A stretch of DNA of 50,081 nucleotides from Beijerinckiaceae bacterium (lineage in GTDB: Bacteria > Pseudomonadota > Alphaproteobacteria > Rhizobiales > Beijerinckiaceae): NCBI GenBank assembly GCA_030684835.1, contig JAUXWZ010000004.1:1-50081 (forward strand), read 5' to 3'. The number at the start of each line of letters is the position of its first letter. Within the stretch, counting starts at the first letter, position 1. This document shows positions 1 to 50,081 of the stretch, one piece after another. The position numbers and the translations under genes were made by a program. Below the pieces are notes generated by a model. That model was not told the origin of the DNA and searched no databases. It saw only the letters and a list, made by a program, of their open reading frames with translations.

Positions 1-141
1 TACGCCGCCGGCCAAAATGAGATCGGCAGCCTTGGCGCAACAATGTGCCGATATGGCAGAACGTTTTGCGATAATCCACTTTACGTTTTGGCAGGCGCGG
101 CTCTGGCGACCGCTTGGGGGGCGTTCGTCAGCGTCCGATGA
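1..141 (+). CDS. C-terminal end of an unidentified protein, 5' end outside the window
   Basis: Frame 1 is open from the first base and ends at TGA 139-141, giving 46 residues. The tail holds one hydrophobic stretch (about residues 31-44, rich in Ala, Leu and Val) before a short basic end, so it could be the last membrane segment of a small membrane protein. Two Cys lie just before it. I do not recognise the family. The open frame is short, so coding status is only moderately supported. Confidence 0.45.
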   Translation, partial: YAAGQNEIGSLGATMCRYGRTFCDNPLYVLAGAALATAWGAFVSVR

Positions 142-239
142 CGGTTGAAAACCGGCCCACCCCGAAACCCGTACACCGAAGCTCGCTTTGCTTATGCTAA
201 TGCGCGTGGACATTCAAAAAATTGCATACCCGCAGTTTC

Positions 240-509
240 TCACCCTAAGAATTTGATACCCAGGGTCTTCCCTTCACGCCAAACAACTTCGCACCGTCGT
301 TTGGGTGCGTGCGGCACGAAAGCAACGCTAAAGTGACTTCCAACTTCCGCGACTACCTCGACGGTTATCTTCGCGCCGTCTTGTGAGATATCTTCGACCC
401 AGCATTTGTGATCAACCGTCTCGCCATCAAGCTTAATCCAGGCGGATTGATGCCGACGCCTGCGAACCTGCTGGCGCTTTTGCTTAAGACGTGGTCTTGC
501 TTTGAGCAT
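240..509 (-). CDS. PilZ-domain protein (single domain)
   Basis: An 89-residue protein that is essentially one PilZ domain, the cyclic di-GMP receptor fold. Seen: an Arg cluster at residues 16-19 (the RxxxR-type ligand region), a D-I-S-x-x-G motif at 40-45, and a closing strand with W-R-E-G-K-x-L-G-I-x-F near the C-terminus. Known: such stand-alone PilZ proteins act in the cytoplasm and pass c-di-GMP levels to motility, polysaccharide or adhesion machinery. The partner cannot be read from the neighbours. ATG 509 is the only sensible start. About 25 bases upstream, reading on the minus strand, GTAA-N7-TTAAC (536-550) is one base off a full CtrA box, so cell-cycle control is possible. Confidence 0.85.
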   Translation of the reverse strand: MLKARPRLKQKRQQVRRRRHQSAWIKLDGETVDHKCWVEDISQDGAKITVEVVAEVGSHFSVAFVPHAPKRRCEVVWREGKTLGIKFLG

Positions 510-586
510 ACGAGGTGCCTGTTACCGGTGAACGGTTAAGCTTCGCTTACTGGAATGCATAGCTTTGTGTAGGAATGCCCGGTGGA

Positions 587-775
587 TCATGGCCTGCTGA
601 GCGGCCCTCGATCGGGCTCGAGCGCGTTCTTGATCGCGCGCTGTGCTGCCGCCATCGCCGCGGCCTTGCTATCGGATGTGCCCGACTTTTTGCCCGTCGC
701 GATCTCGACTGACCATTTCCAAAAACCCCGTTTGATGCCCTGGACCACCCGATATTCTACGCCGAGATATTCCAT
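587..775 (-). CDS. Small hypothetical protein, 62 aa
   Basis: Starts at ATG 775, six bases after the stop of the 29-residue frame at 782-871, so the two are probably co-transcribed. The product has two aromatic-rich strand-like segments (with F-W-K-W-S-V near residue 18) and an Ala-rich helix with A-A-A-Q-R-A-I near residue 38. I recall similar short proteins in Bradyrhizobium but know no function. The order of two strands and a helix would suit a small double-stranded RNA or DNA binding fold, but that is speculation. Confidence 0.55.
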   Translation of the reverse strand: MEYLGVEYRVVQGIKRGFWKWSVEIATGKKSGTSDSKAAAMAAAQRAIKNALEPDRGPLSRP

Positions 776-781
776 GGCGTC

Positions 782-871
782 TCAGGCCGCCGTTGCTAGG
801 TGATATTTGCGGATTTCAGCCGAGAGCGCCCAGCAATACTCACGGTACATTAGGCTAATAAGCGTCCACAT
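782..871 (-). CDS. Microprotein, 29 aa
   Basis: ATG 871 to TGA 782-784. A good ribosome binding site (AGAGGA, six bases before the ATG) lies at 878-883 on the complementary strand, which is the main support. The product is amphipathic, with Trp at residues 2 and 14, Tyr at 9 and Cys at 13, so it could be one membrane-associated helix. It is followed after six bases by the 62-residue gene. No function is known to me. Confidence 0.5.
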   Translation of the reverse strand: MWTLISLMYREYCWALSAEIRKYHLATAA

Positions 872-1053
872 GATCAATCCTCTGGTTTGGCCGATCATTT
901 ATGTCGGGTGACGGTTTCGGGACGACGTCGCGTCCCGAAGGGAACGGCTTCGTCCGCACCGCAGCATTGTTTCTTCGGCTAGCGGGCAATGAACCTGTTC
1001 ACTGCTTCGAGATGGCAAGCCAATATACATGCCCGAATGAGGAGCGGCGAGCT

Positions 1054-1701
1054 TCAGGGGATGACATAGACGTTTGAGCCGATTTGTGTCTTCGCGTAGA
1101 GCTCGATGATATGAGGGTTATGCATACGAAAACATCCGCGCGAGACGGCTCCGCCGATTGACCCGGGTCTGTTGGTCCCATGGATGCGATACAGAGTGTT
1201 GCCCAAGTAAAGCGCGCGAGGCCCGAGCGGGTTCTGAGGCCCGGGAGGGACCATATGTGGCACCCCCGTCTCCCACTGGACATCTTCCGAAGGAAACCAC
1301 CGCGGATTTTCGCGTTTGGCCGTTATTGTTTCTACTCCCTCCCATTGATCGCCGGACGTGCCGATGGCTACGGGATAGCGGGTGGCGCGTCCCGGTTCTT
1401 CCACGAAATACAAGTTTCGTTCGTGATTAATGATCACGATGGAGCCCTTGGCATACTTCTCATCGATAGGTGTGGATTCTGGTGATGGTACTGAAACCTT
1501 GATCTCACGCCGTTTAGATCGGGTGGGAGGCGCGACATGCTGCGGAGGGGGCCGAAAGTATTGGTAAGATGCCGGCGGACCAAGTCCGCCAAAGAGACCC
1601 TGGGCTTCGGCCGGTTTGGTGCCTGTTGGGAGCAAGGCGGCGACGTGCGCAAAGGCCATTCCTAACGCCACTCTCATCGCGATTAGCTTCAAAATTTGCA
1701 T
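1054..1701 (-). CDS. L,D-transpeptidase (YkuD family), exported
   Basis: Cross-links or modifies peptidoglycan in the periplasm, using a catalytic Cys. Seen: the YkuD signature with H-G-T-N near residue 170 of 215 and S-R-G-C-F-R-M about 12 residues later, placing the catalytic His and Cys. An R-Y-P-V-A-I-G strand lies upstream. I start at ATG 1701 because it opens directly into a signal peptide (hydrophobic to about residue 26, then an Ala-x-Ala type site ending in A-E-A-Q). A longer reading from 1767 would bury that peptide. Between signal and domain is a Pro/Arg-rich linker of about 45 residues. The gene stands alone. Rhizobia carry many such enzymes, and which bond this one forms cannot be read from sequence. 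Confidence 0.9.
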   Translation of the reverse strand: MQILKLIAMRVALGMAFAHVAALLPTGTKPAEAQGLFGGLGPPASYQYFRPPPQHVAPPTRSKRREIKVSVPSPESTPIDEKYAKGSIVIINHERNLYFVEEPGRATRYPVAIGTSGDQWEGVETITAKRENPRWFPSEDVQWETGVPHMVPPGPQNPLGPRALYLGNTLYRIHGTNRPGSIGGAVSRGCFRMHNPHIIELYAKTQIGSNVYVIP

Positions 1702-1906
1702 TTGCCTGACCCCGATCGGGACATATAAAAACGGACCGGGAACGAAGGCAATAGTCCCGCAGCGCACACGGGCATATTGGGGTCAGGGTGCATTGGACTG
1801 CTGCACCGAGCAACGCGGCTTACTCAGGGGCTGTTGGGAGGATATTCGCCCTCCGGAAATGCGATGATCGCAATCGCCTGCGGGTGCATCCGCACGAGTA
1901 AAACTG

Positions 1907-2074
1907 TCAAGCGATGCGATCGATCCTCTCGATCGTTCGAAGCACTACCAGCCGCATCATGCTGCCGCAGTTCGGGCATTTGAACGATCGCAGGTCGTAG
2001 CCGTCGGCGATCGGGGCAACCTCAATGAGATGCCTTCCAATCTCGCAAGCGAAACACCGGGACTCAGCACTCAT
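1907..2074 (-). CDS. Zinc-ribbon microprotein, 55 aa
   Basis: ATG 2074 to TGA 1907-1909. Four cysteines form two knuckles: C-F-A-C at residues 7-10 and C-P-N-C-G at 33-37, the usual spacing of a small zinc ribbon. The C-terminal 15 residues form a basic and acidic helix. Such mini zinc ribbons bind nucleic acid or protein partners, and none is indicated here. The paired CxxC knuckles in a short open frame are unlikely by chance. It lies about 200 bases upstream of the L,D-transpeptidase gene on the same strand, with no sign of a shared transcript. Confidence 0.65.
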   Translation of the reverse strand: MSAESRCFACEIGRHLIEVAPIADGYDLRSFKCPNCGSMMRLVVLRTIERIDRIA

Positions 2075-2392
2075 GGCCCTGCCTCCGTTCTGACGAGCTT
2101 CGTGCGTTCAAGTTACGTGATTCGTCGCCGTACGTCTGAGGCCGGGAGAGGAACTATAGTCCCGTTTGACGATGACATGATTAACCCTTCAGGACACCGG
2201 GAACCCTCCCTGTAAGTGCGTAAAAGCTCGTCAACGCGGTATCCGATGGGGGCTCATTGTGATGCACGTTTACCACACCGGCCTGAAAGGCGATGCACCA
2301 CCGATTCTGTGTCACAATTTCGACAGACTCCCGCAGAGGAGGGGGATAACGTCTCTTTTTTAGGAAAATTCCGTTGCGTCTTGGGGCGTGTG
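2075..2392. other. Intergenic stretch, no confident gene
   Basis: Divergent spacer between the zinc-ribbon gene (minus) and the winged-helix gene (plus). It should hold both promoters. A strong purine run (GAGGAGGGGG) at 2336-2345 looks like a ribosome binding site but is not followed at the right distance by a usable start codon in the downstream frame. Confidence 0.4.
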
Positions 2393-2785
2393 GTGAGTTT
2401 TCAGATTACAGTATTGAAGGTTTTGGCAGGGCATCCCGAGGGCCGCGCAACGCTGGCCGAGCTCAGGCATGCGGTTGCAATACTGATCTCTAGTGGCAAA
2501 GACTGGACGGACCGGACGAAACGCTTGGCCACGCGCGCTCCAGGCCTCGATATCTTCAGCCAATCCTTTGTCTTACGCGACGATTTAGGGTGGCAGATCA
2601 CTTTTGCAGGCCGAACGTTTCTAGCTGCCCTGGAAAATCCGATTCAAATCAACCCCGGCGAGGGGCAGGCGCCCGACGTTCTCGCAACGCTGGTGCTTCC
2701 TTCACCATTGCCCCAGATGAAGCAGGTCAGCCTGAACAGGCGGCGTCATCGGGCCGCTCGCCGCAGAAGGCCGGTGGCCGCATAA
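2393..2785 (+). CDS. Winged-helix-like protein, paralogue of the N-terminus of the 40013-41254 product
   Basis: About 130 residues. The first 80 align by eye with the N-terminus of the minus-strand product at 40013-41254. Shared positions include V-L/I-L near the start, a P-x-G-R-A turn, D-I-F-x-S in the middle, V-x-R-D, and L-E-x-P at the end. This looks like a compact winged-helix domain, usually DNA or protein binding. I choose GTG 2393 because both paralogues then start at the same GTG position, with GGGG six bases ahead. The C-terminal tail is very basic (R-R-R-H-R-A-A-R-R-R-R), unlike the paralogue, which continues into a membrane segment. So this may be a soluble, nucleic-acid-binding version. 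Function unknown. Confidence 0.6.
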   Translation: MSFQITVLKVLAGHPEGRATLAELRHAVAILISSGKDWTDRTKRLATRAPGLDIFSQSFVLRDDLGWQITFAGRTFLAALENPIQINPGEGQAPDVLATLVLPSPLPQMKQVSLNRRRHRAARRRRPVAA

Positions 2786-2940
2786 CCTGTTGAACGTACT
2801 ACATCGGTGCATCCGGACGAGGAGAACCGTCCACTTCCATCTGCCGCCGTTGATGCCTTCAACCCTGATGTCGGAGCTGCGATCTGCATACCAGCTCCAA
2901 TCCTCCTCAGTCTCCCGCCGCTCTGCTGCGCTGACTATCA

Positions 2941-3372
2941 TCACAGTGATGAACGCCGCAGCCGTATCACAATCAGTCTCGCGACGAGTATCGCTGCGGC
3001 TACATAGGCGACACAAACTACAAGGAATAGGAATTGAGTGACTCCGAGTGCTCTCAGGTGCCACATAACCAGTGGATAGCCACCTGCGGCTGTCATGAGA
3101 GCAAGGACTGCCCAATGCGACATGAACCGAATTGTCCGTGAAATCGCCATAAAGAAAAAAGGCATCAAAAATAAGCCGATTGCTATTCCGGCGCCGATCG
3201 TCTGCCAAAGCGGTGGGTAGGGTGGAGGGCTGAAATACACGATATGGAAGAATATAATGATGCCTAAGGCGAGGATTGCTCCAGCTGCCGCAGTAATGAA
3301 AGCTGGCTCATCGTTACCCAGGAGAAACTTCACAACAAGTATTCCCACCGATCTCCTGCGAGGTTCTGACAT
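2941..3372 (-). CDS. Small integral membrane protein, 143 aa
   Basis: Four hydrophobic segments (roughly residues 22-45, 56-80, 84-100 and 108-132) separated by short loops, with Arg-rich ends at both termini (R-R-R near residue 5, R-L-R-R at the end). That pattern fits a four-helix inner-membrane protein with cytoplasmic termini. No catalytic motif is visible and I do not recognise the family. Start ATG 3372 is the first of the frame. It stands alone between two plus-strand genes. Confidence 0.6.
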   Translation of the reverse strand: MSEPRRRSVGILVVKFLLGNDEPAFITAAAGAILALGIIIFFHIVYFSPPPYPPLWQTIGAGIAIGLFLMPFFFMAISRTIRFMSHWAVLALMTAAGGYPLVMWHLRALGVTQFLFLVVCVAYVAAAILVARLIVIRLRRSSL

Positions 3373-3554
3373 GTCGCGGCAAGCCCTCTGTCTTGGAATT
3401 TACGGATCAGTCTAACCAAAAAAGTCGTTCCATAGGGTAGTGGCCCCGGCGAGTTTCAGTGTGATTCTCCTCACATTGGGCTCTCAAATTTCCGACTAGG
3501 TTGATCGGCATGACGAGCGATCACCGCCCGTCCCAGAATGACCGGGGAGGGACA

Positions 3555-3767
3555 ATGACCAGCCAAATTCGCGAACTGAGCATCGGCGAACTTTGCACCG
3601 TGTGCGGCTGCGGAATCGATGGGATTGATCACAAGCCGAGGCCCGCTACGCCATTTGCAGACATGATTCGCGACAGACAATCGGCTTCGGATACGTCGAC
3701 CGCGCCGACAACATCAACTTCGACTTCGTCGCCCATGCCCGCTGTTCTCGTGACGTTTGGGCGATGA
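3555..3767 (+). CDS. Orphan peptide with a bacteriocin-like leader, 70 aa
   Basis: ATG 3555 follows a clear ribosome binding site (GGGAGGG, about four bases away), which is why I prefer it to ATG 3501. The N-terminus reads I-R-E-L-S-I-G-E-L-C-T-V-C-G-C, recalling double-glycine leader peptides (E-L-S-x-x-E-L-x-x-V-S-G-G) of bacteriocin-class secreted peptides, but with Cys-Gly where Gly-Gly is usual. The rest is Pro-rich, then Thr/Ser-rich. No peptidase-ABC transporter or modifying enzyme is nearby. It could be a decayed leader, a peptide handled elsewhere, or a chance likeness. A minus-strand frame (3629-3919) overlaps it and has no comparable signal. Confidence 0.5.
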   Translation: MTSQIRELSIGELCTVCGCGIDGIDHKPRPATPFADMIRDRQSASDTSTAPTTSTSTSSPMPAVLVTFGR

Positions 3768-3934
3768 TAAGTTTCGCCATGCGCGTAAAATCTCCGCGGA
3801 AGAACAAGATCTCGCGTGAAAAATTGGCCTGCCGGCCTTGACTGGGTGCGCAAAGTATAACGTCGCCTCGGTTCGCGTTCTTTGCGAGTGAGTATCGACA
3901 TCCGATTGAGCCGACACATCGGAGAACGACGTTA

Positions 3935-5281
3935 TCAGGAGTCAGCGCGCATCCGTGGTTCTACGATTGCGCTCGTCGGGGCGTCGCTGCCTTTAGATCG
4001 TGTATGCTGCCACAGCCGATGCGCCGTATTCAACGGATCGACATTGCGGTGTTGCCACCATAAACGCTCGTCGCCGCGTTGGTGAAGCTCCCGATGGTGA
4101 GTGCGACACAGCGGAACGGTGAATTCGTCGCTGACTTTGCGACCGAGGGCGCGCTGCTGAGCAAACTTAAGATGATGTGCATCTGACGGGCTGCGACCGC
4201 AGGCCAGACAAGGTTGGGCGCGCACGAACCGCAGATGATCCAGGTCTCGCTGCCGAAGCTCCTTGTTCAACGGTGTTACAGTATGAGCGGCAGTCTCCGA
4301 TCGTCCGGCATCCCCCGGTCCGTTTTCGCTCGTGGTTACTCGCCGCGCCAGGCGGCCACCGGTGAGCTGACGTGCGCGAGGACGTTTTTGGCTTGGGGCT
4401 ATCGGGTCGTTGTTCGAGCCGGCGTCACCGCTTGAAGTCTTGGTTTCGTTGTTCCCGTCGCCCGAAACTGCTGCACTTGACCCGAAAGTGTCCGACGCTG
4501 CAAAACCGTCTCCGCCGAGCTCGTTGAGCTTCGCAGCAAAGGCGGTCTCGACCTCGTGGGCGTCCGGTCCGGTGAGTTGGTTTTTGAGCGCCAGTATCCG
4601 CTGCGCCCAGTTTGTCAGAGCGTCAGACTCCGAAAATACCTGGAGTTCGCAGATTAGTTTCTCGCGCAAAGCTGCGGAATTCTCCGCACTCAGGAGAACG
4701 TGCAGCGGTCTGGCCGGTTTGCGACGGCGATCGAACGTCGCGGCCTGTGGGATGGATGCGGCTCCTGTAGCATCAGGCTGCGAGCCCGATCCGTTCGTCA
4801 CGACGACTTGCGGGCCTGGCCCGTCCGATCCGGCGAGGCGGGGCAGGGCGCCATTTAGGCCCGGGGCGTCGAGATCATCTTCGCCGGCAATGCCGACCAG
4901 GGTGAACAGCGCATAGCGCCTTGCATAGGTGAGAGCGGCTCCCATGCGATGTGGTGCTGCTGTTTCACTGACCGGACAGACCGGCCAGTCCGAGGACACC
5001 CATTCACCAGACGAATGCGCCAGTGTCGTTGTCAGCCGGATCAACCCGGCGCTCTCGTCGATCGAGGTGGTCTGGACAGTTGCAATCTCTTGCCGGCCGA
5101 GGCTCTTGCGCACCAGATCCAACCCGCTGGCTAGGGACGCGTAGCGGAAGCTGCGGTCGTCTTCGCGTGGGAAAGGCGAGCGGATGGTCGCGGTCAGCGA
5201 CTTCTCGGGGTTGGCAAGTTCGATCTGAGCCTTGGCCAACGCACCCGCAATTGCGCCGATTGATTCACTAGAGCGCTGCAT
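3935..5281 (-). CDS. ERF-family single-strand annealing protein with a C-terminal HNH-like domain
   Basis: 448 residues. Residues 1 to about 140 are an ERF domain: a Lys-rich start, [13 protein letters not shown]-x-H-S-S-G-E-W, and [13 protein letters not shown], the family hallmark. ERF proteins anneal complementary single strands in phage-type recombination. A disordered middle follows. The last 90 or so residues carry C-L-A-C-G near 357, then D-A-H-H and C-R-T-H-H, a zinc-bound HNH/DUF968-like layout, so the protein may also cut or bind DNA. Its start overlaps the YqaJ exonuclease stop by 14 bases, so the two are translationally coupled. Together they form an exonuclease-annealase pair like lambda Red or YqaJ/RecT, here without phage structural genes. 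Confidence 0.85.
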
Positions 5282-6107
5282 GACCGGCCTCCGCTACCTG
5301 GAGATCAAAGCTGATGGCGCCCGATTTGGATCGCTTGGCGCGGATGCCATGCCCGATCGCCTCCTTGGCGTCCTCCGGCATCAGCTTCTTCAGCTCGACT
5401 TTCGCGGCTTCATGATTGAGAAAAGCCCCGCGGGTCTGGCAAAACACCCCGGCCAAATCCGCCCAGGAATTGGAGGACGTCATATCGACGATCCGGACCG
5501 CCTCGATGCGTGGCCTTGGCGTCTCGACTCCGAACAAATGAGGAGGCTCGCCGCTCTCGACGCAGCGCCAGAATTTCTTCTCTGCCGTGAGCAGCAGATG
5601 CTGGTAGAGCGGATCGGCAGGGATCTTCATTTCGACCCACTTGCCGCCGCCGGTGATGATGGAAAGCACCGCAGAGCGCGACTGGATCACCCACATGTTG
5701 TGCTGAAGCTGAGCCATGTGCTTCTCGGCTGCGGCTTCCTCGGAGAACGACCAGGGCAGCATGAATTTGGCTTCGAAGACGGCTCCAGTGCTCTCGACAA
5801 CCCCGTCCAGGGTTGCAGCCATCCATGGGATTACCTGGTGCTGGGCGCGTCTCTGGACATCCTTGATGACATTGCCGCTGTTGAGTTCATACCAGCGCCG
5901 ATTGAGGTCTTCTGTCACCGTCCCAAGCTGGACGATGAGGTTACCCGACAGGTCCTCGGGGATGACCTCGCCACGCTTTTCCCGCCACAGTCGTAGGAGC
6001 GCGCTTTCATCGCTTCCCATGATGACGCGGGCATCGGAGCCACCGATGAAAGAGCGGCGGCCGACTTTCTCCCCATTATTGCCAAGCGGTCGCGGTGCGT
6101 GAGACAT
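5268..6107 (-). CDS. YqaJ-type viral recombinase exonuclease
   Basis: 279 residues, a PD-(D/E)XK nuclease of the lambda-exonuclease/YqaJ family that resects double-strand ends to give single strands for the annealing protein downstream. Seen: G-G-S-D-A near residue 22 (the conserved start of the fold), a catalytic core with T-L-D-G near 98-101 and F-E-A-K-F near 111-115 (the E-x-K), then [10 protein letters not shown] (a Q-x-x-H region typical of YqaJ). ATG 6107 has a good ribosome binding site (AGGAG, seven bases away). It leads the minus-strand operon with the ERF gene. A decayed second copy of its middle part lies at 31562-31830. Confidence 0.85.
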
Positions 6108-6148
6108 TGCAATTCTCCTGAATCGGCGAACGAGGATTTCCTTCGTTC

Positions 6149-6199
6149 GATACTAAAAGTATCAAAAAGAATGGCACCAAAGTCAATACCGAAAGTATC
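6149..6199. promoter_or_regulatory. Paired palindromic operators of the XRE regulator
   Basis: GATACT-AAA-AGTATC is a perfect 15-base palindrome at 6149-6163. A second, imperfect copy, AATACC-GAA-AGTATC, lies at 6185-6199, centre to centre 36 bases away. They sit between the starts of the YqaJ operon (minus, 6107) and the XRE gene (plus, ATG 6171). This is the classic place for an autoregulating repressor of a recombination module. That the XRE protein binds them is inference. Confidence 0.65.
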
Positions 6200-6452
6200 A
6201 ATTCGACAAATAAAGGCCGCGCGAGCTCTTTTGGCTTGGTCGCAGGAGCGACTTGCAGAATCAGCCGATGTCTCGCTCCCGACGATAAAAAGGCTTGAAG
6301 CAAATGATGGCCCACTGGGTGGCCGAAGCGGAACCGGTGCGAAAATTCAATCGACATTGGAGTCGGCCGGCGTCGAGTTTATCGACGAGAACGGCGGCGG
6401 CGCCGGCGTGCGCCTTCGAAAGCCCGAAAAGTTTCGGAAAGGAAAGGATTGA
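6171..6452 (+). CDS. Small XRE-type helix-turn-helix regulator
   Basis: About 93 residues. A Cro/CI-type helix-turn-helix occupies residues 10-45: Q-I-K-A-A-R-A-L-L-A-W-S-Q, then L-A-E-S-A-D-V-S-L-P-T-I-K-R-L-E. The tail V-E-F-I-D-E-N-G-G-G-x-G-V-R-L is a well-kept feature of this small rhizobial regulator family. I choose ATG 6171. A GTG at 6099 would also work but would overlap the divergent gene and add residues not seen in relatives. The gene faces away from the YqaJ-ERF operon with palindromes between them, so it probably represses that operon and itself. The same tail appears as a remnant at 38516-38609. Confidence 0.8.
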   Translation: MAPKSIPKVSIRQIKAARALLAWSQERLAESADVSLPTIKRLEANDGPLGGRSGTGAKIQSTLESAGVEFIDENGGGAGVRLRKPEKFRKGKD

Positions 6453-6645
6453 AAGTTTTCGGCTTTTAGCTCGCTCTTATAGTCAGCTCCGTTGCACCTT
6501 CGACCATCGTGCTGCTCACGTTAAAGATATAGTCCCGTTTTCGATTACGCCTGGGGCCGCAGCGTTGAAGTTGGAACCGTCTGCCGGTCAATTAGCAAAA
6601 TTGAGGTCGCGTGCAGGGCGGCGGTCTCAGGATCAAGCGGCTGAC

Positions 6646-6987
6646 TTACAGCTTTTGATGAGGCAGCGTCTTATATAACTCGATGACACCATCCATGTAG
6701 TTCTTTAGTGGGTTGTCTGCGCAATAACTGCGGATGGTCCCTTTATGGGTGGCCGCTCTGCCTGCTAATTCGCGCGGCGGAAGCTTGCTCGTCAAAACGT
6801 TCATGTTGAGGGCCGACATATATCCTTGAGCCCAGATAAAAAACGAATCCTCAATTCCCGAATTAGCCCGGTACATATTACTAAATTGGGCGCACGTAGT
6901 CGCGCCGGGCCCTTCCACTGGGTTGGCCAATCCAGCGGTATGCGTCACGAGCAAACTCACTGTCATCAAAATTCGAGTGTTCCGCAT
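6646..6987 (-). CDS. Small secreted protein with a conserved Cys pair, 113 aa
   Basis: N-terminal signal peptide (basic start, hydrophobic to about residue 20, ending near L-A-N-P). The mature part has two Cys (near residues 32 and 88), likely a disulfide, with F-I-W-A-Q-G-Y near 50 and Y-C-A-D-N-P-L-K-N-Y-M-D-G-V-I-E-L-Y-K near 88. This layout recalls the Rap1a/Tai- or HdeA-like small periplasmic helical proteins, but I cannot place it firmly. It starts 24 bases after the stop of the ClpP-like gene on the same strand, so they are probably one operon. Confidence 0.65.
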   Translation of the reverse strand: MRNTRILMTVSLLVTHTAGLANPVEGPGATTCAQFSNMYRANSGIEDSFFIWAQGYMSALNMNVLTSKLPPRELAGRAATHKGTIRSYCADNPLKNYMDGVIELYKTLPHQKL

Positions 6988-7011
6988 CGCACGGTCCCTC
7001 GTAACGCGGCT

Positions 7012-7614
7012 TCACTGGTTTTTGTAGTGTTTGATATCCGCCCCCATCAATCGTAGATCATTAAGGCTGAGCCAAGTCATTTCGTTCGGCGGCGTATTTA
7101 CCATGCGGCGGATGATTGACGACGGGACAGTCAATTCTTCCGCAATACGCGCCATCGCCACGGTTCCTTTGCGAGATTCGCTGCCGTCCTCGGAGGCGCC
7201 ATGCACTCCAATACGGGCGTGAACATACGCGAACTTTGCTTCGCCGGCAGCGAAGACGAAAAAGCAGGCAGATGCGCAGGTAGAGTTTTGTCCGACGTTC
7301 GTGGCCAGCTTGGCAGACCTGACGACGGCTGCCAATCGGACACCTTCCAGCAGGTTGCCGCCCTCCGAGTTCAGCCGCACTGAGGTAACCAGTTTACCCG
7401 CGTCTGTCGCCGCCTTGATGCGAGCGGCCACTAAATCGGCGTCACCCGATGCGATCTTGCCGGATATGGAAATTTCGACGCTATCGTCTTTGAGATTGAT
7501 GGACTTTATCTCGGCAGCGGCTGCGATTGATACGCTCAGCGCGAGCCCCGCAGTCACAAGCCCGCAATCCGCAATTCCCCGCCTTTGCCGCTTGCAGAAA
7601 ACAGGGGCGCTCAT
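7012..7614 (-). CDS. Exported ClpP/crotonase-fold protein (putative periplasmic serine protease)
   Basis: 200 residues. An Arg-rich start and hydrophobic segment (residues 19-35, ending A-A-A-A-E) form an N-terminal export signal. The rest follows the ClpP fold: L-N-S-E-G-G-N-L near residue 81 (oxyanion Gly-Gly), T-C-A-S-A-C-F-F-V-F near 112 with a Ser at the nucleophile position flanked by two Cys, and I-G-V-H-G-A near 135 with the catalytic His. This matches a group of periplasmic Clp-like proteins in alphaproteobacteria, whose substrates are unknown. The flanking Cys pair suggests a disulfide next to the nucleophile. The small secreted protein downstream may be a partner. Confidence 0.75.
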   Translation of the reverse strand: MSAPVFCKRQRRGIADCGLVTAGLALSVSIAAAAEIKSINLKDDSVEISISGKIASGDADLVAARIKAATDAGKLVTSVRLNSEGGNLLEGVRLAAVVRSAKLATNVGQNSTCASACFFVFAAGEAKFAYVHARIGVHGASEDGSESRKGTVAMARIAEELTVPSSIIRRMVNTPPNEMTWLSLNDLRLMGADIKHYKNQ

Positions 7615-7832
7615 TTCGTTGCCCGCAAGCCGATCTCGAATAGCTGGTGGATATGGCCCCTAAGATAAAATCCCATTGTCAAAGCCTCCCAGGGCCTTTG
7701 AAAGCCAACAGCCTATCGCAATCTACAAGAGCGGACAACTGATCCACCAGCGCGATTGGATGAGTTTACCAAAGTGGAGGTCAAAGCTCTCTCAATCCGT
7801 CACCGCAAGATTTGCGGGTGCAATACCCGATT

Positions 7833-8192
7833 TCACAGTGGGCGTCGTGTTCGATTGTACGAGTGGTAGGCGGAGAGGGTTGCGAGCCCCAGTATGGGAA
7901 AGAAGAACACAAGATCGACGCGAATGTTGCAGTCCGCATCGCACAGGACGCCGATCGCCACCTGGTGCTCGTAGAAGGCGTAGAGTAGCCACAGGATACC
8001 CGACACGATCACGGCCCGACGCGGGCGCTGCCATCCCGCCACCAAGTGGACCGCGGTCATCATTCCGGCGGCGATCACGAATACGTTCTCCCAATTACCG
8101 CTTCGGGACATATCGTCCATCGAGTGGAAGCAACGCTCGCCGAACGATACGCTAGGCATGGCACGCGCATTCGCTTCTGCTATAGAGAGCAT
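7833..8192 (-). CDS. Small integral membrane protein, 119 aa
   Basis: Three hydrophobic segments (about residues 37-53, 60-76 and 92-108) with a Cys-x-x-x-Cys loop (C-D-A-D-C) before the last. No catalytic motif. ATG 8192 is used, but ATG 8120 or 8111 would give a protein starting just before the first membrane segment and may be the true start. I do not recognise the family. Confidence 0.5.
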   Translation of the reverse strand: MLSIAEANARAMPSVSFGERCFHSMDDMSRSGNWENVFVIAAGMMTAVHLVAGWQRPRRAVIVSGILWLLYAFYEHQVAIGVLCDADCNIRVDLVFFFPILGLATLSAYHSYNRTRRPL

Positions 8193-8249
8193 CTCGCCGC
8201 CACTTCTGCGGAGTGCTGAATCTCAATCTGCTTCCACAATAATAAGCTT

Positions 8250-8352
8250 GGGACGATCGGAAATTGCTTTCGCGAGCCAATATCGAAGCCTCGCTATTTG
8301 GGGACGGCGATTCAATGGAGCGCTAATATCGGCCGGGAAAGATGCCGTCTTT
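8250..8352 (+). repeat. Upstream copy of an imperfect direct repeat
   Basis: About 100 bases that match 8497-8603 with substitutions and small gaps. Shared blocks include GGGACGATCGGAA, CTAATATCGG and GGGAAA/GATG. The copy ends in ATG 8342 followed by 18 codons (M-P-S-L-S-N-G-V...) and a stop, matching the first codons of the GT87 gene (M-A-P-L-S). It looks like a duplicated promoter and start region whose gene was lost. Confidence 0.6.
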
Positions 8353-8496
8353 GTCGAACGGAGTAACGCATGTGCGCCGGACTGGCGCCATCGAGTAGAC
8401 CGGGCAGACAATCGCAACTCCGGTGGTATCAAGGCGGAGATGATGGTGCTTGTTGAAAGGCCTGGTTAAGCTTGTATCCGATTGATTCTATCGATG

Positions 8497-8603
8497 GGAC
8501 GATCGGAAGGGTGCATTCGCTAAAACTCAATATTGGCCCCGCGAGTTTGGCAGCGGCGGTTCGATGAACACTAATATCGGGTGACGGGAAAAATGGCGCC
8601 CTT
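8497..8603 (+). repeat. Downstream copy of the direct repeat, overlapping the GT87 gene start
   Basis: Second copy of the repeat described at 8250-8352, offset by 251 bases at the aligned ATG. It runs through the presumed promoter, ribosome binding region and first codons of the GT87 gene. The rest of the 8193-8592 stretch has no convincing gene. Confidence 0.6.
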
Positions 8604-9810
8604 GTCGATCTTGAGCTCAGGCGGATGGCTGACGGCGACCCGCGTTCGGTCGTACCCGAAGATATTCTTGACGATTAGCGCTGCTTTGTTGGTTGCCTAC
8701 GTTCTGACTGGAGATGGCAAGCTTGACATTCGCGGCGAGCCCTTTGGAACGGATTTTTCAAGTTTTTGGGCTGCGTCAGGTCTAGTTTTGTCCGGAAATG
8801 CGGGGGACGCATACGATCCGGTCAAGCATTACGCGGCTCAGGAAGCCTACTTCGGAAAAGGCGTACAATACTACGCTTGGTTTTATCCGCCTCCCGCGCT
8901 TTTGGTCATCGCCCCACTTGGCCTTTTGCCTTATCTTATTTCACTGTTCATCTGGCTTGCTGCAACCGGAGCGGCTTACGTTGCAATCGTATGGAGTTTT
9001 GTCCGACGATCCGACGCCGTTGTGCCAATACTGTGCTTCCCCGCAGTTCTGATAAACATCATTCACGGCCAAAACGCTTTTCTATCGACATCGATAGTTG
9101 GAACTGGCTTGCTGATGTCGGATCGATACCCGGTTGCTGCTGGCGTTGTGCTTGGCTCGTTATGCTTCAAACCACAACTTGCACCAATGCTGGTCGTTGT
9201 GGTCCTTGCACGGGCAAACTGGAAGATGGCGCTCGGCGCAGCATTTTCCGTTTGCTCCTTGGCAATTGCGGCGACGCAAATTTTCGGGCTTGAGATATGG
9301 CGTCAGTTTTGGTCAGGCGTCCCGCTATCCAGGATATGGCTAGAAGAGGGGATAGCAGGCTTTGCTAGAATGCAAAGCGCATTCTCGGCCGTTAGGCTCA
9401 TCGGGGGCGGGATCACTCTAGCCTACTCAATTCAAGCGATCATTACAATTTCGGCGGCCGTATTTCTATGGATGATTTGGCGCAGCTCAGCATCGTTACG
9501 TCTACGCGCAGGGGCGACAGGTGCCGCGATCTTACTGGGCACGCCGTTTATACTTGACTACGATTTTGTCCTCTTGTCCTTGCCGGTTGCGGCTTTGGCA
9601 GCCCAAGGCTTCGAGGAGGGCTTTAGGCCATGGGAGAAGACGGCTCTCGCTTGCGCCTGGATTTTGCCGTTGATAGCTCGACCGGCTGGCTTTGCATATT
9701 TGCCGTTAAGTCCGGAAGTCGCCTTCTTCTTGCTAATATTGATTTGGAAACGCGCAACGCGGCCTCACGAAGATGGCCCACCGGTGGACATCCCCGAGCC
9801 AAGGCTTTGA
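8593..9810 (+). CDS. GT87-type (DUF2029) polytopic glycosyltransferase
   Basis: About 405 residues with nine or more hydrophobic segments. After the first membrane helix the periplasmic loop reads G-T-D-F-S-S-F-W-A-A-S near residue 53, the acidic loop of GT-C enzymes. It is followed by Y-D-P and Y-P-P-P-A near 90, a DUF2029 signature. The family transfers mannose or similar sugars from polyprenyl-phosphate donors outside the inner membrane. ATG 8593 is chosen from the aligned repeat start; GTG 8581 is also possible. The gene's last 46 bases overlap the end of the next gene, which is a second member of the family on the opposite strand. Confidence 0.8.
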   Translation: MAPLSILSSGGWLTATRVRSYPKIFLTISAALLVAYVLTGDGKLDIRGEPFGTDFSSFWAASGLVLSGNAGDAYDPVKHYAAQEAYFGKGVQYYAWFYPPPALLVIAPLGLLPYLISLFIWLAATGAAYVAIVWSFVRRSDAVVPILCFPAVLINIIHGQNAFLSTSIVGTGLLMSDRYPVAAGVVLGSLCFKPQLAPMLVVVVLARANWKMALGAAFSVCSLAIAATQIFGLEIWRQFWSGVPLSRIWLEEGIAGFARMQSAFSAVRLIGGGITLAYSIQAIITISAAVFLWMIWRSSASLRLRAGATGAAILLGTPFILDYDFVLLSLPVAALAAQGFEEGFRPWEKTALACAWILPLIARPAGFAYLPLSPEVAFFLLILIWKRATRPHEDGPPVDIPEPRL

Positions 9811-11021
9811 CCATTCGAGAAGTGATGGCCCGGCTCGCGTCGCCACCACGAACCGGCACGAGCAAGGATCAGGCCTGAAACGATCAGCGTGGCGGCGAGC
9901 CCCGTCGGCGTGCCCGTGAAGTAAGCAGCGATAAGGACGACCGCGCCGCCGAGAGCCGGAAGTTCGTAGCGGCGAAAGCCGGTCCTCACTCCGATCCGGA
10001 CCAGGAAGGCGACGGGAATGGCGAGCACCACCAAGTCGTATATGGCGATATAGGGCGTGGCCAGCATCGTGCCCGCGGCAAGGACCGCGGCCTTCAGGGT
10101 ATAGGGCACGCGGCTTCGCCACATCAGCGCCACCACCACCGCAACGGACGCGGTGAGGACAGCCTGGAAGGCCCAGGCCAGTTGTTCATGGCCGCCGAAA
10201 TGACGCACCAGCGCGTAGAGGCCCTGCAACTTCCACCATGTCGCCCTGCCGTCGGTCAGGACCGCTTCCGAGGACTTCGGCAACCAGTGCAAGAACGCCA
10301 GCCAGCTCTCGGCGCCGAAGGCGAGCCATGAGACGACGACCATCGCGACCGCCGTGACGCTGGCGCTGACGAACACGCGCCAATGCCCGGCCGCGATCAG
10401 CGCAATCGGAAACAGCAGCCCGAATTGCGGCTTGTAGGTCAATAGCCCGAGGCAGATGCCGGCAAGCACCGGGCGGATCGGGATCAGATAGAGCGTGCCG
10501 CCGATCAGCGCCGCGGTAAGAAAGCCGGTCTGTCCGACCCACGCATTGATGAGGACGAGCGGAACGGCGAGCGCAAGCCGAACGCCGAAGTTGTGGCCGA
10601 CGATCGCGCGTATGACGGCAACATAAGGGAGGAGGCTGGCAACAACCCAGCCGAGATATGCCACGCTATAGGGTAGCAGCGCCAGCACCGATGCGACAAA
10701 GAGGAACGGCGGCGGGTAATGCCAGGGAAGATCGCCGGCAAAATCCCGACCGAGCTTCGCGACCTCGATCCGCTTCAGCATCTCCCAGTCGAAGGCCTGT
10801 GCCGGCAAGCCGTCGAGCACGAGATGCCCGGCCGCATAGAAGCTGATGAAGTCCGTGGGGATGCCGAGGCCGTTCCGATCGTAGATCCATCCATTCTCAA
10901 GATATACCGTCAGGCACAGCGTCAGGTTCACCGCGTACAGCGCTACGCACACATTCCGGAGCGACGCGGGAATTTTGATCTCGGCGGGAGCGATTTCGAG
11001 AGTGGAGCGGGAGGCGGCCAT
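9765..11021 (-). CDS. GT87-type (DUF2029) polytopic glycosyltransferase, second copy
   Basis: About 418 residues from ATG 11021, many membrane helices. It has the same layout as the plus-strand neighbour: L-G-I-P-T-D-F-I-S-F-Y-A-A-G-H-L-V, then W-H-Y-P-P-P-F-L-F near residue 107, so an acidic loop and Y-P-P-P motif again. The two are divergent in sequence and clearly richer in GC here, so this is not a recent tandem copy. The upstream extension to 11090 is rich in Arg and Cys and unlike the family, hence the internal start. Converging 46-base overlap with the neighbour. Likely builds a cell-surface glycan or glycolipid, sugar unknown. Confidence 0.8.
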   Translation of the reverse strand: MAASRSTLEIAPAEIKIPASLRNVCVALYAVNLTLCLTVYLENGWIYDRNGLGIPTDFISFYAAGHLVLDGLPAQAFDWEMLKRIEVAKLGRDFAGDLPWHYPPPFLFVASVLALLPYSVAYLGWVVASLLPYVAVIRAIVGHNFGVRLALAVPLVLINAWVGQTGFLTAALIGGTLYLIPIRPVLAGICLGLLTYKPQFGLLFPIALIAAGHWRVFVSASVTAVAMVVVSWLAFGAESWLAFLHWLPKSSEAVLTDGRATWWKLQGLYALVRHFGGHEQLAWAFQAVLTASVAVVVALMWRSRVPYTLKAAVLAAGTMLATPYIAIYDLVVLAIPVAFLVRIGVRTGFRRYELPALGGAVVLIAAYFTGTPTGLAATLIVSGLILARAGSWWRREPGHHFSNGQSLGSGMSTGGPSS

Positions 11022-11694
11022 GTGAGGTCCTAGCTCGAGAGCGCTTCCTGACCTAAAGCGCATGCGCCAAAAGCAATAAGTCGCGCACAAAGAAGTTTCC
11101 AGAACCTTTCGCGGTTTCGATTATGCGGCGACTTCGGTTTGGATAGGTACCTGATTGGGTGACCGATACATCGAACTCATTTGCCTTGAGCGCGATAGCT
11201 TCGATTTACGATCGGCCCGCGGTCGTCTTTCGATAGAGGATACTGCAGGTGAAGTGGAACGGTAAGGGGTTACCTGGACGGAGGCGCATGCGCTGCAGGC
11301 GCCGTATGGCGTTGCGCGCCGGCATCCCGATCGCGAAATGGCTACCGATCGAGATAACAAATGCTGTGCCGATCAAGAGAAGTGGTAATTGGCCAAGTAT
11401 CCGGGGCTCGAAATCCACGGTGAGTTTCCAATCTGCCGCCCCTGCGCGTGGTCGGGATACGTATCATCACTAGCAGTACCGAGCAACCGCAGCTATCGCT
11501 TCGCCGCATTCTCGCTTCTGAAGCTTCTGGCAGCCAAGAGAAAGCTTCCGCTACCGCACGAGCCAATGAGAAGCTCTGCCCGCGTGCATCACTGAGGCTA
11601 ACGTTAATGTTGGCGTGGGCATTAATCAGCTTGAGAGCTTCGCGTTGCACCCATAGGTCGAAAATGACAATGGTCAACATGCAAGGCAGAGAGC
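11022..11694. other. Intergenic stretch of about 670 bases
   Basis: No convincing gene. A minus-strand frame with a GTG start at 11418 (to 11206) would encode 70 residues with one hydrophobic segment, and another (11704-11342) would encode 120. Neither has a good ribosome binding site or a recognisable motif. It should contain the promoters of the two flanking divergent genes. Confidence 0.35.
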
Positions 11695-13197
11695 ATGCCT
11701 TCAAGCTATAATTCGATTCAGGTGGATACAGAGAACAGGCTGAACGTGGCCCATCCGCGCAGTAACTACCTTCGGGCTTGGCTGCCGTTGATCTTGGCGA
11801 CGACGGCCTATTTGATATTAATCGCGAAAATCAGCGATATTTTGAGGGATGCGGATACCTACTGGCACATCGTTGTCGGCCAGTGGATCATTGATCATCG
11901 CACCGTCCCGTCTATCGATTTGTTCTCTTTCACGAAGCACGGCGCGCCCTGGATAAGCAGCGCGTGGTTGTCGGAAGTGCTCTACTTTCTTGCATTCAAA
12001 TTGGCGGGGTGGCCGGGCCCTGCGCTTCTGGCCGCGCTTGCGGCTTCTTCTGCATTCTTTCTTCTTGCGCGTTTTCTGCTGAAAAGACTGCCGAACGTGC
12101 CGGTCATGATCCTGGTGAGTGCCGGGATCGCCATGACGGCGCACCACATCCTGGCCCGGCCGCATGTCTTGATCTTTCCCTTGATGGTGCTGTGGGCCGA
12201 CGGTCTGCTTCGGGCGATTGAAGAGCGACGAGCGCCTTCAATGGCCTACCTTCCTGTCATTACGCTGTGGGCGAACCTTCACGGGAGCTTTACATTAGGC
12301 ATAGCATCGATTGCGCCATTCGCCGTTGAGGCACTTTGGAACGCGGATAAATCGTCTCGCTTGACGGTCGCTTTGCACTGGCTTCGATTTGGTATCTTGG
12401 CGCTTGTGGCCGGCTGTGTCACGCCGTACGGCGTCGAGTCGATCCTGGTGACGCTACGCATTTTGAACCTCGGGTCGGTCCTTTCGGCCATTGGCGAATG
12501 GAAGCCGATAGATTTCAGCTCGCTGCATCCCTTTACAGTTTGCCTTCTTGCTGGTGCTGCCTACGCGCTCTACAGCGGATTCAAGCTGCCTCTGCTCCGG
12601 GTTGCTGCGCTTCTGGCTCTGGTTTACGAAACTCTCGTCCACCAGCGCTATGTCGACGTTTTCGCACTGGTTGCTCCTTTCTTCATTGCTGGTCCATTGG
12701 CGGAGCACCTCTCGAGATCCGGGTTGCCAGACGGCCGGATAGTGATTGCGGCAAAAACGAAGGAAATTGTCGCAGCGATAGCGGCCCTCATTATCGTCAC
12801 CGGTGTAGTCGTCGCGGCGAGGGACCATACGCCTCCGCTTGTTCCGCGTGGCGCGGTGGAAAAGCTCAGGGAATTGAAGGCAAATCGCGTCCTGAATGAT
12901 TATTACTTCGGCGGATACCTGATCTTCCAGGGTGTGCCGACGTTCATCGATTCGCGTGCCGAACTATATGGGCCGGCATTTCTCAGCCGCTACATGCGGA
13001 CAATCTACCTTGAGGATGTGCCGGATTTCATCAAACTACTCGATGAATACAAGATCGACTCGACGCTCCTATTCCCGTCGACCCAGGCCGTAGGTCTGCT
13101 CGATCGACTGCCCGAATGGGAGCGGGCCTTTGCTGATGACGTGGCCGTCGTTCACGTCCGGCGCACGCATCCAGGAACCTCGAATTTCTTGAAGTAG
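11695..13197 (+). CDS. Polytopic membrane protein, GT-C-like, 500 aa
   Basis: About ten hydrophobic helices. After the first comes D-I-L-R-D-A-D-T-Y-W-H-I near residue 50, an acidic D-x-D loop in the position used by GT-C glycosyltransferases. A second helical block follows, and the last 110 residues are a soluble, probably periplasmic domain (with Y-Y-F-G-G-Y-L-I-F-Q-G near 403 and F-I-D-S-R-A near 418). I recall similar proteins in Bradyrhizobium annotated only as hypothetical. ATG 11695 has a purine-rich upstream (GGCAGAGAGC). It may transfer a lipid-linked sugar, but donor and acceptor are unknown. It could also be a transport or flippase protein. Confidence 0.65.
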   Translation: MPSSYNSIQVDTENRLNVAHPRSNYLRAWLPLILATTAYLILIAKISDILRDADTYWHIVVGQWIIDHRTVPSIDLFSFTKHGAPWISSAWLSEVLYFLAFKLAGWPGPALLAALAASSAFFLLARFLLKRLPNVPVMILVSAGIAMTAHHILARPHVLIFPLMVLWADGLLRAIEERRAPSMAYLPVITLWANLHGSFTLGIASIAPFAVEALWNADKSSRLTVALHWLRFGILALVAGCVTPYGVESILVTLRILNLGSVLSAIGEWKPIDFSSLHPFTVCLLAGAAYALYSGFKLPLLRVAALLALVYETLVHQRYVDVFALVAPFFIAGPLAEHLSRSGLPDGRIVIAAKTKEIVAAIAALIIVTGVVVAARDHTPPLVPRGAVEKLRELKANRVLNDYYFGGYLIFQGVPTFIDSRAELYGPAFLSRYMRTIYLEDVPDFIKLLDEYKIDSTLLFPSTQAVGLLDRLPEWERAFADDVAVVHVRRTHPGTSNFLK

Positions 13198-14116
13198 GGC
13201 GCCGCTCTACGTTTCCTGAAATGCGGTCGCCGGATTGTCAGCCCGCGCGCCGCAAGCGGGTGGCGTTGGACGCTGGCGGCGGTTGCCGAGGACAGCGGGG
13301 CGCACCTGATCACCAGGCCGAGCTGCTGGGCAATGCGTCCGACGCGGACGGCCCGTCGCTGACGGCGACCGACCTTGCGATTGCGACCGACCAGCATGAA
13401 GCTCTTCCGCAAAGTGAATTCTAGATGGGAGCAGCTCAATCTCCCGAAGCGTGTCTTGACGGTTCTGTCCCGGCGGGAGCCTCCGTGTAGTGGCTGACAG
13501 GCTTACCGTTCGCGTACCGCCGGTCTTGCAGCCGCGATACGATGGCTGCGCAGGGCGCATGTCGCCGAACGCTTCGGCGTCAAGAAGCTCCTCAGAAATT
13601 GCGTTCGCTCGTCTCGCGATGGTCGATCAAGTTCTCACCCGAACACTACGAAGCGAGGGAACGGCAACGCCAGTCTCCGATCTAAAACAGCAGCGACCGC
13701 AGCTCGGGGGAGGGGACGGTGGGGTAGGTCAGCATCGTCGAGTTGTCGCCAATCTCGAACAATTGATCGACGCGGTAGCATGGCGGAAGAAGGGCGAATT
13801 CCGGGTCTCGTCCGGCCCGAGCGGGAGTTCCTTCGGGAACTCGGTCAAAATGACTGCGGCTATGCAGCCTGACGCCGGAACAGGCATAAATCGCTCTGCA
13901 ATTTGGCGCTGTTGCGGGCCGGTAACACCTCATTCTCACATTGCCGTATTTTCCTGGCAACTGCATTTCCCACTGTTAAGCTTAAAGTGTCTAAATTTAG
14001 TCGAAACATTGACTTGGTTGCCACTTTAACCCAAAATTCACCTAGTGGTGGTCGGGGGCTGCTCCGCGCCACTCAAACGGCCTTTGAAGCTTAACATCAA
14101 TTTTGGAGACGTTGAT
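13198..14116. other. Intergenic stretch of about 920 bases upstream of the tad locus
   Basis: Open frames on both strands here have no ribosome binding sites and no recognisable domains. Fragments around 13500-13600 (plus, reading A-I-R-W-L-R-R-A-H-V-A-E-R-F-G-V) vaguely recall a transposase helix-turn-helix, too weak to call. The last 150 bases become AT-rich and should hold the flp promoter. A TTAAC half-site (around 14026) is present but no full CtrA box. Confidence 0.35.
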
Positions 14117-14320
14117 ATGCGTAAATTTCTGACTGACGTGAAGACCTTCGCCGAGGACGAGTCCGGCGTGGTGTCGTTCGAATATGTGATCGTTGCCGCT
14201 TGCATCGTGGGGGCAGTCGGTCTTGCGTTTGGTCTCGGCGGTACCGGTGCGATCTCAACCGCGTTGACCGACGCGATCTCGACCATCGCCGGCAAAGTTG
14301 CTACTGCCGTCGGCACCTAA
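14117..14320 (+). CDS. flp: Flp/Fap-type major pilin
   Basis: A 67-residue class IVb prepilin. The N-terminal leader is basic and acidic (M-R-K-F-L-T-D...E-D-E-S-G), then V-V-S-F-E-Y-V-I-V-A-A opens the hydrophobic helix, with the Glu-Tyr pair expected at the Flp processing site. The short tail has G-G-T-G-A-I-S-T-A-L. The leader should be cut by the prepilin peptidase encoded at 14996. ATG 14117 follows GGAG by eight bases. It starts the tad cluster. A second, very similar pilin gene follows 245 bases later; the spacer holds a palindrome (14340-14353) and AT-rich sequence. Confidence 0.9.
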   Translation: MRKFLTDVKTFAEDESGVVSFEYVIVAACIVGAVGLAFGLGGTGAISTALTDAISTIAGKVATAVGT

Positions 14321-14565
14321 TACGGCCGCTCGGGAAAAGGACGGGGCCCCGTCAAATCTCGTGGTCCTGTCCTAACTTCCGACCTGTGAGTTGAACGGCG
14401 ATTGGTTGGTGACCTCACAGTTCGACGATCCGTTTTATCGGCACGATGATCGAACTAGCGACTTGTCGGATCAGGTTCTGATAAGGCGACGCTAAAGGGA
14501 GAGCATGCTGAATTTCGCGTGCATTCTTTGCGAGGCGCGTGTGCCACCCCTTGAAGAGGTGTCGT

Positions 14566-14778
14566 ATGTCAAAGCATTACATTAGGGTAACCGAAGCTCT
14601 GAAGGGCCTGCGCGCGAAAGAGGACGGAGTGGTGTCGTTCGAATACGTGATCGTTGCCGCTTGCATCGTGGGGGCCGTCGGTCTTGCGTTCGGTATCGGC
14701 GGTACTGGTCCGATCTCCAGCGCGCTGACCAACGTGATTTCGACCATCTCCGACAAGGTCATTGCCGCCGTAGGATAG
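14566..14778 (+). CDS. flp: Flp/Fap-type pilin, second copy
   Basis: 70 residues, near-identical to the first pilin through the helix (V-V-S-F-E-Y-V-I-V-A-A-C-I-V-G-A) but different in the leader (M-S-K-H-Y-I-R-V-T-E-A) and tail. ATG 14566 follows GAAGAGGT. The DNA of the helix part is also nearly identical to 14168-14260, so the pair arose by duplication. Carrying two pilin genes is common in tad loci. One may be the main subunit and the other minor or an alternative. Likely transcribed with the genes below. Confidence 0.9.
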   Translation: MSKHYIRVTEALKGLRAKEDGVVSFEYVIVAACIVGAVGLAFGIGGTGPISSALTNVISTISDKVIAAVG

Positions 14779-14995
14779 CGCGACGCCTGGCTGGATATAT
14801 TTTCCAAGCCCAGTCGAATAACAGGATCGGGCGCCGACTGCCTCCTGCTCAATCTCGGTGCGCGATCCATCAGATGTTACCGACGGATGCGGTGACCATG
14901 TTAGGCGCCACTGCCATTGCATATTGATATGGTTGGTGGACCGCGTTTTGGTTGGACTGTTTAAGCCGGTCCATTGGACGATTGAGGTTCGCGTT

Positions 14996-15502
14996 ATGAG
15001 TTGGATCGTCCCTATCGTTTCAGTTCTGGAAATACTGTTGTTGCTTTATGTTGCAACGATGGATGTTGCGACGCGACTGATCCGCAACGAGATCTGCCTG
15101 GCGCTTGCGATCCTCGGCATCGCAGGTCATCTGGCCAATCCGATCGGGATGGTCGAGTCGCTGATTGCCGCGACAATTTTGTTACTGTTTCTATTTGTCA
15201 TTTTCCAGCGTGGGTTGATAGGCGGCGGCGACGTCAAATTGTTGGTTGTCCTGGCGATTGGTCTACCGTTGATGGGCGTCATTCAGCTGTTGGCGATGAC
15301 GGCATTCGCCGGCGGCGTTCTTGCCCTTGTGCATCTGATGATGCGGAACTTGCCTTCTCCGAGGCTTGCACCCTCCGGGTCATCGTTGTTGCGCCGCGTC
15401 TACGTAGTCGAGCGTTGGCGTCATTTGCGGCACGCGCCGTTGCCCTATGGCGTCGCCATAGCATGCGGTGGTATTTGGGCGATCTTCAGTAAAGGATTTT
15501 GA
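14996..15502 (+). CDS. cpaA: Prepilin peptidase CpaA/TadV
   Basis: 168 residues, an aspartyl protease of the A24 family that removes Flp leaders at the cytoplasmic face of the inner membrane. Seen: the first catalytic Asp in A-T-M-D-V-A-T-R-L-I-R-N-E (near residue 23) and the second in G-G-G-D-V-K-L-L (near 80), on a polytopic backbone. The C-terminus has P-L-P-Y-G-V-A-I, also typical. ATG 14996 has GAGG about eight bases away. An earlier in-frame start at 14858 adds a polar stretch unlike the family. The stop is one base before the next ATG. Confidence 0.9.
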   Translation: MSWIVPIVSVLEILLLLYVATMDVATRLIRNEICLALAILGIAGHLANPIGMVESLIAATILLLFLFVIFQRGLIGGGDVKLLVVLAIGLPLMGVIQLLAMTAFAGGVLALVHLMMRNLPSPRLAPSGSSLLRRVYVVERWRHLRHAPLPYGVAIACGGIWAIFSKGF

Positions 15503-15503
15503 T

Positions 15504-16448
15504 ATGTCGTCGGCTTTGCGACTTTCGATCATTGCGGTTCTTCTTCTTGCAACAACTGCGCTGGGCCTCATTGCCCTGAACCTGAACACGCCCAAGGCTC
15601 CGACCGAGGAGGTTGTTCAACAGGCGCCGGCGCCAAAAGCCGTCGGGTATTATGTCGCGGCGCGGCCGTTACCGAGAGGGACCCTGGCCCGTGACGAAGA
15701 CTTCGTGGTGCGCTCGGCGCAGGCTGATCGCGTTCCGGCGGAAGCAATTCTTGAAACGCTCGACTCCAAAGCCTCATTGTCCGGTTCACTTGTCCGCAAG
15801 TTCGTCGAGGCCGGCAGCCCAATCACTCTGAATGATATCGTGCGGCCTCAGGATCGAGGCTTCCTTGCAAGCGTCTTGGCGCCGGACACCCGTGCCATCA
15901 GCATCAAGGTCGACGAGGAGTCCGGCGTGTCGGGCCTTATTCGGCCGGGCGATCGTGTCGACGTGCTGCTGACGCAGATGTTCGAGAAGGCGGATCCCGG
16001 GCGTCGCGCGCTCAGCGAAACCGTTCTGCGCAACATTCGGATCATCGCCATTGACCAGGAGATCGTGCAGGGCGGCCGGGCTCTCGCTGCAGCGTCGGCC
16101 AAGCAGGCCGCGACCGTCTCGCTGGAACTTTTGCCGGATCAGGTCCAGAGGATCACGGTCGCCAAGCAACTCGGAAAGCTTTCTCTTTCGGTGCGGGCCG
16201 CTCTCATGGACAAACGAGACAATCTCGACGCTCGCGCGATGTCGAGCTGTGATGTGTCGCCCGAACTCGCCCGGCAGAACGCGGCTGCCGGTCAGACTAC
16301 CGCAATCGTTGTGTATTCGGGTGGTGAAGCCAAGCAATTCTCGGTCAAGAAGCAGGTCGCAGACAGCTCAAGTAACTGCGATGCATCGGATGTTGCGCGC
16401 CTGACTGCAGCGGCAGCTGGCGCCGGCAATTTGCCGGAGAAGCGTTGA
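15504..16448 (+). CDS. cpaB: Flp pilus assembly protein CpaB/RcpC
   Basis: 314 residues. An N-terminal membrane anchor (residues 5-27), then an SAF domain (Y-Y-V-A-A-R-P-L-P-R-G-T near residue 50), then the RcpC region (S-I-K-V-D-E-E-S-G-V-S-G-L-I-R-P-G-D-R near 132). Known: CpaB is a periplasmic protein that works with the secretin CpaC. ATG 15504 follows AAAGGA. The stop TGA shares its last base with the ATG of cpaE. The C-terminal 70 residues have two Cys in a region variable in the family. Confidence 0.9.
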   Translation: MSSALRLSIIAVLLLATTALGLIALNLNTPKAPTEEVVQQAPAPKAVGYYVAARPLPRGTLARDEDFVVRSAQADRVPAEAILETLDSKASLSGSLVRKFVEAGSPITLNDIVRPQDRGFLASVLAPDTRAISIKVDEESGVSGLIRPGDRVDVLLTQMFEKADPGRRALSETVLRNIRIIAIDQEIVQGGRALAAASAKQAATVSLELLPDQVQRITVAKQLGKLSLSVRAALMDKRDNLDARAMSSCDVSPELARQNAAAGQTTAIVVYSGGEAKQFSVKKQVADSSSNCDASDVARLTAAAAGAGNLPEKR

Positions 16449-17641
16449 TGAATATGGCCGTCATGAATCAATCTGAAGCTCCATCCGTCGTCACCCGCGA
16501 CCGCGTCATCTGCTTCGTCAATGACGAGGAAAGCGCTGCGGCTCTTCGCAAGGGCCTCGACGGCAGCAACCTGGTTATCCGGCGTGGCACGATCCGCAAT
16601 GCCATCCGAATGCTGGAAACCGACACCGAGCTGTTCGCATTGGTGACGGACATCAGTGGAATCGATGACCCGTTTGTCGAACTGGAAAGGTTGGCCAGCG
16701 TCTGCCCACCCGATGTTCGGGTGGCGCTCATCGGCGACAGCAGGGAGATCAATTTTTACCGCGAGCTGATCGAAACCGGCATCACCGAGTACCTTCCGCG
16801 GCCGTTGACGCGGGACATGGTATTGGAACTGCTGCGACCGAAGCTGATAGGCGGCGTGGTGCCTGCTCAACCGGATCGTGGCGGGCATGTCGTCTCGATC
16901 TGCGGTGCCCAGGGTGGCGCCGGTGCGACGAGCATCGCCATCAATCTCGCGCTGCAACTGGCTGAGACCACCAAGGCCAAGGTCGCGCTGCTCGATCTTC
17001 ATCTGCAGAATGGCGAGACTGCGGTGATGCTGGGCGTACGGCCAGGGCCGGGTCTGCGCATCGCCCTGGAAAACCCGATGCGGGCGGATACGTTGTTTCT
17101 GGAACGCGCCGCAATCGAGATCAACGATCGGGTTAGCCTGATCGCCGCGGACGAGGAGCTGGATGCGCAGCTCAATATCACCGAAGCGGGTGTGCGACAC
17201 GTGCTCGGTTTGCTCCGTCAACGATTCAACTATGTCGTCGTCGATGTACCGGTGCCATTCCCTCCCTCGATCTACCCGGTGATCAGCCTTTCTCGTCAGG
17301 TATTGGTCCTGCTGGAAGCTGAGGTCACGGGACTTCGCAATGCTTATGCGCTGCGCAACGCCGTCACCAACATCGCCGGCAAGGACCGGGTCTTTACCTT
17401 GCTCAATCGTGCGGATCGCGCCGGAGGCCTTCCCAGGGCGACGATTGTCAAAGCGCTCGGAGCAGAGCCGGACATGGTGATTCCTGACCTTGGGAAGGGG
17501 ATGACCCAGGCGGTCAATCTCGGAATTCCAGCGCTCAAGCACGTATCCAAGTTGCGACGTCACCTGACGCCGATTGTCCGGGAGATCACCGGTGTCGGCG
17601 TCAAGCGAAAGGGACGGCTGAGGAGGCTGCTCGGGCTATGA
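16448..17641 (+). CDS. cpaE: Pilus assembly ATPase CpaE/TadZ
   Basis: 397 residues. An N-terminal receiver-like domain (residues 15-135, with V-A-L-I-G-D-S and the end E-Y-L-P-R-P-L-T) lacks the usual phosphorylated Asp setting. It is followed by a MinD/ParA-like ATPase domain starting with S-I-C-G-A-Q-G-G-A-G-A-T-S near residue 151, a deviant Walker A loop in which Ala replaces the usual Lys, and L-L-D-L-H-L-Q (Walker A' strand). Known: TadZ/CpaE places the Tad machine at the pole. ATG 16448 overlaps the cpaB stop by one base, and the cpaE end overlaps the cpaF start by four bases (ATGA). Confidence 0.9.
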   Translation: MNMAVMNQSEAPSVVTRDRVICFVNDEESAAALRKGLDGSNLVIRRGTIRNAIRMLETDTELFALVTDISGIDDPFVELERLASVCPPDVRVALIGDSREINFYRELIETGITEYLPRPLTRDMVLELLRPKLIGGVVPAQPDRGGHVVSICGAQGGAGATSIAINLALQLAETTKAKVALLDLHLQNGETAVMLGVRPGPGLRIALENPMRADTLFLERAAIEINDRVSLIAADEELDAQLNITEAGVRHVLGLLRQRFNYVVVDVPVPFPPSIYPVISLSRQVLVLLEAEVTGLRNAYALRNAVTNIAGKDRVFTLLNRADRAGGLPRATIVKALGAEPDMVIPDLGKGMTQAVNLGIPALKHVSKLRRHLTPIVREITGVGVKRKGRLRRLLGL

Positions 17642-19125
17642 AAAAGTTCGGAAGGCGTCCAGACGACGAGCCGGTGCTTCGTGTGGCCACCTTGGTGCCA
17701 AGTCCCTTGGTGCCAAGTCCACTTGCATCGACGGAATTCGCCGCCGCGCCGCGCGGAGGCTTCCCGCCGCCGCTTGCGCATCCGTCCATCGCAGTCTTGC
17801 CTGCGGCGAGCGCCAGCCCGCTTGCGCCCCCAAGCCTGGTGCCTCGGCGCGAGGACCCTCCAGTTCATCATCCCGTGATGCTCGCGTCGCTGCGCGAACG
17901 GGTGATGGAGCAGATCGATCCATCGGCAGCAGCAACTGTTTCGCGTGATGTGCTGCGGCGGCAGATCGAGGAAATCATCCACGGGATCGCCAACCAGGAC
18001 CGGCTGGAGCTGTCCGGTCGCGAGCAGACTCAGCTGGCCGAGGATATTGCGGACGATATGACCGGCTATGGGCCGCTGCGCCCGCTGCTGGACGATGAAA
18101 CGATCAACGACATCATGATCAACGGCCCCGGCAACGTCTATGTCGAACGAAGCGGCAAGCTGGAGCGGGTCGCGGTACGATTCCGCGATAATGACCATAT
18201 CGCGTCGGTAGCGCAGAAGATCGCGGCGCAGGTCGGACGGCGTGTAGACGAATCTAGTCCGATGGTCGACTGTCGCTTGCCGGATGGCAGTCGGGTCAAC
18301 ATCATTCTGCCACCGCTCGCGATCCACAGTCCCTGCATTTCCATCCGAAAGTTTCCAGCGCGCCGTTTAAGTATGGACGGGCTGATCAAGAATGGCTCGA
18401 TGACGCCTGCGATCGGTCGATTGCTGGAGATTGCCTCCCGCGCGCGGCTCAACGTTCTGGTTTCCGGCGGTACCGGATCCGGCAAGACGACGCTTCTGAA
18501 CGCCATGAGCCAGTTCATCGACCACACCGAGCGCGTTGTCACCATCGAGGACGCGGCGGAATTGCAGCTTCAACAGCCGCACGTCATCAGCCTGGAAACC
18601 CGGCCCCCCAGCCTCGAAGGCACAGGGCAGGTCACCCAGCGAGACCTGCTGTGGAACGCACTTCGTATGCGTCCCGACCGGATCGTTGTCGGCGAAGTCC
18701 GCGGCGCCGAAGCATTCGATATGCTGCAGGCGATGAATACCGGCCATGACGGGTCGATCTCGACGGTGCACGCCAACAGCACGCGGGACGCCCTGACCCG
18801 GGTCGAGAACATGGTGCAGATGGGGCAGGTCAATCTGCCCACGCGAGCGATTCGATCGCAGATCGTCGCGGCACTGGATGTCATCGTTCAGGTCGAACGC
18901 ATGCGGGACGGGCAGCGCCGGATCATTCAGGTCAGCGAAGTCATCGGTATGGAAGGCGAGGTGATCACCACCAACGATATTGCGGCGTTCGAGTACCAGG
19001 ACGAGGACGATCACGGGCGGATAGTAGGCACTTACAAGTCAACCCAGGCGCTCCCGAAATTCAAGAGCCGACTTGCCTATTACGGGCTTCATCAAGCCTG
19101 GGTTGAAGCGATGAGCCAGATATGA
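17638..19125 (+). CDS. cpaF: Secretion ATPase CpaF/TadA
   Basis: 495 residues, the hexameric type II/IV ATPase that powers Flp pilus assembly in the cytoplasm. A Pro-rich N-terminus (about 90 residues) includes a short tandem repeat, L-V-P-S-P at two successive positions, encoded by a repeated 16-base run near 17690-17720. The conserved part has I-N-D-I-M-I-N-G near 157, Walker A G-G-T-G-S-G-K-T at 277-284, Walker B D-R-I-V-V-G-E-V-R-G near 346, and S-T-V-H-A-N-S (His box) near 377. Four-base overlaps join it to cpaE and tadB. Confidence 0.93.
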   Translation: MKKFGRRPDDEPVLRVATLVPSPLVPSPLASTEFAAAPRGGFPPPLAHPSIAVLPAASASPLAPPSLVPRREDPPVHHPVMLASLRERVMEQIDPSAAATVSRDVLRRQIEEIIHGIANQDRLELSGREQTQLAEDIADDMTGYGPLRPLLDDETINDIMINGPGNVYVERSGKLERVAVRFRDNDHIASVAQKIAAQVGRRVDESSPMVDCRLPDGSRVNIILPPLAIHSPCISIRKFPARRLSMDGLIKNGSMTPAIGRLLEIASRARLNVLVSGGTGSGKTTLLNAMSQFIDHTERVVTIEDAAELQLQQPHVISLETRPPSLEGTGQVTQRDLLWNALRMRPDRIVVGEVRGAEAFDMLQAMNTGHDGSISTVHANSTRDALTRVENMVQMGQVNLPTRAIRSQIVAALDVIVQVERMRDGQRRIIQVSEVIGMEGEVITTNDIAAFEYQDEDDHGRIVGTYKSTQALPKFKSRLAYYGLHQAWVEAMSQI

Positions 19126-20054
19126 TTCCGAACTACGTAATTCTCACCGTTTTGGGTCTGCTCCTGTGTGCAGCAGCGGTAACGCTTTGGCTCGATAAGC
19201 GAGAAAGGCGCATGAATCGTCAGCTTGAGGTCGCTTTGGAAAAAGCGCCCACGGCCGGCTTGACGTCGATCCGCCGGACCGAGACCGGAGCGCGCTCGAT
19301 GTTCCTGCACCGCTTGGCGAACTACAACCCGCACATCGTTTACTCCGTGCACCCGATCCTTGTGCTGCTGGCCGCAGCGATGGCGGCGTCGGTGATATTC
19401 TATGCCAACAGCCTGTTCGGATTTTCCAGCCTCCAGGTATCCATTGCGGCCGGGATTGTGGCGCTATTGGTGGTGCGGGGCATGTTCGGGTGGCAGAGAC
19501 GTCGTTTCGCCAATCAACTGTTCCGGCAGCTGCCGGATACGATTCAACTGGTGACAAGTACCGTCCGCGCGGGCCTGCCCGTCAACGAAGCGCTTCGCAC
19601 GATCGCTCGCGAGATGCCGCAGCCGACGTCGGGGCAATTTGCCATCGTCTGCAGTGAAATTAACCTGGGCAAGGCTCCGGAAGACGCCGTAGAATCCGTC
19701 TATCGGCGTACGGGAGTCGCGGAGTACGCGATGTTCTCGGTGACCCTTGCCGTCCAGTTGAAGTCCGGCGGCAGCCTGGCTGAAACACTGCAAATTCTCG
19801 GAGACACCGTGAGCCAGCGCGTCGCGCTGGCCGCCCGTGCCAAGGCTCTCGCAGGGGAGGTGATCTTTTCCTCGCGTGCGCTTTCGGTCTCGCCCCTTAT
19901 CATTGGTGGAGTGCTGTACCTGATGAATCCGAAGTCGATCGATCTGCTGTTTTATGATCCGACCGGAAACATGCTCCTGGCCTATGCCGTTGGCTCGGTC
20001 ATTCTCGGGCACTTTGTGATCCGCTGGATGATTCAAAGGGAGACGTCGCTATGA
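19122..20054 (+). CDS. tadB: Inner-membrane platform protein TadB
   Basis: 310 residues. One membrane segment at the N-terminus (3-22), two more at about 75-122, then a T2SSF domain (residues 150-275: F-R-Q-L-P-D-T-I-Q-L, A-G-L-P-V-N-E-A-L near 156, and G-G-S-L-A-E-T-L near 212), then two helices at the end. With TadC it forms the platform that CpaF acts on. Overlaps tadC by four bases. The early R-R-T-E-T-G-A stretch is typical of the linker. Confidence 0.9.
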   Translation: MIPNYVILTVLGLLLCAAAVTLWLDKRERRMNRQLEVALEKAPTAGLTSIRRTETGARSMFLHRLANYNPHIVYSVHPILVLLAAAMAASVIFYANSLFGFSSLQVSIAAGIVALLVVRGMFGWQRRRFANQLFRQLPDTIQLVTSTVRAGLPVNEALRTIAREMPQPTSGQFAIVCSEINLGKAPEDAVESVYRRTGVAEYAMFSVTLAVQLKSGGSLAETLQILGDTVSQRVALAARAKALAGEVIFSSRALSVSPLIIGGVLYLMNPKSIDLLFYDPTGNMLLAYAVGSVILGHFVIRWMIQRETSL

Positions 20055-20950
20055 ATGGCAGCCTGGCTGTGGCAGCCCTCGTCGTCATTGCCGCGACCGC
20101 GACATTCCTGATGGTCATCCGCGAGATGCACATTCGCGCGCTGGACGCGCGGGTGTCGAATGCAGTGCTCGGTATTTCCGACCGCTCCACGCGGAAGGAT
20201 GTGACCGGTTTTTTTGCGTCGATCGGCATGCGATACCGGCGTTTCTACGCCGAAGAAAATCTCGACGAGTTGCGGTTAGTTCTTCAATCGGCTGGATTTA
20301 ATCACCATCGGGTCTTGCCGATCTGGCTCGGCGTGAAGACCGTCAGCACGTTCGTGTTTCCGATCGCTGCCTTCCTGTTTGCGCAGCTTTCGGGGTGGAC
20401 ACTGGTCAGTGTGCTTACCTTCACGCTTCTCGGCGTGGTGATCGGGATCATGGGGCCGCGGCTGGTCTTGCTTGTCATGAAACGGCGTTTTGACAAAGCT
20501 ATCCGGTCAGGCACGCCGGATACGATCGATTTGCTCGTCGTGTGCGCTGAAGCGGGAATGGGCCTGGAAAGCGCCTTGCAGCGTGTCGCCGAGGAGATGA
20601 ACCAGACCAATCCGTCGATCTCGCGCGTTTTGTACAACCTTCTCGACGACCTCAGGATTTTGCCGACCCGCGCCGAGGCGTTCGAAAAGCTGGCAGCCAC
20701 GTCGGAAGGGTTCCGCCGCTTTGGCATCATGGTCAGCCAGAGCCTGCAATACGGAACGCCCTTGGGCCAGGCCCTGCGCTCGATCGCGTCCGACCTCCGG
20801 CGCGAGCGGATCACCGGTCTTGAGGAGCGGGCGCACAAGCTCGGTGCCAAGCTTATTGTACCGATGGTATTGTTCCTGCTGCCGGCGATGTTTGTCATCC
20901 TTGGCGGCAGTTCATTCTTGCATCTCATCCGTTCCTTCAAGGGACTTTAG
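20051..20950 (+). CDS. tadC: Inner-membrane platform protein TadC
   Basis: 299 residues, N-terminal membrane helix, two helices near 95-145, a T2SSF domain (G-T-P-D-T-I-D-L-L-V-V-C-A-E-A-G-M-G-L-E near 155, Y-G-T-P-L-G-Q-A-L near 235) and a last helix (V-P-M-V-L-F-L-L-P-A-M-F). It pairs with TadB. The gene closes the tightly overlapped block cpaB-cpaE-cpaF-tadB-tadC, and the next gene starts 15 bases downstream. Confidence 0.9.
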   Translation: MNGSLAVAALVVIAATATFLMVIREMHIRALDARVSNAVLGISDRSTRKDVTGFFASIGMRYRRFYAEENLDELRLVLQSAGFNHHRVLPIWLGVKTVSTFVFPIAAFLFAQLSGWTLVSVLTFTLLGVVIGIMGPRLVLLVMKRRFDKAIRSGTPDTIDLLVVCAEAGMGLESALQRVAEEMNQTNPSISRVLYNLLDDLRILPTRAEAFEKLAATSEGFRRFGIMVSQSLQYGTPLGQALRSIASDLRRERITGLEERAHKLGAKLIVPMVLFLLPAMFVILGGSSFLHLIRSFKGL

Positions 20951-20965
20951 TCACGAACGCGAGTC

Positions 20966-21436
20966 ATGAGCAGAATTCGGACAAACAGGATCAGAAGCGG
21001 GATACGCTCGTTGATCGGCGATCGGCGCGGCGCTGCCGCGTTCGAGATGGCCATTATCTACGGCTTCCTGATGTTCAGCATGTTCTTGCCGTTGGCCGAC
21101 GTGGCTATGGCCGGTTTCAAATTCATATCGGCGCATCAGGCGCTGCGTGACATGGCACAGCGGATTCAGTATTCACCACCGTCCGACATTACAACGGCGG
21201 CCGGCATCAGCACCTGGCAGGATTCCCTGCCAGCATCCGTAAGCGGCTATACGATTACTCCGACAGTTTACTGTGGGAGCCCGGGAACACTCGCTCCCTG
21301 CACTGCTGCAGATGCACTTCCGACCGTGCCGAAGCGCTATAAGCTCACGACTAATTTCACAGCACCGGCAATGACGCCTGGACTTGTGTTCTGCAGTACT
21401 GGCTGCACGGTCAGCTACTCGATACCATTTCAATAG
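20966..21436 (+). CDS. TadE-like pseudopilin
   Basis: 156 residues. Arg-rich leader, then R-R-G-A-A-A-F-E-M-A-I-I-Y-G-F near residue 20, the G/A-x-x-x-F-E junction of class IVb pseudopilins, followed by one hydrophobic helix. The periplasmic part holds four Cys (near 111, 117, 143 and 147), likely two disulfides, and is rich in Thr, Ser and Pro. Known: TadE and TadF are minor pilins cut by the prepilin peptidase. ATG 20966 is the natural start. The gene is followed after eight bases by the TadG gene. Confidence 0.8.
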   Translation: MSRIRTNRIRSGIRSLIGDRRGAAAFEMAIIYGFLMFSMFLPLADVAMAGFKFISAHQALRDMAQRIQYSPPSDITTAAGISTWQDSLPASVSGYTITPTVYCGSPGTLAPCTAADALPTVPKRYKLTTNFTAPAMTPGLVFCSTGCTVSYSIPFQ

Positions 21437-21444
21437 GAGCAGTC

Positions 21445-22698
21445 ATGCGAAACCTGTACCAATGCCGACGCGGCTCCGTCGCCTTCGCAACGGTCGTCGC
21501 CCTGATTCCACTCATCGGTTTCCTCGCACTCGGTGCCGAGGCAGGGTCATGGTTCGTAACCAGAAACCAGGCGCAGAACACGGCTGATAGCGCCGCGTTG
21601 GCTGGCGCACTGGCTGTTGCGAACACCAACGTACAGCCTGATTTCGGTACACTGAATGGATTCGCATCGGGTGTAGTCGTTACTTCAGGCATCTATACCG
21701 CTGGAACAGGATTTGCGGCTGGTGCAGTCCCCGCCAATGCTGTTCGAGCTGTCGTAACTGAATGTCGACCACAGTCGTTGTCGCTGGTGGTTTACACAGG
21801 AAGTTGCAATGGAACTGACAGCAACATCAAGATTGAAGCGACAGCGATTGCGAGCGTTCAGACGCCGGCGAAGCTTCCCTGTGCGATGTCGCTTACCGGT
21901 CCTATCACCTTCAAAGATGCTGCAGTCGAAATCAACGCGCCAAACTGCTCGCTCGCTTCAAATGGCACGCCGCTCGGTATTGAGTTCCAGGTAGCTCCCA
22001 AGACATATAACGTTGGGTCCGTAACCACAGCCGGCGGTTGCAGCGGGTCACTCTGTGGATCTGTTTCGACCTACGCTCCGCCAACCATCAACCCATACGA
22101 GCTTCTCACTAACTCAATTAACGGCTTAACTTTGTCCCCGTGTAGCGGATCGACCTTGCGGCCTTACGAAGGCTTCAACTGCGCGAATAACAATGTGACG
22201 ATCAATAGCGCGACCACATTAGACACTAGTGGCGTCTATTTCTTCTCCGGCGGACTTACCCTTGGGGGCAACGGAGCACTATCAACTGGAGTGGGTGTAA
22301 CGGCAACGATCATTATTATTCCCGACGGCACCAAGACAAGCCTCAAGATGGCTGGCGGAAGTACCTTCAAAATCAGTTCGCCTGCGACAGCGCCGTCAGC
22401 ATCGGCAGTCCCTGGCGCGTTGTCTTCTGTTCGTTACCTTCTCGCCAATATGGCAATATTTGATCCCGAACTATCACCGCAAATCGTTGGCGGTGCCACG
22501 ATGACAGGTAGTGGTGTGTTTTATCTTCCCAATGCTGCGTTGAATTTTAAGGGAGATTCCACCTCTACCTCGACCCCCAGTACATGCACGCAGGTGATCG
22601 CCGCCTCCATCCAATTTACGGGAACGCCGACACTGGATAACACGGGATGCCCGGAGAGCATAAAGATCAAGAGCCAAGTAGTTGCGTTGGTGCAGTGA
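21445..22698 (+). CDS. tadG: TadG-like pilus assembly protein
   Basis: 417 residues. The N-terminal R-R-G-S-V-A-F-A-T-V-V-A-L-I-P-L helix is the TadE/TadG anchor, then Q-A-Q-N-T-A-D-S-A-A-L-A-G-A-L-A near residue 45 is the TadG signature. The rest is a long low-charge periplasmic region rich in Ser, Thr, Gly and Val with several Cys, shorter than TadG proteins that end in a von Willebrand A domain; I see no metal site. AGGAG precedes ATG 21445. The gene is visibly less GC-rich than cpaB to tadC, which fits a fast-changing surface part. Its stop shares a base with the next start. Confidence 0.8.
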   Translation: MRNLYQCRRGSVAFATVVALIPLIGFLALGAEAGSWFVTRNQAQNTADSAALAGALAVANTNVQPDFGTLNGFASGVVVTSGIYTAGTGFAAGAVPANAVRAVVTECRPQSLSLVVYTGSCNGTDSNIKIEATAIASVQTPAKLPCAMSLTGPITFKDAAVEINAPNCSLASNGTPLGIEFQVAPKTYNVGSVTTAGGCSGSLCGSVSTYAPPTINPYELLTNSINGLTLSPCSGSTLRPYEGFNCANNNVTINSATTLDTSGVYFFSGGLTLGGNGALSTGVGVTATIIIIPDGTKTSLKMAGGSTFKISSPATAPSASAVPGALSSVRYLLANMAIFDPELSPQIVGGATMTGSGVFYLPNAALNFKGDSTSTSTPSTCTQVIAASIQFTGTPTLDNTGCPESIKIKSQVVALVQ

Positions 22699-23096
22699 TG
22701 AGAAGGCTCGACCAACGCGGCGCCGTTGCATTTGAATTCTGTCTCGTTGCTGTCGTGCTTTTCACGTTCTTTTTCGCGATCTTCGATCTCGGCCGCTATG
22801 CGATTGCCATGCAATCGTTGCGCGCACTCGCCAGCAACGGGGCCCGGGCAACGATGATCAAATGCTATACGCCTGCTGTAACGGGTATAGTGGCGAATAC
22901 GTCACCCTCCAGTTGCATTCATATTAATGCCTATCTGGCTTCGGACTTAATCCTCGGACAAACGCCGACACTGAGCGCGAGCTCAGGAGGCTCCGTCCTC
23001 ACTATCACGGCGGCTCTACCCGATTTCGCTATGTTGATGCCGATCTGGGGCACATCGTTGAATGCGCCGAGCGCAAGCATGCAGATCCCCTATTAG
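22698..23096 (+). CDS. TadE-like pseudopilin, second
   Basis: 132 residues from ATG 22698, which overlaps the TadG stop by one base (TGATG). D-Q-R-G-A-V-A-F-E-F-C-L-V-A-V near residue 5 gives the processing site and the Glu at position 5 of the mature helix. The periplasmic part is about 90 residues with two Cys. It is the last gene of the main run. A minor pilin by family. It differs enough from the product at 20966 that they are not recent copies. Confidence 0.8.
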   Translation: MRRLDQRGAVAFEFCLVAVVLFTFFFAIFDLGRYAIAMQSLRALASNGARATMIKCYTPAVTGIVANTSPSSCIHINAYLASDLILGQTPTLSASSGGSVLTITAALPDFAMLMPIWGTSLNAPSASMQIPY

Positions 23097-24188
23097 CGCT
23101 CAGAATTTGATCAAAGTTTCGGAGCTGGCGCTTCCGCTCGGCAGCCCAGTTTTTGCCAAGCCCATTGACAGGGCAGGCCTCAACTAAATTAAATTCGCCG
23201 AGCGCATCCACGAAGGCACGTCAGACCGGCAAGACCGGACCGCAAGGCGCTATCGGTCAATTGCCTCGCGCATGGATCTGGCCTTGGCAATAACCCTGCC
23301 GTAACCGCCAGATCCGCATACCAAAGTCGCCGGGTTATCTCAGATCAAATGGATGGACGCTATCCGCCAAGGTTTCCTTTTGGCGGTCACAGGTCGCCCT
23401 GCGACGACGTAGCGGCGGGCGGAAAGCTAATACCACCAACCAGGATGGCTGCGCCGCCAGATAACGCCGGGTGCCACGACTCGTCGGCGATGAAAGCGCG
23501 AATTGACCAGGTCGACCGCGGTCACGGTTACGTCGGGGCTCGTGGCAACGGGGTGCTGGTTGGCGAAGACGTTGCTGTATAGGGGGCAGCGGATGCATGC
23601 CCGACTCCGAGACCAGCAGCAAGGTGTAGACGGCTCTTCTCATTCGCTTCTCCTCTTGAAAGTTGCGGGCGGCAACTGCGCAGGCCTAGCCGTTGGAGGC
23701 TTCCGGGCCAGCCAGACCTGCTGCGCCGCAGAGCGCAGGCGGGAGCGTGAGCATCTGCCAAAGCGTTGTAGCCGAAGCTTCGTCGGGAAGCTCGGGTTGA
23801 AGCCGAGCCGGTGCAGGGCGAGGTCGCCCCAATTTGGCGATTGGAACCAATTTAACGAAAAAAACATGAAATTACTCCCCAAATGGGTTGCCGGAAGGGG
23901 TGCCGGCAACCGTCGGGCCGTCAAAATGGGTGGCCCCGGAAGTGGTGCTTCTTGGCAACATCGGGCGAATTTCTCTCGAATCTGCCGGGGATAGTGGGGT
24001 CTGTCCTTGCAACCGCAGCGCCTGACGGACGATGATCTTGAGGGGAGTCGGCTCGGGGCCGAGGAATATAAACTTACTAGCGATTTTCTTGTTTGGCTGA
24101 TTGTAATCTCCGCGATGTCGTGCGCGCCGGAGAGTTGTGCACCGCCGAGGGCGCATATTGCCGGGTGTACGCGGTGAAGGGGACTAAC
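23097..24188. other. Intergenic stretch of about 1.1 kb inside the tad region
   Basis: No convincing gene. Frames on both strands (for example plus 23503-23994 and minus 23335-23643) are Arg- and Pro-rich and lack ribosome binding sites. The base content stays GC-rich, so this may be decayed coding sequence. It separates cpaC and tadD from the rest of the cluster. The last 130 bases are AT-richer and probably hold the cpaC promoter. Confidence 0.4.
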
Positions 24189-25784
24189 ATGAGCGGCGGC
24201 CGGATTTCGACTGTGGGGAGGGCGAGGCTTGTCGCCCTGGGCGCGCTGGCCCTTGGCGCTGTTCTTGTTCCCACGTTCGCTGACTCTGCCGGGGCTCAGG
24301 GACGGCGCAGTCCTGGCGGCGGGGGCATCTTCATCAGCGAAGCCGGCGACGTCCAGCGCGTCAAGGTGATCGTGAACAAGTCACGCACCTTTAGGGTCGA
24401 AGCCCCTTTCACCACCATCGTGGCGGGCTCGCCAGACATCGTTGACGTGAAATCGCTGAGCGATCAGCTGATTTACATTCAGGGCAAAATGCCCGGCACC
24501 ACCAACGTCATCCTGTTCGATTCCTCGATGAAGCAGATCGGCATCCTCGATGTCGAGGTCACGGTCGACACCGGCAACCTGCAGCAGAATATTCGGGCCG
24601 GAACCGGCACCCGCGGCATCCGTGTTTCGGCCAGCGAAGGTCAGCTTGTGCTCACCGGAACCGCCCCCGATGCGGTCGCCGCCGAGCGCGCGATGGCGAT
24701 TGCAACCAGCACCGCTCCGAAGGGCACGTCCGTCGTCAACGCCATGAGCGTGGCGGGCGCGCAGCAGGTGATGCTGGAGGTGCGGTTCCTCGAGGTGAAT
24801 CGAACTGCTGGGCGCGACCTAGGCGTGAATCTCTATGCCGCCAATGCAAACGGCACGAATGTCGGACAAACGGGGCTTGGAGACGTCACGGCCGCCGGGC
24901 GCACTCCCATTGGTAATGGTGCCCCTCCCAGCACTCTCCCCCTGCTAGGTACGGCCGCCACGCTGGCAAGTGGAGCGGCCCCGTACGGCGCGTTGCTCAC
25001 GAGCATTCTCAGGCTGAATAACGGCATGACGATCGACAGCCTGGTGACGGCGCTGGAAACCAAGGGCGTGCTGCGCCGCCTCGCGGAACCGAACCTGGTG
25101 ACTCTGTCCGGCGAAGCGGCGCGCTTCCTCGCCGGTGGCGAATTCCCTGTGCCGGTTGCTTCCACCGCGGGCACCGCCGGCCTGGTGCCGACCGTGACCA
25201 TCGAGTTCAAGAAGTTCGGCGTCGAATTGGGCTTCGTCCCGACCGTGCTGTCGCGCGGGGTCATCAATCTGCGGGTCGAGCCTTCGGTGAGCGAACTCGA
25301 TTTCACCAACGCAGTGCAGATCGCCGGCACGGTCATTCCCGCGTTGACTGCCCGCAACGCTCGCACCACCGTTGAATTGCGTGACGGCCAGAGCTTTGCC
25401 ATTGCGGGCTTGCTGCAGACGCGTAATCGGCAGGACGTCTCGCAAGTGCCATGGATCGGCTCGGTGCCGGTGCTCGGCTCGCTGTTCCGCAGCTCGTCCT
25501 ACCAGCAGCAGGAAACCGATCTCGTCATCATCGTGACGCCGCGGCTGGTGGCTCCGGTGGCGCCCGGACAGCAACTCGCGTCGCCGCTCGATTCGCGCCT
25601 GCCAGCCAACGATGTAGACTTCTTCCTCAACGGTCAGATGGAAGTGAAGAAGCGCTACAACGACTACGTGAATGGTGGCGGCAACGTCAAAGGTCCCTAC
25701 GGACACATCATCGCGCCCGACGCTCGCCTTTCCGCGCCGCCGGCGGTCGTCATCGACCAGCCGGTGGTCAAGTCACTCAACTAA
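24189..25784 (+). CDS. cpaC: Outer-membrane secretin CpaC/RcpA
   Basis: 531 residues. Signal peptide to about residue 37 (ends S-A-G-A-Q-G). A pilus-formation N-domain follows (V-N-K-S-R-T-F-R-V near 62, I-Y-I-Q-G-K-M-P-G-T-T-N-V near 96), then a BON-like segment (L-V-L-T-G-T-A-P near 155), then the secretin domain from about 195 (V-M-L-E-V-R-F-L-E-V-N). It ends near D-L-V-I-I-V-T-P-R-L-V-A-P at 445 with a 75-residue tail. Forms the outer-membrane pore for the Flp pilus. ATG 24189 has AAGGG ahead and opens into the signal peptide. Usually cpaC follows cpaB, but here it is placed after the pseudopilins. Confidence 0.92.
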   Translation: MSGGRISTVGRARLVALGALALGAVLVPTFADSAGAQGRRSPGGGGIFISEAGDVQRVKVIVNKSRTFRVEAPFTTIVAGSPDIVDVKSLSDQLIYIQGKMPGTTNVILFDSSMKQIGILDVEVTVDTGNLQQNIRAGTGTRGIRVSASEGQLVLTGTAPDAVAAERAMAIATSTAPKGTSVVNAMSVAGAQQVMLEVRFLEVNRTAGRDLGVNLYAANANGTNVGQTGLGDVTAAGRTPIGNGAPPSTLPLLGTAATLASGAAPYGALLTSILRLNNGMTIDSLVTALETKGVLRRLAEPNLVTLSGEAARFLAGGEFPVPVASTAGTAGLVPTVTIEFKKFGVELGFVPTVLSRGVINLRVEPSVSELDFTNAVQIAGTVIPALTARNARTTVELRDGQSFAIAGLLQTRNRQDVSQVPWIGSVPVLGSLFRSSSYQQQETDLVIIVTPRLVAPVAPGQQLASPLDSRLPANDVDFFLNGQMEVKKRYNDYVNGGGNVKGPYGHIIAPDARLSAPPAVVIDQPVVKSLN

Positions 25785-25796
25785 GGAACGACCGAT

Positions 25797-26198
25797 ATGA
25801 CATGCACGGTGTTACTCGCGGTCTTTACGCTGGGGTCTTGCAACGGCTTGGCCGGTAACGACGAAATGGATCGTTATTTTCAGCGCTCCGACAGCATCAC
25901 CTTGAGTGCCGGCAATGCCAAGGAGGTCAACATCGCTGCGCAAACCATCCATCCCTGGCCCAAAGGCGTCAACGATCGCCGGATCGTTGTCCAGGCGGCG
26001 AAGACCAACGGCGCTATCACGCGTTATCGTGCCGGGAATCAACCGCGCGATCCGTTGCCGGCGTTCGGAATTAGCGGGGTCGGCCAAGGACATCGTCCAA
26101 TGGGAACTGCCGGCGCCACGGCTGCCGCAGTGGACGCAGGCGGTGCCGTCTTCCAGGGCACCGGCGCGGCTGCCTTGGGCGCGGGCGCCCGACCTTGA
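25797..26198 (+). CDS. Small lipoprotein of the tad locus
   Basis: 133 residues. A short signal peptide ends in a lipobox L-G-S-C with Cys 15. A conserved-looking block follows (D-R-Y-F-Q-R-S-D-S-I-T-L-S-A-G-N-A-K near residue 24, then H-P-W-P near 51). The second half is Gly/Ala-rich and may be partly noncoding drift. It lies 12 bases after cpaC, where many tad loci have cpaD, a lipoprotein that helps the secretin. It does not look like CpaD, but may fill part of that role. AAGGA lies nine bases before the ATG. A weak stem (GCCGC/GCGGC at 26222-26248) followed by a T-rich run lies after it. Confidence 0.65.
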   Translation: MTCTVLLAVFTLGSCNGLAGNDEMDRYFQRSDSITLSAGNAKEVNIAAQTIHPWPKGVNDRRIVVQAAKTNGAITRYRAGNQPRDPLPAFGISGVGQGHRPMGTAGATAAAVDAGGAVFQGTGAAALGAGARP

Positions 26199-26289
26199 TG
26201 AGTTTGATCGTTTGATTTGATGCCGCTGTTGGCAAGGTTAGACGCGGCGTTTTGTTGTTCACGTTGGTAGGTGAGGCTGGATAACGGTA

Positions 26290-26835
26290 ATGTGGCGCCC
26301 TTTTGGATGGCTGGCTTTTGCCTTGATGGCGACGGCCCTGGCGGGTTGCGAAACGGTGCAAGAAGCGACCGTGCGCGATGCCGCCATGGTTGCGCCGGTT
26401 GCGCCTGCCGGTCCTGACCCCGTGCAGGAGCCGACCGAGGCGAAGTACTATGCCTCCGACGAACCTGTGCGGATGGGGCTCGAACACTTCAACCGCGGCA
26501 ATTTCGGAATTTCCCAGCGCTATTTCAAGGACGCCGTCGAGAAGGCGCCCAAGGACCTGACCGCCTGGGTCGGGCTGGCAGCGAGCTATGACCGGTTGCG
26601 CCGCTTCGATCTCGCCGATCAGGCCTATCGGCAGGCGATCCGGCTCGGCGGCGAAACCGTTCAAATCATGAACAATCAGGGTTACTCCTACATGTTGCGC
26701 GGTAATCTGAACGCGGCGCGGCGGATGTTCCAACAGGCCTATGCGCTCGATCCGAACCCGGTCATCGCCAACAACCTCGAACTGCTCAACGGCAGCCGGG
26801 CGTTCATTGAACGGCCGCCGAATATTCAGCCGTGA
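26290..26835 (+). CDS. tadD: TadD-like TPR lipoprotein
   Basis: 181 residues. Signal peptide with lipobox L-A-G-C (Cys 20), a Pro-rich linker, then three tetratricopeptide repeats from about residue 55 to 165 (for example L-T-A-W-V-G-L-A-A-S-Y-D-R-L near 95 and N-N-Q-G-Y-S-Y-M-L-R-G near 128). Known: TadD is a lipidated pilotin-like helper of the Tad secretin. It lies last in the locus. A short palindrome (CCGGCC-AA-GGCCGG, 26874-26887) after the stop lacks a T run and is not a clear terminator. Confidence 0.85.
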   Translation: MWRPFGWLAFALMATALAGCETVQEATVRDAAMVAPVAPAGPDPVQEPTEAKYYASDEPVRMGLEHFNRGNFGISQRYFKDAVEKAPKDLTAWVGLAASYDRLRRFDLADQAYRQAIRLGGETVQIMNNQGYSYMLRGNLNAARRMFQQAYALDPNPVIANNLELLNGSRAFIERPPNIQP

Positions 26836-26934
26836 ACGCAAATTGCGCCAAATTGACGTTTTCATTCACCTAACCGGCCAAGGCCGGCGGCTCCTTACCC
26901 GGGAACCTTAAGACAAGCTCAACGTTTTTTACGT

Positions 26935-27501
26935 ATGGCTTGTCACATGAACCGTCTTTTCAAGCTGCAATTCCTGGGACCATTTGCGCTTTTTGCCGCC
27001 ACACTCGGTGCCGAATTGGCAGCGCGCGCCCTTCAATATGCCCCCAGCTCTGAACTTCTCTGGTTCTTGAATCTGAAGATGTTCGGCATTTTTCAGCGCA
27101 GTGACGCCGTTCTGAGCTATTTCGTTCCGATCGACGGGTTTCAGCTCTTCGGGCTCGCGCTTCCGATCTTCCTCGTTGCCTGTCTTGCGCTCGCAGCCAA
27201 GTCCAGGCCCGCTTTCACGGTCGCAACGCACCTGAGCGCAGCCTATGCGTTGTTTCTGGTCGTGTCCTGGCACGTTGGCGTGCCCACCGTTGCGCAGGCA
27301 TCGTTCGGGGCCGTTGCGATCCCCGCGGGTGGCCACTACGTGATGGCGACCATTTTAGGGGCTTGCTTTCTCTCCTTTGCGGTCACGCACCTGCTCTATT
27401 TCCTCGCTGTGGGTAAGGAAATTGGAGCCGTGGTGAGAGTAACGTCGAGATTCCTTCGGACCCTGCTTCAAGCATCGGCTTCTCCGTCAGCTTCAAGCTA
27501 G
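26935..27501 (+). CDS. Integral membrane protein, about 188 aa
   Basis: Four hydrophobic segments (about residues 12-32, 68-90, 100-115 and 135-160) with Phe- and Ala-rich faces and an Arg/Lys-containing loop. No catalytic motif seen. ATG 26935 and 26947 are both possible. Upstream, TTAA-N7-TCAAC (26908-26923) is one base off a full CtrA box. It converges with the next gene, 39 bases apart. Family unknown. Confidence 0.55.
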   Translation: MACHMNRLFKLQFLGPFALFAATLGAELAARALQYAPSSELLWFLNLKMFGIFQRSDAVLSYFVPIDGFQLFGLALPIFLVACLALAAKSRPAFTVATHLSAAYALFLVVSWHVGVPTVAQASFGAVAIPAGGHYVMATILGACFLSFAVTHLLYFLAVGKEIGAVVRVTSRFLRTLLQASASPSASS

Positions 27502-27540
27502 TCGTTGCTACCGATTGCACATCGCTGTTTTTCTAACGCT

Positions 27541-29061
27541 TCAACGCGGTCGTTCAGCGATATAGACATCAGCGATCTTGGACCGCGCAACGCGTTCGAG
27601 ACCCGGTACTGCGATCGCGCCCTCGCAAGTACCGTGGATACTGATGACGACGCCGAAACGGTCGCGCCAATGCGAGATAACATTGGACCAAGCCGCGGGA
27701 GCATCCGCTTTCAATTTCGACTGTCCCGAACCTTCCGAAAGCCACTCGGAGTTCACGATCGCCTGTGGTGCGGCCGCGATCGCCGGGTCTCGCGCATGCA
27801 CCGGTTGCATGCCCTGACCAGCAAACAACGTATTCACCTGTGAACGTCGGTCGATGACCGCAAAGGTCGAGAGGTTTTCTTCAAAATTGAGGTTCGGATT
27901 GCGACAATTCGGTGGTGCTACGGCGAGCACACTTGAACCGGGCGGAATGACGGAGAAAGCGGTCCGCATTTCGACGATATCCTGATTGTATGCGCTCCAC
28001 GCGGGAATCAGCAATGCGGTTCGCGCAAAAGCGAAAGCGAAGGCAGAGACCGAGACGACGCCGGCCAAATGCTTAGAATTGGGGACACGCACGACGGTCG
28101 CGGCTAAAGCAAAATATGCCCAAAGCACCACGAGGCGCGCATCTATTAGATTCGCCGTGCCCATTGAGGAAGGCATGCCGACGGCGATCACGAAAAATCC
28201 GAACACGGCGAACCTTGCAGGTTCTGCGATGACGACCAATCGCACGAGGAAAAGCGCCAGGATAAGCGCCGCCAACCCGACGCCCCATTGGAGGTCTAGC
28301 GGGAGGCCGCTAAAGAAGGGCGCAACGAATATCCAAAATTTGTCACCCGTTAATTCGTAGCCGCTCGGCATCTGCCGCATCGACCAGACCAGCGCCAACG
28401 CAACGGCGACGTAAAGAGGAGACTGAAGGGCGCGCAGGAATGCCGGCTTGAGCGACTCTCCGCGGCGCGGTGTCGCCTCTAAGAGCCCGAAAATGACGCA
28501 GAAAGCGGCAAGCGCCAACAGGTGGCAGAAGAACAACGCGACCGCAATGACGTTGACGATTGACAGATCGTACGAGATCCGACGGCGCTCGTGTGCGGCC
28601 CACCATGCGAGTGCGATCAGTGCGATGCCGATGCCGAGCCCGTAATTGACCAGCCCCACAGTCGTAACCAGGTTGTAGCTGAGAACCGGTGCGATGAGGA
28701 TCGTCGGCGACGGCGTTTGCGCCCATACCCGATGCAAAGCCCAAACACCGAGCGCCGGCAGCCAGAACGACAGGATGAAGGCGAGCCGCGCGACCGTCTC
28801 GGCACTCAGCAAGGGAGCCAACGCAATATAGATGAGATCGATCCCGAGGTTGGGAAGCGCGCCCCATTCGACACGATAATAGGTGTTAAGTGGATCGGAC
28901 GCCGGCATGGCGAGAATCGTCAGCCGAGCCCAGTGATTGACTAGGTCCGCCGAGCGTGGGATCAGGAACAGTGCCGGCAGCGTCATCAGCACGAGCAGGG
29001 CAAAATAGGCCGCGCGCAGGTCGAACACTCCAGTCCATTTCGACCACCGTTTTGCTTCCAT
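27541..29061 (-). CDS. Polytopic membrane protein, GT-C-like, 506 aa
   Basis: About ten hydrophobic helices. After the first comes S-A-D-L-V-N-H-W-A-R-L near residue 38, an acidic loop at the place of the GT-C catalytic Asp. A soluble C-terminal part (about residues 400-506) has several Cys (C-R-N-P-N-L-N-F near 409, and H-G-T-C-E-G near 480). Comparable in layout to the 11695 product though not close in sequence. Start ATG 29061. Probably a lipid-linked sugar transferase or related envelope protein, unproven. Confidence 0.6.
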   Translation of the reverse strand: MEAKRWSKWTGVFDLRAAYFALLVLMTLPALFLIPRSADLVNHWARLTILAMPASDPLNTYYRVEWGALPNLGIDLIYIALAPLLSAETVARLAFILSFWLPALGVWALHRVWAQTPSPTILIAPVLSYNLVTTVGLVNYGLGIGIALIALAWWAAHERRRISYDLSIVNVIAVALFFCHLLALAAFCVIFGLLEATPRRGESLKPAFLRALQSPLYVAVALALVWSMRQMPSGYELTGDKFWIFVAPFFSGLPLDLQWGVGLAALILALFLVRLVVIAEPARFAVFGFFVIAVGMPSSMGTANLIDARLVVLWAYFALAATVVRVPNSKHLAGVVSVSAFAFAFARTALLIPAWSAYNQDIVEMRTAFSVIPPGSSVLAVAPPNCRNPNLNFEENLSTFAVIDRRSQVNTLFAGQGMQPVHARDPAIAAAPQAIVNSEWLSEGSGQSKLKADAPAAWSNVISHWRDRFGVVISIHGTCEGAIAVPGLERVARSKIADVYIAERPR

Positions 29062-29170
29062 CTCTTTGACCTATCGAGCCGTGCAAGTTCGCTGAACGCT
29101 AGCCACAGACCAAAACAAAGCTTCTTCGATTCTTGCGTGTCGGCCGGCAGATCCTTCCATACTTGCATGG

Positions 29171-29278
29171 CTAATTGATGCAATGCATAATATTGACGAC
29201 TGGCGCCGCAAACAGGACGACTTGCCGGGTTGGCCTAAGGCTATGCGCCGCTTGGTCAAGTTGGGACTGAAAGTTTAA
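29171..29278 (+). pseudogene. 5'-truncated ribbon-helix-helix gene remnant, copy 1
   Basis: 35 codons ending at TAA 29276-29278 read L-I-D-A-M-H-N-I-D-D-W-R-R-K-Q, then D-D-L-P-G-W-P-K-A-M-R-R-L-V-K-L-G-L. That is the C-terminal two thirds of the small Arc/CopG-type DNA-binding proteins common in rhizobia (usual form A-I-D-x-W-R-R-x-Q-x-D-L-P-x-R-x-E-A-I-R-R-L-V-E-L-G-L-K). The N-terminal strand is missing. A second, more damaged copy lies at 31459-31563. Confidence 0.6.
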
Positions 29279-29280
29279 AA

Positions 29281-30343
29281 ATGAGTACGGATAAACTCCA
29301 GGCGCTGCACAATACTGTTGCGGAAATACTAAGCGAGCCTCCTGCGCCCCCAACTTTCTTTGACGCGGAGCCCTACGACGCAGAGGCAACGTCTCGCGAA
29401 CTTGGGATTTCACCAAAGGCGATACACGAAGCGCACGTCGTCCGCGGCGCCAGGAACGAAATCCCCAGTGTGGCTCGTGAAGCACTCGCTAAACAAACCG
29501 CTGCTGCCCGTTCAGCGAATGCGGGAAATCAACCGCGTTCCAGGCTGTCGCACGAAGCCCCACGCCCCCGGTCGGATCAGGAGACCACGAGCGACACGTT
29601 TCGCCCGGCTGACTCGGGCAACCGGATTTCCCCCGGCAGGTGGGCATTCCGTGGCATCGCAGGCATCCTGCTGGCCGCCAGTATCGGTGCAGCCCTTATC
29701 ACATGGTTGGGGACGTCCGGCGATGCCGCGAAGACGGCTCTGACAGCTCCTCCACAACCCGTGCCGCCGGCCCAGACCGCGCCGCCCGCCGCCGTCCTGA
29801 CGCCCGAGTTGACGCCGTTGCTCCAGTCGATGGCGCGCGATCTTGCAAGCGTGGGAAAAGAGATCGCAGCTCAAGGCCGGTCGCGATCAGATGGCCCGCG
29901 ACAATGCGAACCTCAGCGAGCAGCTCAAGGCCAGCCAGGAGCAATTTGCCCGCGCTGTTGGCCAGCTATCCGAACAACTCAAGATAAGCCAGGAGCAACT
30001 GGTACGCGACAACGCCAACGTGGCCGGACAAATCAAGGGAATCCAGGAACAGTTGACCAGCGTTATTTCCAGGGCTACCGAGCAGAATGCGCCGCCCAGA
30101 ATAACCGCGACTGCACCACGGCCGGCGCCGCCTCCTTTGCAGCGAACAGCAGCTCCCGCGGTGCGCGGGCCGGTGACGATACTCCCGCCGCCACGGGCCA
30201 CAGCCCTGCCGAGAGGCGAAAAGCCAAGAATTACGACCTCACTGCCAGCGTCGCCCACTCGCTGGGGCACTTTCTTCGCGAGCGGTTGGTCCGGTAAAGC
30301 AGCGGACAGCTTAGCTGCGTTGGCCTTCATCAAAGCAGTATAG
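29281..30343 (+). pseudogene. Frameshifted copy of the coiled-coil membrane protein gene at 38952
   Basis: The first part (29281 to about 29867) matches the N-terminal half of the 38952 product: same start M-S-T-D-K-L-Q-A-L, same membrane segment G-I-A-G-I-L-L-A-A-x-I-G-A-A-L-I, same P-E-L-T-P-L-L-Q-S-M-A-R-D-L. Two bases are missing near 29868-29875 compared with the intact copy (GATCGCAGCTC against GATCGAGCATCTC), and the coiled-coil half (S-E-Q-L-K-A-S-Q-E-Q) continues in another frame to 30343. This copy also lacks about 30 codons after residue 32. If read from 29281 alone it would end at 30297 in a scrambled tail. The start codon lies three bases after the ribbon-helix-helix remnant. Confidence 0.8.
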
Positions 30344-30404
30344 CTACGACCGAAGTTCGGTAGGCTAACGAAACTGTTTTCACAAACTTGTCAGGAATCA
30401 AGCT

Positions 30405-31211
30405 TTGGCAAAAAGACCTTTTCGCCCCCCCAGCGCCTACAAGCATGGCGGCTTTTCCAAGACTGTCCTGTTTCCCTGGGAAGATGCTGACGAATTCGAC
30501 GCGTTGCACCGCAGCCTCAGGGACGAGTGGGATCCGATGGGCGCACTTGAGGAAGACGCCGTCTATACTATCCTGACATGCATTTGGCGGAAGCGTCGGA
30601 TCCGCGATAAACGCAACCTCGACACTTTGGCAGCTTTGCAAGACAAAGAATTACAAGTGCTGTCCGAAATGCCTCGGCCGTTTTTCGATACCCATGAAGA
30701 GGGCACCATACATGCTTTGAAGAATAGGCCGAAATCTGATGGTCGCCCGCGCTACGATGACAAAGTTCAGCAACTAGTTGGCTTTAGTTCTTCGTTGTAT
30801 GGAGAGTTAGACGGACAATTAGTAAACCTGTCGATAGGCATGCTTGGCAAAGAGTTCTCGACGCATTTAAGGCGTGAGGTACCAGAGGAGAAATATTCGT
30901 CAATTCCAGAATGGGTGCAGGCAGTAAAGCGCGAAGTTGACGAGGTATTGCTGCCAAAAGCCCGTGCTGAGATGGATAGTCCGGATTATCTCGCCGCCAA
31001 GGCTGCAGAGTTTATGACGACGGATCGAATAATCGAGGACATCGCTCTGGAAGAGCGGCTGGACGCGATGGTCGATCGCGCGATGCGCAGGCTCGCCCAA
31101 ATGAAGTTCATGAAGCAAATCGCGGGATCCAGTGAGAAGCAGTTGAAGGACGCTCCTACGTTACGGATCGAAGCTCCCAAAAAGCCAAAGCGGCAAATCA
31201 ACAAGAAGTAG
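30405..31211 (+). CDS. Conserved hypothetical protein, 268 aa
   Basis: TTG 30405, with CAGGA about seven bases away. The N-terminus has F-P-W-E-D-A-D-E-F-D-A-L-H-R-S-L near residue 24 and E-E-D-A-V-Y-T-I near 50, then R-K-R-R-I-R-D-K-R, a pattern I recall in hypothetical proteins of rhizobia and planctomycetes with no assigned role. The rest is charged and helical, with a Lys-rich end (K-K-P-K-R-Q-I-N-K-K). No membrane segment or signal. The gene is less GC-rich than the tad genes and lies among gene remnants, which suggests acquired DNA. Confidence 0.65.
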   Translation: MAKRPFRPPSAYKHGGFSKTVLFPWEDADEFDALHRSLRDEWDPMGALEEDAVYTILTCIWRKRRIRDKRNLDTLAALQDKELQVLSEMPRPFFDTHEEGTIHALKNRPKSDGRPRYDDKVQQLVGFSSSLYGELDGQLVNLSIGMLGKEFSTHLRREVPEEKYSSIPEWVQAVKREVDEVLLPKARAEMDSPDYLAAKAAEFMTTDRIIEDIALEERLDAMVDRAMRRLAQMKFMKQIAGSSEKQLKDAPTLRIEAPKKPKRQINKK

Positions 31212-31307
31212 CGGAGATAGTTATATGCGCGTATAAAGTGCATATCGGCCGAATTGGTATCTCTAACTTATTGGAATTTCACGGTATTTTTTACGAGAGG
31301 GCCCGAT

Positions 31308-31443
31308 TGTCAGCCCGATCCGGTTTAGGTGGAACGCGTAAGCTCTGGCGCAGGACGAAGGTATCAGCGACTACGTGCAGGGAGTTTTTTCGGATTTTTG
31401 CTGGTGAGGCAATCTCGTCCTCTGGACCTAAATTGGGCTGACA
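31308..31443. mobile_element. Small inverted-repeat element, MITE-like
   Basis: A 136-base stretch begins with TGTCAGCCCGAT and ends with ATTGGGCTGACA, so the ends are inverted repeats with one mismatch over 12 bases, and after a 4-base gap TTTAGGT pairs with ACCTAAA. No transposase fits inside, and no clear target duplication is visible. It lies between the 30405 gene and the second ribbon-helix-helix remnant. Confidence 0.45.
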
Positions 31444-31458
31444 CCGTCTACATCGCGG

Positions 31459-31563
31459 TTGATGCATTGCACAATATTGACAACTGACGCCGCAAACAGG
31501 ACGATCTGCTCGGTCGGCCCGACTATGCGCGGCTGGGCCGAGTTGGGGCTGAAGGTTGAACAC
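31459..31563 (+). pseudogene. Ribbon-helix-helix gene remnant, copy 2
   Basis: About 105 bases closely matching 29172-29278 (shared run GCCGCAAACAGGACGA). Here the conserved Trp codon is TGA and one base is lost near 31533, so the frame is broken twice. It is followed directly by the YqaJ remnant on the other strand. Confidence 0.65.
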
Positions 31564-31830
31564 CGAACAGGTGAGGAGTCACGCTGGTTTCGACACAGCG
31601 CCAGAACTTCTTCTCAGCGGTGAGTAGGAGGTGCTGGTAAAGCGGATCGGCTAGAATGGTCATCTCCACCCAATTGCCGCCACCCCGTAATGATGGAAAG
31701 GACGGCCATCCGGCAGGCCGTGACCCTGTGCTATAATTGGGCCATGTGCTTCTCGGCGGCCCCTTCCTCGGCGAACGACCACGGTGACATGAACTTCGCC
31801 TCGAACATGGCTCCGGTCGCCTCGAGTCCT
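31562..31830 (-). pseudogene. Remnant of a YqaJ exonuclease gene
   Basis: Clear nucleotide match to 5530-5800 of the intact gene. On the minus strand it still reads [20 protein letters not shown], then K-K-F-W-R-C-V-E, as in the intact protein. Upstream of that the frame is shifted (around 31685) and the segment with E-A-K-F appears in another frame. Homology stops near 31830, so the N-terminal third of the gene is missing, exactly on the side where the glycosyltransferase/kinase block begins. Confidence 0.8.
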
Positions 31831-31893
31831 GGCCCGCGCGGTTCGTATGGTTCTGGATCTCACCCCTCACGCTAAGTGGGAAGCGTAATTAGC

Positions 31894-34800
31894 TTAAAAC
31901 TCGAATCTCGAAAGATACAGGTCAGCCACGTCCGGATTGTTCGGCTGATCGATATCGGTGGGGAATCGAACTGAACCTGCCCTGGTCGAGTAGCTTGAGC
32001 GGCGAGCAAAGGTAACTTCGACAACCTGCGGCACTGGAATGCCCTCCACGACGTCAAATAATGAAAAATTGTTGCCATGGACGTGAACCGGGACATGCGA
32101 CTGGGACAATTTCAACAATACCCGCTCTGCCCGCGCGCACCAAGTTTTACTGCGCATTTCGGACATGCCGTGAAGTTCAACGATGATCTGCACGAACTGC
32201 TTTAGCAGCGGCAGCGAAACCTGATCCAGTATATCCCATTCAGCCCCTTCGATATCCATCTTTAAGATCATTTGGTCTTCTGTTGCGTGACCATTTTCCG
32301 CAATCAAATCCTGGATGGTTTTGATGTTGCCGTGACTTACTGGACCTACTCCAATTGAATAGAAGCGAAAAGAGGGATGCTGCTGGGGTGGCTTTGCCAA
32401 GTTGTGGTCGTATTGATAGACGATCGCACCACGTATGGCCATTTCGTAGTCCCAGCTCGCATCAAGTCCGATTCCAAAAGAGTAGCAGACTCGGGTTCGG
32501 CGCTCCTCGTCAATCAAAACGTAGCCGCCGTCATTTTGACGCCCGATCCTAATCTTGTTTGAGCCGATGACTTCTTGCGGCGTTAGCAAGGACAACACTC
32601 GCCTTATCCGAGCTTGCTGTTCTGCAGGTTCGCCTCCGCCTTGCTCTACTCGCGCCGTATTCACACCCTCGATATCGGGTATATGCGCGACTTGTTTGAG
32701 ATTGCGGCCTTCGTTCGAAGCTTCTTGCAGCTCCGATAGCAACATTGGTAGGGCTTGTTCGTGCCGTGTGCCGATCATGCCTTTCGCATCCGGCGCATCG
32801 ATTGCATTTAAATAGTTTGCGTAGCGATCAAAATGAACCGTAAAGTCCCCGAAACCCCTACATAACGTATAAGCCTTACCACCGTGCGTGGTGTGAACCG
32901 GAAGACGATACTCCAAAAGGAATATCGGCACGCCTACGGAATGGCAAAGGTGAGACATGCCAGAGTCCACGCCGACGAAAAAGGCACTGTTTGCAGCAAT
33001 CTCAACGCATTTCTTTACGCTCAGCGGTTTGCCTAATCGGACCAAGGTAAAGCCAGGGCACATGCGCTCAATGAAAGTCTGTATCATCTGCGCTTCTTCG
33101 GGGCTGGCATTCTTGAGCTCTTTGGCGGATTCACCATCGAACTGAACGGCGACATACTTGTGACGCCGATATGCATGCCATCGAGTTCTTGTAGGAAAAT
33201 AGGACGATTGCCACACGTTGTAAGTATTCAATCGGATTGAAGGCTCTGAGCGGACGAGCTCGATCTGTCCCGGGCTCTCCAGCTCGTTCAAGATGTCGCG
33301 GTGCAAGTCGTGCAAGTCGACATTGTTGATAATCGAGGCTAGGCGTATCCGCTCTTGCGTAACGACCGACATATTCAGGTAGAAGTTGATGGATGCCCAC
33401 TGGTCGCCGAAAGAGTAGTGGTGCGGGCTGTACACACCAGCAGAGTACGGCCACGATTCAGATTGTCCCGCATCATCCGATGCACCAGGGAGGAGGGGAG
33501 ACGATGCTAAGGTATTTTTTGCGCGCTCCTCGTCGATAATGCGCCTGACGCTTTCAGCACCTATCAATTCGGCAAAATGGTTCTCCATGTCTGATGTACT
33601 GAGGCCAAGTTCCGTGAAGCCGACATAATAGTTTCTAACGCGGTCCTCCCACCTGTTAGCGTAAGGGGTGCCTAGTGGCCGCGAGAATCGATGAACCCAG
33701 CGTAGGAAGGGAAGACACAGTGTGCGCCCGCCGCGCTGGCGAATTTTCTCGTGAATGTAGCCCTCTTCGCCGCCAAAGCCGCGAAACGAAGGATTGAAAT
33801 GCGGCCAAGCTTCGCGTCGACAGGCAAACAAACCGAGACCTTGCATCGGAATTGAGAAGGGCGGTGATCCAGGATCATTGCCACGCTCGTCGAACGCCCA
33901 GGTTCCATACATGCCAGCGCGCCAGTTCGGTTCGAAATGCGTTGCTATCGAACGAAGGTCGTCATAGAGCAGCGGCCCCTGCAACAAGTCTCGGCTTCCC
34001 GGAGTTGCGTTGCAATAGTCAAGCAAACGAGCCAGGGCGCCTGGTGCGATAAGGATATGTGCATCGACGCACATTACAATTTCACAACTCGCCTCTTCGA
34101 AGATCGCGTTGCGTATTGCGGTGCCATGCCAGTCACCTCGAGCGACGTAGCGATAACCATCAATCCAGTCCTCGAGCTTTTGTAGCGCCTCCGAGCACGG
34201 TCCTCCGGGATTATTGTCGATTACGATAAATTCGATTGCATTGGCGACTTCGGGATGATGAAAACGAATTGATTGAATGGTAAAATAGACGCCGTCATAT
34301 TCGTCGAAGCTCGCCATTCCGATAGTCAGTCGGCGTGACGCCTGAGTCGTGGGCATCGGTTTGGTGGATGGCATGCTCGGACACTGGGAAGATAATGCGG
34401 AGATGAGACTGTGTTTAGACGCCGAGCGTGCCGTAAACTCGTTACAGAGTTCGACTAAATCGCTAGTGTTCGGCGTCATGGCCAAGAGTTGATGAGTTAT
34501 CACGTCGAGCGTGCCTGAGAGCTGTTCCGTAGCGCCGTAACGCAGAGAAAGCGCTGGAAGCTGTCGAGCCGTCGCCGCAGCCAGCATCAATCCTCCGCTG
34601 GGAAGGTTACGCACATTGACGCAATGTTGTAGAAGCCGAACGCAGGCTTGGGCTGGCGTCAACGCCTCAAGTTGCAGCGGGGAGCCCGCCTGAAACTGGG
34701 GAAATACAATGCAGCCGGCTTCAATTGCCTGGGGCGGCCGCATCTCGTTTGCCGTCAGCAAAATTTCTGCGCCGGCCGCGCCGTGTTTGATCCGCAGCTC

Positions 34801-35331
34801 GTCTGTCGGAACCAGAGCAGATGGAGACGTCGGCTTTAGGAAGAGTGGTCGTGCCAGGGCAGCTACGATCAACGTTCGGGCCGGTGTCGCCGAGACAGAC
34901 ACGAGTTCATCGGTATCGAGGACAAAACCTTGCGCGCGGTACCATAATGCTAGTTGTGTTTTGCCCAAACCGCTGGACCCAGGCAGCAGCACAAAGCGAT
35001 CGCCGACGCGCACGGCAGCTGCGTGCAGGGCAAGTGCATCGTTAAGCTGATCAATCAGTAGAAATGTCACACGCTCGAAAAATGCCGCGAGGGCGCCCGA
35101 CAATTCGAGGCCGATGTCGTCGTGCCCATCACTGGAAATGACCCGAAAATGCTCCGACGATGATCGTTCTTGATAGATTTTGACCCAAGGGCTAGCAAAT
35201 TCACGATTCGTCTTTTCGATGACGCAATAGCGAAACCAGTCGGCAAGCTTTCTCGGGTACAACACAAGCACTTGGCTTGAGCCCAGCGCGATGACGCCGC
35301 GACTAAGTTCACTTGTAAACAAGAAGCCCAT
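31894..35331 (-). CDS. Four-domain fusion: HprK-like kinase, D-x-H glycosyltransferase, GT9-like domain, FkbM-like methyltransferase
   Basis: About 1145 residues in one frame. Residues 1-305: HprK-like kinase, with L-H-A-A-A-V before a P-loop G-S-S-G-L-G-K-T (118-125) and F-V-L-D-T-D-E. Residues 335-585: a GT-A glycosyltransferase starting T-I-G-M-A-S-F, with C-V-D-A-H (D-x-H at 423-425) and G-F-G-G-E-E-G-Y (519-525), a layout like polypeptide GalNAc-transferases. Residues 640-845: a glycosyltransferase-9-like segment with G-V-D-S-G-M-S-H (787-794). Residues 915-1120: a SAM methyltransferase with D-G-G-Y-V (934-938) and K-M-D-I-E-G-A-E-W (1024-1032). The start overlaps the PqqD-like gene by 23 bases; ATG 35331 is preferred to TTG 35349. 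No signal peptide or membrane segment, so cytoplasmic. Individual domains are clear. The joint role, modifying the neighbouring Thr/Pro protein, is inference. Confidence 0.85.
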   Translation of the reverse strand: MGFLFTSELSRGVIALGSSQVLVLYPRKLADWFRYCVIEKTNREFASPWVKIYQERSSSEHFRVISSDGHDDIGLELSGALAAFFERVTFLLIDQLNDALALHAAAVRVGDRFVLLPGSSGLGKTQLALWYRAQGFVLDTDELVSVSATPARTLIVAALARPLFLKPTSPSALVPTDELRIKHGAAGAEILLTANEMRPPQAIEAGCIVFPQFQAGSPLQLEALTPAQACVRLLQHCVNVRNLPSGGLMLAAATARQLPALSLRYGATEQLSGTLDVITHQLLAMTPNTSDLVELCNEFTARSASKHSLISALSSQCPSMPSTKPMPTTQASRRLTIGMASFDEYDGVYFTIQSIRFHHPEVANAIEFIVIDNNPGGPCSEALQKLEDWIDGYRYVARGDWHGTAIRNAIFEEASCEIVMCVDAHILIAPGALARLLDYCNATPGSRDLLQGPLLYDDLRSIATHFEPNWRAGMYGTWAFDERGNDPGSPPFSIPMQGLGLFACRREAWPHFNPSFRGFGGEEGYIHEKIRQRGGRTLCLPFLRWVHRFSRPLGTPYANRWEDRVRNYYVGFTELGLSTSDMENHFAELIGAESVRRIIDEERAKNTLASSPLLPGASDDAGQSESWPYSAGVYSPHHYSFGDQWASINFYLNMSVVTQERIRLASIINNVDLHDLHRDILNELESPGQIELVRSEPSIRLNTYNVWQSSYFPTRTRWHAYRRHKYVAVQFDGESAKELKNASPEEAQMIQTFIERMCPGFTLVRLGKPLSVKKCVEIAANSAFFVGVDSGMSHLCHSVGVPIFLLEYRLPVHTTHGGKAYTLCRGFGDFTVHFDRYANYLNAIDAPDAKGMIGTRHEQALPMLLSELQEASNEGRNLKQVAHIPDIEGVNTARVEQGGGEPAEQQARIRRVLSLLTPQEVIGSNKIRIGRQNDGGYVLIDEERRTRVCYSFGIGLDASWDYEMAIRGAIVYQYDHNLAKPPQQHPSFRFYSIGVGPVSHGNIKTIQDLIAENGHATEDQMILKMDIEGAEWDILDQVSLPLLKQFVQIIVELHGMSEMRSKTWCARAERVLLKLSQSHVPVHVHGNNFSLFDVVEGIPVPQVVEVTFARRSSYSTRAGSVRFPTDIDQPNNPDVADLYLSRFEF

Positions 35332-35587
35332 ACTCCTCAAGCTGCGCAACCACTGTGATCACTTCATCCTCGAGGGTTGGAGGAGCTTCGGGGTATCCGT
35401 CCCGAATCATCTGACAAATTTCACGGGTTGAACGAACGCCATCGCATAACCCTAACACCAACGCGGCGGTCACATTTAGGTAAAACGCCCGCGTTTGCCT
35501 TGGTTGAAACGCAACACATTCTCCCTCAAGTACCTCAAGCGCGAGGCCAGGAGCAGTCATAAGCACACGATCGACTGTGGGTTTCAA
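35309..35587 (-). CDS. PqqD-like peptide chaperone (RRE fold)
   Basis: 92 residues. Features of the family: a start with two strands, F-Y-L-N-V-T-A-A-L-V-L-G-L-C-D-G near residue 34, T-R-E-I-C-Q-M-I near 54, and a C-terminal helix with V-V-A-Q-L-E-E-Y-G-L-L. Known: PqqD-type domains bind the leader of a precursor peptide and present it to modifying enzymes; relatives occur next to HprK-related kinases. Start TTG 35587 is supported by GGAGGG seven bases upstream (ATG 35560 is the alternative). It overlaps the four-domain gene, so the two are coupled. Partner peptide probably the Tat protein encoded just upstream, by position only. Confidence 0.8.
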   Translation of the reverse strand: MKPTVDRVLMTAPGLALEVLEGECVAFQPRQTRAFYLNVTAALVLGLCDGVRSTREICQMIRDGYPEAPPTLEDEVITVVAQLEEYGLLVYK

Positions 35588-35840
35588 AGCGTGACCCTCC
35601 TACCACTCCGAAGATGGCGCCACTGACTCGCGGGATCAAACTCCAAACCACAATCCGCCTAGCGCATGAAGGTGATAGCTCTGCTCCGTCCCCGGCGTGC
35701 TGACGCCGAATTCTTCAGTCGTGACGCCGCCTCGCGAAGTGAATAGCGCCAGCATTGTCGAAAACCTCTTAAACCCAGAGGGCCAGCACTTCCGGACGAG
35801 TCCTGCTTGCCTCGCTTGCCAAGGAAGTGCGCGCCGCCGA

Positions 35841-36230
35841 CTATGGGGGAACCGTCGTCGTCGTCGGAGGCAATGTAGTCGGAGCCAGAGTCGTGGTAGG
35901 GGGCAGCGTCGTCGGGGCCAGAGTCGTGGTGGGGGGCAGCGTCGTCGGGGCCAAAGTCGTGGTGGGGGCCAGCGTTGTTGGGGCCAAGGTCGTTGTGGGA
36001 GCCAAAGTCGTGGTGGCGGGACCAGCGGTCGTGGTCGGCGCAATGGTAGTTGGAGACGATCGTGGCGAGGTCGCGGCATGGGCTGGTACAATGACCATAT
36101 CAACTACCGGTTTCAGCCATCGCTCCGGCAGGAGCGCGATCCCCGCGAGCAGTCCGCCTGCGAGCGCCCCCTTGAGCACACGACGGCGTTCAACCGTCAA
36201 TCGATCAAGATGTTGTCGATTTTCGTCCAT
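35841..36230 (-). CDS. Tat-exported Thr/Pro repeat protein (candidate modification substrate)
   Basis: 129 residues from ATG 36230. Residues 14-20 (E-R-R-R-V-L-K) plus a hydrophobic segment (21-34) form a twin-arginine signal. It is followed by W-L-K-P-V-V-D-M-V-I-V-P-A-H-A, with likely cleavage after A-H-A near residue 52. I recall this W-x-K-P-V-V-x-x-V-x-x-P-A-H-A sequence in other short Tat-type proteins. From there to the end it is almost only Thr, Pro, Leu and Ala in the pattern P-T-T-T-L-A-P-T-T-L-P. Such a mucin-like tail has no enzyme fold but many hydroxyls for O-glycosylation or phosphorylation. It sits upstream of the PqqD and glycosyltransferase/kinase genes on the same strand, 253 bases from PqqD. 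Confidence 0.75.
   Translation of the reverse strand: MDENRQHLDRLTVERRRVLKGALAGGLLAGIALLPERWLKPVVDMVIVPAHAATSPRSSPTTIAPTTTAGPATTTLAPTTTLAPTTLAPTTTLAPTTLPPTTTLAPTTLPPTTTLAPTTLPPTTTTVPP
35875..36006. repeat. 33-bp minisatellite in the Thr/Pro gene
   Basis: Four tandem units of 33 bases (35875, 35908, 35941, 35974), differing at a few third positions, each coding for 11 residues of the Thr/Pro tail. The three outer units are nearly the same. Length change by slippage between strains is likely. Confidence 0.85.
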
Positions 36231-36494
36231 GGCCGGCACCCATGCAATTTCCCCGAAAAGTACCCGACGCCGTCAAGGAACGCAATCGGCTCCGGCGGTT
36301 CCGGCGTAGCCAAGGACCGGTTTGTCATGCATTCGATCAAATCGAGGGTCGGATTGACATTGCCAAAGCCCGTCCTCGGTGTGACATTCATCGGGCGAGG
36401 GCATCGCAAGCCGACCGACCGTCAGACCATAACACGCCGTCGCCTGACCGGGCCTCGTCACCAAATTTGGCGATAGCTGCTTCCGGACACGTCG

Positions 36495-37433
36495 ATGTCA
36501 TTGGTTGACAAGTGGATCGTCTACTGTGCCGACCCTGTCGGCTCGCATACCGTGCCACCTCACGATCTTCCGCCACAACTCGCAGGCCGCTTGGTTGACC
36601 AGGCCGAGTCGCACAGGGTGCTTGGTGCCGTCTTGCAAAATTTTCCAGGTTTCAGGCAGGATGGTCCATTTGCTGCCCACTGGAAGTCTGCCCGTGACCG
36701 GAATCGAGCAAACGTAGCGTTCTCCCTAATGCTTACCCACGAAGCCGATACTTTGGTCGAAAAGCTTGATGGCTTGCGGGCCACGGTAGTGAAGGGTCCG
36801 ACCTTTGCAAAGAAACTTTATCCATCACCCACATTGCGCACCTTTTCAGACATCGACGTTTTAATCGATGTCGACGACCAGGTCGAAGTTGAAAGGATCC
36901 TTAAAGGCCTCGGATATCATTTGGCTGAAGCGAGCCAGCATGAGTTTAAATGGCTGAGTGGTGCAAATGAACAAGTGATGGTCGAAGTGCAAACTGACCT
37001 CGTGCACGCAGAAAGTCTACGCCGAGGCATGTCGTTGTCTTACGGGTCGATCGCTCAATCGCCAGACAGCTCTGCGTCGCTATTAATAATTGCTGTTGTG
37101 CACGGCGCCGGTCATCAATATGAGTACCTTCAGCATCTGGTCGATATCTGTCAGGCAGCAAGGTTTCTGAAGCCAACAGATGAAGCCGAACTTGACCGTT
37201 TACTGGCTGCCACGAACGCGCGATTTGCCACCCTTGTCAGCCTGCTTTTTGCCGGCCGCATATTTGGCGAAGATCGCTGCAACGTCCTGGCGAGAGAGAT
37301 TGGTTCAACGCCTCTTCATAAGCTTGCGGCAAGCCTGTTGGATCAGACGGTCATAATGTCCACGACCGACCAACGGCGGGCGTCTTACAACTGGCGGCGC
37401 CAGGCTTTCAGGTTGCTGCTACGCAATTCATAA
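36495..37433 (+). CDS. Nucleotidyltransferase, NTP_transf_5-like
   Basis: 312 residues. V-V-K-G-P-T-F-A-K-K-L-Y near residue 97, then R-T-F-S-D-I-D-V-L-I near 113, the Ser and paired Asp of a pol-beta-type nucleotidyltransferase, in the form seen in the uncharacterised NTP_transf_5 family. H-G-A-G-H-Q near 205 is a conserved later position. Known: this family often neighbours PqqD- and HprK-like genes in peptide-modification clusters (lasso peptide and similar). Divergent from the Thr/Pro gene, with 264 bases between starts for a shared control region. Followed by galE 67 bases later, likely co-transcribed. Substrate unknown. Confidence 0.75.
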   Translation: MSLVDKWIVYCADPVGSHTVPPHDLPPQLAGRLVDQAESHRVLGAVLQNFPGFRQDGPFAAHWKSARDRNRANVAFSLMLTHEADTLVEKLDGLRATVVKGPTFAKKLYPSPTLRTFSDIDVLIDVDDQVEVERILKGLGYHLAEASQHEFKWLSGANEQVMVEVQTDLVHAESLRRGMSLSYGSIAQSPDSSASLLIIAVVHGAGHQYEYLQHLVDICQAARFLKPTDEAELDRLLAATNARFATLVSLLFAGRIFGEDRCNVLAREIGSTPLHKLAASLLDQTVIMSTTDQRRASYNWRRQAFRLLLRNS

Positions 37434-37500
37434 TATCCCGGGTCCTTATTTGGCGATAAGGAATACGTCGCTTGGTGGACGGTCTGAAACGGGAGCAACA

Positions 37501-38622
37501 ATGAATGTTCTTATTACAGGCGGTGCCGGCTATATTGGGTCGCATACTTGCGTCGAACTCATCCGCGCCGGTCACTCGGCCATCATCCTTGATAATTTCA
37601 GCAGTTCCAAAGATAGCGTTCCAGATCAAATAGCACGAATAACCGGCAAGCATCCAATTGTCGTGAAGGGCGATGTCCGAGACGAAGTCTTGATCCTGTG
37701 GGCGCTAACGTCATATCGCGTCGAGGCTGTTATTCATCTGGCGGGACTTAAGTCCGTTCCAGACTCCATGTTGGACCCCGACAGCTATAAGGATATCAAT
37801 GTTGGTGGCAGCGACGCTTTGCTACGAGCGATGGTGACACGGCAGGTTTATAGGCTGGTTTACGCATCTTCCGCCGCTGTTTATGGGCCACCGCTTTCGT
37901 TGCCGATTAAGGAAGATCATCCTCTCGCACCTCGTAATCCCTATGGACAGAGCAAGCTGTCCGTCGAACGGAAGTTGGAAGAACTATCCGGGCAAGGGTT
38001 GTTCAGAATTGCAATCCTGCGTTTTTTCAATCCGGTTGGAGCCCATCAGAGTGGGTTGATTGGTGACGACCCTTGCGGGATTCCGGGCAACCTGATGCCT
38101 CAGGTGTCGCGGGTCGCGATCGGTCATCTGCCTATTCTGCAAGTATTCGGCAACGATTACGAAACGCTCGATGGAAGCGCTGTCCGGGACTACCTGCATG
38201 TGATGGATTTGGCGATCGCTCAAATTCAAGCGCTCGACGCCCTTGATCGGCAGCGGTGGATCCGGGTCAATTTGGGCACCGGTCGCGGCGTCAGCGTACT
38301 ACAGCTATTGAGAGCGTTCTCCGAGGTATCAGGCAAAAGCATTCCATACGTTTTTGCGCCCCGGCGATTGGGGGATACTGCACAATGCTATGCAAGCGCG
38401 GAGCTCGCGCTAAAGGACCTGCAGTGGCGCGCCGAACGAAGTCTGGAGGAAATGTGCAAGGATACTTGGCACTGGCAGTGCAAGACCTTGAACCAGTACC
38501 AAGATCCCGGGTTGCCTTCGAAAATCCCGGTGTTGAGTTCATCGACGAGAATGGTGGAGGACCAGGGGTCCGCCTCAAAAAATCCAAACGAGAGGCACGG
38601 AAACGGTAAAAAGGTGCCGTGA
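37501..38622 (+). CDS. galE: UDP-glucose 4-epimerase GalE with an aberrant C-terminal extension
   Basis: Interconverts UDP-glucose and UDP-galactose (some members also the N-acetyl forms), giving a sugar donor. Seen: NAD-binding G-G-A-G-Y-I-G-S-H at residues 7-15, S-S-A-A-V-Y-G near 123, the catalytic Y-G-Q-S-K near 148, and L-R-F-F-N-P-V-G near 175. The family end D-T-W-H-W-Q is at about 322. Beyond residue 330 the frame runs about 43 codons into DNA that is the tail of an XRE gene in another frame, so the natural stop seems lost. ATG 37501 has GGGAG close by. Its place next to the glycosyltransferase block suggests it supplies UDP-Gal or UDP-GalNAc. Confidence 0.88.
   Translation: MNVLITGGAGYIGSHTCVELIRAGHSAIILDNFSSSKDSVPDQIARITGKHPIVVKGDVRDEVLILWALTSYRVEAVIHLAGLKSVPDSMLDPDSYKDINVGGSDALLRAMVTRQVYRLVYASSAAVYGPPLSLPIKEDHPLAPRNPYGQSKLSVERKLEELSGQGLFRIAILRFFNPVGAHQSGLIGDDPCGIPGNLMPQVSRVAIGHLPILQVFGNDYETLDGSAVRDYLHVMDLAIAQIQALDALDRQRWIRVNLGTGRGVSVLQLLRAFSEVSGKSIPYVFAPRRLGDTAQCYASAELALKDLQWRAERSLEEMCKDTWHWQCKTLNQYQDPGLPSKIPVLSSSTRMVEDQGSASKNPNERHGNGKKVP
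38516..38609 (+). pseudogene. Remnant of an XRE regulator gene, C-terminal end
   Basis: Frame reading A-F-E-N-P-G-V-E-F-I-D-E-N-G-G-G-P-G-V-R-L, then a Lys/Arg-rich end and stop at 38607-38609. It matches the C-terminus of the intact XRE protein at 6171-6452 (G-V-E-F-I-D-E-N-G-G-G-A-G-V-R-L). The helix-turn-helix part is missing; instead the DNA upstream is galE, which reads through it in a different frame. Orientation is the same as in the intact pair with YqaJ. Confidence 0.8.
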
Positions 38623-38624
38623 GG

Positions 38625-38785
38625 GGATCGTGTGGCGCCGCTTACCGGCATGGGGCCGGTGCCAATCGTGCCGGTGTAAGCCAGATAGGAAGCCTCGGCA
38701 CGGCGATCGGATGTTAGATGAGCTTGAGCATAGGCCCATTCCCTGAGTGCGGTCTGGATGAAGCGCTCGGTTGCCGTTGGTTGTT
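38625..38785 (-). mobile_element. IS481-type transposase remnant
   Basis: On the minus strand, 38689-38780 reads E-R-F-I-Q-T-A-L-R-E-W-A-Y-A-Q, the end of an integrase catalytic core in IS481-type transposases. After a frameshift, 38625-38695 reads L-H-R-H-D-W-H-R-P-H-A-G, the usual next motif (Y-N-W-H-R-P-H). No inverted-repeat ends are visible. Only about 50 codons remain. Confidence 0.75.
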
Positions 38786-38790
38786 GGCGT

Positions 38791-38907
38791 ATTGGTGTGG
38801 ATGTGCAATGGCGCAACGGCTGGTCCGTCGCCGCCACTTTCGAGGGCGAGTTCTCAGAAGTCACCCGCTCCTACGGCGGCAAGGGCCTCCTCCGCTATCT
38901 ATGGTAA
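38791..38907 (+). pseudogene. C-terminal fragment of an autotransporter beta-barrel gene
   Basis: 38 codons to TAA 38905-38907 read W-R-N-G-W-S-V-A-A-T-F-E-G-E-F and end in R-S-Y-G-G-K-G-L-L-R-Y-L-W. This is the last two strands of autotransporter barrels, with the expected aromatic final residue. The rest of the gene is gone; the IS481 fragment abuts it on the left. Confidence 0.7.
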
Positions 38908-38951
38908 CGAATTAATTTGTGGGGTTCCATGCGAACGGTTACGGTTAAAAC

Positions 38952-40016
38952 ATGAGTACAGATAAACTTCAGGCGTTACACAAGACTGTTGCAGATATAC
39001 TGAGCGAGCCTGCGTCGCCCGTAAGTTTCTTTGACGACGAGCCCCACGAAGCAGCGCAGGGCAGGGACCAGGTTGCGAAGGCTTCGGACAGTATTCGGCG
39101 AGGCACCGAAACTCCAAAAGAGAATTTCGGCAAGGCAACGTTTGGCAAACCTGGGATTTCACCAACGGAGATGCGCGAGGCGCACATCGTTCGCGACGCC
39201 AGGAACGAAATTCCCGGCATAGCTCGCCAGGGTCTCGCTGAACAAACCCCTGTTGCGCCGTCAGCTGAGGCAGGAAATCAACCGCGTTCCAGACGGTGGC
39301 GCGAAGCCCCAGGCCCGCGGTCGGATCCGCAGACCACGAGCATCAACACATTTGGCCCGGCTGTCTCGGGCAACCGGATTTCGCGTGGCGGCTGGGCGTT
39401 ACGTGGCATCGCAGGCATCCTGCTGGCGGCTGGTATCGGTGCCGCCCTTATCGCCTGGCTGGGGCCGTCCGGCGATGCGGCGAAGACGGCCCTGGCAGCT
39501 CCTCCACAACCCGCGCCGCCGGCGCCGACCGCCGCCGCCCTGCCGCCCGAGTTGACGCCGTTGCTCCAGTCGATGGCGCGCGATCTTGCAAACATGGGGA
39601 AAGAGATCGAGCATCTCAAGGCCGGTCGCGATCAGATGGCCCGCGACAATGCGAACCTCAGCGAGCAGCTCAAGGCCAGCCAGGAGCAATTTGCCCGCGC
39701 TGTTAGCCAGCTATCCGAACAACTCAAGGCGAGCCAGGAGCAACTGGTACGCGACAACGCCAGCGTGGCCGGGCAAATCAAGGGAATCCAGGAACAGTTG
39801 ACCAGCGTCATTTCCCGGGCTGCCGAGCGGAATGCGCCGCCCAGAATAGCCGCAACCCCGCCAAGGCCGACGCCTCTTTTACTACGGCCGGCGGCTCCTG
39901 CGGTGCGTCAACCGGTGCCGGCACTCTCGTCACCACCGGCCGGAGCCCAGCCGAGGGGCGAGAAACCAAAATTGTCATCGACATCGCGGCCGCCGGCGCC
40001 CGCGCGACAGCCTTAG
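38952..40016 (+). CDS. Membrane-anchored coiled-coil protein
   Basis: 354 residues. A charged N-terminal region of about 145 residues, one membrane helix (about 153-172), a Pro/Ala linker, then a coiled coil from about 205 to 295 with repeated S-E-Q-L-K-A-S-Q-E-Q units, then a Pro-rich tail. Topology suggests a cytoplasmic N-terminus and a periplasmic coiled coil, or the reverse. No enzyme motif. It is the intact version of the frameshifted gene at 29281-30343. It meets the next gene tail to tail with a four-base overlap. Function unknown; the shape would suit a scaffold. Confidence 0.7.
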   Translation: MSTDKLQALHKTVADILSEPASPVSFFDDEPHEAAQGRDQVAKASDSIRRGTETPKENFGKATFGKPGISPTEMREAHIVRDARNEIPGIARQGLAEQTPVAPSAEAGNQPRSRRWREAPGPRSDPQTTSINTFGPAVSGNRISRGGWALRGIAGILLAAGIGAALIAWLGPSGDAAKTALAAPPQPAPPAPTAAALPPELTPLLQSMARDLANMGKEIEHLKAGRDQMARDNANLSEQLKASQEQFARAVSQLSEQLKASQEQLVRDNASVAGQIKGIQEQLTSVISRAAERNAPPRIAATPPRPTPLLLRPAAPAVRQPVPALSSPPAGAQPRGEKPKLSSTSRPPAPARQP

Positions 40017-41254
40017 TTTGGAGCCAGAACAGCATCCGCCTGGCGACTATCTCTTTTGACGATGATGATTGAGCCGTTTCGGGTAGCAAATCTGGCGCCG
40101 ATCAGTTTTGGCACCTTCTCCGTGAGTTGCGATGGCAGCGGGATCGTTGCACCGCCGACGAAATCGCCGATGTTGATCGCAGGCAGGGCAGGGCCGGCGG
40201 AGGGGGAAGGCTTGATGTAGTCTCTCACCAACTGAATCTCCTCTCGCGTAAGGTTCAAGGGGAGGTGATCGATGCGGATTTCGCCGCCAGCTTTTTTGTT
40301 CAGAGCTGCCGATTTGGCTTGTCCGCCGTCCTGCTGGCTTAGTTTTAGTTTTTCGGTCTGCTCGAGTCTTGCCAGACGTTCCTTTACGGGCAGGAGGTCT
40401 TTTCGGAGTGTTGCCAAGTCTGACCTCAAGGACCGAATCTGCGCGAGGGCAACTGCGGCGATCGCGCAGGCCACGAGCACCAATACAGTAAGGAAAACAA
40501 ATGCGGCGCCTCCCAGCCGTCCGGCATTGGGTTCGGCTGTTTCGTTTGACTCACCTTGCCCAACATGTCGGCGCCAAAGATCGGCTACCGTTCGCCGCAT
40601 ATTCACGATGAAAACGACAAGACGCGCTCGCAGGAAGGACTTTGATTCCAAACTTGCGTGAGTAGATCCGAAGCCCCGACGCAGGAAAGCGGGAGCATCC
40701 TCAACGGGAGCATCCCCAAGCCTGCCGGCGGCGGCCTCCACCCCCGCCGGAAGAACATCATCCAGTAAAGTCGGGGTAGCCTCTGCGGGTTCTGGATTTT
40801 CCGGTAGTTGAGGTTGATCGATGGCGTCGATCGAGGAATCTTCCGGCGGTTCGGTCACCACGGTTTCGTCGGTACCTTCACCATTACCGCTGTCCATTCC
40901 TCTCAGCTCGAGATCGAAGATTCTTAGCCGCTCCTCGGTGCCTATCAAATCATCGATCAATCGGAAGGTCTGTGAAGTGGGGCCGGGAGGCGCTGCCACT
41001 GCAGGCGAACCGGGTTTTTCAAGGGAGCGCAGCAGCGACAGGCCCTCATCCGTAATGGTCAGTCCGGCTTCATCGCGCACCACCAATCCAGATTTGAAAA
41101 TGTCGACGTCGCCAAGCGCGACGAAACGGTTGAGTTGCTCGGCGTAGTCCTCGCTCGCGGTGAACGCTTCGATGTCGCGTCTAAGGTCAATGAAGTCCGC
41201 ACGCCCGTCCGGGCGTTGGGCAAGAATATTAAGTATCGCCAGTCGAAGTCTCAC
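40013..41254 (-). CDS. Membrane protein with N-terminal winged-helix-like domain
   Basis: 413 residues from GTG 41254 (GAGGGA five bases ahead; the same start position as its paralogue at 2393). Residues 1-82: winged-helix-like domain (A-Q-R-P-D-G-R-A-D near residue 12, D-I-F-K-S-G near 51, L-E-K-P at 78). A long acidic linker, one membrane helix (about 248-272), then a short coiled coil. The last 60 residues (I-G-D-F-V-G-G-A-T-I-P, S-I-I-I-V-K-R-D-S-R) resemble the end of DUF1236-type periplasmic domains. This could be a one-component membrane sensor. A start at 41341 would add residues not shared with the paralogue. Confidence 0.65.
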   Translation of the reverse strand: MRLRLAILNILAQRPDGRADFIDLRRDIEAFTASEDYAEQLNRFVALGDVDIFKSGLVVRDEAGLTITDEGLSLLRSLEKPGSPAVAAPPGPTSQTFRLIDDLIGTEERLRIFDLELRGMDSGNGEGTDETVVTEPPEDSSIDAIDQPQLPENPEPAEATPTLLDDVLPAGVEAAAGRLGDAPVEDAPAFLRRGFGSTHASLESKSFLRARLVVFIVNMRRTVADLWRRHVGQGESNETAEPNAGRLGGAAFVFLTVLVLVACAIAAVALAQIRSLRSDLATLRKDLLPVKERLARLEQTEKLKLSQQDGGQAKSAALNKKAGGEIRIDHLPLNLTREEIQLVRDYIKPSPSAGPALPAINIGDFVGGATIPLPSQLTEKVPKLIGARFATRNGSIIIVKRDSRQADAVLAPN

Positions 41255-41463
41255 GCGATTCCCTCGCGAATTCGTCCCACGTCGACCTTTCACCACCGGG
41301 GAGCCGGTCCAAAACATCCCCAGATTCCAAAGCCGCGCCACGTCGACGGTACCGGCGAAAGCCCGGATTTGGCGGCTCTCGTGCCAGTTATGCCCGAAAA
41401 GGCTTGATAAAGGTCACCTGATTTGGCACTTTTTTAGAACACCTTTTCGGGATCGGAATTATT

Positions 41464-41724
41464 ATGCAGATATCGTTGTTTACGCTCATCGCAGCGGCTG
41501 TTTCGGCTGTGTTTCTGTTTGCCAGCGGTGCTCAAGCGGGCACATACCCGTTCGGCGATGAGCCGTACCGGCTCAATTGGGGCTACGATCCCGAGATTCA
41601 GTCGGGATGCTGGAAGTGGAATTGGCAGCAATATCACTGGAATAACCATTGTGCCGTGTATGTCCACCCCAAGGCCTATATGTACCCGCGCTCGCCCCGC
41701 GTGGTCTTGCGATCAAAGGGCTGA
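41464..41724 (+). CDS. Small secreted protein, 86 aa
   Basis: Signal peptide to about residue 25 (ends A-Q-A-G). The mature part is rich in Trp, Tyr and His, with two Cys (49 and 62) and W-N-N-H-C-A-V-Y-V-H-P. I recall similar short periplasmic proteins in Bradyrhizobium, no function known. Single gene. Confidence 0.65.
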   Translation: MQISLFTLIAAAVSAVFLFASGAQAGTYPFGDEPYRLNWGYDPEIQSGCWKWNWQQYHWNNHCAVYVHPKAYMYPRSPRVVLRSKG

Positions 41725-41874
41725 TTGCGCCTGGCTTGACGGTTCGAAGCCGACGCAGAATCCAGCGCACCGGCTGTCATACAAATTTGTAGTCAGGAGC
41801 GCTGAACGGCGACCTGGCGGGTTTTGAGGACTGACATCGTATTTGCTGAAATGCTGCGGGTGGAGGGGTGAGTG

Positions 41875-42207
41875 ATGACATGGGTAAATGAGCGGGACCT
41901 TCTGATTGCGCAGACAATGGCGTTTGTTCAGTCCGTCACTGGGACAAAGCCAGAGCCCGAGACTCGGATTGAATTTACGGCGGTGGAGGAGATCCACAGC
42001 GCCGAGAGACCTGTTGCGGTTGTCCCGACGAGCCATGCTTTGCGACTTCCCCAGGATGAAGTTCGCGATGAAATTCAAGGCAGAGTGGCGGCGTTCCGCG
42101 CTCACCAGCAACTTTTTCAGCGGGAACGCGACGACTATTTCAGTTCTGTGCTTGCCAAAGCTCGCGCCAGAACCAGCACTCAACCCAAAGTGCCAGGAAC
42201 TAAATAA
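41875..42207 (+). CDS. Small hypothetical protein, 110 aa
   Basis: ATG 41875 follows GGAGGGG by seven bases, a strong signal. The product is helical: N-E-R-D-L-L-I-A-Q-T-M-A-F-V-Q-S-V-T-G near the start, a Pro-rich middle, then R-V-A-A-F-R-A-H-Q-Q and R-D-D-Y-F-S-S-V-L-A-K-A. No signal peptide or membrane segment. I do not know the function. The next feature downstream is a broken gene. Confidence 0.6.
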   Translation: MTWVNERDLLIAQTMAFVQSVTGTKPEPETRIEFTAVEEIHSAERPVAVVPTSHALRLPQDEVRDEIQGRVAAFRAHQQLFQRERDDYFSSVLAKARARTSTQPKVPGTK

Positions 42208-42304
42208 TCGGCTAGAAACCAGGTGCCAGGCGACTCTCTCGGCGCCTCGCGGGAAACATCGCGCGTTAGTTGGCGCTCCGGTGGTGATTTCTAAAGGTGT
42301 GTCG

Positions 42305-42690
42305 ATGTCGTGGTTCAGGAAGGCGCAACGCACCGAAATCCGGGACGAACACATCCAGTGGCCGATAGAGGACATTGAAGCGGCCCACTGGATACGCGAC
42401 ATTTGCAATCGCGCTGCCGACAGAGCTGAGAAAATGGGTTCCACTGCTGACCGCGCAGGTAAGACGAACAACACATATGAAACGGAACGGTACGAACGGC
42501 TGCCAAAACCGCCATGCAAATCGCCATCAAGTTGTCTGATGATCTTATGCGGGATTTCGCTGTGCGGCAGATCGTGGGCTTGTGCGTGAAGGCTACCAAT
42601 CTGAATACAGCACGGATACTCCTTCGCGGTATCCAGGCCGTTTCCATCAGAGAAAATGTGCTGAACGACCATCCAATTCTGCGAAACTGA
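42305..42690 (+). pseudogene. Frameshifted small gene, about 128 codons
   Basis: From ATG 42305 the frame reads M-S-W-F-R-K-A-Q-R, then I-E-D-I-E-A-A-H-W-I-R-D-I-C-N and E-T-E-R-Y-E-R-L. At about 42495 the sensible reading moves one base on and continues A-A-K-T-A-M-Q-I-A-I-K-L-S-D-D-L and A-R-I-L-L-R-G-I-Q, ending at TGA 42688-42690. Both halves are helical and fit together as one soluble protein. A long frame on the minus strand (42819-41713) is its shadow. A sequencing error would look the same. Confidence 0.6.
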
Positions 42691-43190
42691 ATTTGTCTGC
42701 GAGAGCCCGCTTTTTTGCAGAGCGCAGTTTCTTCGAATAGTTGATAGGGGATCTGGCGGAGGTCCGCCACGCTGGCCGTAAGGCAATCCGGTCGCGACGC
42801 ACTCAAGCTCTGATTGCATTCAGGTACTGCAGCCGGGGTATAGCTAACCCGCCAAAATTGGGCGCGTTATTGGCGAGATCACGATGCTTGTCGGAAAATT
42901 GAGGCACAATCCTGCAAGCGGACGCGTAGTGAAGGTTATCTATGTATAGATGTTCAATTTTTCACACAAGGTTGCTTGATAGCGCTACGATATACGAAAA
43001 AGACTTAAATTATACCACAGTATTCTAGAATGCGTGGCCTTTTTATTTTACAGGATAAAACGGCAGAATTTATTACCACTTTTTCCCAAGCCGCTTGGCA
43101 CAAGCATTAGATGGTATCCCGCCGCCAAGATCTGTGATATGGAACCCGACATATTTAAGTATTAACTCCATTTTAACCTTGTGTGCGATC
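42691..43190. other. AT-rich upstream region of the large repeat protein
   Basis: No gene seen. The stretch 42950-43040 is strikingly AT-rich for this genome and ends near the large gene. It includes the CtrA box at 43162-43177. Confidence 0.5.
43162..43177 (+). promoter_or_regulatory. CtrA box (TTAA-N7-TTAAC), perfect match
   Basis: TTAA-CTCCATT-TTAAC, 14 bases before ATG 43191. At that distance CtrA would overlap or replace the leader, so either transcription starts close to the ATG or CtrA represses. Match to the published consensus is exact; binding is inferred. Confidence 0.7.
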
Positions 43191-46100
43191 ATGAGCTTTT
43201 CCGGCAAATTTGACGCCGAGTTGCCAATCGACGGCTTGGGCGCGCATTTGGGCGGGCCGGTAAATCTCCAGGCTGTCGCTTCGCACGTCCCTTCCGGCGC
43301 GATTATCGTGCCGGATGCGCATCTGCTTTTCACCGGAGATTTCAAGCGAACCGGGGTCGACCTGATCATCTCGAAAGATGACCGCGAGTTGCTCGTGGCG
43401 GACTATTTCAAGAGCGAAAAGCGAGCCGCGCTTTCATCCCCTGATGGAGCTCATCTTTCCGGCGATATAGTGAATGCGCTGACAGGCCACGTTCAGCTCG
43501 CACAGGCTGACGGCGGCGCGAGCGTCTCCAAGGTTATCGGTCACGTAACCAAAGTCACTGGGAGCGCGACTGCGATTCGCAACGGCGTCTCGATCGTCCT
43601 GAACGTGGGCGACCTTGTCGAAAAAGGCGACGTGGTCCTGGCCGGGTCAAATTCGACCCTGGGTATTACCTTCATCGACGGTACCGTTTTTGGCCTTTCA
43701 TCGAATGCGCGGATGGTCCTTAACGAAATGATCTATGACCCTGCCGGGTCGAATAATTCGGCGCTGCTCAGTCTGGTGCAGGGGACCATATCGTTTGTTG
43801 CGGGCGAAGCGGCAAAACATGGCAACATGAAAGTCGATACGCCAGTCGCTACCATGGGTATTCGCGGAACCGCGGTGCTGGTCGAAATCGATTTCGAGGT
43901 CCGGGCGGGCGGCAATGCGCCACCTGTCAAATTCCAGGTCCTCATCGAACCCAATGGAACGACGGGATCCTACATTCTGTACGACAAGGCTACCCTTAAC
44001 CCGATAGCAACGGTCTCGCAGGCCGGGACGCAAACGATCATCAGTGGGGGCGGCGACGTCAGTTTCCTGGCATCGGCGCCGCTGTCGCCGGAAGCGCAGA
44101 ACATCATCACCGAAGTATTTTCGCAGAAATTCACAAGTACGGATGCGATCCCTAAATCCCAATTTGCATCCGGGTCAAGCGTGAACAATCTTGCGGATAT
44201 TGGACCATCGATAAGGGCAGCCAACAGCGACGCTTTCAATTTGACGCTCCTCGCACTGAACACGGGCAAAAATTCGACGGCTTCGATAGAAGACCACGCG
44301 GCGGAAATGCTATTCTTCCTGCGCGAGACCCGCGCCGCGCCTTCGTTGGTCGAAGATTCGGTGCCTTCGAATGTCAATCTGTCGACCGAGGGAGCAGTTG
44401 CATTCTCCGATGTCGGTCTGATTCAGAGCGCAACCATTGCGCTGAAATCGTCGACCTCGAATCCGCATTTGCCAGGCCTTATCGATAACAGCGGGCTCGG
44501 GACCGTTGCGATCGGCGAAATCCTGTTCGGCCTTAACAATTCCTGGGCGGTGGGCTGGAGCTTTACGATTCCGAATAACGACCCGGTGCTGCAGTCGCTC
44601 GCCATGGGTCAAACTTTGACCCAGACTTATACGATCACGATCAACAACGGACAGACGCAGGACGTCGTCGTGACGCTGATCGGCACCAACGACGCTCCGA
44701 CGATCGTTTCCTCCAGCACCAATGCGGTATTGGTGACGGAGGATTCGGTCGGAGCCGAAATCAATCCCGCGACGGTCGGCACCATCACCTTTCAGGATGT
44801 CGATCTGATCGACTCCCATCAAGCCGCGGTTGCGCTGAAGTCGTCCACCTCGAGCGCACATCTGCCGGGGTTTATCGATAATGTCAGTCAGATCGGTACC
44901 TTTTCGCTGACGTCCGGCGTCAGCGAGATCACGACCGACACCATTAGCACCGGGCAGGTGAGCTGGAGCTTTTCGATTGCGGATAACAACCCAATCCTGC
45001 AGTCACTGGCTAAGGGGCAGACGTTAACCCAAGTCTATACGATCATCATTACGGACAACAACGGCGCAGTGGCAACGCAGGATGTCACGGTCAGCTTGAT
45101 TGGTACGAATGATCCGATCGTCATTACTTATGAAGATCTTCTCGGCGCGGTCACCGAGCCGGCCACTCCGGCCGGCAATCTCACCAACAGCGGCGTCATC
45201 GGGTTTACCGATGTCGATCTCGTCGACGTCCACCTCGCCTCGGCGACCGGCACGCCGATCGGGTCCGTGCTGGGCACACTTACCGTGGTCAAAGACAGCG
45301 ACAGCACGGGCACCGGCACCGGTGGCCAGCTCACCTGGACCTACGCGGTTGCGGATTCAGCGGTCGCATATCTCGCCGCCGGCCAGACCAAGGTCGAAAG
45401 CTTCACCTTCACGCTCACCGACCAGAACGGCAGCGTGATCACCAGGCAGATCGATGTTACCATCACCGGCACGAACGATGGGGCCTCGATCACCGGCACG
45501 GCCACTGGCGCGGTGGCGGAAGACGGAACGCTGACGGCGGGTGGTACGCTGACGGTTGCCGATCCCGACAGCGGCGAGAACCATTTCCAGACCCCCGCGT
45601 CGCTGGCCGGGATCTACGGCGCGTTCACCTTCGATCCCAATACCGGCGTGTGGGGCTACACGCTCAACAATGAGGCGGTCCAGGCGCTCGGCGCCGGGCA
45701 GGTCGTGCACGACAGGCTGACGGTGACGTCGGCGGATGGCTCAGCGTCGGAGCAGATCGATGTCACCGTCACCGGCACGAACGATGGGGCCTCGATCACC
45801 GGCACGGCCACCGGAGCGGTGGCAGAAGACGGAACGCTGACGGCGGGTGGTACGCTGACGGTTGCCGATCCCGACAGCGGCCAGAACCACTTCCAGACCC
45901 CGGCGTCGCTGGCCGGGAGCTACGGCGTGTTCAGCTTCGATCCCAACACCGGCGTATGGGGCTACACGCTCAACAATGAGGCGGTCCAGGCGCTCAGTGC
46001 CGGGCAGGTCGTGCACGACACGCTGACGGTGACGTCGGCGGATGGCTCGGCGTCGGAGCAGATCGATGTCACCATCACCGGCACGAACGATGGGGCCTCG

Positions 46101-47414
46101 ATCACCGGCACGGCCACCGGAGCGGTGGCGGAAGACGGCACGCTGACGGCGGGTGGTACGCTGACGGTTGCCGATCCCGACAGCGGCGAGAACCACTTCC
46201 AGACCCCGGCGTCGCTGGCCGGGAGCTATGGCGTGTTCAGCTTCGATCCCAACACCGGCGTATGGGGCTACACGCTCAACAATGCGGCGGCCCAGGCGCT
46301 CGGCGCCGGGCAGGTCGTGCACGACACGCTGACGGTGACGTCGGCGGATGGCTCGGCGTCGCAGCAGATCGACGTCACCATCACCGGCAGCAACGACGCG
46401 CCGGTCGTGCAAGGCGGGACACACCGTGTATCAAATATCACTCAAAATTCGGGTCAACTTGTCTTCGATGGCCAACATTTCTTCGGCGATGACGAATTGA
46501 CTGTAACCGATCTGGACGGGCCTCTGGTCGGCATAGCGGTTATTGGCTTCGATAATGCCAACGGCAGCTGGCAATACCAACTTTCTGGGACCAACGATTG
46601 GACGGACATAACGTTATCGAGCGGTCAAGCCTTGCTTCTGTCGGCTGGTGACAGAGTCCGCTATAATGGAGACGCGAGCCAAACGGCTGAGGCTCTGACC
46701 TTCAAGGCTTGGGATGGATCCGATGGATCCACTTCCGGCGACATAATTCTAATATCTGACGTCGGGGGCTCGAGCGCGTTCAGCGCCGGCACCTATACTG
46801 TCGTCACGAAAAACTCGAATGACGCACCCGCGGGTGCAGGTGAGCCGACAAGCTTCAGCCTGACCGAACCATCCACGGACCTTGGTACCATGGCAATGGT
46901 AACCTTTGAGGATGCGCCAACAAACTCGACGTTGGATAGCGGTGTCCGTGATGCCGATGGCTCCTGGAAAATGCAGACGACCGACGTCACGTCTTTGAGC
47001 ACGACGTCGCCGGGAGAACTCACTCTCAGCGACGCCGGCGCAAGTGGCGACGGCTCCGCGATCATCGACGGTTCGGCCACTTTGGTTCTTCAATCTTCGG
47101 CAATAGCGAACGTCGTTTTTGGCTCGGGGACCGGAGGAACGCTGAAGCTGGAAGATTCATTCCATTTCAACGGCACCATTTCCGGGTTCGACGGATCAGA
47201 CATCATTGATCTTGTAGATGTGGATTTTGGCACCGCCTCGATCAGCTACCAGGCGAATGATACCGCGACCGGGGGCACTTTATCGATTTCGGATGGAGCA
47301 CAGGTTGTCAGCCTCTCATTGCTGGGGCATTACTCGGCCGACAATTTCACCATCGTTTCCGATCAGCTAAAGGGCACATCCGTCGCATATGTGTCTTACG
47401 ACCTCGTCATGTAA
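43191..47414 (+). CDS. Large FecR/VCBS-repeat protein, probable type I secretion adhesin
   Basis: 1407 residues from ATG 43191. No signal peptide. A FecR domain (residues about 118-230: G-S-A-T-A-I-R-N-G, G-S-N-S-T-L-G-I, M-G-I-R-G-T-A near 222). From about 415, cadherin/VCBS-like repeats each ending in I-G/T-G-T-N-D. Three of them (45471, 45777 and 46083) are 306-base units, nearly identical. The C-terminal 130 residues (L-K-L-E-D-S-F-H-F-N-G-T-I-S-G-F near 1318) look like the type I secretion end found in rhizobial repeat proteins. Probably exported by an ABC system encoded elsewhere and placed on the cell surface for adhesion or biofilm. A CtrA box lies directly upstream. Confidence 0.85.
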   Translation: MSFSGKFDAELPIDGLGAHLGGPVNLQAVASHVPSGAIIVPDAHLLFTGDFKRTGVDLIISKDDRELLVADYFKSEKRAALSSPDGAHLSGDIVNALTGHVQLAQADGGASVSKVIGHVTKVTGSATAIRNGVSIVLNVGDLVEKGDVVLAGSNSTLGITFIDGTVFGLSSNARMVLNEMIYDPAGSNNSALLSLVQGTISFVAGEAAKHGNMKVDTPVATMGIRGTAVLVEIDFEVRAGGNAPPVKFQVLIEPNGTTGSYILYDKATLNPIATVSQAGTQTIISGGGDVSFLASAPLSPEAQNIITEVFSQKFTSTDAIPKSQFASGSSVNNLADIGPSIRAANSDAFNLTLLALNTGKNSTASIEDHAAEMLFFLRETRAAPSLVEDSVPSNVNLSTEGAVAFSDVGLIQSATIALKSSTSNPHLPGLIDNSGLGTVAIGEILFGLNNSWAVGWSFTIPNNDPVLQSLAMGQTLTQTYTITINNGQTQDVVVTLIGTNDAPTIVSSSTNAVLVTEDSVGAEINPATVGTITFQDVDLIDSHQAAVALKSSTSSAHLPGFIDNVSQIGTFSLTSGVSEITTDTISTGQVSWSFSIADNNPILQSLAKGQTLTQVYTIIITDNNGAVATQDVTVSLIGTNDPIVITYEDLLGAVTEPATPAGNLTNSGVIGFTDVDLVDVHLASATGTPIGSVLGTLTVVKDSDSTGTGTGGQLTWTYAVADSAVAYLAAGQTKVESFTFTLTDQNGSVITRQIDVTITGTNDGASITGTATGAVAEDGTLTAGGTLTVADPDSGENHFQTPASLAGIYGAFTFDPNTGVWGYTLNNEAVQALGAGQVVHDRLTVTSADGSASEQIDVTVTGTNDGASITGTATGAVAEDGTLTAGGTLTVADPDSGQNHFQTPASLAGSYGVFSFDPNTGVWGYTLNNEAVQALSAGQVVHDTLTVTSADGSASEQIDVTITGTNDGASITGTATGAVAEDGTLTAGGTLTVADPDSGENHFQTPASLAGSYGVFSFDPNTGVWGYTLNNAAAQALGAGQVVHDTLTVTSADGSASQQIDVTITGSNDAPVVQGGTHRVSNITQNSGQLVFDGQHFFGDDELTVTDLDGPLVGIAVIGFDNANGSWQYQLSGTNDWTDITLSSGQALLLSAGDRVRYNGDASQTAEALTFKAWDGSDGSTSGDIILISDVGGSSAFSAGTYTVVTKNSNDAPAGAGEPTSFSLTEPSTDLGTMAMVTFEDAPTNSTLDSGVRDADGSWKMQTTDVTSLSTTSPGELTLSDAGASGDGSAIIDGSATLVLQSSAIANVVFGSGTGGTLKLEDSFHFNGTISGFDGSDIIDLVDVDFGTASISYQANDTATGGTLSISDGAQVVSLSLLGHYSADNFTIVSDQLKGTSVAYVSYDLVM
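45471..46388 (+). repeat. Three tandem 306-bp VCBS units
   Basis: Units start at 45471, 45777 and 46083, each 102 codons, beginning ACGAACGATG. They differ by only scattered bases, so they have been duplicated or homogenised recently. They code for T-N-D-G-A-S-I-T-G-T-A-T-G-A-V-A-E-D-G-T and following residues. Confidence 0.9.
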
Positions 47415-47929
47415 CCGGGCCGGTCCCCGACCTGGTCGCTCGGCATCCCTTCGAGTTTTATTCGACCGGTTCTCTCGTCCAGGTCATCGCCGCGCAGTGG
47501 CAGGCCATCGATTTTTTCCCAGTGTTGCATTTTTGCCGCTGCCGATTTCACGATCCCCGAGCAACCAAAAGCAGCGGGCAGATCTGACTTCCGCGCGTCA
47601 CGAACCTCCATTCTACCGACGTTTTCGGTACGGCCGGGACGGGTACGCCGACTTTTGTCCAGTCCAAAGTTGATCTTTTCGCTCCTGCCGTGCGAAGCAG
47701 AAGGTGTCGTCCCCGCGCTGCAATTCGACCTTATTCAGCCTGACAATGATGTTAACGGTGAGTCGGTCCTGACAGGGGAGTTGGGCCGTTTTTGTTGGGT
47801 TGAACAGTTCGTTAACTTCGGCTTAACGCCGAGCGTTCGTAATGGTTGGCGGGTCTTGGGCGGCGGCTGTTGCGGTCAATGCCAAGGCGGGTTTTTTCAC
47901 TATTCGGGACAATCGGGGCAAAGCCAAAA
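47415..47929. other. Intergenic stretch with CtrA box
   Basis: About 515 bases with no convincing gene. A frame at 47655-47933 lacks a ribosome binding site. The right half is AT-richer and holds the CtrA box at 47812-47827. No clear terminator for the large gene. Confidence 0.45.
47812..47827 (+). promoter_or_regulatory. CtrA box (TTAA-N7-TTAAC), perfect match
   Basis: TTAA-CTTCGGC-TTAAC, about 100 bases upstream of ATG 47930, a normal distance for CtrA activation. Exact consensus; binding inferred. Confidence 0.65.
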
Positions 47930-48442
47930 ATGACCGCCAATGATCACGTGGCCACTTCAAAGAGCGTCATCCGTTGCTTTTGTGCCGGTCTCGCGTTGTT
48001 GGCCGTCGGAGCACTCTCATCTCAAGCTCACGCGGAGACATTTGAGGGACCAAGCTTTCGAAAGGGAATGTGGCATTTCGTAAGAACACTCGATCTGGTC
48101 CCCAATCGCAAGAACAAGCAGCGGCTGCTGGCCCGGGAGGCGACCCGTTGTGTCGATCCAACGCTTGCGATGAAAGCCACGTTCTCATCTCCCTCGGTCG
48201 GAAGCTGTGTTTCTTCGAAGGCGGAAAAGTCGAACAACAAATACATCTTCGCCAACCGCTGTGACTATATGGGCCCGGTCAGTACGGTAATAACGGTTCA
48301 CAACGATGAGTCTTATACCGAATTGAACGAAACGACCGCGGGCCAAGTCGTGCCAAAAATGGAGTTGGTCGTCGCGCGGCGCGTGGGTGATTGCGAAGGC
48401 GAGAGCGCGGGTCCAGCTAGATCTGCAGGTTTAATCCACTGA
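47930..48442 (+). CDS. Secreted protein, DUF3617-like
   Basis: 170 residues from ATG 47930. Signal peptide to about residue 35 (ends A-H-A-E). The mature part has the order seen in DUF3617-type proteins: G-M-W-H-F early (near 46), a Cys after T-R (near 73), a second Cys in G-S-C-V (near 92), and a third in N-R-C-D-Y near 109, followed by beta strands (S-T-V-I-T-V). A long polar tail. Function of the family unknown, periplasmic. CtrA box upstream. An earlier in-frame start at 47846 would hide the signal peptide. Confidence 0.65.
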   Translation: MTANDHVATSKSVIRCFCAGLALLAVGALSSQAHAETFEGPSFRKGMWHFVRTLDLVPNRKNKQRLLAREATRCVDPTLAMKATFSSPSVGSCVSSKAEKSNNKYIFANRCDYMGPVSTVITVHNDESYTELNETTAGQVVPKMELVVARRVGDCEGESAGPARSAGLIH

Positions 48443-48481
48443 GCGAGCCATGAGCGAGCACCGTCGACGCTGAAAGCCCTT

Positions 48482-48518
48482 GCGCGCTATCGCGCGCCGC
48501 GAAATGATTTCATTTCGC
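48482..48518. promoter_or_regulatory. Two inverted repeats ahead of the 48533 gene
   Basis: GCGCG-CTAT-CGCGC at 48482-48495 and GCGAAATGA-TT-TCATTTCGC at 48499-48518, the second perfect over nine bases a side. It ends just before the ribosome binding site (AGGGAGG). It could be an operator or an RNA hairpin near the start. Confidence 0.45.
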
Positions 48519-48532
48519 AGGGAGGCTGGTCG

Positions 48533-48895
48533 ATGATGAAGCTCGTAATCGCCGCGGTTTCAATGGCCGGCTTGATCGAAACGGGTCTCTGCCAGGCTCC
48601 AACGCCACCGGTTCAGAGCAATATCAGCGATCACATCCGCATCGAATCATTTCAGTCGCGCAAGCGAGACGACGGCAATGGCATCGCCAGTTTCGCGATC
48701 GCCAACGAAAGCGAAAAGCAGATAAGTTCGCTCGAATTGACGTGTTGGATCGACAACGACCGCGAGCGCGGAACGAAGGTATTGGTGTGGCCAAAAGAAC
48801 CAATCCCGGCCCGGAAAACTCAGCAATTTTCTAACGTAAACATTGGCGTAGTTGGAGTATCTAAAGTAGAATGTGAAGTTTCGGCCGCTGAATAG
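48533..48895 (+). CDS. Secreted hypothetical protein, 120 aa
   Basis: Start at one of two adjacent ATGs (48533 or 48536), with GGGAGG ahead. Signal peptide to about residue 20 (G-L-C-Q). The mature part is predicted beta-rich: G-I-A-S-F-A-I-A-N-E-S near 50, I-S-S-L-E-L-T-C-W-I near 63, and V-S-K-V-E-C-E-V near the end, with two Cys that may pair. It looks like an immunoglobulin-like beta sandwich. Family not recognised. Confidence 0.6.
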   Translation: MMKLVIAAVSMAGLIETGLCQAPTPPVQSNISDHIRIESFQSRKRDDGNGIASFAIANESEKQISSLELTCWIDNDRERGTKVLVWPKEPIPARKTQQFSNVNIGVVGVSKVECEVSAAE

Positions 48896-48973
48896 ATGCG
48901 CGAATGCCCGGAATTCAGACATTCGATTTCGGCAGGACCAATCCGACAATGGTTCGAACTCGTTGGAACCGGG

Positions 48974-49390
48974 TCAGATTTTTTGCTGGGAACCCACCCC
49001 GACCACTTTCACGGTGATTTTCTGTAATTCCGTGCGTCCGCCCGGGTATTTGACTTCGATGGTCAGAACGTCATCGCCAAGAAAATCCGGCGGTGACTTG
49101 TAGAACGCCACGTAGCCCGGCACTTCGAGCGCCAGACACGCCTTGTAGTTGGTGGCTTTCACCTTCGCAGACTTGACGACCACCTTCCCGGAGGCGGGCG
49201 GGATGGCCAACCGGATGGTCGGCAGGGGGCCAGACGTGCAGTCGGGCTGTACGTTGAGGTAAACCCCTATTCGGATGTCCTTGTTTGGGACAGCGTTGAC
49301 CGAGCGCTCCACCGTTCGGGTTTGGGCGGTTGCCACCCCCATCCAGCCGGTCAGGGCTGCCACGCCAAACGCCAATGATACTCGCCTCAT
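48974..49390 (-). CDS. Secreted hypothetical protein, about 138 aa
   Basis: ATG 49390 opens a signal peptide (M-R-R-V-S-L-A-F-G-V-A-A-L) ending near A-T-A-Q. The rest is beta-rich with two Cys (near 50 and 84), I-R-I-G-V-Y-L near 39 and Y-V-A-F-Y-K near 93. I do not recognise the family. An extension to ATG 49450 lacks sense as a signal. The gene's start and first 29 codons are duplicated as part of the 235-base tandem repeat to the right. Confidence 0.6.
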   Translation of the reverse strand: MRRVSLAFGVAALTGWMGVATAQTRTVERSVNAVPNKDIRIGVYLNVQPDCTSGPLPTIRLAIPPASGKVVVKSAKVKATNYKACLALEVPGYVAFYKSPPDFLGDDVLTIEVKYPGGRTELQKITVKVVGVGSQQKI

Positions 49391-49771
49391 TACCCGGCTC
49401 TCCCTCAGCAAAATGGCCTCCGCGCAGGGCGGAAACGCCAGCCAAACCAAGCCCTAAGAACCGGGCACTTGGTTAGGGCCTTTTTTGCTCAAACTGCCAC
49501 TTCTTCCTCCTCTACCACATTTGCATTGAAAGTATCGAGCGCTCCACCGTTTGGGTTTGGGCGGTTGCCACCCCCATCCCGCCGGTCAGGGCTGCCACGC
49601 CAAACGTCAATGATACTCGCCTCATTACCCGGCTCTCCCTCGGCAAAATGGCCTCCGGGCAGGGCGGAAATGCCAGCCAAACCAAGGTCTAAGAGCCACG
49701 GGCACTTGGTTAGGACCTTTTGCTCCAACTGCCACTTTTTCCCTCTTTACCACATTCGCATTGAAAGTATT
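49302..49771. repeat. Two 235-base tandem units carrying a gene start
   Basis: 49302-49536 and 49537-49771 are direct repeats with about 90 per cent or more identity by eye. Each has a minus-strand gene start (ATG 49390 and 49625) with the signal peptide, a hairpin, and a run up to GCATTGAAAGTAT. The left unit is joined to the full gene. In the right unit the copied start runs into the left unit's edge and stops after 37 codons (49625-49512), a truncated exported peptide. Confidence 0.8.
49451..49487 (+). terminator. Hairpin followed by T run, repeated at about 49688
   Basis: GCCCTAA...TTAGGGC with inner ACC/GGT, then CTTTTTT. The loop keeps GGGCACTTGG. The right-hand repeat copy reads GGTCTAA...TTAGGACC then TTTT: the arms changed on both sides but still mostly pair. 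It could end plus-strand transcription, or act in the 5' leader of the minus-strand gene. Confidence 0.5.
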
Positions 49772-49806
49772 GATTAACCAAACACTTTTCTTGACCGTCC
49801 TCGGGG

Positions 49807-49822
49807 TTAACAATACTTTAAC
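49807..49822 (+). promoter_or_regulatory. CtrA box (TTAA-N7-TTAAC), perfect match
   Basis: TTAA-CAATACT-TTAAC, 65 bases before ATG 49888. A TTGACC sequence lies about 15 bases upstream and could be a -35 element. Exact consensus; binding inferred. Confidence 0.7.
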
Positions 49823-49887
49823 GTGAAATTTAACGGCAAATTTGATGTGCTGTTGATTCAACAGATTTAGGTCGGCGGAGACGGATT

Positions 49888-50081
49888 ATGAACGCGCAAT
49901 TTCAGGTTGCTCAGGCTACCAGCACGGCAGTTTCCACCGACACAGCGAAGCCGCGAATATTCAAGCTGACGAAGCCGCTGACCGATCAGGCGGTCGTCGT
50001 CAATCTCGGATACGACCAGAAAGTACAAATCGATTTCTCGTCGATCGCCAATGAGAAGATCACGCTCGTCCACGTCGGTGA
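49888..50081 (+). CDS. N-terminal part of a probable repeat-type surface protein, runs off the window
   Basis: ATG 49888 with GGCGGAG seven bases ahead; 64 codons and two bases lie in the window. It begins M-N-A-Q-F-Q-V-A-Q-A-T-S-T and has no signal peptide. Later come I-F-K-L-T-K-P and Y-D-Q-K-V-Q-I-D-F-S. I recall this start in large rhizobial type I secretion repeat proteins, but the diagnostic parts are outside the window. A CtrA box upstream links it with the large gene at 43191. Confidence 0.6.
   Translation, partial: MNAQFQVAQATSTAVSTDTAKPRIFKLTKPLTDQAVVVNLGYDQKVQIDFSSIANEKITLVHVG

Follow-up and report, generated by a model that had tools for sequence, protein, structure and literature searches.

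The nearest relatives of the cassette described here are the linear polyphosphorylated peptides (LPP; Nat Commun 2026, PMC13381572), RiPPs with a core of RRE, HprK and NTP transferase. According to the accessible part of that report, RREs bind peptides, and lasso-type recognition elements bind the motif [Y/W]xxPx[LVIFA], present as WxxPxL in the PbaA leader; the kinase LppK phosphorylates Ser3 of an LPP core that starts AQSNWK and does not accept the S3T variant. The lasso peptides paeninodin and pseudomycoidin likewise involve an HprK-like kinase and a nucleotidyltransferase; the kinase targets a C-terminal Ser, and the nucleotidyltransferase PsmN adds hexoses to phosphoserine (reviewed in PMC9266682, as far as its available text goes). 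Joining of an RRE to a glycosyltransferase (GT), also found here, is known from RRE-Finder (PMC7470986) and from a 2025 study that names PF00535 (PMC12710340); in the available portions of both sources these fusions come without an assigned Tat precursor, HprK fusion or substrate.

In the window (the whole stretch of DNA analysed, 50,081 nucleotides) we identified a locus which, with a probability of roughly two in three, is a RiPP-like modification cassette acting on a Tat-exported, mucin-like protein, in the order RRE, HprK, NTP_transf_5, GT and Tat. An earlier sequence-only reading had listed a four-segment reading frame, an overlapping PqqD-like gene, a Tat-signal Thr/Pro protein and divergent NTP_transf_5 and GalE genes, all of which were recovered as open reading frames and by profile searches:

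31894-35349 (-), multidomain fusion, 1151 aa from TTG; 31894-35331 (-), 1145 aa from ATG (ORF list)
31897-32652 (-), FkbM/Methyltransf_22-like module of the fusion, about residues 900-1151 (profiles below cut-offs)
32680-33432 (-), GT9-like module of the fusion, about residues 640-890 (Glyco_transf_9, below Pfam cut-off)
33514-34344 (-), GT-A domain of the fusion, residues 336-612 of 1151 (polypeptide GalNAc-transferase-like fold)
34420-35127 (-), HprK-like kinase domain of the fusion, about residues 75-310 of 1151 (H109, K130, D147; profiles)
35309-35587 (-), discrete PqqD-like RRE, 92 aa, 3' end overlapping the fusion gene (PqqD profile)
35841-36239 (-), Tat-signal protein, 132 aa, proposed substrate (TIGR01409 above cut-off)
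36066-36068 (-), Ser58, mature +3, proposed HprK phosphorylation site by analogy with Ser3 of LPP
36075-36239 (-), Tat leader, residues 1-55, ending PAHA (signal-peptidase site predicted from the motif only)
36102-36119 (-), W41-L-K-P44-V-V46, RRE-recognition motif of the form [Y/W]xxPx[LVIFA]; its W is residue -15 relative to the predicted signal-peptidase site
36495-37433 (+), divergent NTP_transf_5 nucleotidyltransferase (PF14907 profile)
37450-38622 (+), GalE-type UDP-glucose 4-epimerase; 37501-38622 from ATG (galE profile above cut-off)

The ATG at 35331 is a likelier fusion start than the TTG at 35349 and gives MGFLFTSELS... as N-terminus. A 39-aa ORF (about 35636-35755, -) was considered as an extra precursor and set aside by inspection; in L002 the gap between the Tat gene and PqqD is filled by the NTP_transf_5 gene.

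The locus shares with LPP clusters, as these are reported in PMC13381572, a discrete RRE, an HprK-like kinase (here fused) and an NTP transferase (here by family profile), a conserved leader with [Y/W]xxPxV followed by a variable core with Ser at +3, and leader removal of the signal-peptidase type, reported there and predicted here. It differs from them in that its motif is part of a Tat signal peptide and has W where LPP has Y, that the kinase is fused to a GalNAc-transferase-like GT, that the substrates are Thr/Pro-rich, and that the leaders are from Proteobacteria and Desulfobulbia, whereas LPP are mainly from Bacillota. The earlier remark that no described system with this set was known has to be qualified: LPP possess the RRE, HprK and NTP-transferase core, though neither Tat nor this GT. 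The long secreted substrate also separates the locus from the lasso peptides. Among 12 window ORFs (26.9-41.7 kb), Pfam detected neither an SpI-like peptidase, nor an MsbA-like exporter, nor a lasso-type Asn-synthetase-like cyclase, and the only match of the genome to the lasso B2 protease (Transglut_core3) is on contig C166, with none in the window cluster. Serine-rich repeat proteins are O-glycosylated on Ser/Thr in the cytoplasm and subsequently exported by the accessory Sec system (SecA2/SecY2, GtfA/B). The proposed pathway resembles theirs in cytoplasmic O-glycosylation of Ser/Thr-rich proteins ahead of dedicated export, but has Tat and an RRE-guided GT in place of SecA2/SecY2 and GtfA/B. 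Among the open-access papers listed by our searches, none was recognised as describing the combination of Tat, RRE and HprK-GT.

Gene association, leader and core conservation, fold likeness of the GT and co-retention of HprK, PqqD and NTP_transf_5 were computed directly. The Tat protein has an RR motif, a hydrophobic stretch and an A-x-A site (A-H-A), and is predicted to be exported; TatC is encoded in the genome. It scores 18.9 bits against the NCBI model TAT_signal_seq (TIGR01409, cut-off 16.7) and 14.0 against Pfam TAT_signal, under the cut-off of 22.7; among ten related proteins, three pass the NCBI cut-off and none that of Pfam. The mature part comprises 77 residues, 33 Thr and 18 Pro among them, and its coding sequence shows a 33-bp tandem repeat. 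In the leader alignment (37 rows of 50) both Arg, W27, P30 and A41 are invariant. All 50 profile-found leaders have WxxPx[V/I/A] at a fixed place, a count that is partly circular because the retrieving profile contains the motif, as compared with 5 of 115 other RR N-termini. One of these five (L072) belongs to a Thr-rich protein of Tat type that had escaped the profile and lies 12 bp upstream of a PqqD-GT fusion; it was also the one convincing case in a search for small ORFs with RR and WxxP-like motifs near loci where no leader had been found. In 48 of 50 leaders the W is residue -15 relative to the predicted cleavage, and the register W-15/P-12/V-10 equals W-15/P-12/L-10 of PbaA (PMC13381572).

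At mature position +3, 36 of the 50 proteins have Ser, 11 have Thr and 3 have another residue, whereas Ser makes up 9.7% of the remaining mature sequence; five of the 11 Thr cases are in entries with an intact HprK triad. By analogy with LPP, the phosphate that the sequence-only reading had suggested for the Tat protein now has a likely site in mature Ser+3. That mature regions are more variable than leaders was not borne out, as raw identities are equal (0.446 for leaders and 0.445 for mature regions, 46 proteins); shuffled controls of 0.219 and 0.399, respectively, indicate that mature identity is mostly composition.

The fusion is no chance frame or assembly join of separate genes, the outcome that would have overturned the earlier reading: four relatives (P0002-P0005) on separate contigs align over 99-100% of the query with 55-57% identity. 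Its kinase domain matches HprK_rel_A (E 4.7e-16, 58.7 bits, NCBI cut-off 200), Hpr_kinase_C (E 5.7e-4, under cut-off) and, by profile, HprK structures in the PDB. The NCBI cut-offs of the HPr-rel-A system (TIGR04352/TIGR04353) were missed in the window (58.7 bits against 200, 21.8 against 35) and by the relatives tested (five HprK, three PqqD). Glycos_transf_2 is above its cut-off (E 5.3e-7). "GT9" and "FkbM" are labels of likeness only, as Glyco_transf_9 (E 0.0014), Methyltransf_22/21 (E 1.1e-4/4e-4) and fkbM_fam (26.2 bits) all score under their cut-offs. As components of this fusion, the two modules were seen only in its closest relatives, and the FkbM-like part by itself has matches in three other genomes; other fusions have GT25, LicD, a sulfotransferase or an extra GT2 in their place, and GT10 also occurs.

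The D-x-H domain had been compared with polypeptide GalNAc-transferases, and its predicted fold agrees. The model of the GT domain has a pLDDT of 95.9, and 50 of the 50 Foldseek matches listed from the PDB are GalNAc-transferases (best E 1.3e-13, TMq 0.75). The domain contains D429-x-H431, E528-E529 and H553, and D429, H431 and H553 are kept in all 40 HprK-GT fusions; PMC7185993, in the part available, gives GT27 and GT60 as the only families with D-x-H. It thus shares with GT27 enzymes the GT-A fold, D-x-H, the C-terminal His and an expected Thr/Pro-rich acceptor, but is part of a bacterial kinase fusion, has no lectin domain by Pfam and is placed by sequence in Glycos_transf_2, outside GT27. 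The sequence profile matches TarP (E 5.7e-5) and chondroitin synthase (E 7e-4) in the PDB, GalNAc-T7 being the sole and non-significant GalNAc-transferase (E 0.88). The model of the full fusion is poor (pLDDT 63.8), and a PDB search with it ranks dolichyl-phosphate mannose synthase, GtrB and TarP above the first GalNAc-transferase.

The proposed association of PqqD, HprK-GT, NTP_transf_5 and Tat protein recurs across loci, with homologues adjoining PqqD and Tat proteins. Counts are from our own profiles on mechanical ORFs and exclude L001, which duplicates the window locus. Within 5 kb of 40 HprK-GT fusion ORFs we found a Tat-leader protein in 22 cases, PqqD in 23 and NTP_transf_5 in 20; for the 30 fusions flanked by 3 kb or more on each side the numbers are 19, 18 and 17, and nine have none of the three. 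The 50 leader ORFs are at a median of 202.5 bp from a GT ORF, 42 on the same strand, and several entries have tandem copies. Leaders range over Alpha- and Gammaproteobacteria, Desulfobulbia and probably Bacteroidota (L072). Strong leader matches were found in one of 398 genomes of the phylum (that of the window itself) and in two of 249 of the order, both with the fusion; as no more than 17 and 28 first-look candidates, respectively, were scored per genome, copies that are weak or crowded out could have escaped. A search of 5.8 billion proteins gave four matches from 34 candidates, few because shared 5-residue words are needed, and a plasmid search at E 1e-30 matched nothing.

The window PqqD (PF05402, E 4.9e-13) has 5sxy as nearest PqqD in the PDB (E 0.015; TfuB1 E 0.52), and the divergent NTP_transf_5 gene (E 5.3e-29) is the sole PF14907 match of the genome. 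The full HprK triad is missing in 18 of 40 fusions. PqqD is within 8 kb of 18/18 triad-intact HprK and 1/12 others (p 2.2e-7), and NTP_transf_5 of 16/18 and 1/12 (p 1.5e-5), the three tending to be absent together; a tree-aware test of co-retention had only two well-supported independent pairs.

This joint loss also fits an unlikely alternative, in which the GT itself reads the leader and glycosylates the tail, and PqqD, HprK and NTP_transf_5 are a separable, often lost add-on for the N-terminus or another target. Controlled for PqqD, leader distances follow those of the GT (partial r 0.44, p 0.0005); controlled for the GT, they do not significantly follow those of PqqD (partial r 0.14, p 0.11). 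Coevolution therefore does not single out PqqD and was discarded as proof of binding. No PqqD was seen in five of 35 leader entries (L024, L027, L071, L073 and L021, where the contig stops just past the fusion), and their leaders retain WxxPx[V/I/A]. Against this alternative stand the RRE motif in the leader at the lasso register and 16 ORFs, identified by our own profile, that join PqqD directly to the GT; 11 of these have a leader protein no more than 5 kb away (Pfam at E 0.001 finds PqqD in 10 of 56 fusion ORFs). In L039 and L080, PqqD is likewise joined to GT32-type and PIG-L-like enzymes. Of the earlier proposal that PqqD presents the Tat protein, the motif is in favour, but leader divergence does not track PqqD.

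It is improbable that the Tat protein is a separate passenger beside an HprK-GT fusion whose product is a surface polysaccharide or a modified lipid or small molecule. The GT9, GT25, LicD, GT10 and sulfotransferase modules of the fusions are typical of LPS/capsule loci, and the nine well-flanked fusions without leader, PqqD and NTP_transf_5 would fit; however, leader proteins adjoin the GT, some in tandem, strong leader matches elsewhere in the surveyed genomes are few, and PqqD-like domains bind peptides. It is very improbable that the locus is a lasso-peptide or LPP cluster whose precursor happens to be unusual: motif, register, HprK and NTP transferase are shared and a second PqqD lies beside the Transglut_core3 match on C166, but that protease is missing at the window locus, as are an SpI peptidase and ABC exporter among the 12 chosen ORFs, for which the Tat signal stands in.

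In the RiPP-like cassette that we favour, the PqqD-like RRE would bind W-x-x-P-x-V in the Tat signal peptide, as motif and register suggest, and tether the precursor to the fusion. The HprK domain would then phosphorylate mature Ser+3, as in LPP, and NTP_transf_5 may add a nucleotidyl group or sugar to this phosphate, as the precedent of PsmN from pseudomycoidin suggests. Judging by its fold, the GT-A domain would add O-linked sugars to Thr of the Thr/Pro tail, which the co-fused GT9-like and FkbM-like modules (elsewhere GT25, LicD or sulfotransferase) may extend or methylate. The modified protein would finally cross via Tat, and signal peptidase would cleave past A-H-A. We consider it an even bet that these secreted proteins are RRE-guided phosphoglycoproteins of a new class: the Tat signal would serve as RiPP leader, Ser+3 would carry a phospho-sugar, and the Thr/Pro tail would receive its coat of mucin-type O-glycans in the cytoplasm before export. 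If so, three fields would be linked in a bacterial mucin pathway with RiPP logic: leader recognition as in RiPPs, Tat export by a signal peptide that can also be read for another function, and mucin-type O-glycosylation. The pathway would be a genetically defined route to densely glycosylated Thr/Pro proteins. For HprK-related kinases it would specify a substrate, the motif that is bound and the residue that is modified, and NTP_transf_5 enzymes, in Pfam still uncharacterised nucleotidyltransferases, would gain a partner set.

GalE had been proposed as supplier of the sugar nucleotide. As a general rule this fails, and GalE was rejected as a core gene, since GalE-like ORFs are not conserved across entries (3 of 39 other fusions' entries, namely L004, L005 and L036, plus L037); in the window, supply of a sugar nucleotide by GalE is possible. 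In L041 and L066 the GT carries a fused epimerase-like part.

ORF calling placed the reading frames described by the sequence-only reading in the window as proposed, including the fusion gene:

31894-35349, minus strand, fusion gene (ORF call), overlapping the PqqD-like gene

Its start is probably the ATG at 35331. Domain profiles bore out the HprK-related kinase, a GT2-type glycosyltransferase (GT), PqqD, NTP_transf_5, GalE and the Tat signal, and the GT9 and FkbM labels scored below curated cut-offs; Pfam's own Tat model was not reached by the window Tat protein in the profile search. Homologue searching returned 43 fusion homologues among 8,000 scored candidates, the window's own protein included, and P0002–P0005 have 55–57% identity to the window fusion across 99–100% of the query. 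Pfam annotation of ten further homologues showed the same GT variously combined with LicD (n = 2), GT25 (n = 5), GT10, FemAB, another methyltransferase or PqqD (n = 2). Among 56 HprK-GT or PqqD-GT ORFs, accessory matches at E 0.001 comprised GT25 in 13 and one each for the LicD, sulfotransferase, DUF6065, GT9 and FkbM-like models. The DUF6065 domain (E 1.5e-86) precedes HprK-GT in the same ORF (L008:9116-11719), a functional hint for this family of unknown role.

A scan of 84,980 species genomes yielded 116 confirmed relatives, and our own HMMs, built from the window genes in three rounds, were run on the ORFs of the best 80 of the 116, the window and L001, which duplicates the window locus (82 entries). 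PqqD was detected in 53 entries, HprK in 49, NTP_transf_5 in 30 and Tat-leader proteins in 36 (51 ORFs); the GT is present in all because entries were selected by it. L001 was left out of the HprK-GT fusion and leader counts that follow. Within 5 kb of 40 HprK-GT fusions lay a leader protein (22/40), PqqD (23/40) and NTP_transf_5 (20/40), and these genes accompanied 19, 18 and 17, respectively, of the 30 fusions flanked by at least 3 kb on each side. By our profile, PqqD is fused to the GT in 16 ORFs, 11 of them with a leader protein. Loci L002 and L003 share the order Tat gene(s), NTP_transf_5, PqqD, fusion, and Tat genes occur in three copies each in L004, L014 and L018 and in four in L006. 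Going by record titles, leader entries were Alphaproteobacteria (n = 14), Gammaproteobacteria (n = 11), Desulfobulbia (n = 6), Desulfobacteria (n = 1) and 'Deltaproteobacteria' (n = 2), plus the window. The L006 cassette is adjoined by an AraC-type regulator bearing a C-terminal PqqD domain (L006:6034-7509, minus strand). At one contig end (L034:2-907, plus strand), part of NTP_transf_5, a Tat leader and Thr/Pro repeats share one frame, either a true fusion or a deletion. PIG-L-like (below cut-off) and GT32-type domains are fused to PqqD domains at L039:11521-13668 and L080:13028-15139, hinting at more glycan enzymes guided by a RiPP recognition element (RRE).

Lasso-peptide recognition elements are reported to bind [Y/W]xxPx[L/V/I/F/A], the motif residues being W-15, P-12 and L-10 in the lasso precursor PbaA and Y-16, P-13 and V-11 in LppA, precursor of linear polyphosphorylated peptides (LPP) (PMC13381572). 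WxxPx[V/I/A] occurs in 50/50 leaders, a count that is partly circular because leaders were found by profile; Trp lies at -15 from the predicted cleavage site in 48, including W41 of the window, and at -16 in two. A check free of that circularity found the motif in 5 of 115 other RR N-termini, one of them a Thr-rich Tat-type protein from Saprospiraceae (L072) whose gene precedes that of a PqqD-GT fusion by 12 bp. The 37 aligned rows (of 50 leader ORFs) show no variation at either Arg, Trp27, Pro30 or Ala41 and almost none at P-A-H.

The leader profile was searched against genomes of the order, the phylum and a 341-genome family, scoring the best 28, 17 and 20 candidates per genome, respectively. 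The own genome was the sole strong match among 398 phylum genomes; the other five matches scored 21–24 bits, three stopping short of the Trp, and none had WxxPx[V/I/A]. Strong matches occurred in 2 of 249 genomes of the order (a third, G114, was marginal and lacked the motif), in 1 of 8 genomes of one family (G212, already among the order matches) and in 3 of 341 of another; these surveys overlap, giving five genomes altogether. The leader-positive G000 and G212 encode the fusion, and the Tat proteins of G663, G722 and G924 are the same as those of L002, L003 and L005. Seven genomes of the order encode the fusion, five without a leader match. G663, G722 and G924 together have ten leader places, one of which, L107 (in the L003 genome), lies apart from the cassette, core genes being absent from the 19 kb fetched around it. 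There, the same leader heads a protein with a Thr/Pro linker followed by a Peptidase_S74 chaperone domain (L107:1489-1935, plus strand).

A model of the GT domain built from 76 sequences (of 82 selected; mean pLDDT 95.9) gave 470 PDB matches at E <= 0.001, and 50/50 matches listed were GalNAc-transferases; a poor full-fusion model gave a mixed list topped by other GT-A enzymes. Contrary to the fold result, the GT sequence profile preferred TarP and chondroitin synthase. D429, H431 and H553 are kept in 40/40 fusions; in 8 of 90 GT ORFs D-x-D replaces D-x-H, and seven of these eight lack H553. D-x-H is described as a substitution restricted to GT27 and GT60; in GT27, the C-terminal His is said to be a metal ligand (PMC7185993).

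Of the 50 leader proteins, 36 have Ser as the third mature residue (+3), 11 have Thr and 3 another residue; elsewhere in the mature regions Ser makes up 9.7% and Thr 27%. In LPP, the HprK-like LppK is reported to phosphorylate core Ser3 (PMC13381572). The kinase triad (H109, K130, D147) is intact in the window and fully intact in 22/40 fusions, whose entries retain PqqD (22/22) and NTP_transf_5 (19/22), against two and one, respectively, of the remaining 18. PqqD accompanied 18/18 well-flanked fusions with an intact triad vs 1/12 otherwise (p 2.2e-7), and 17/17 vs 1/9 after thinning to <80% identity (p 5.8e-6); on the GT tree the intact-triad label takes 11 changes and is not clearly clustered (58/500 shuffles as low), and two well-supported independent pairs are too few for a tree-aware test of this co-retention.

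Beyond what the computations show, namely the gene association, the leader motif and its register, Ser or Thr at +3, the fold likeness of the GT and the co-retention with the kinase triad, we would bet on a reading of the cassette in which PqqD would bind the leader, HprK would phosphorylate the +3 residue and the GT would then glycosylate the protein before Tat export. Two results weigh most heavily against it: leader divergence follows the GT, not PqqD, and PqqD was undetected in five leader entries. The putative NTP_transf_5 step is modelled on PsmN, which reportedly adds hexoses to the phosphoserine of pseudomycoidin, a true nucleotidyltransferase role being left possible (PMC9266682); LppN, from the LPP system, is reported to have had no effect in its test (PMC13381572). 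The cassette would resemble LPP and paeninodin-type RiPPs in leader reading and phosphorylation and, judging from the modelled fold, GT27 in glycosylation; it falls outside the full definition of either. RRE-GT fusions have been published, with no Tat precursor in the excerpts of those reports (PMC7470986; PMC12710340).

An origin by duplication or island insertion is suggested by direct repeats (29384-30129 and 39133-39874; pieces 81–91% identical, ~9.75 kb spacing) that lie inside two paralogous unnamed ORFs on either side of the complete cassette. Elsewhere in the own genome, a second PqqD adjoins a Transglut_core3 match (contig C166, about 15684-16201; L110, L113), which resembles a lasso-peptide cluster of its own. 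A 53-aa ORF carrying ERRGLLKKAWVAPLAV (L065:7871-8032, minus strand; Gemmatimonadetes record) lies close to PqqD and HprK and is possibly a short precursor of the same logic.
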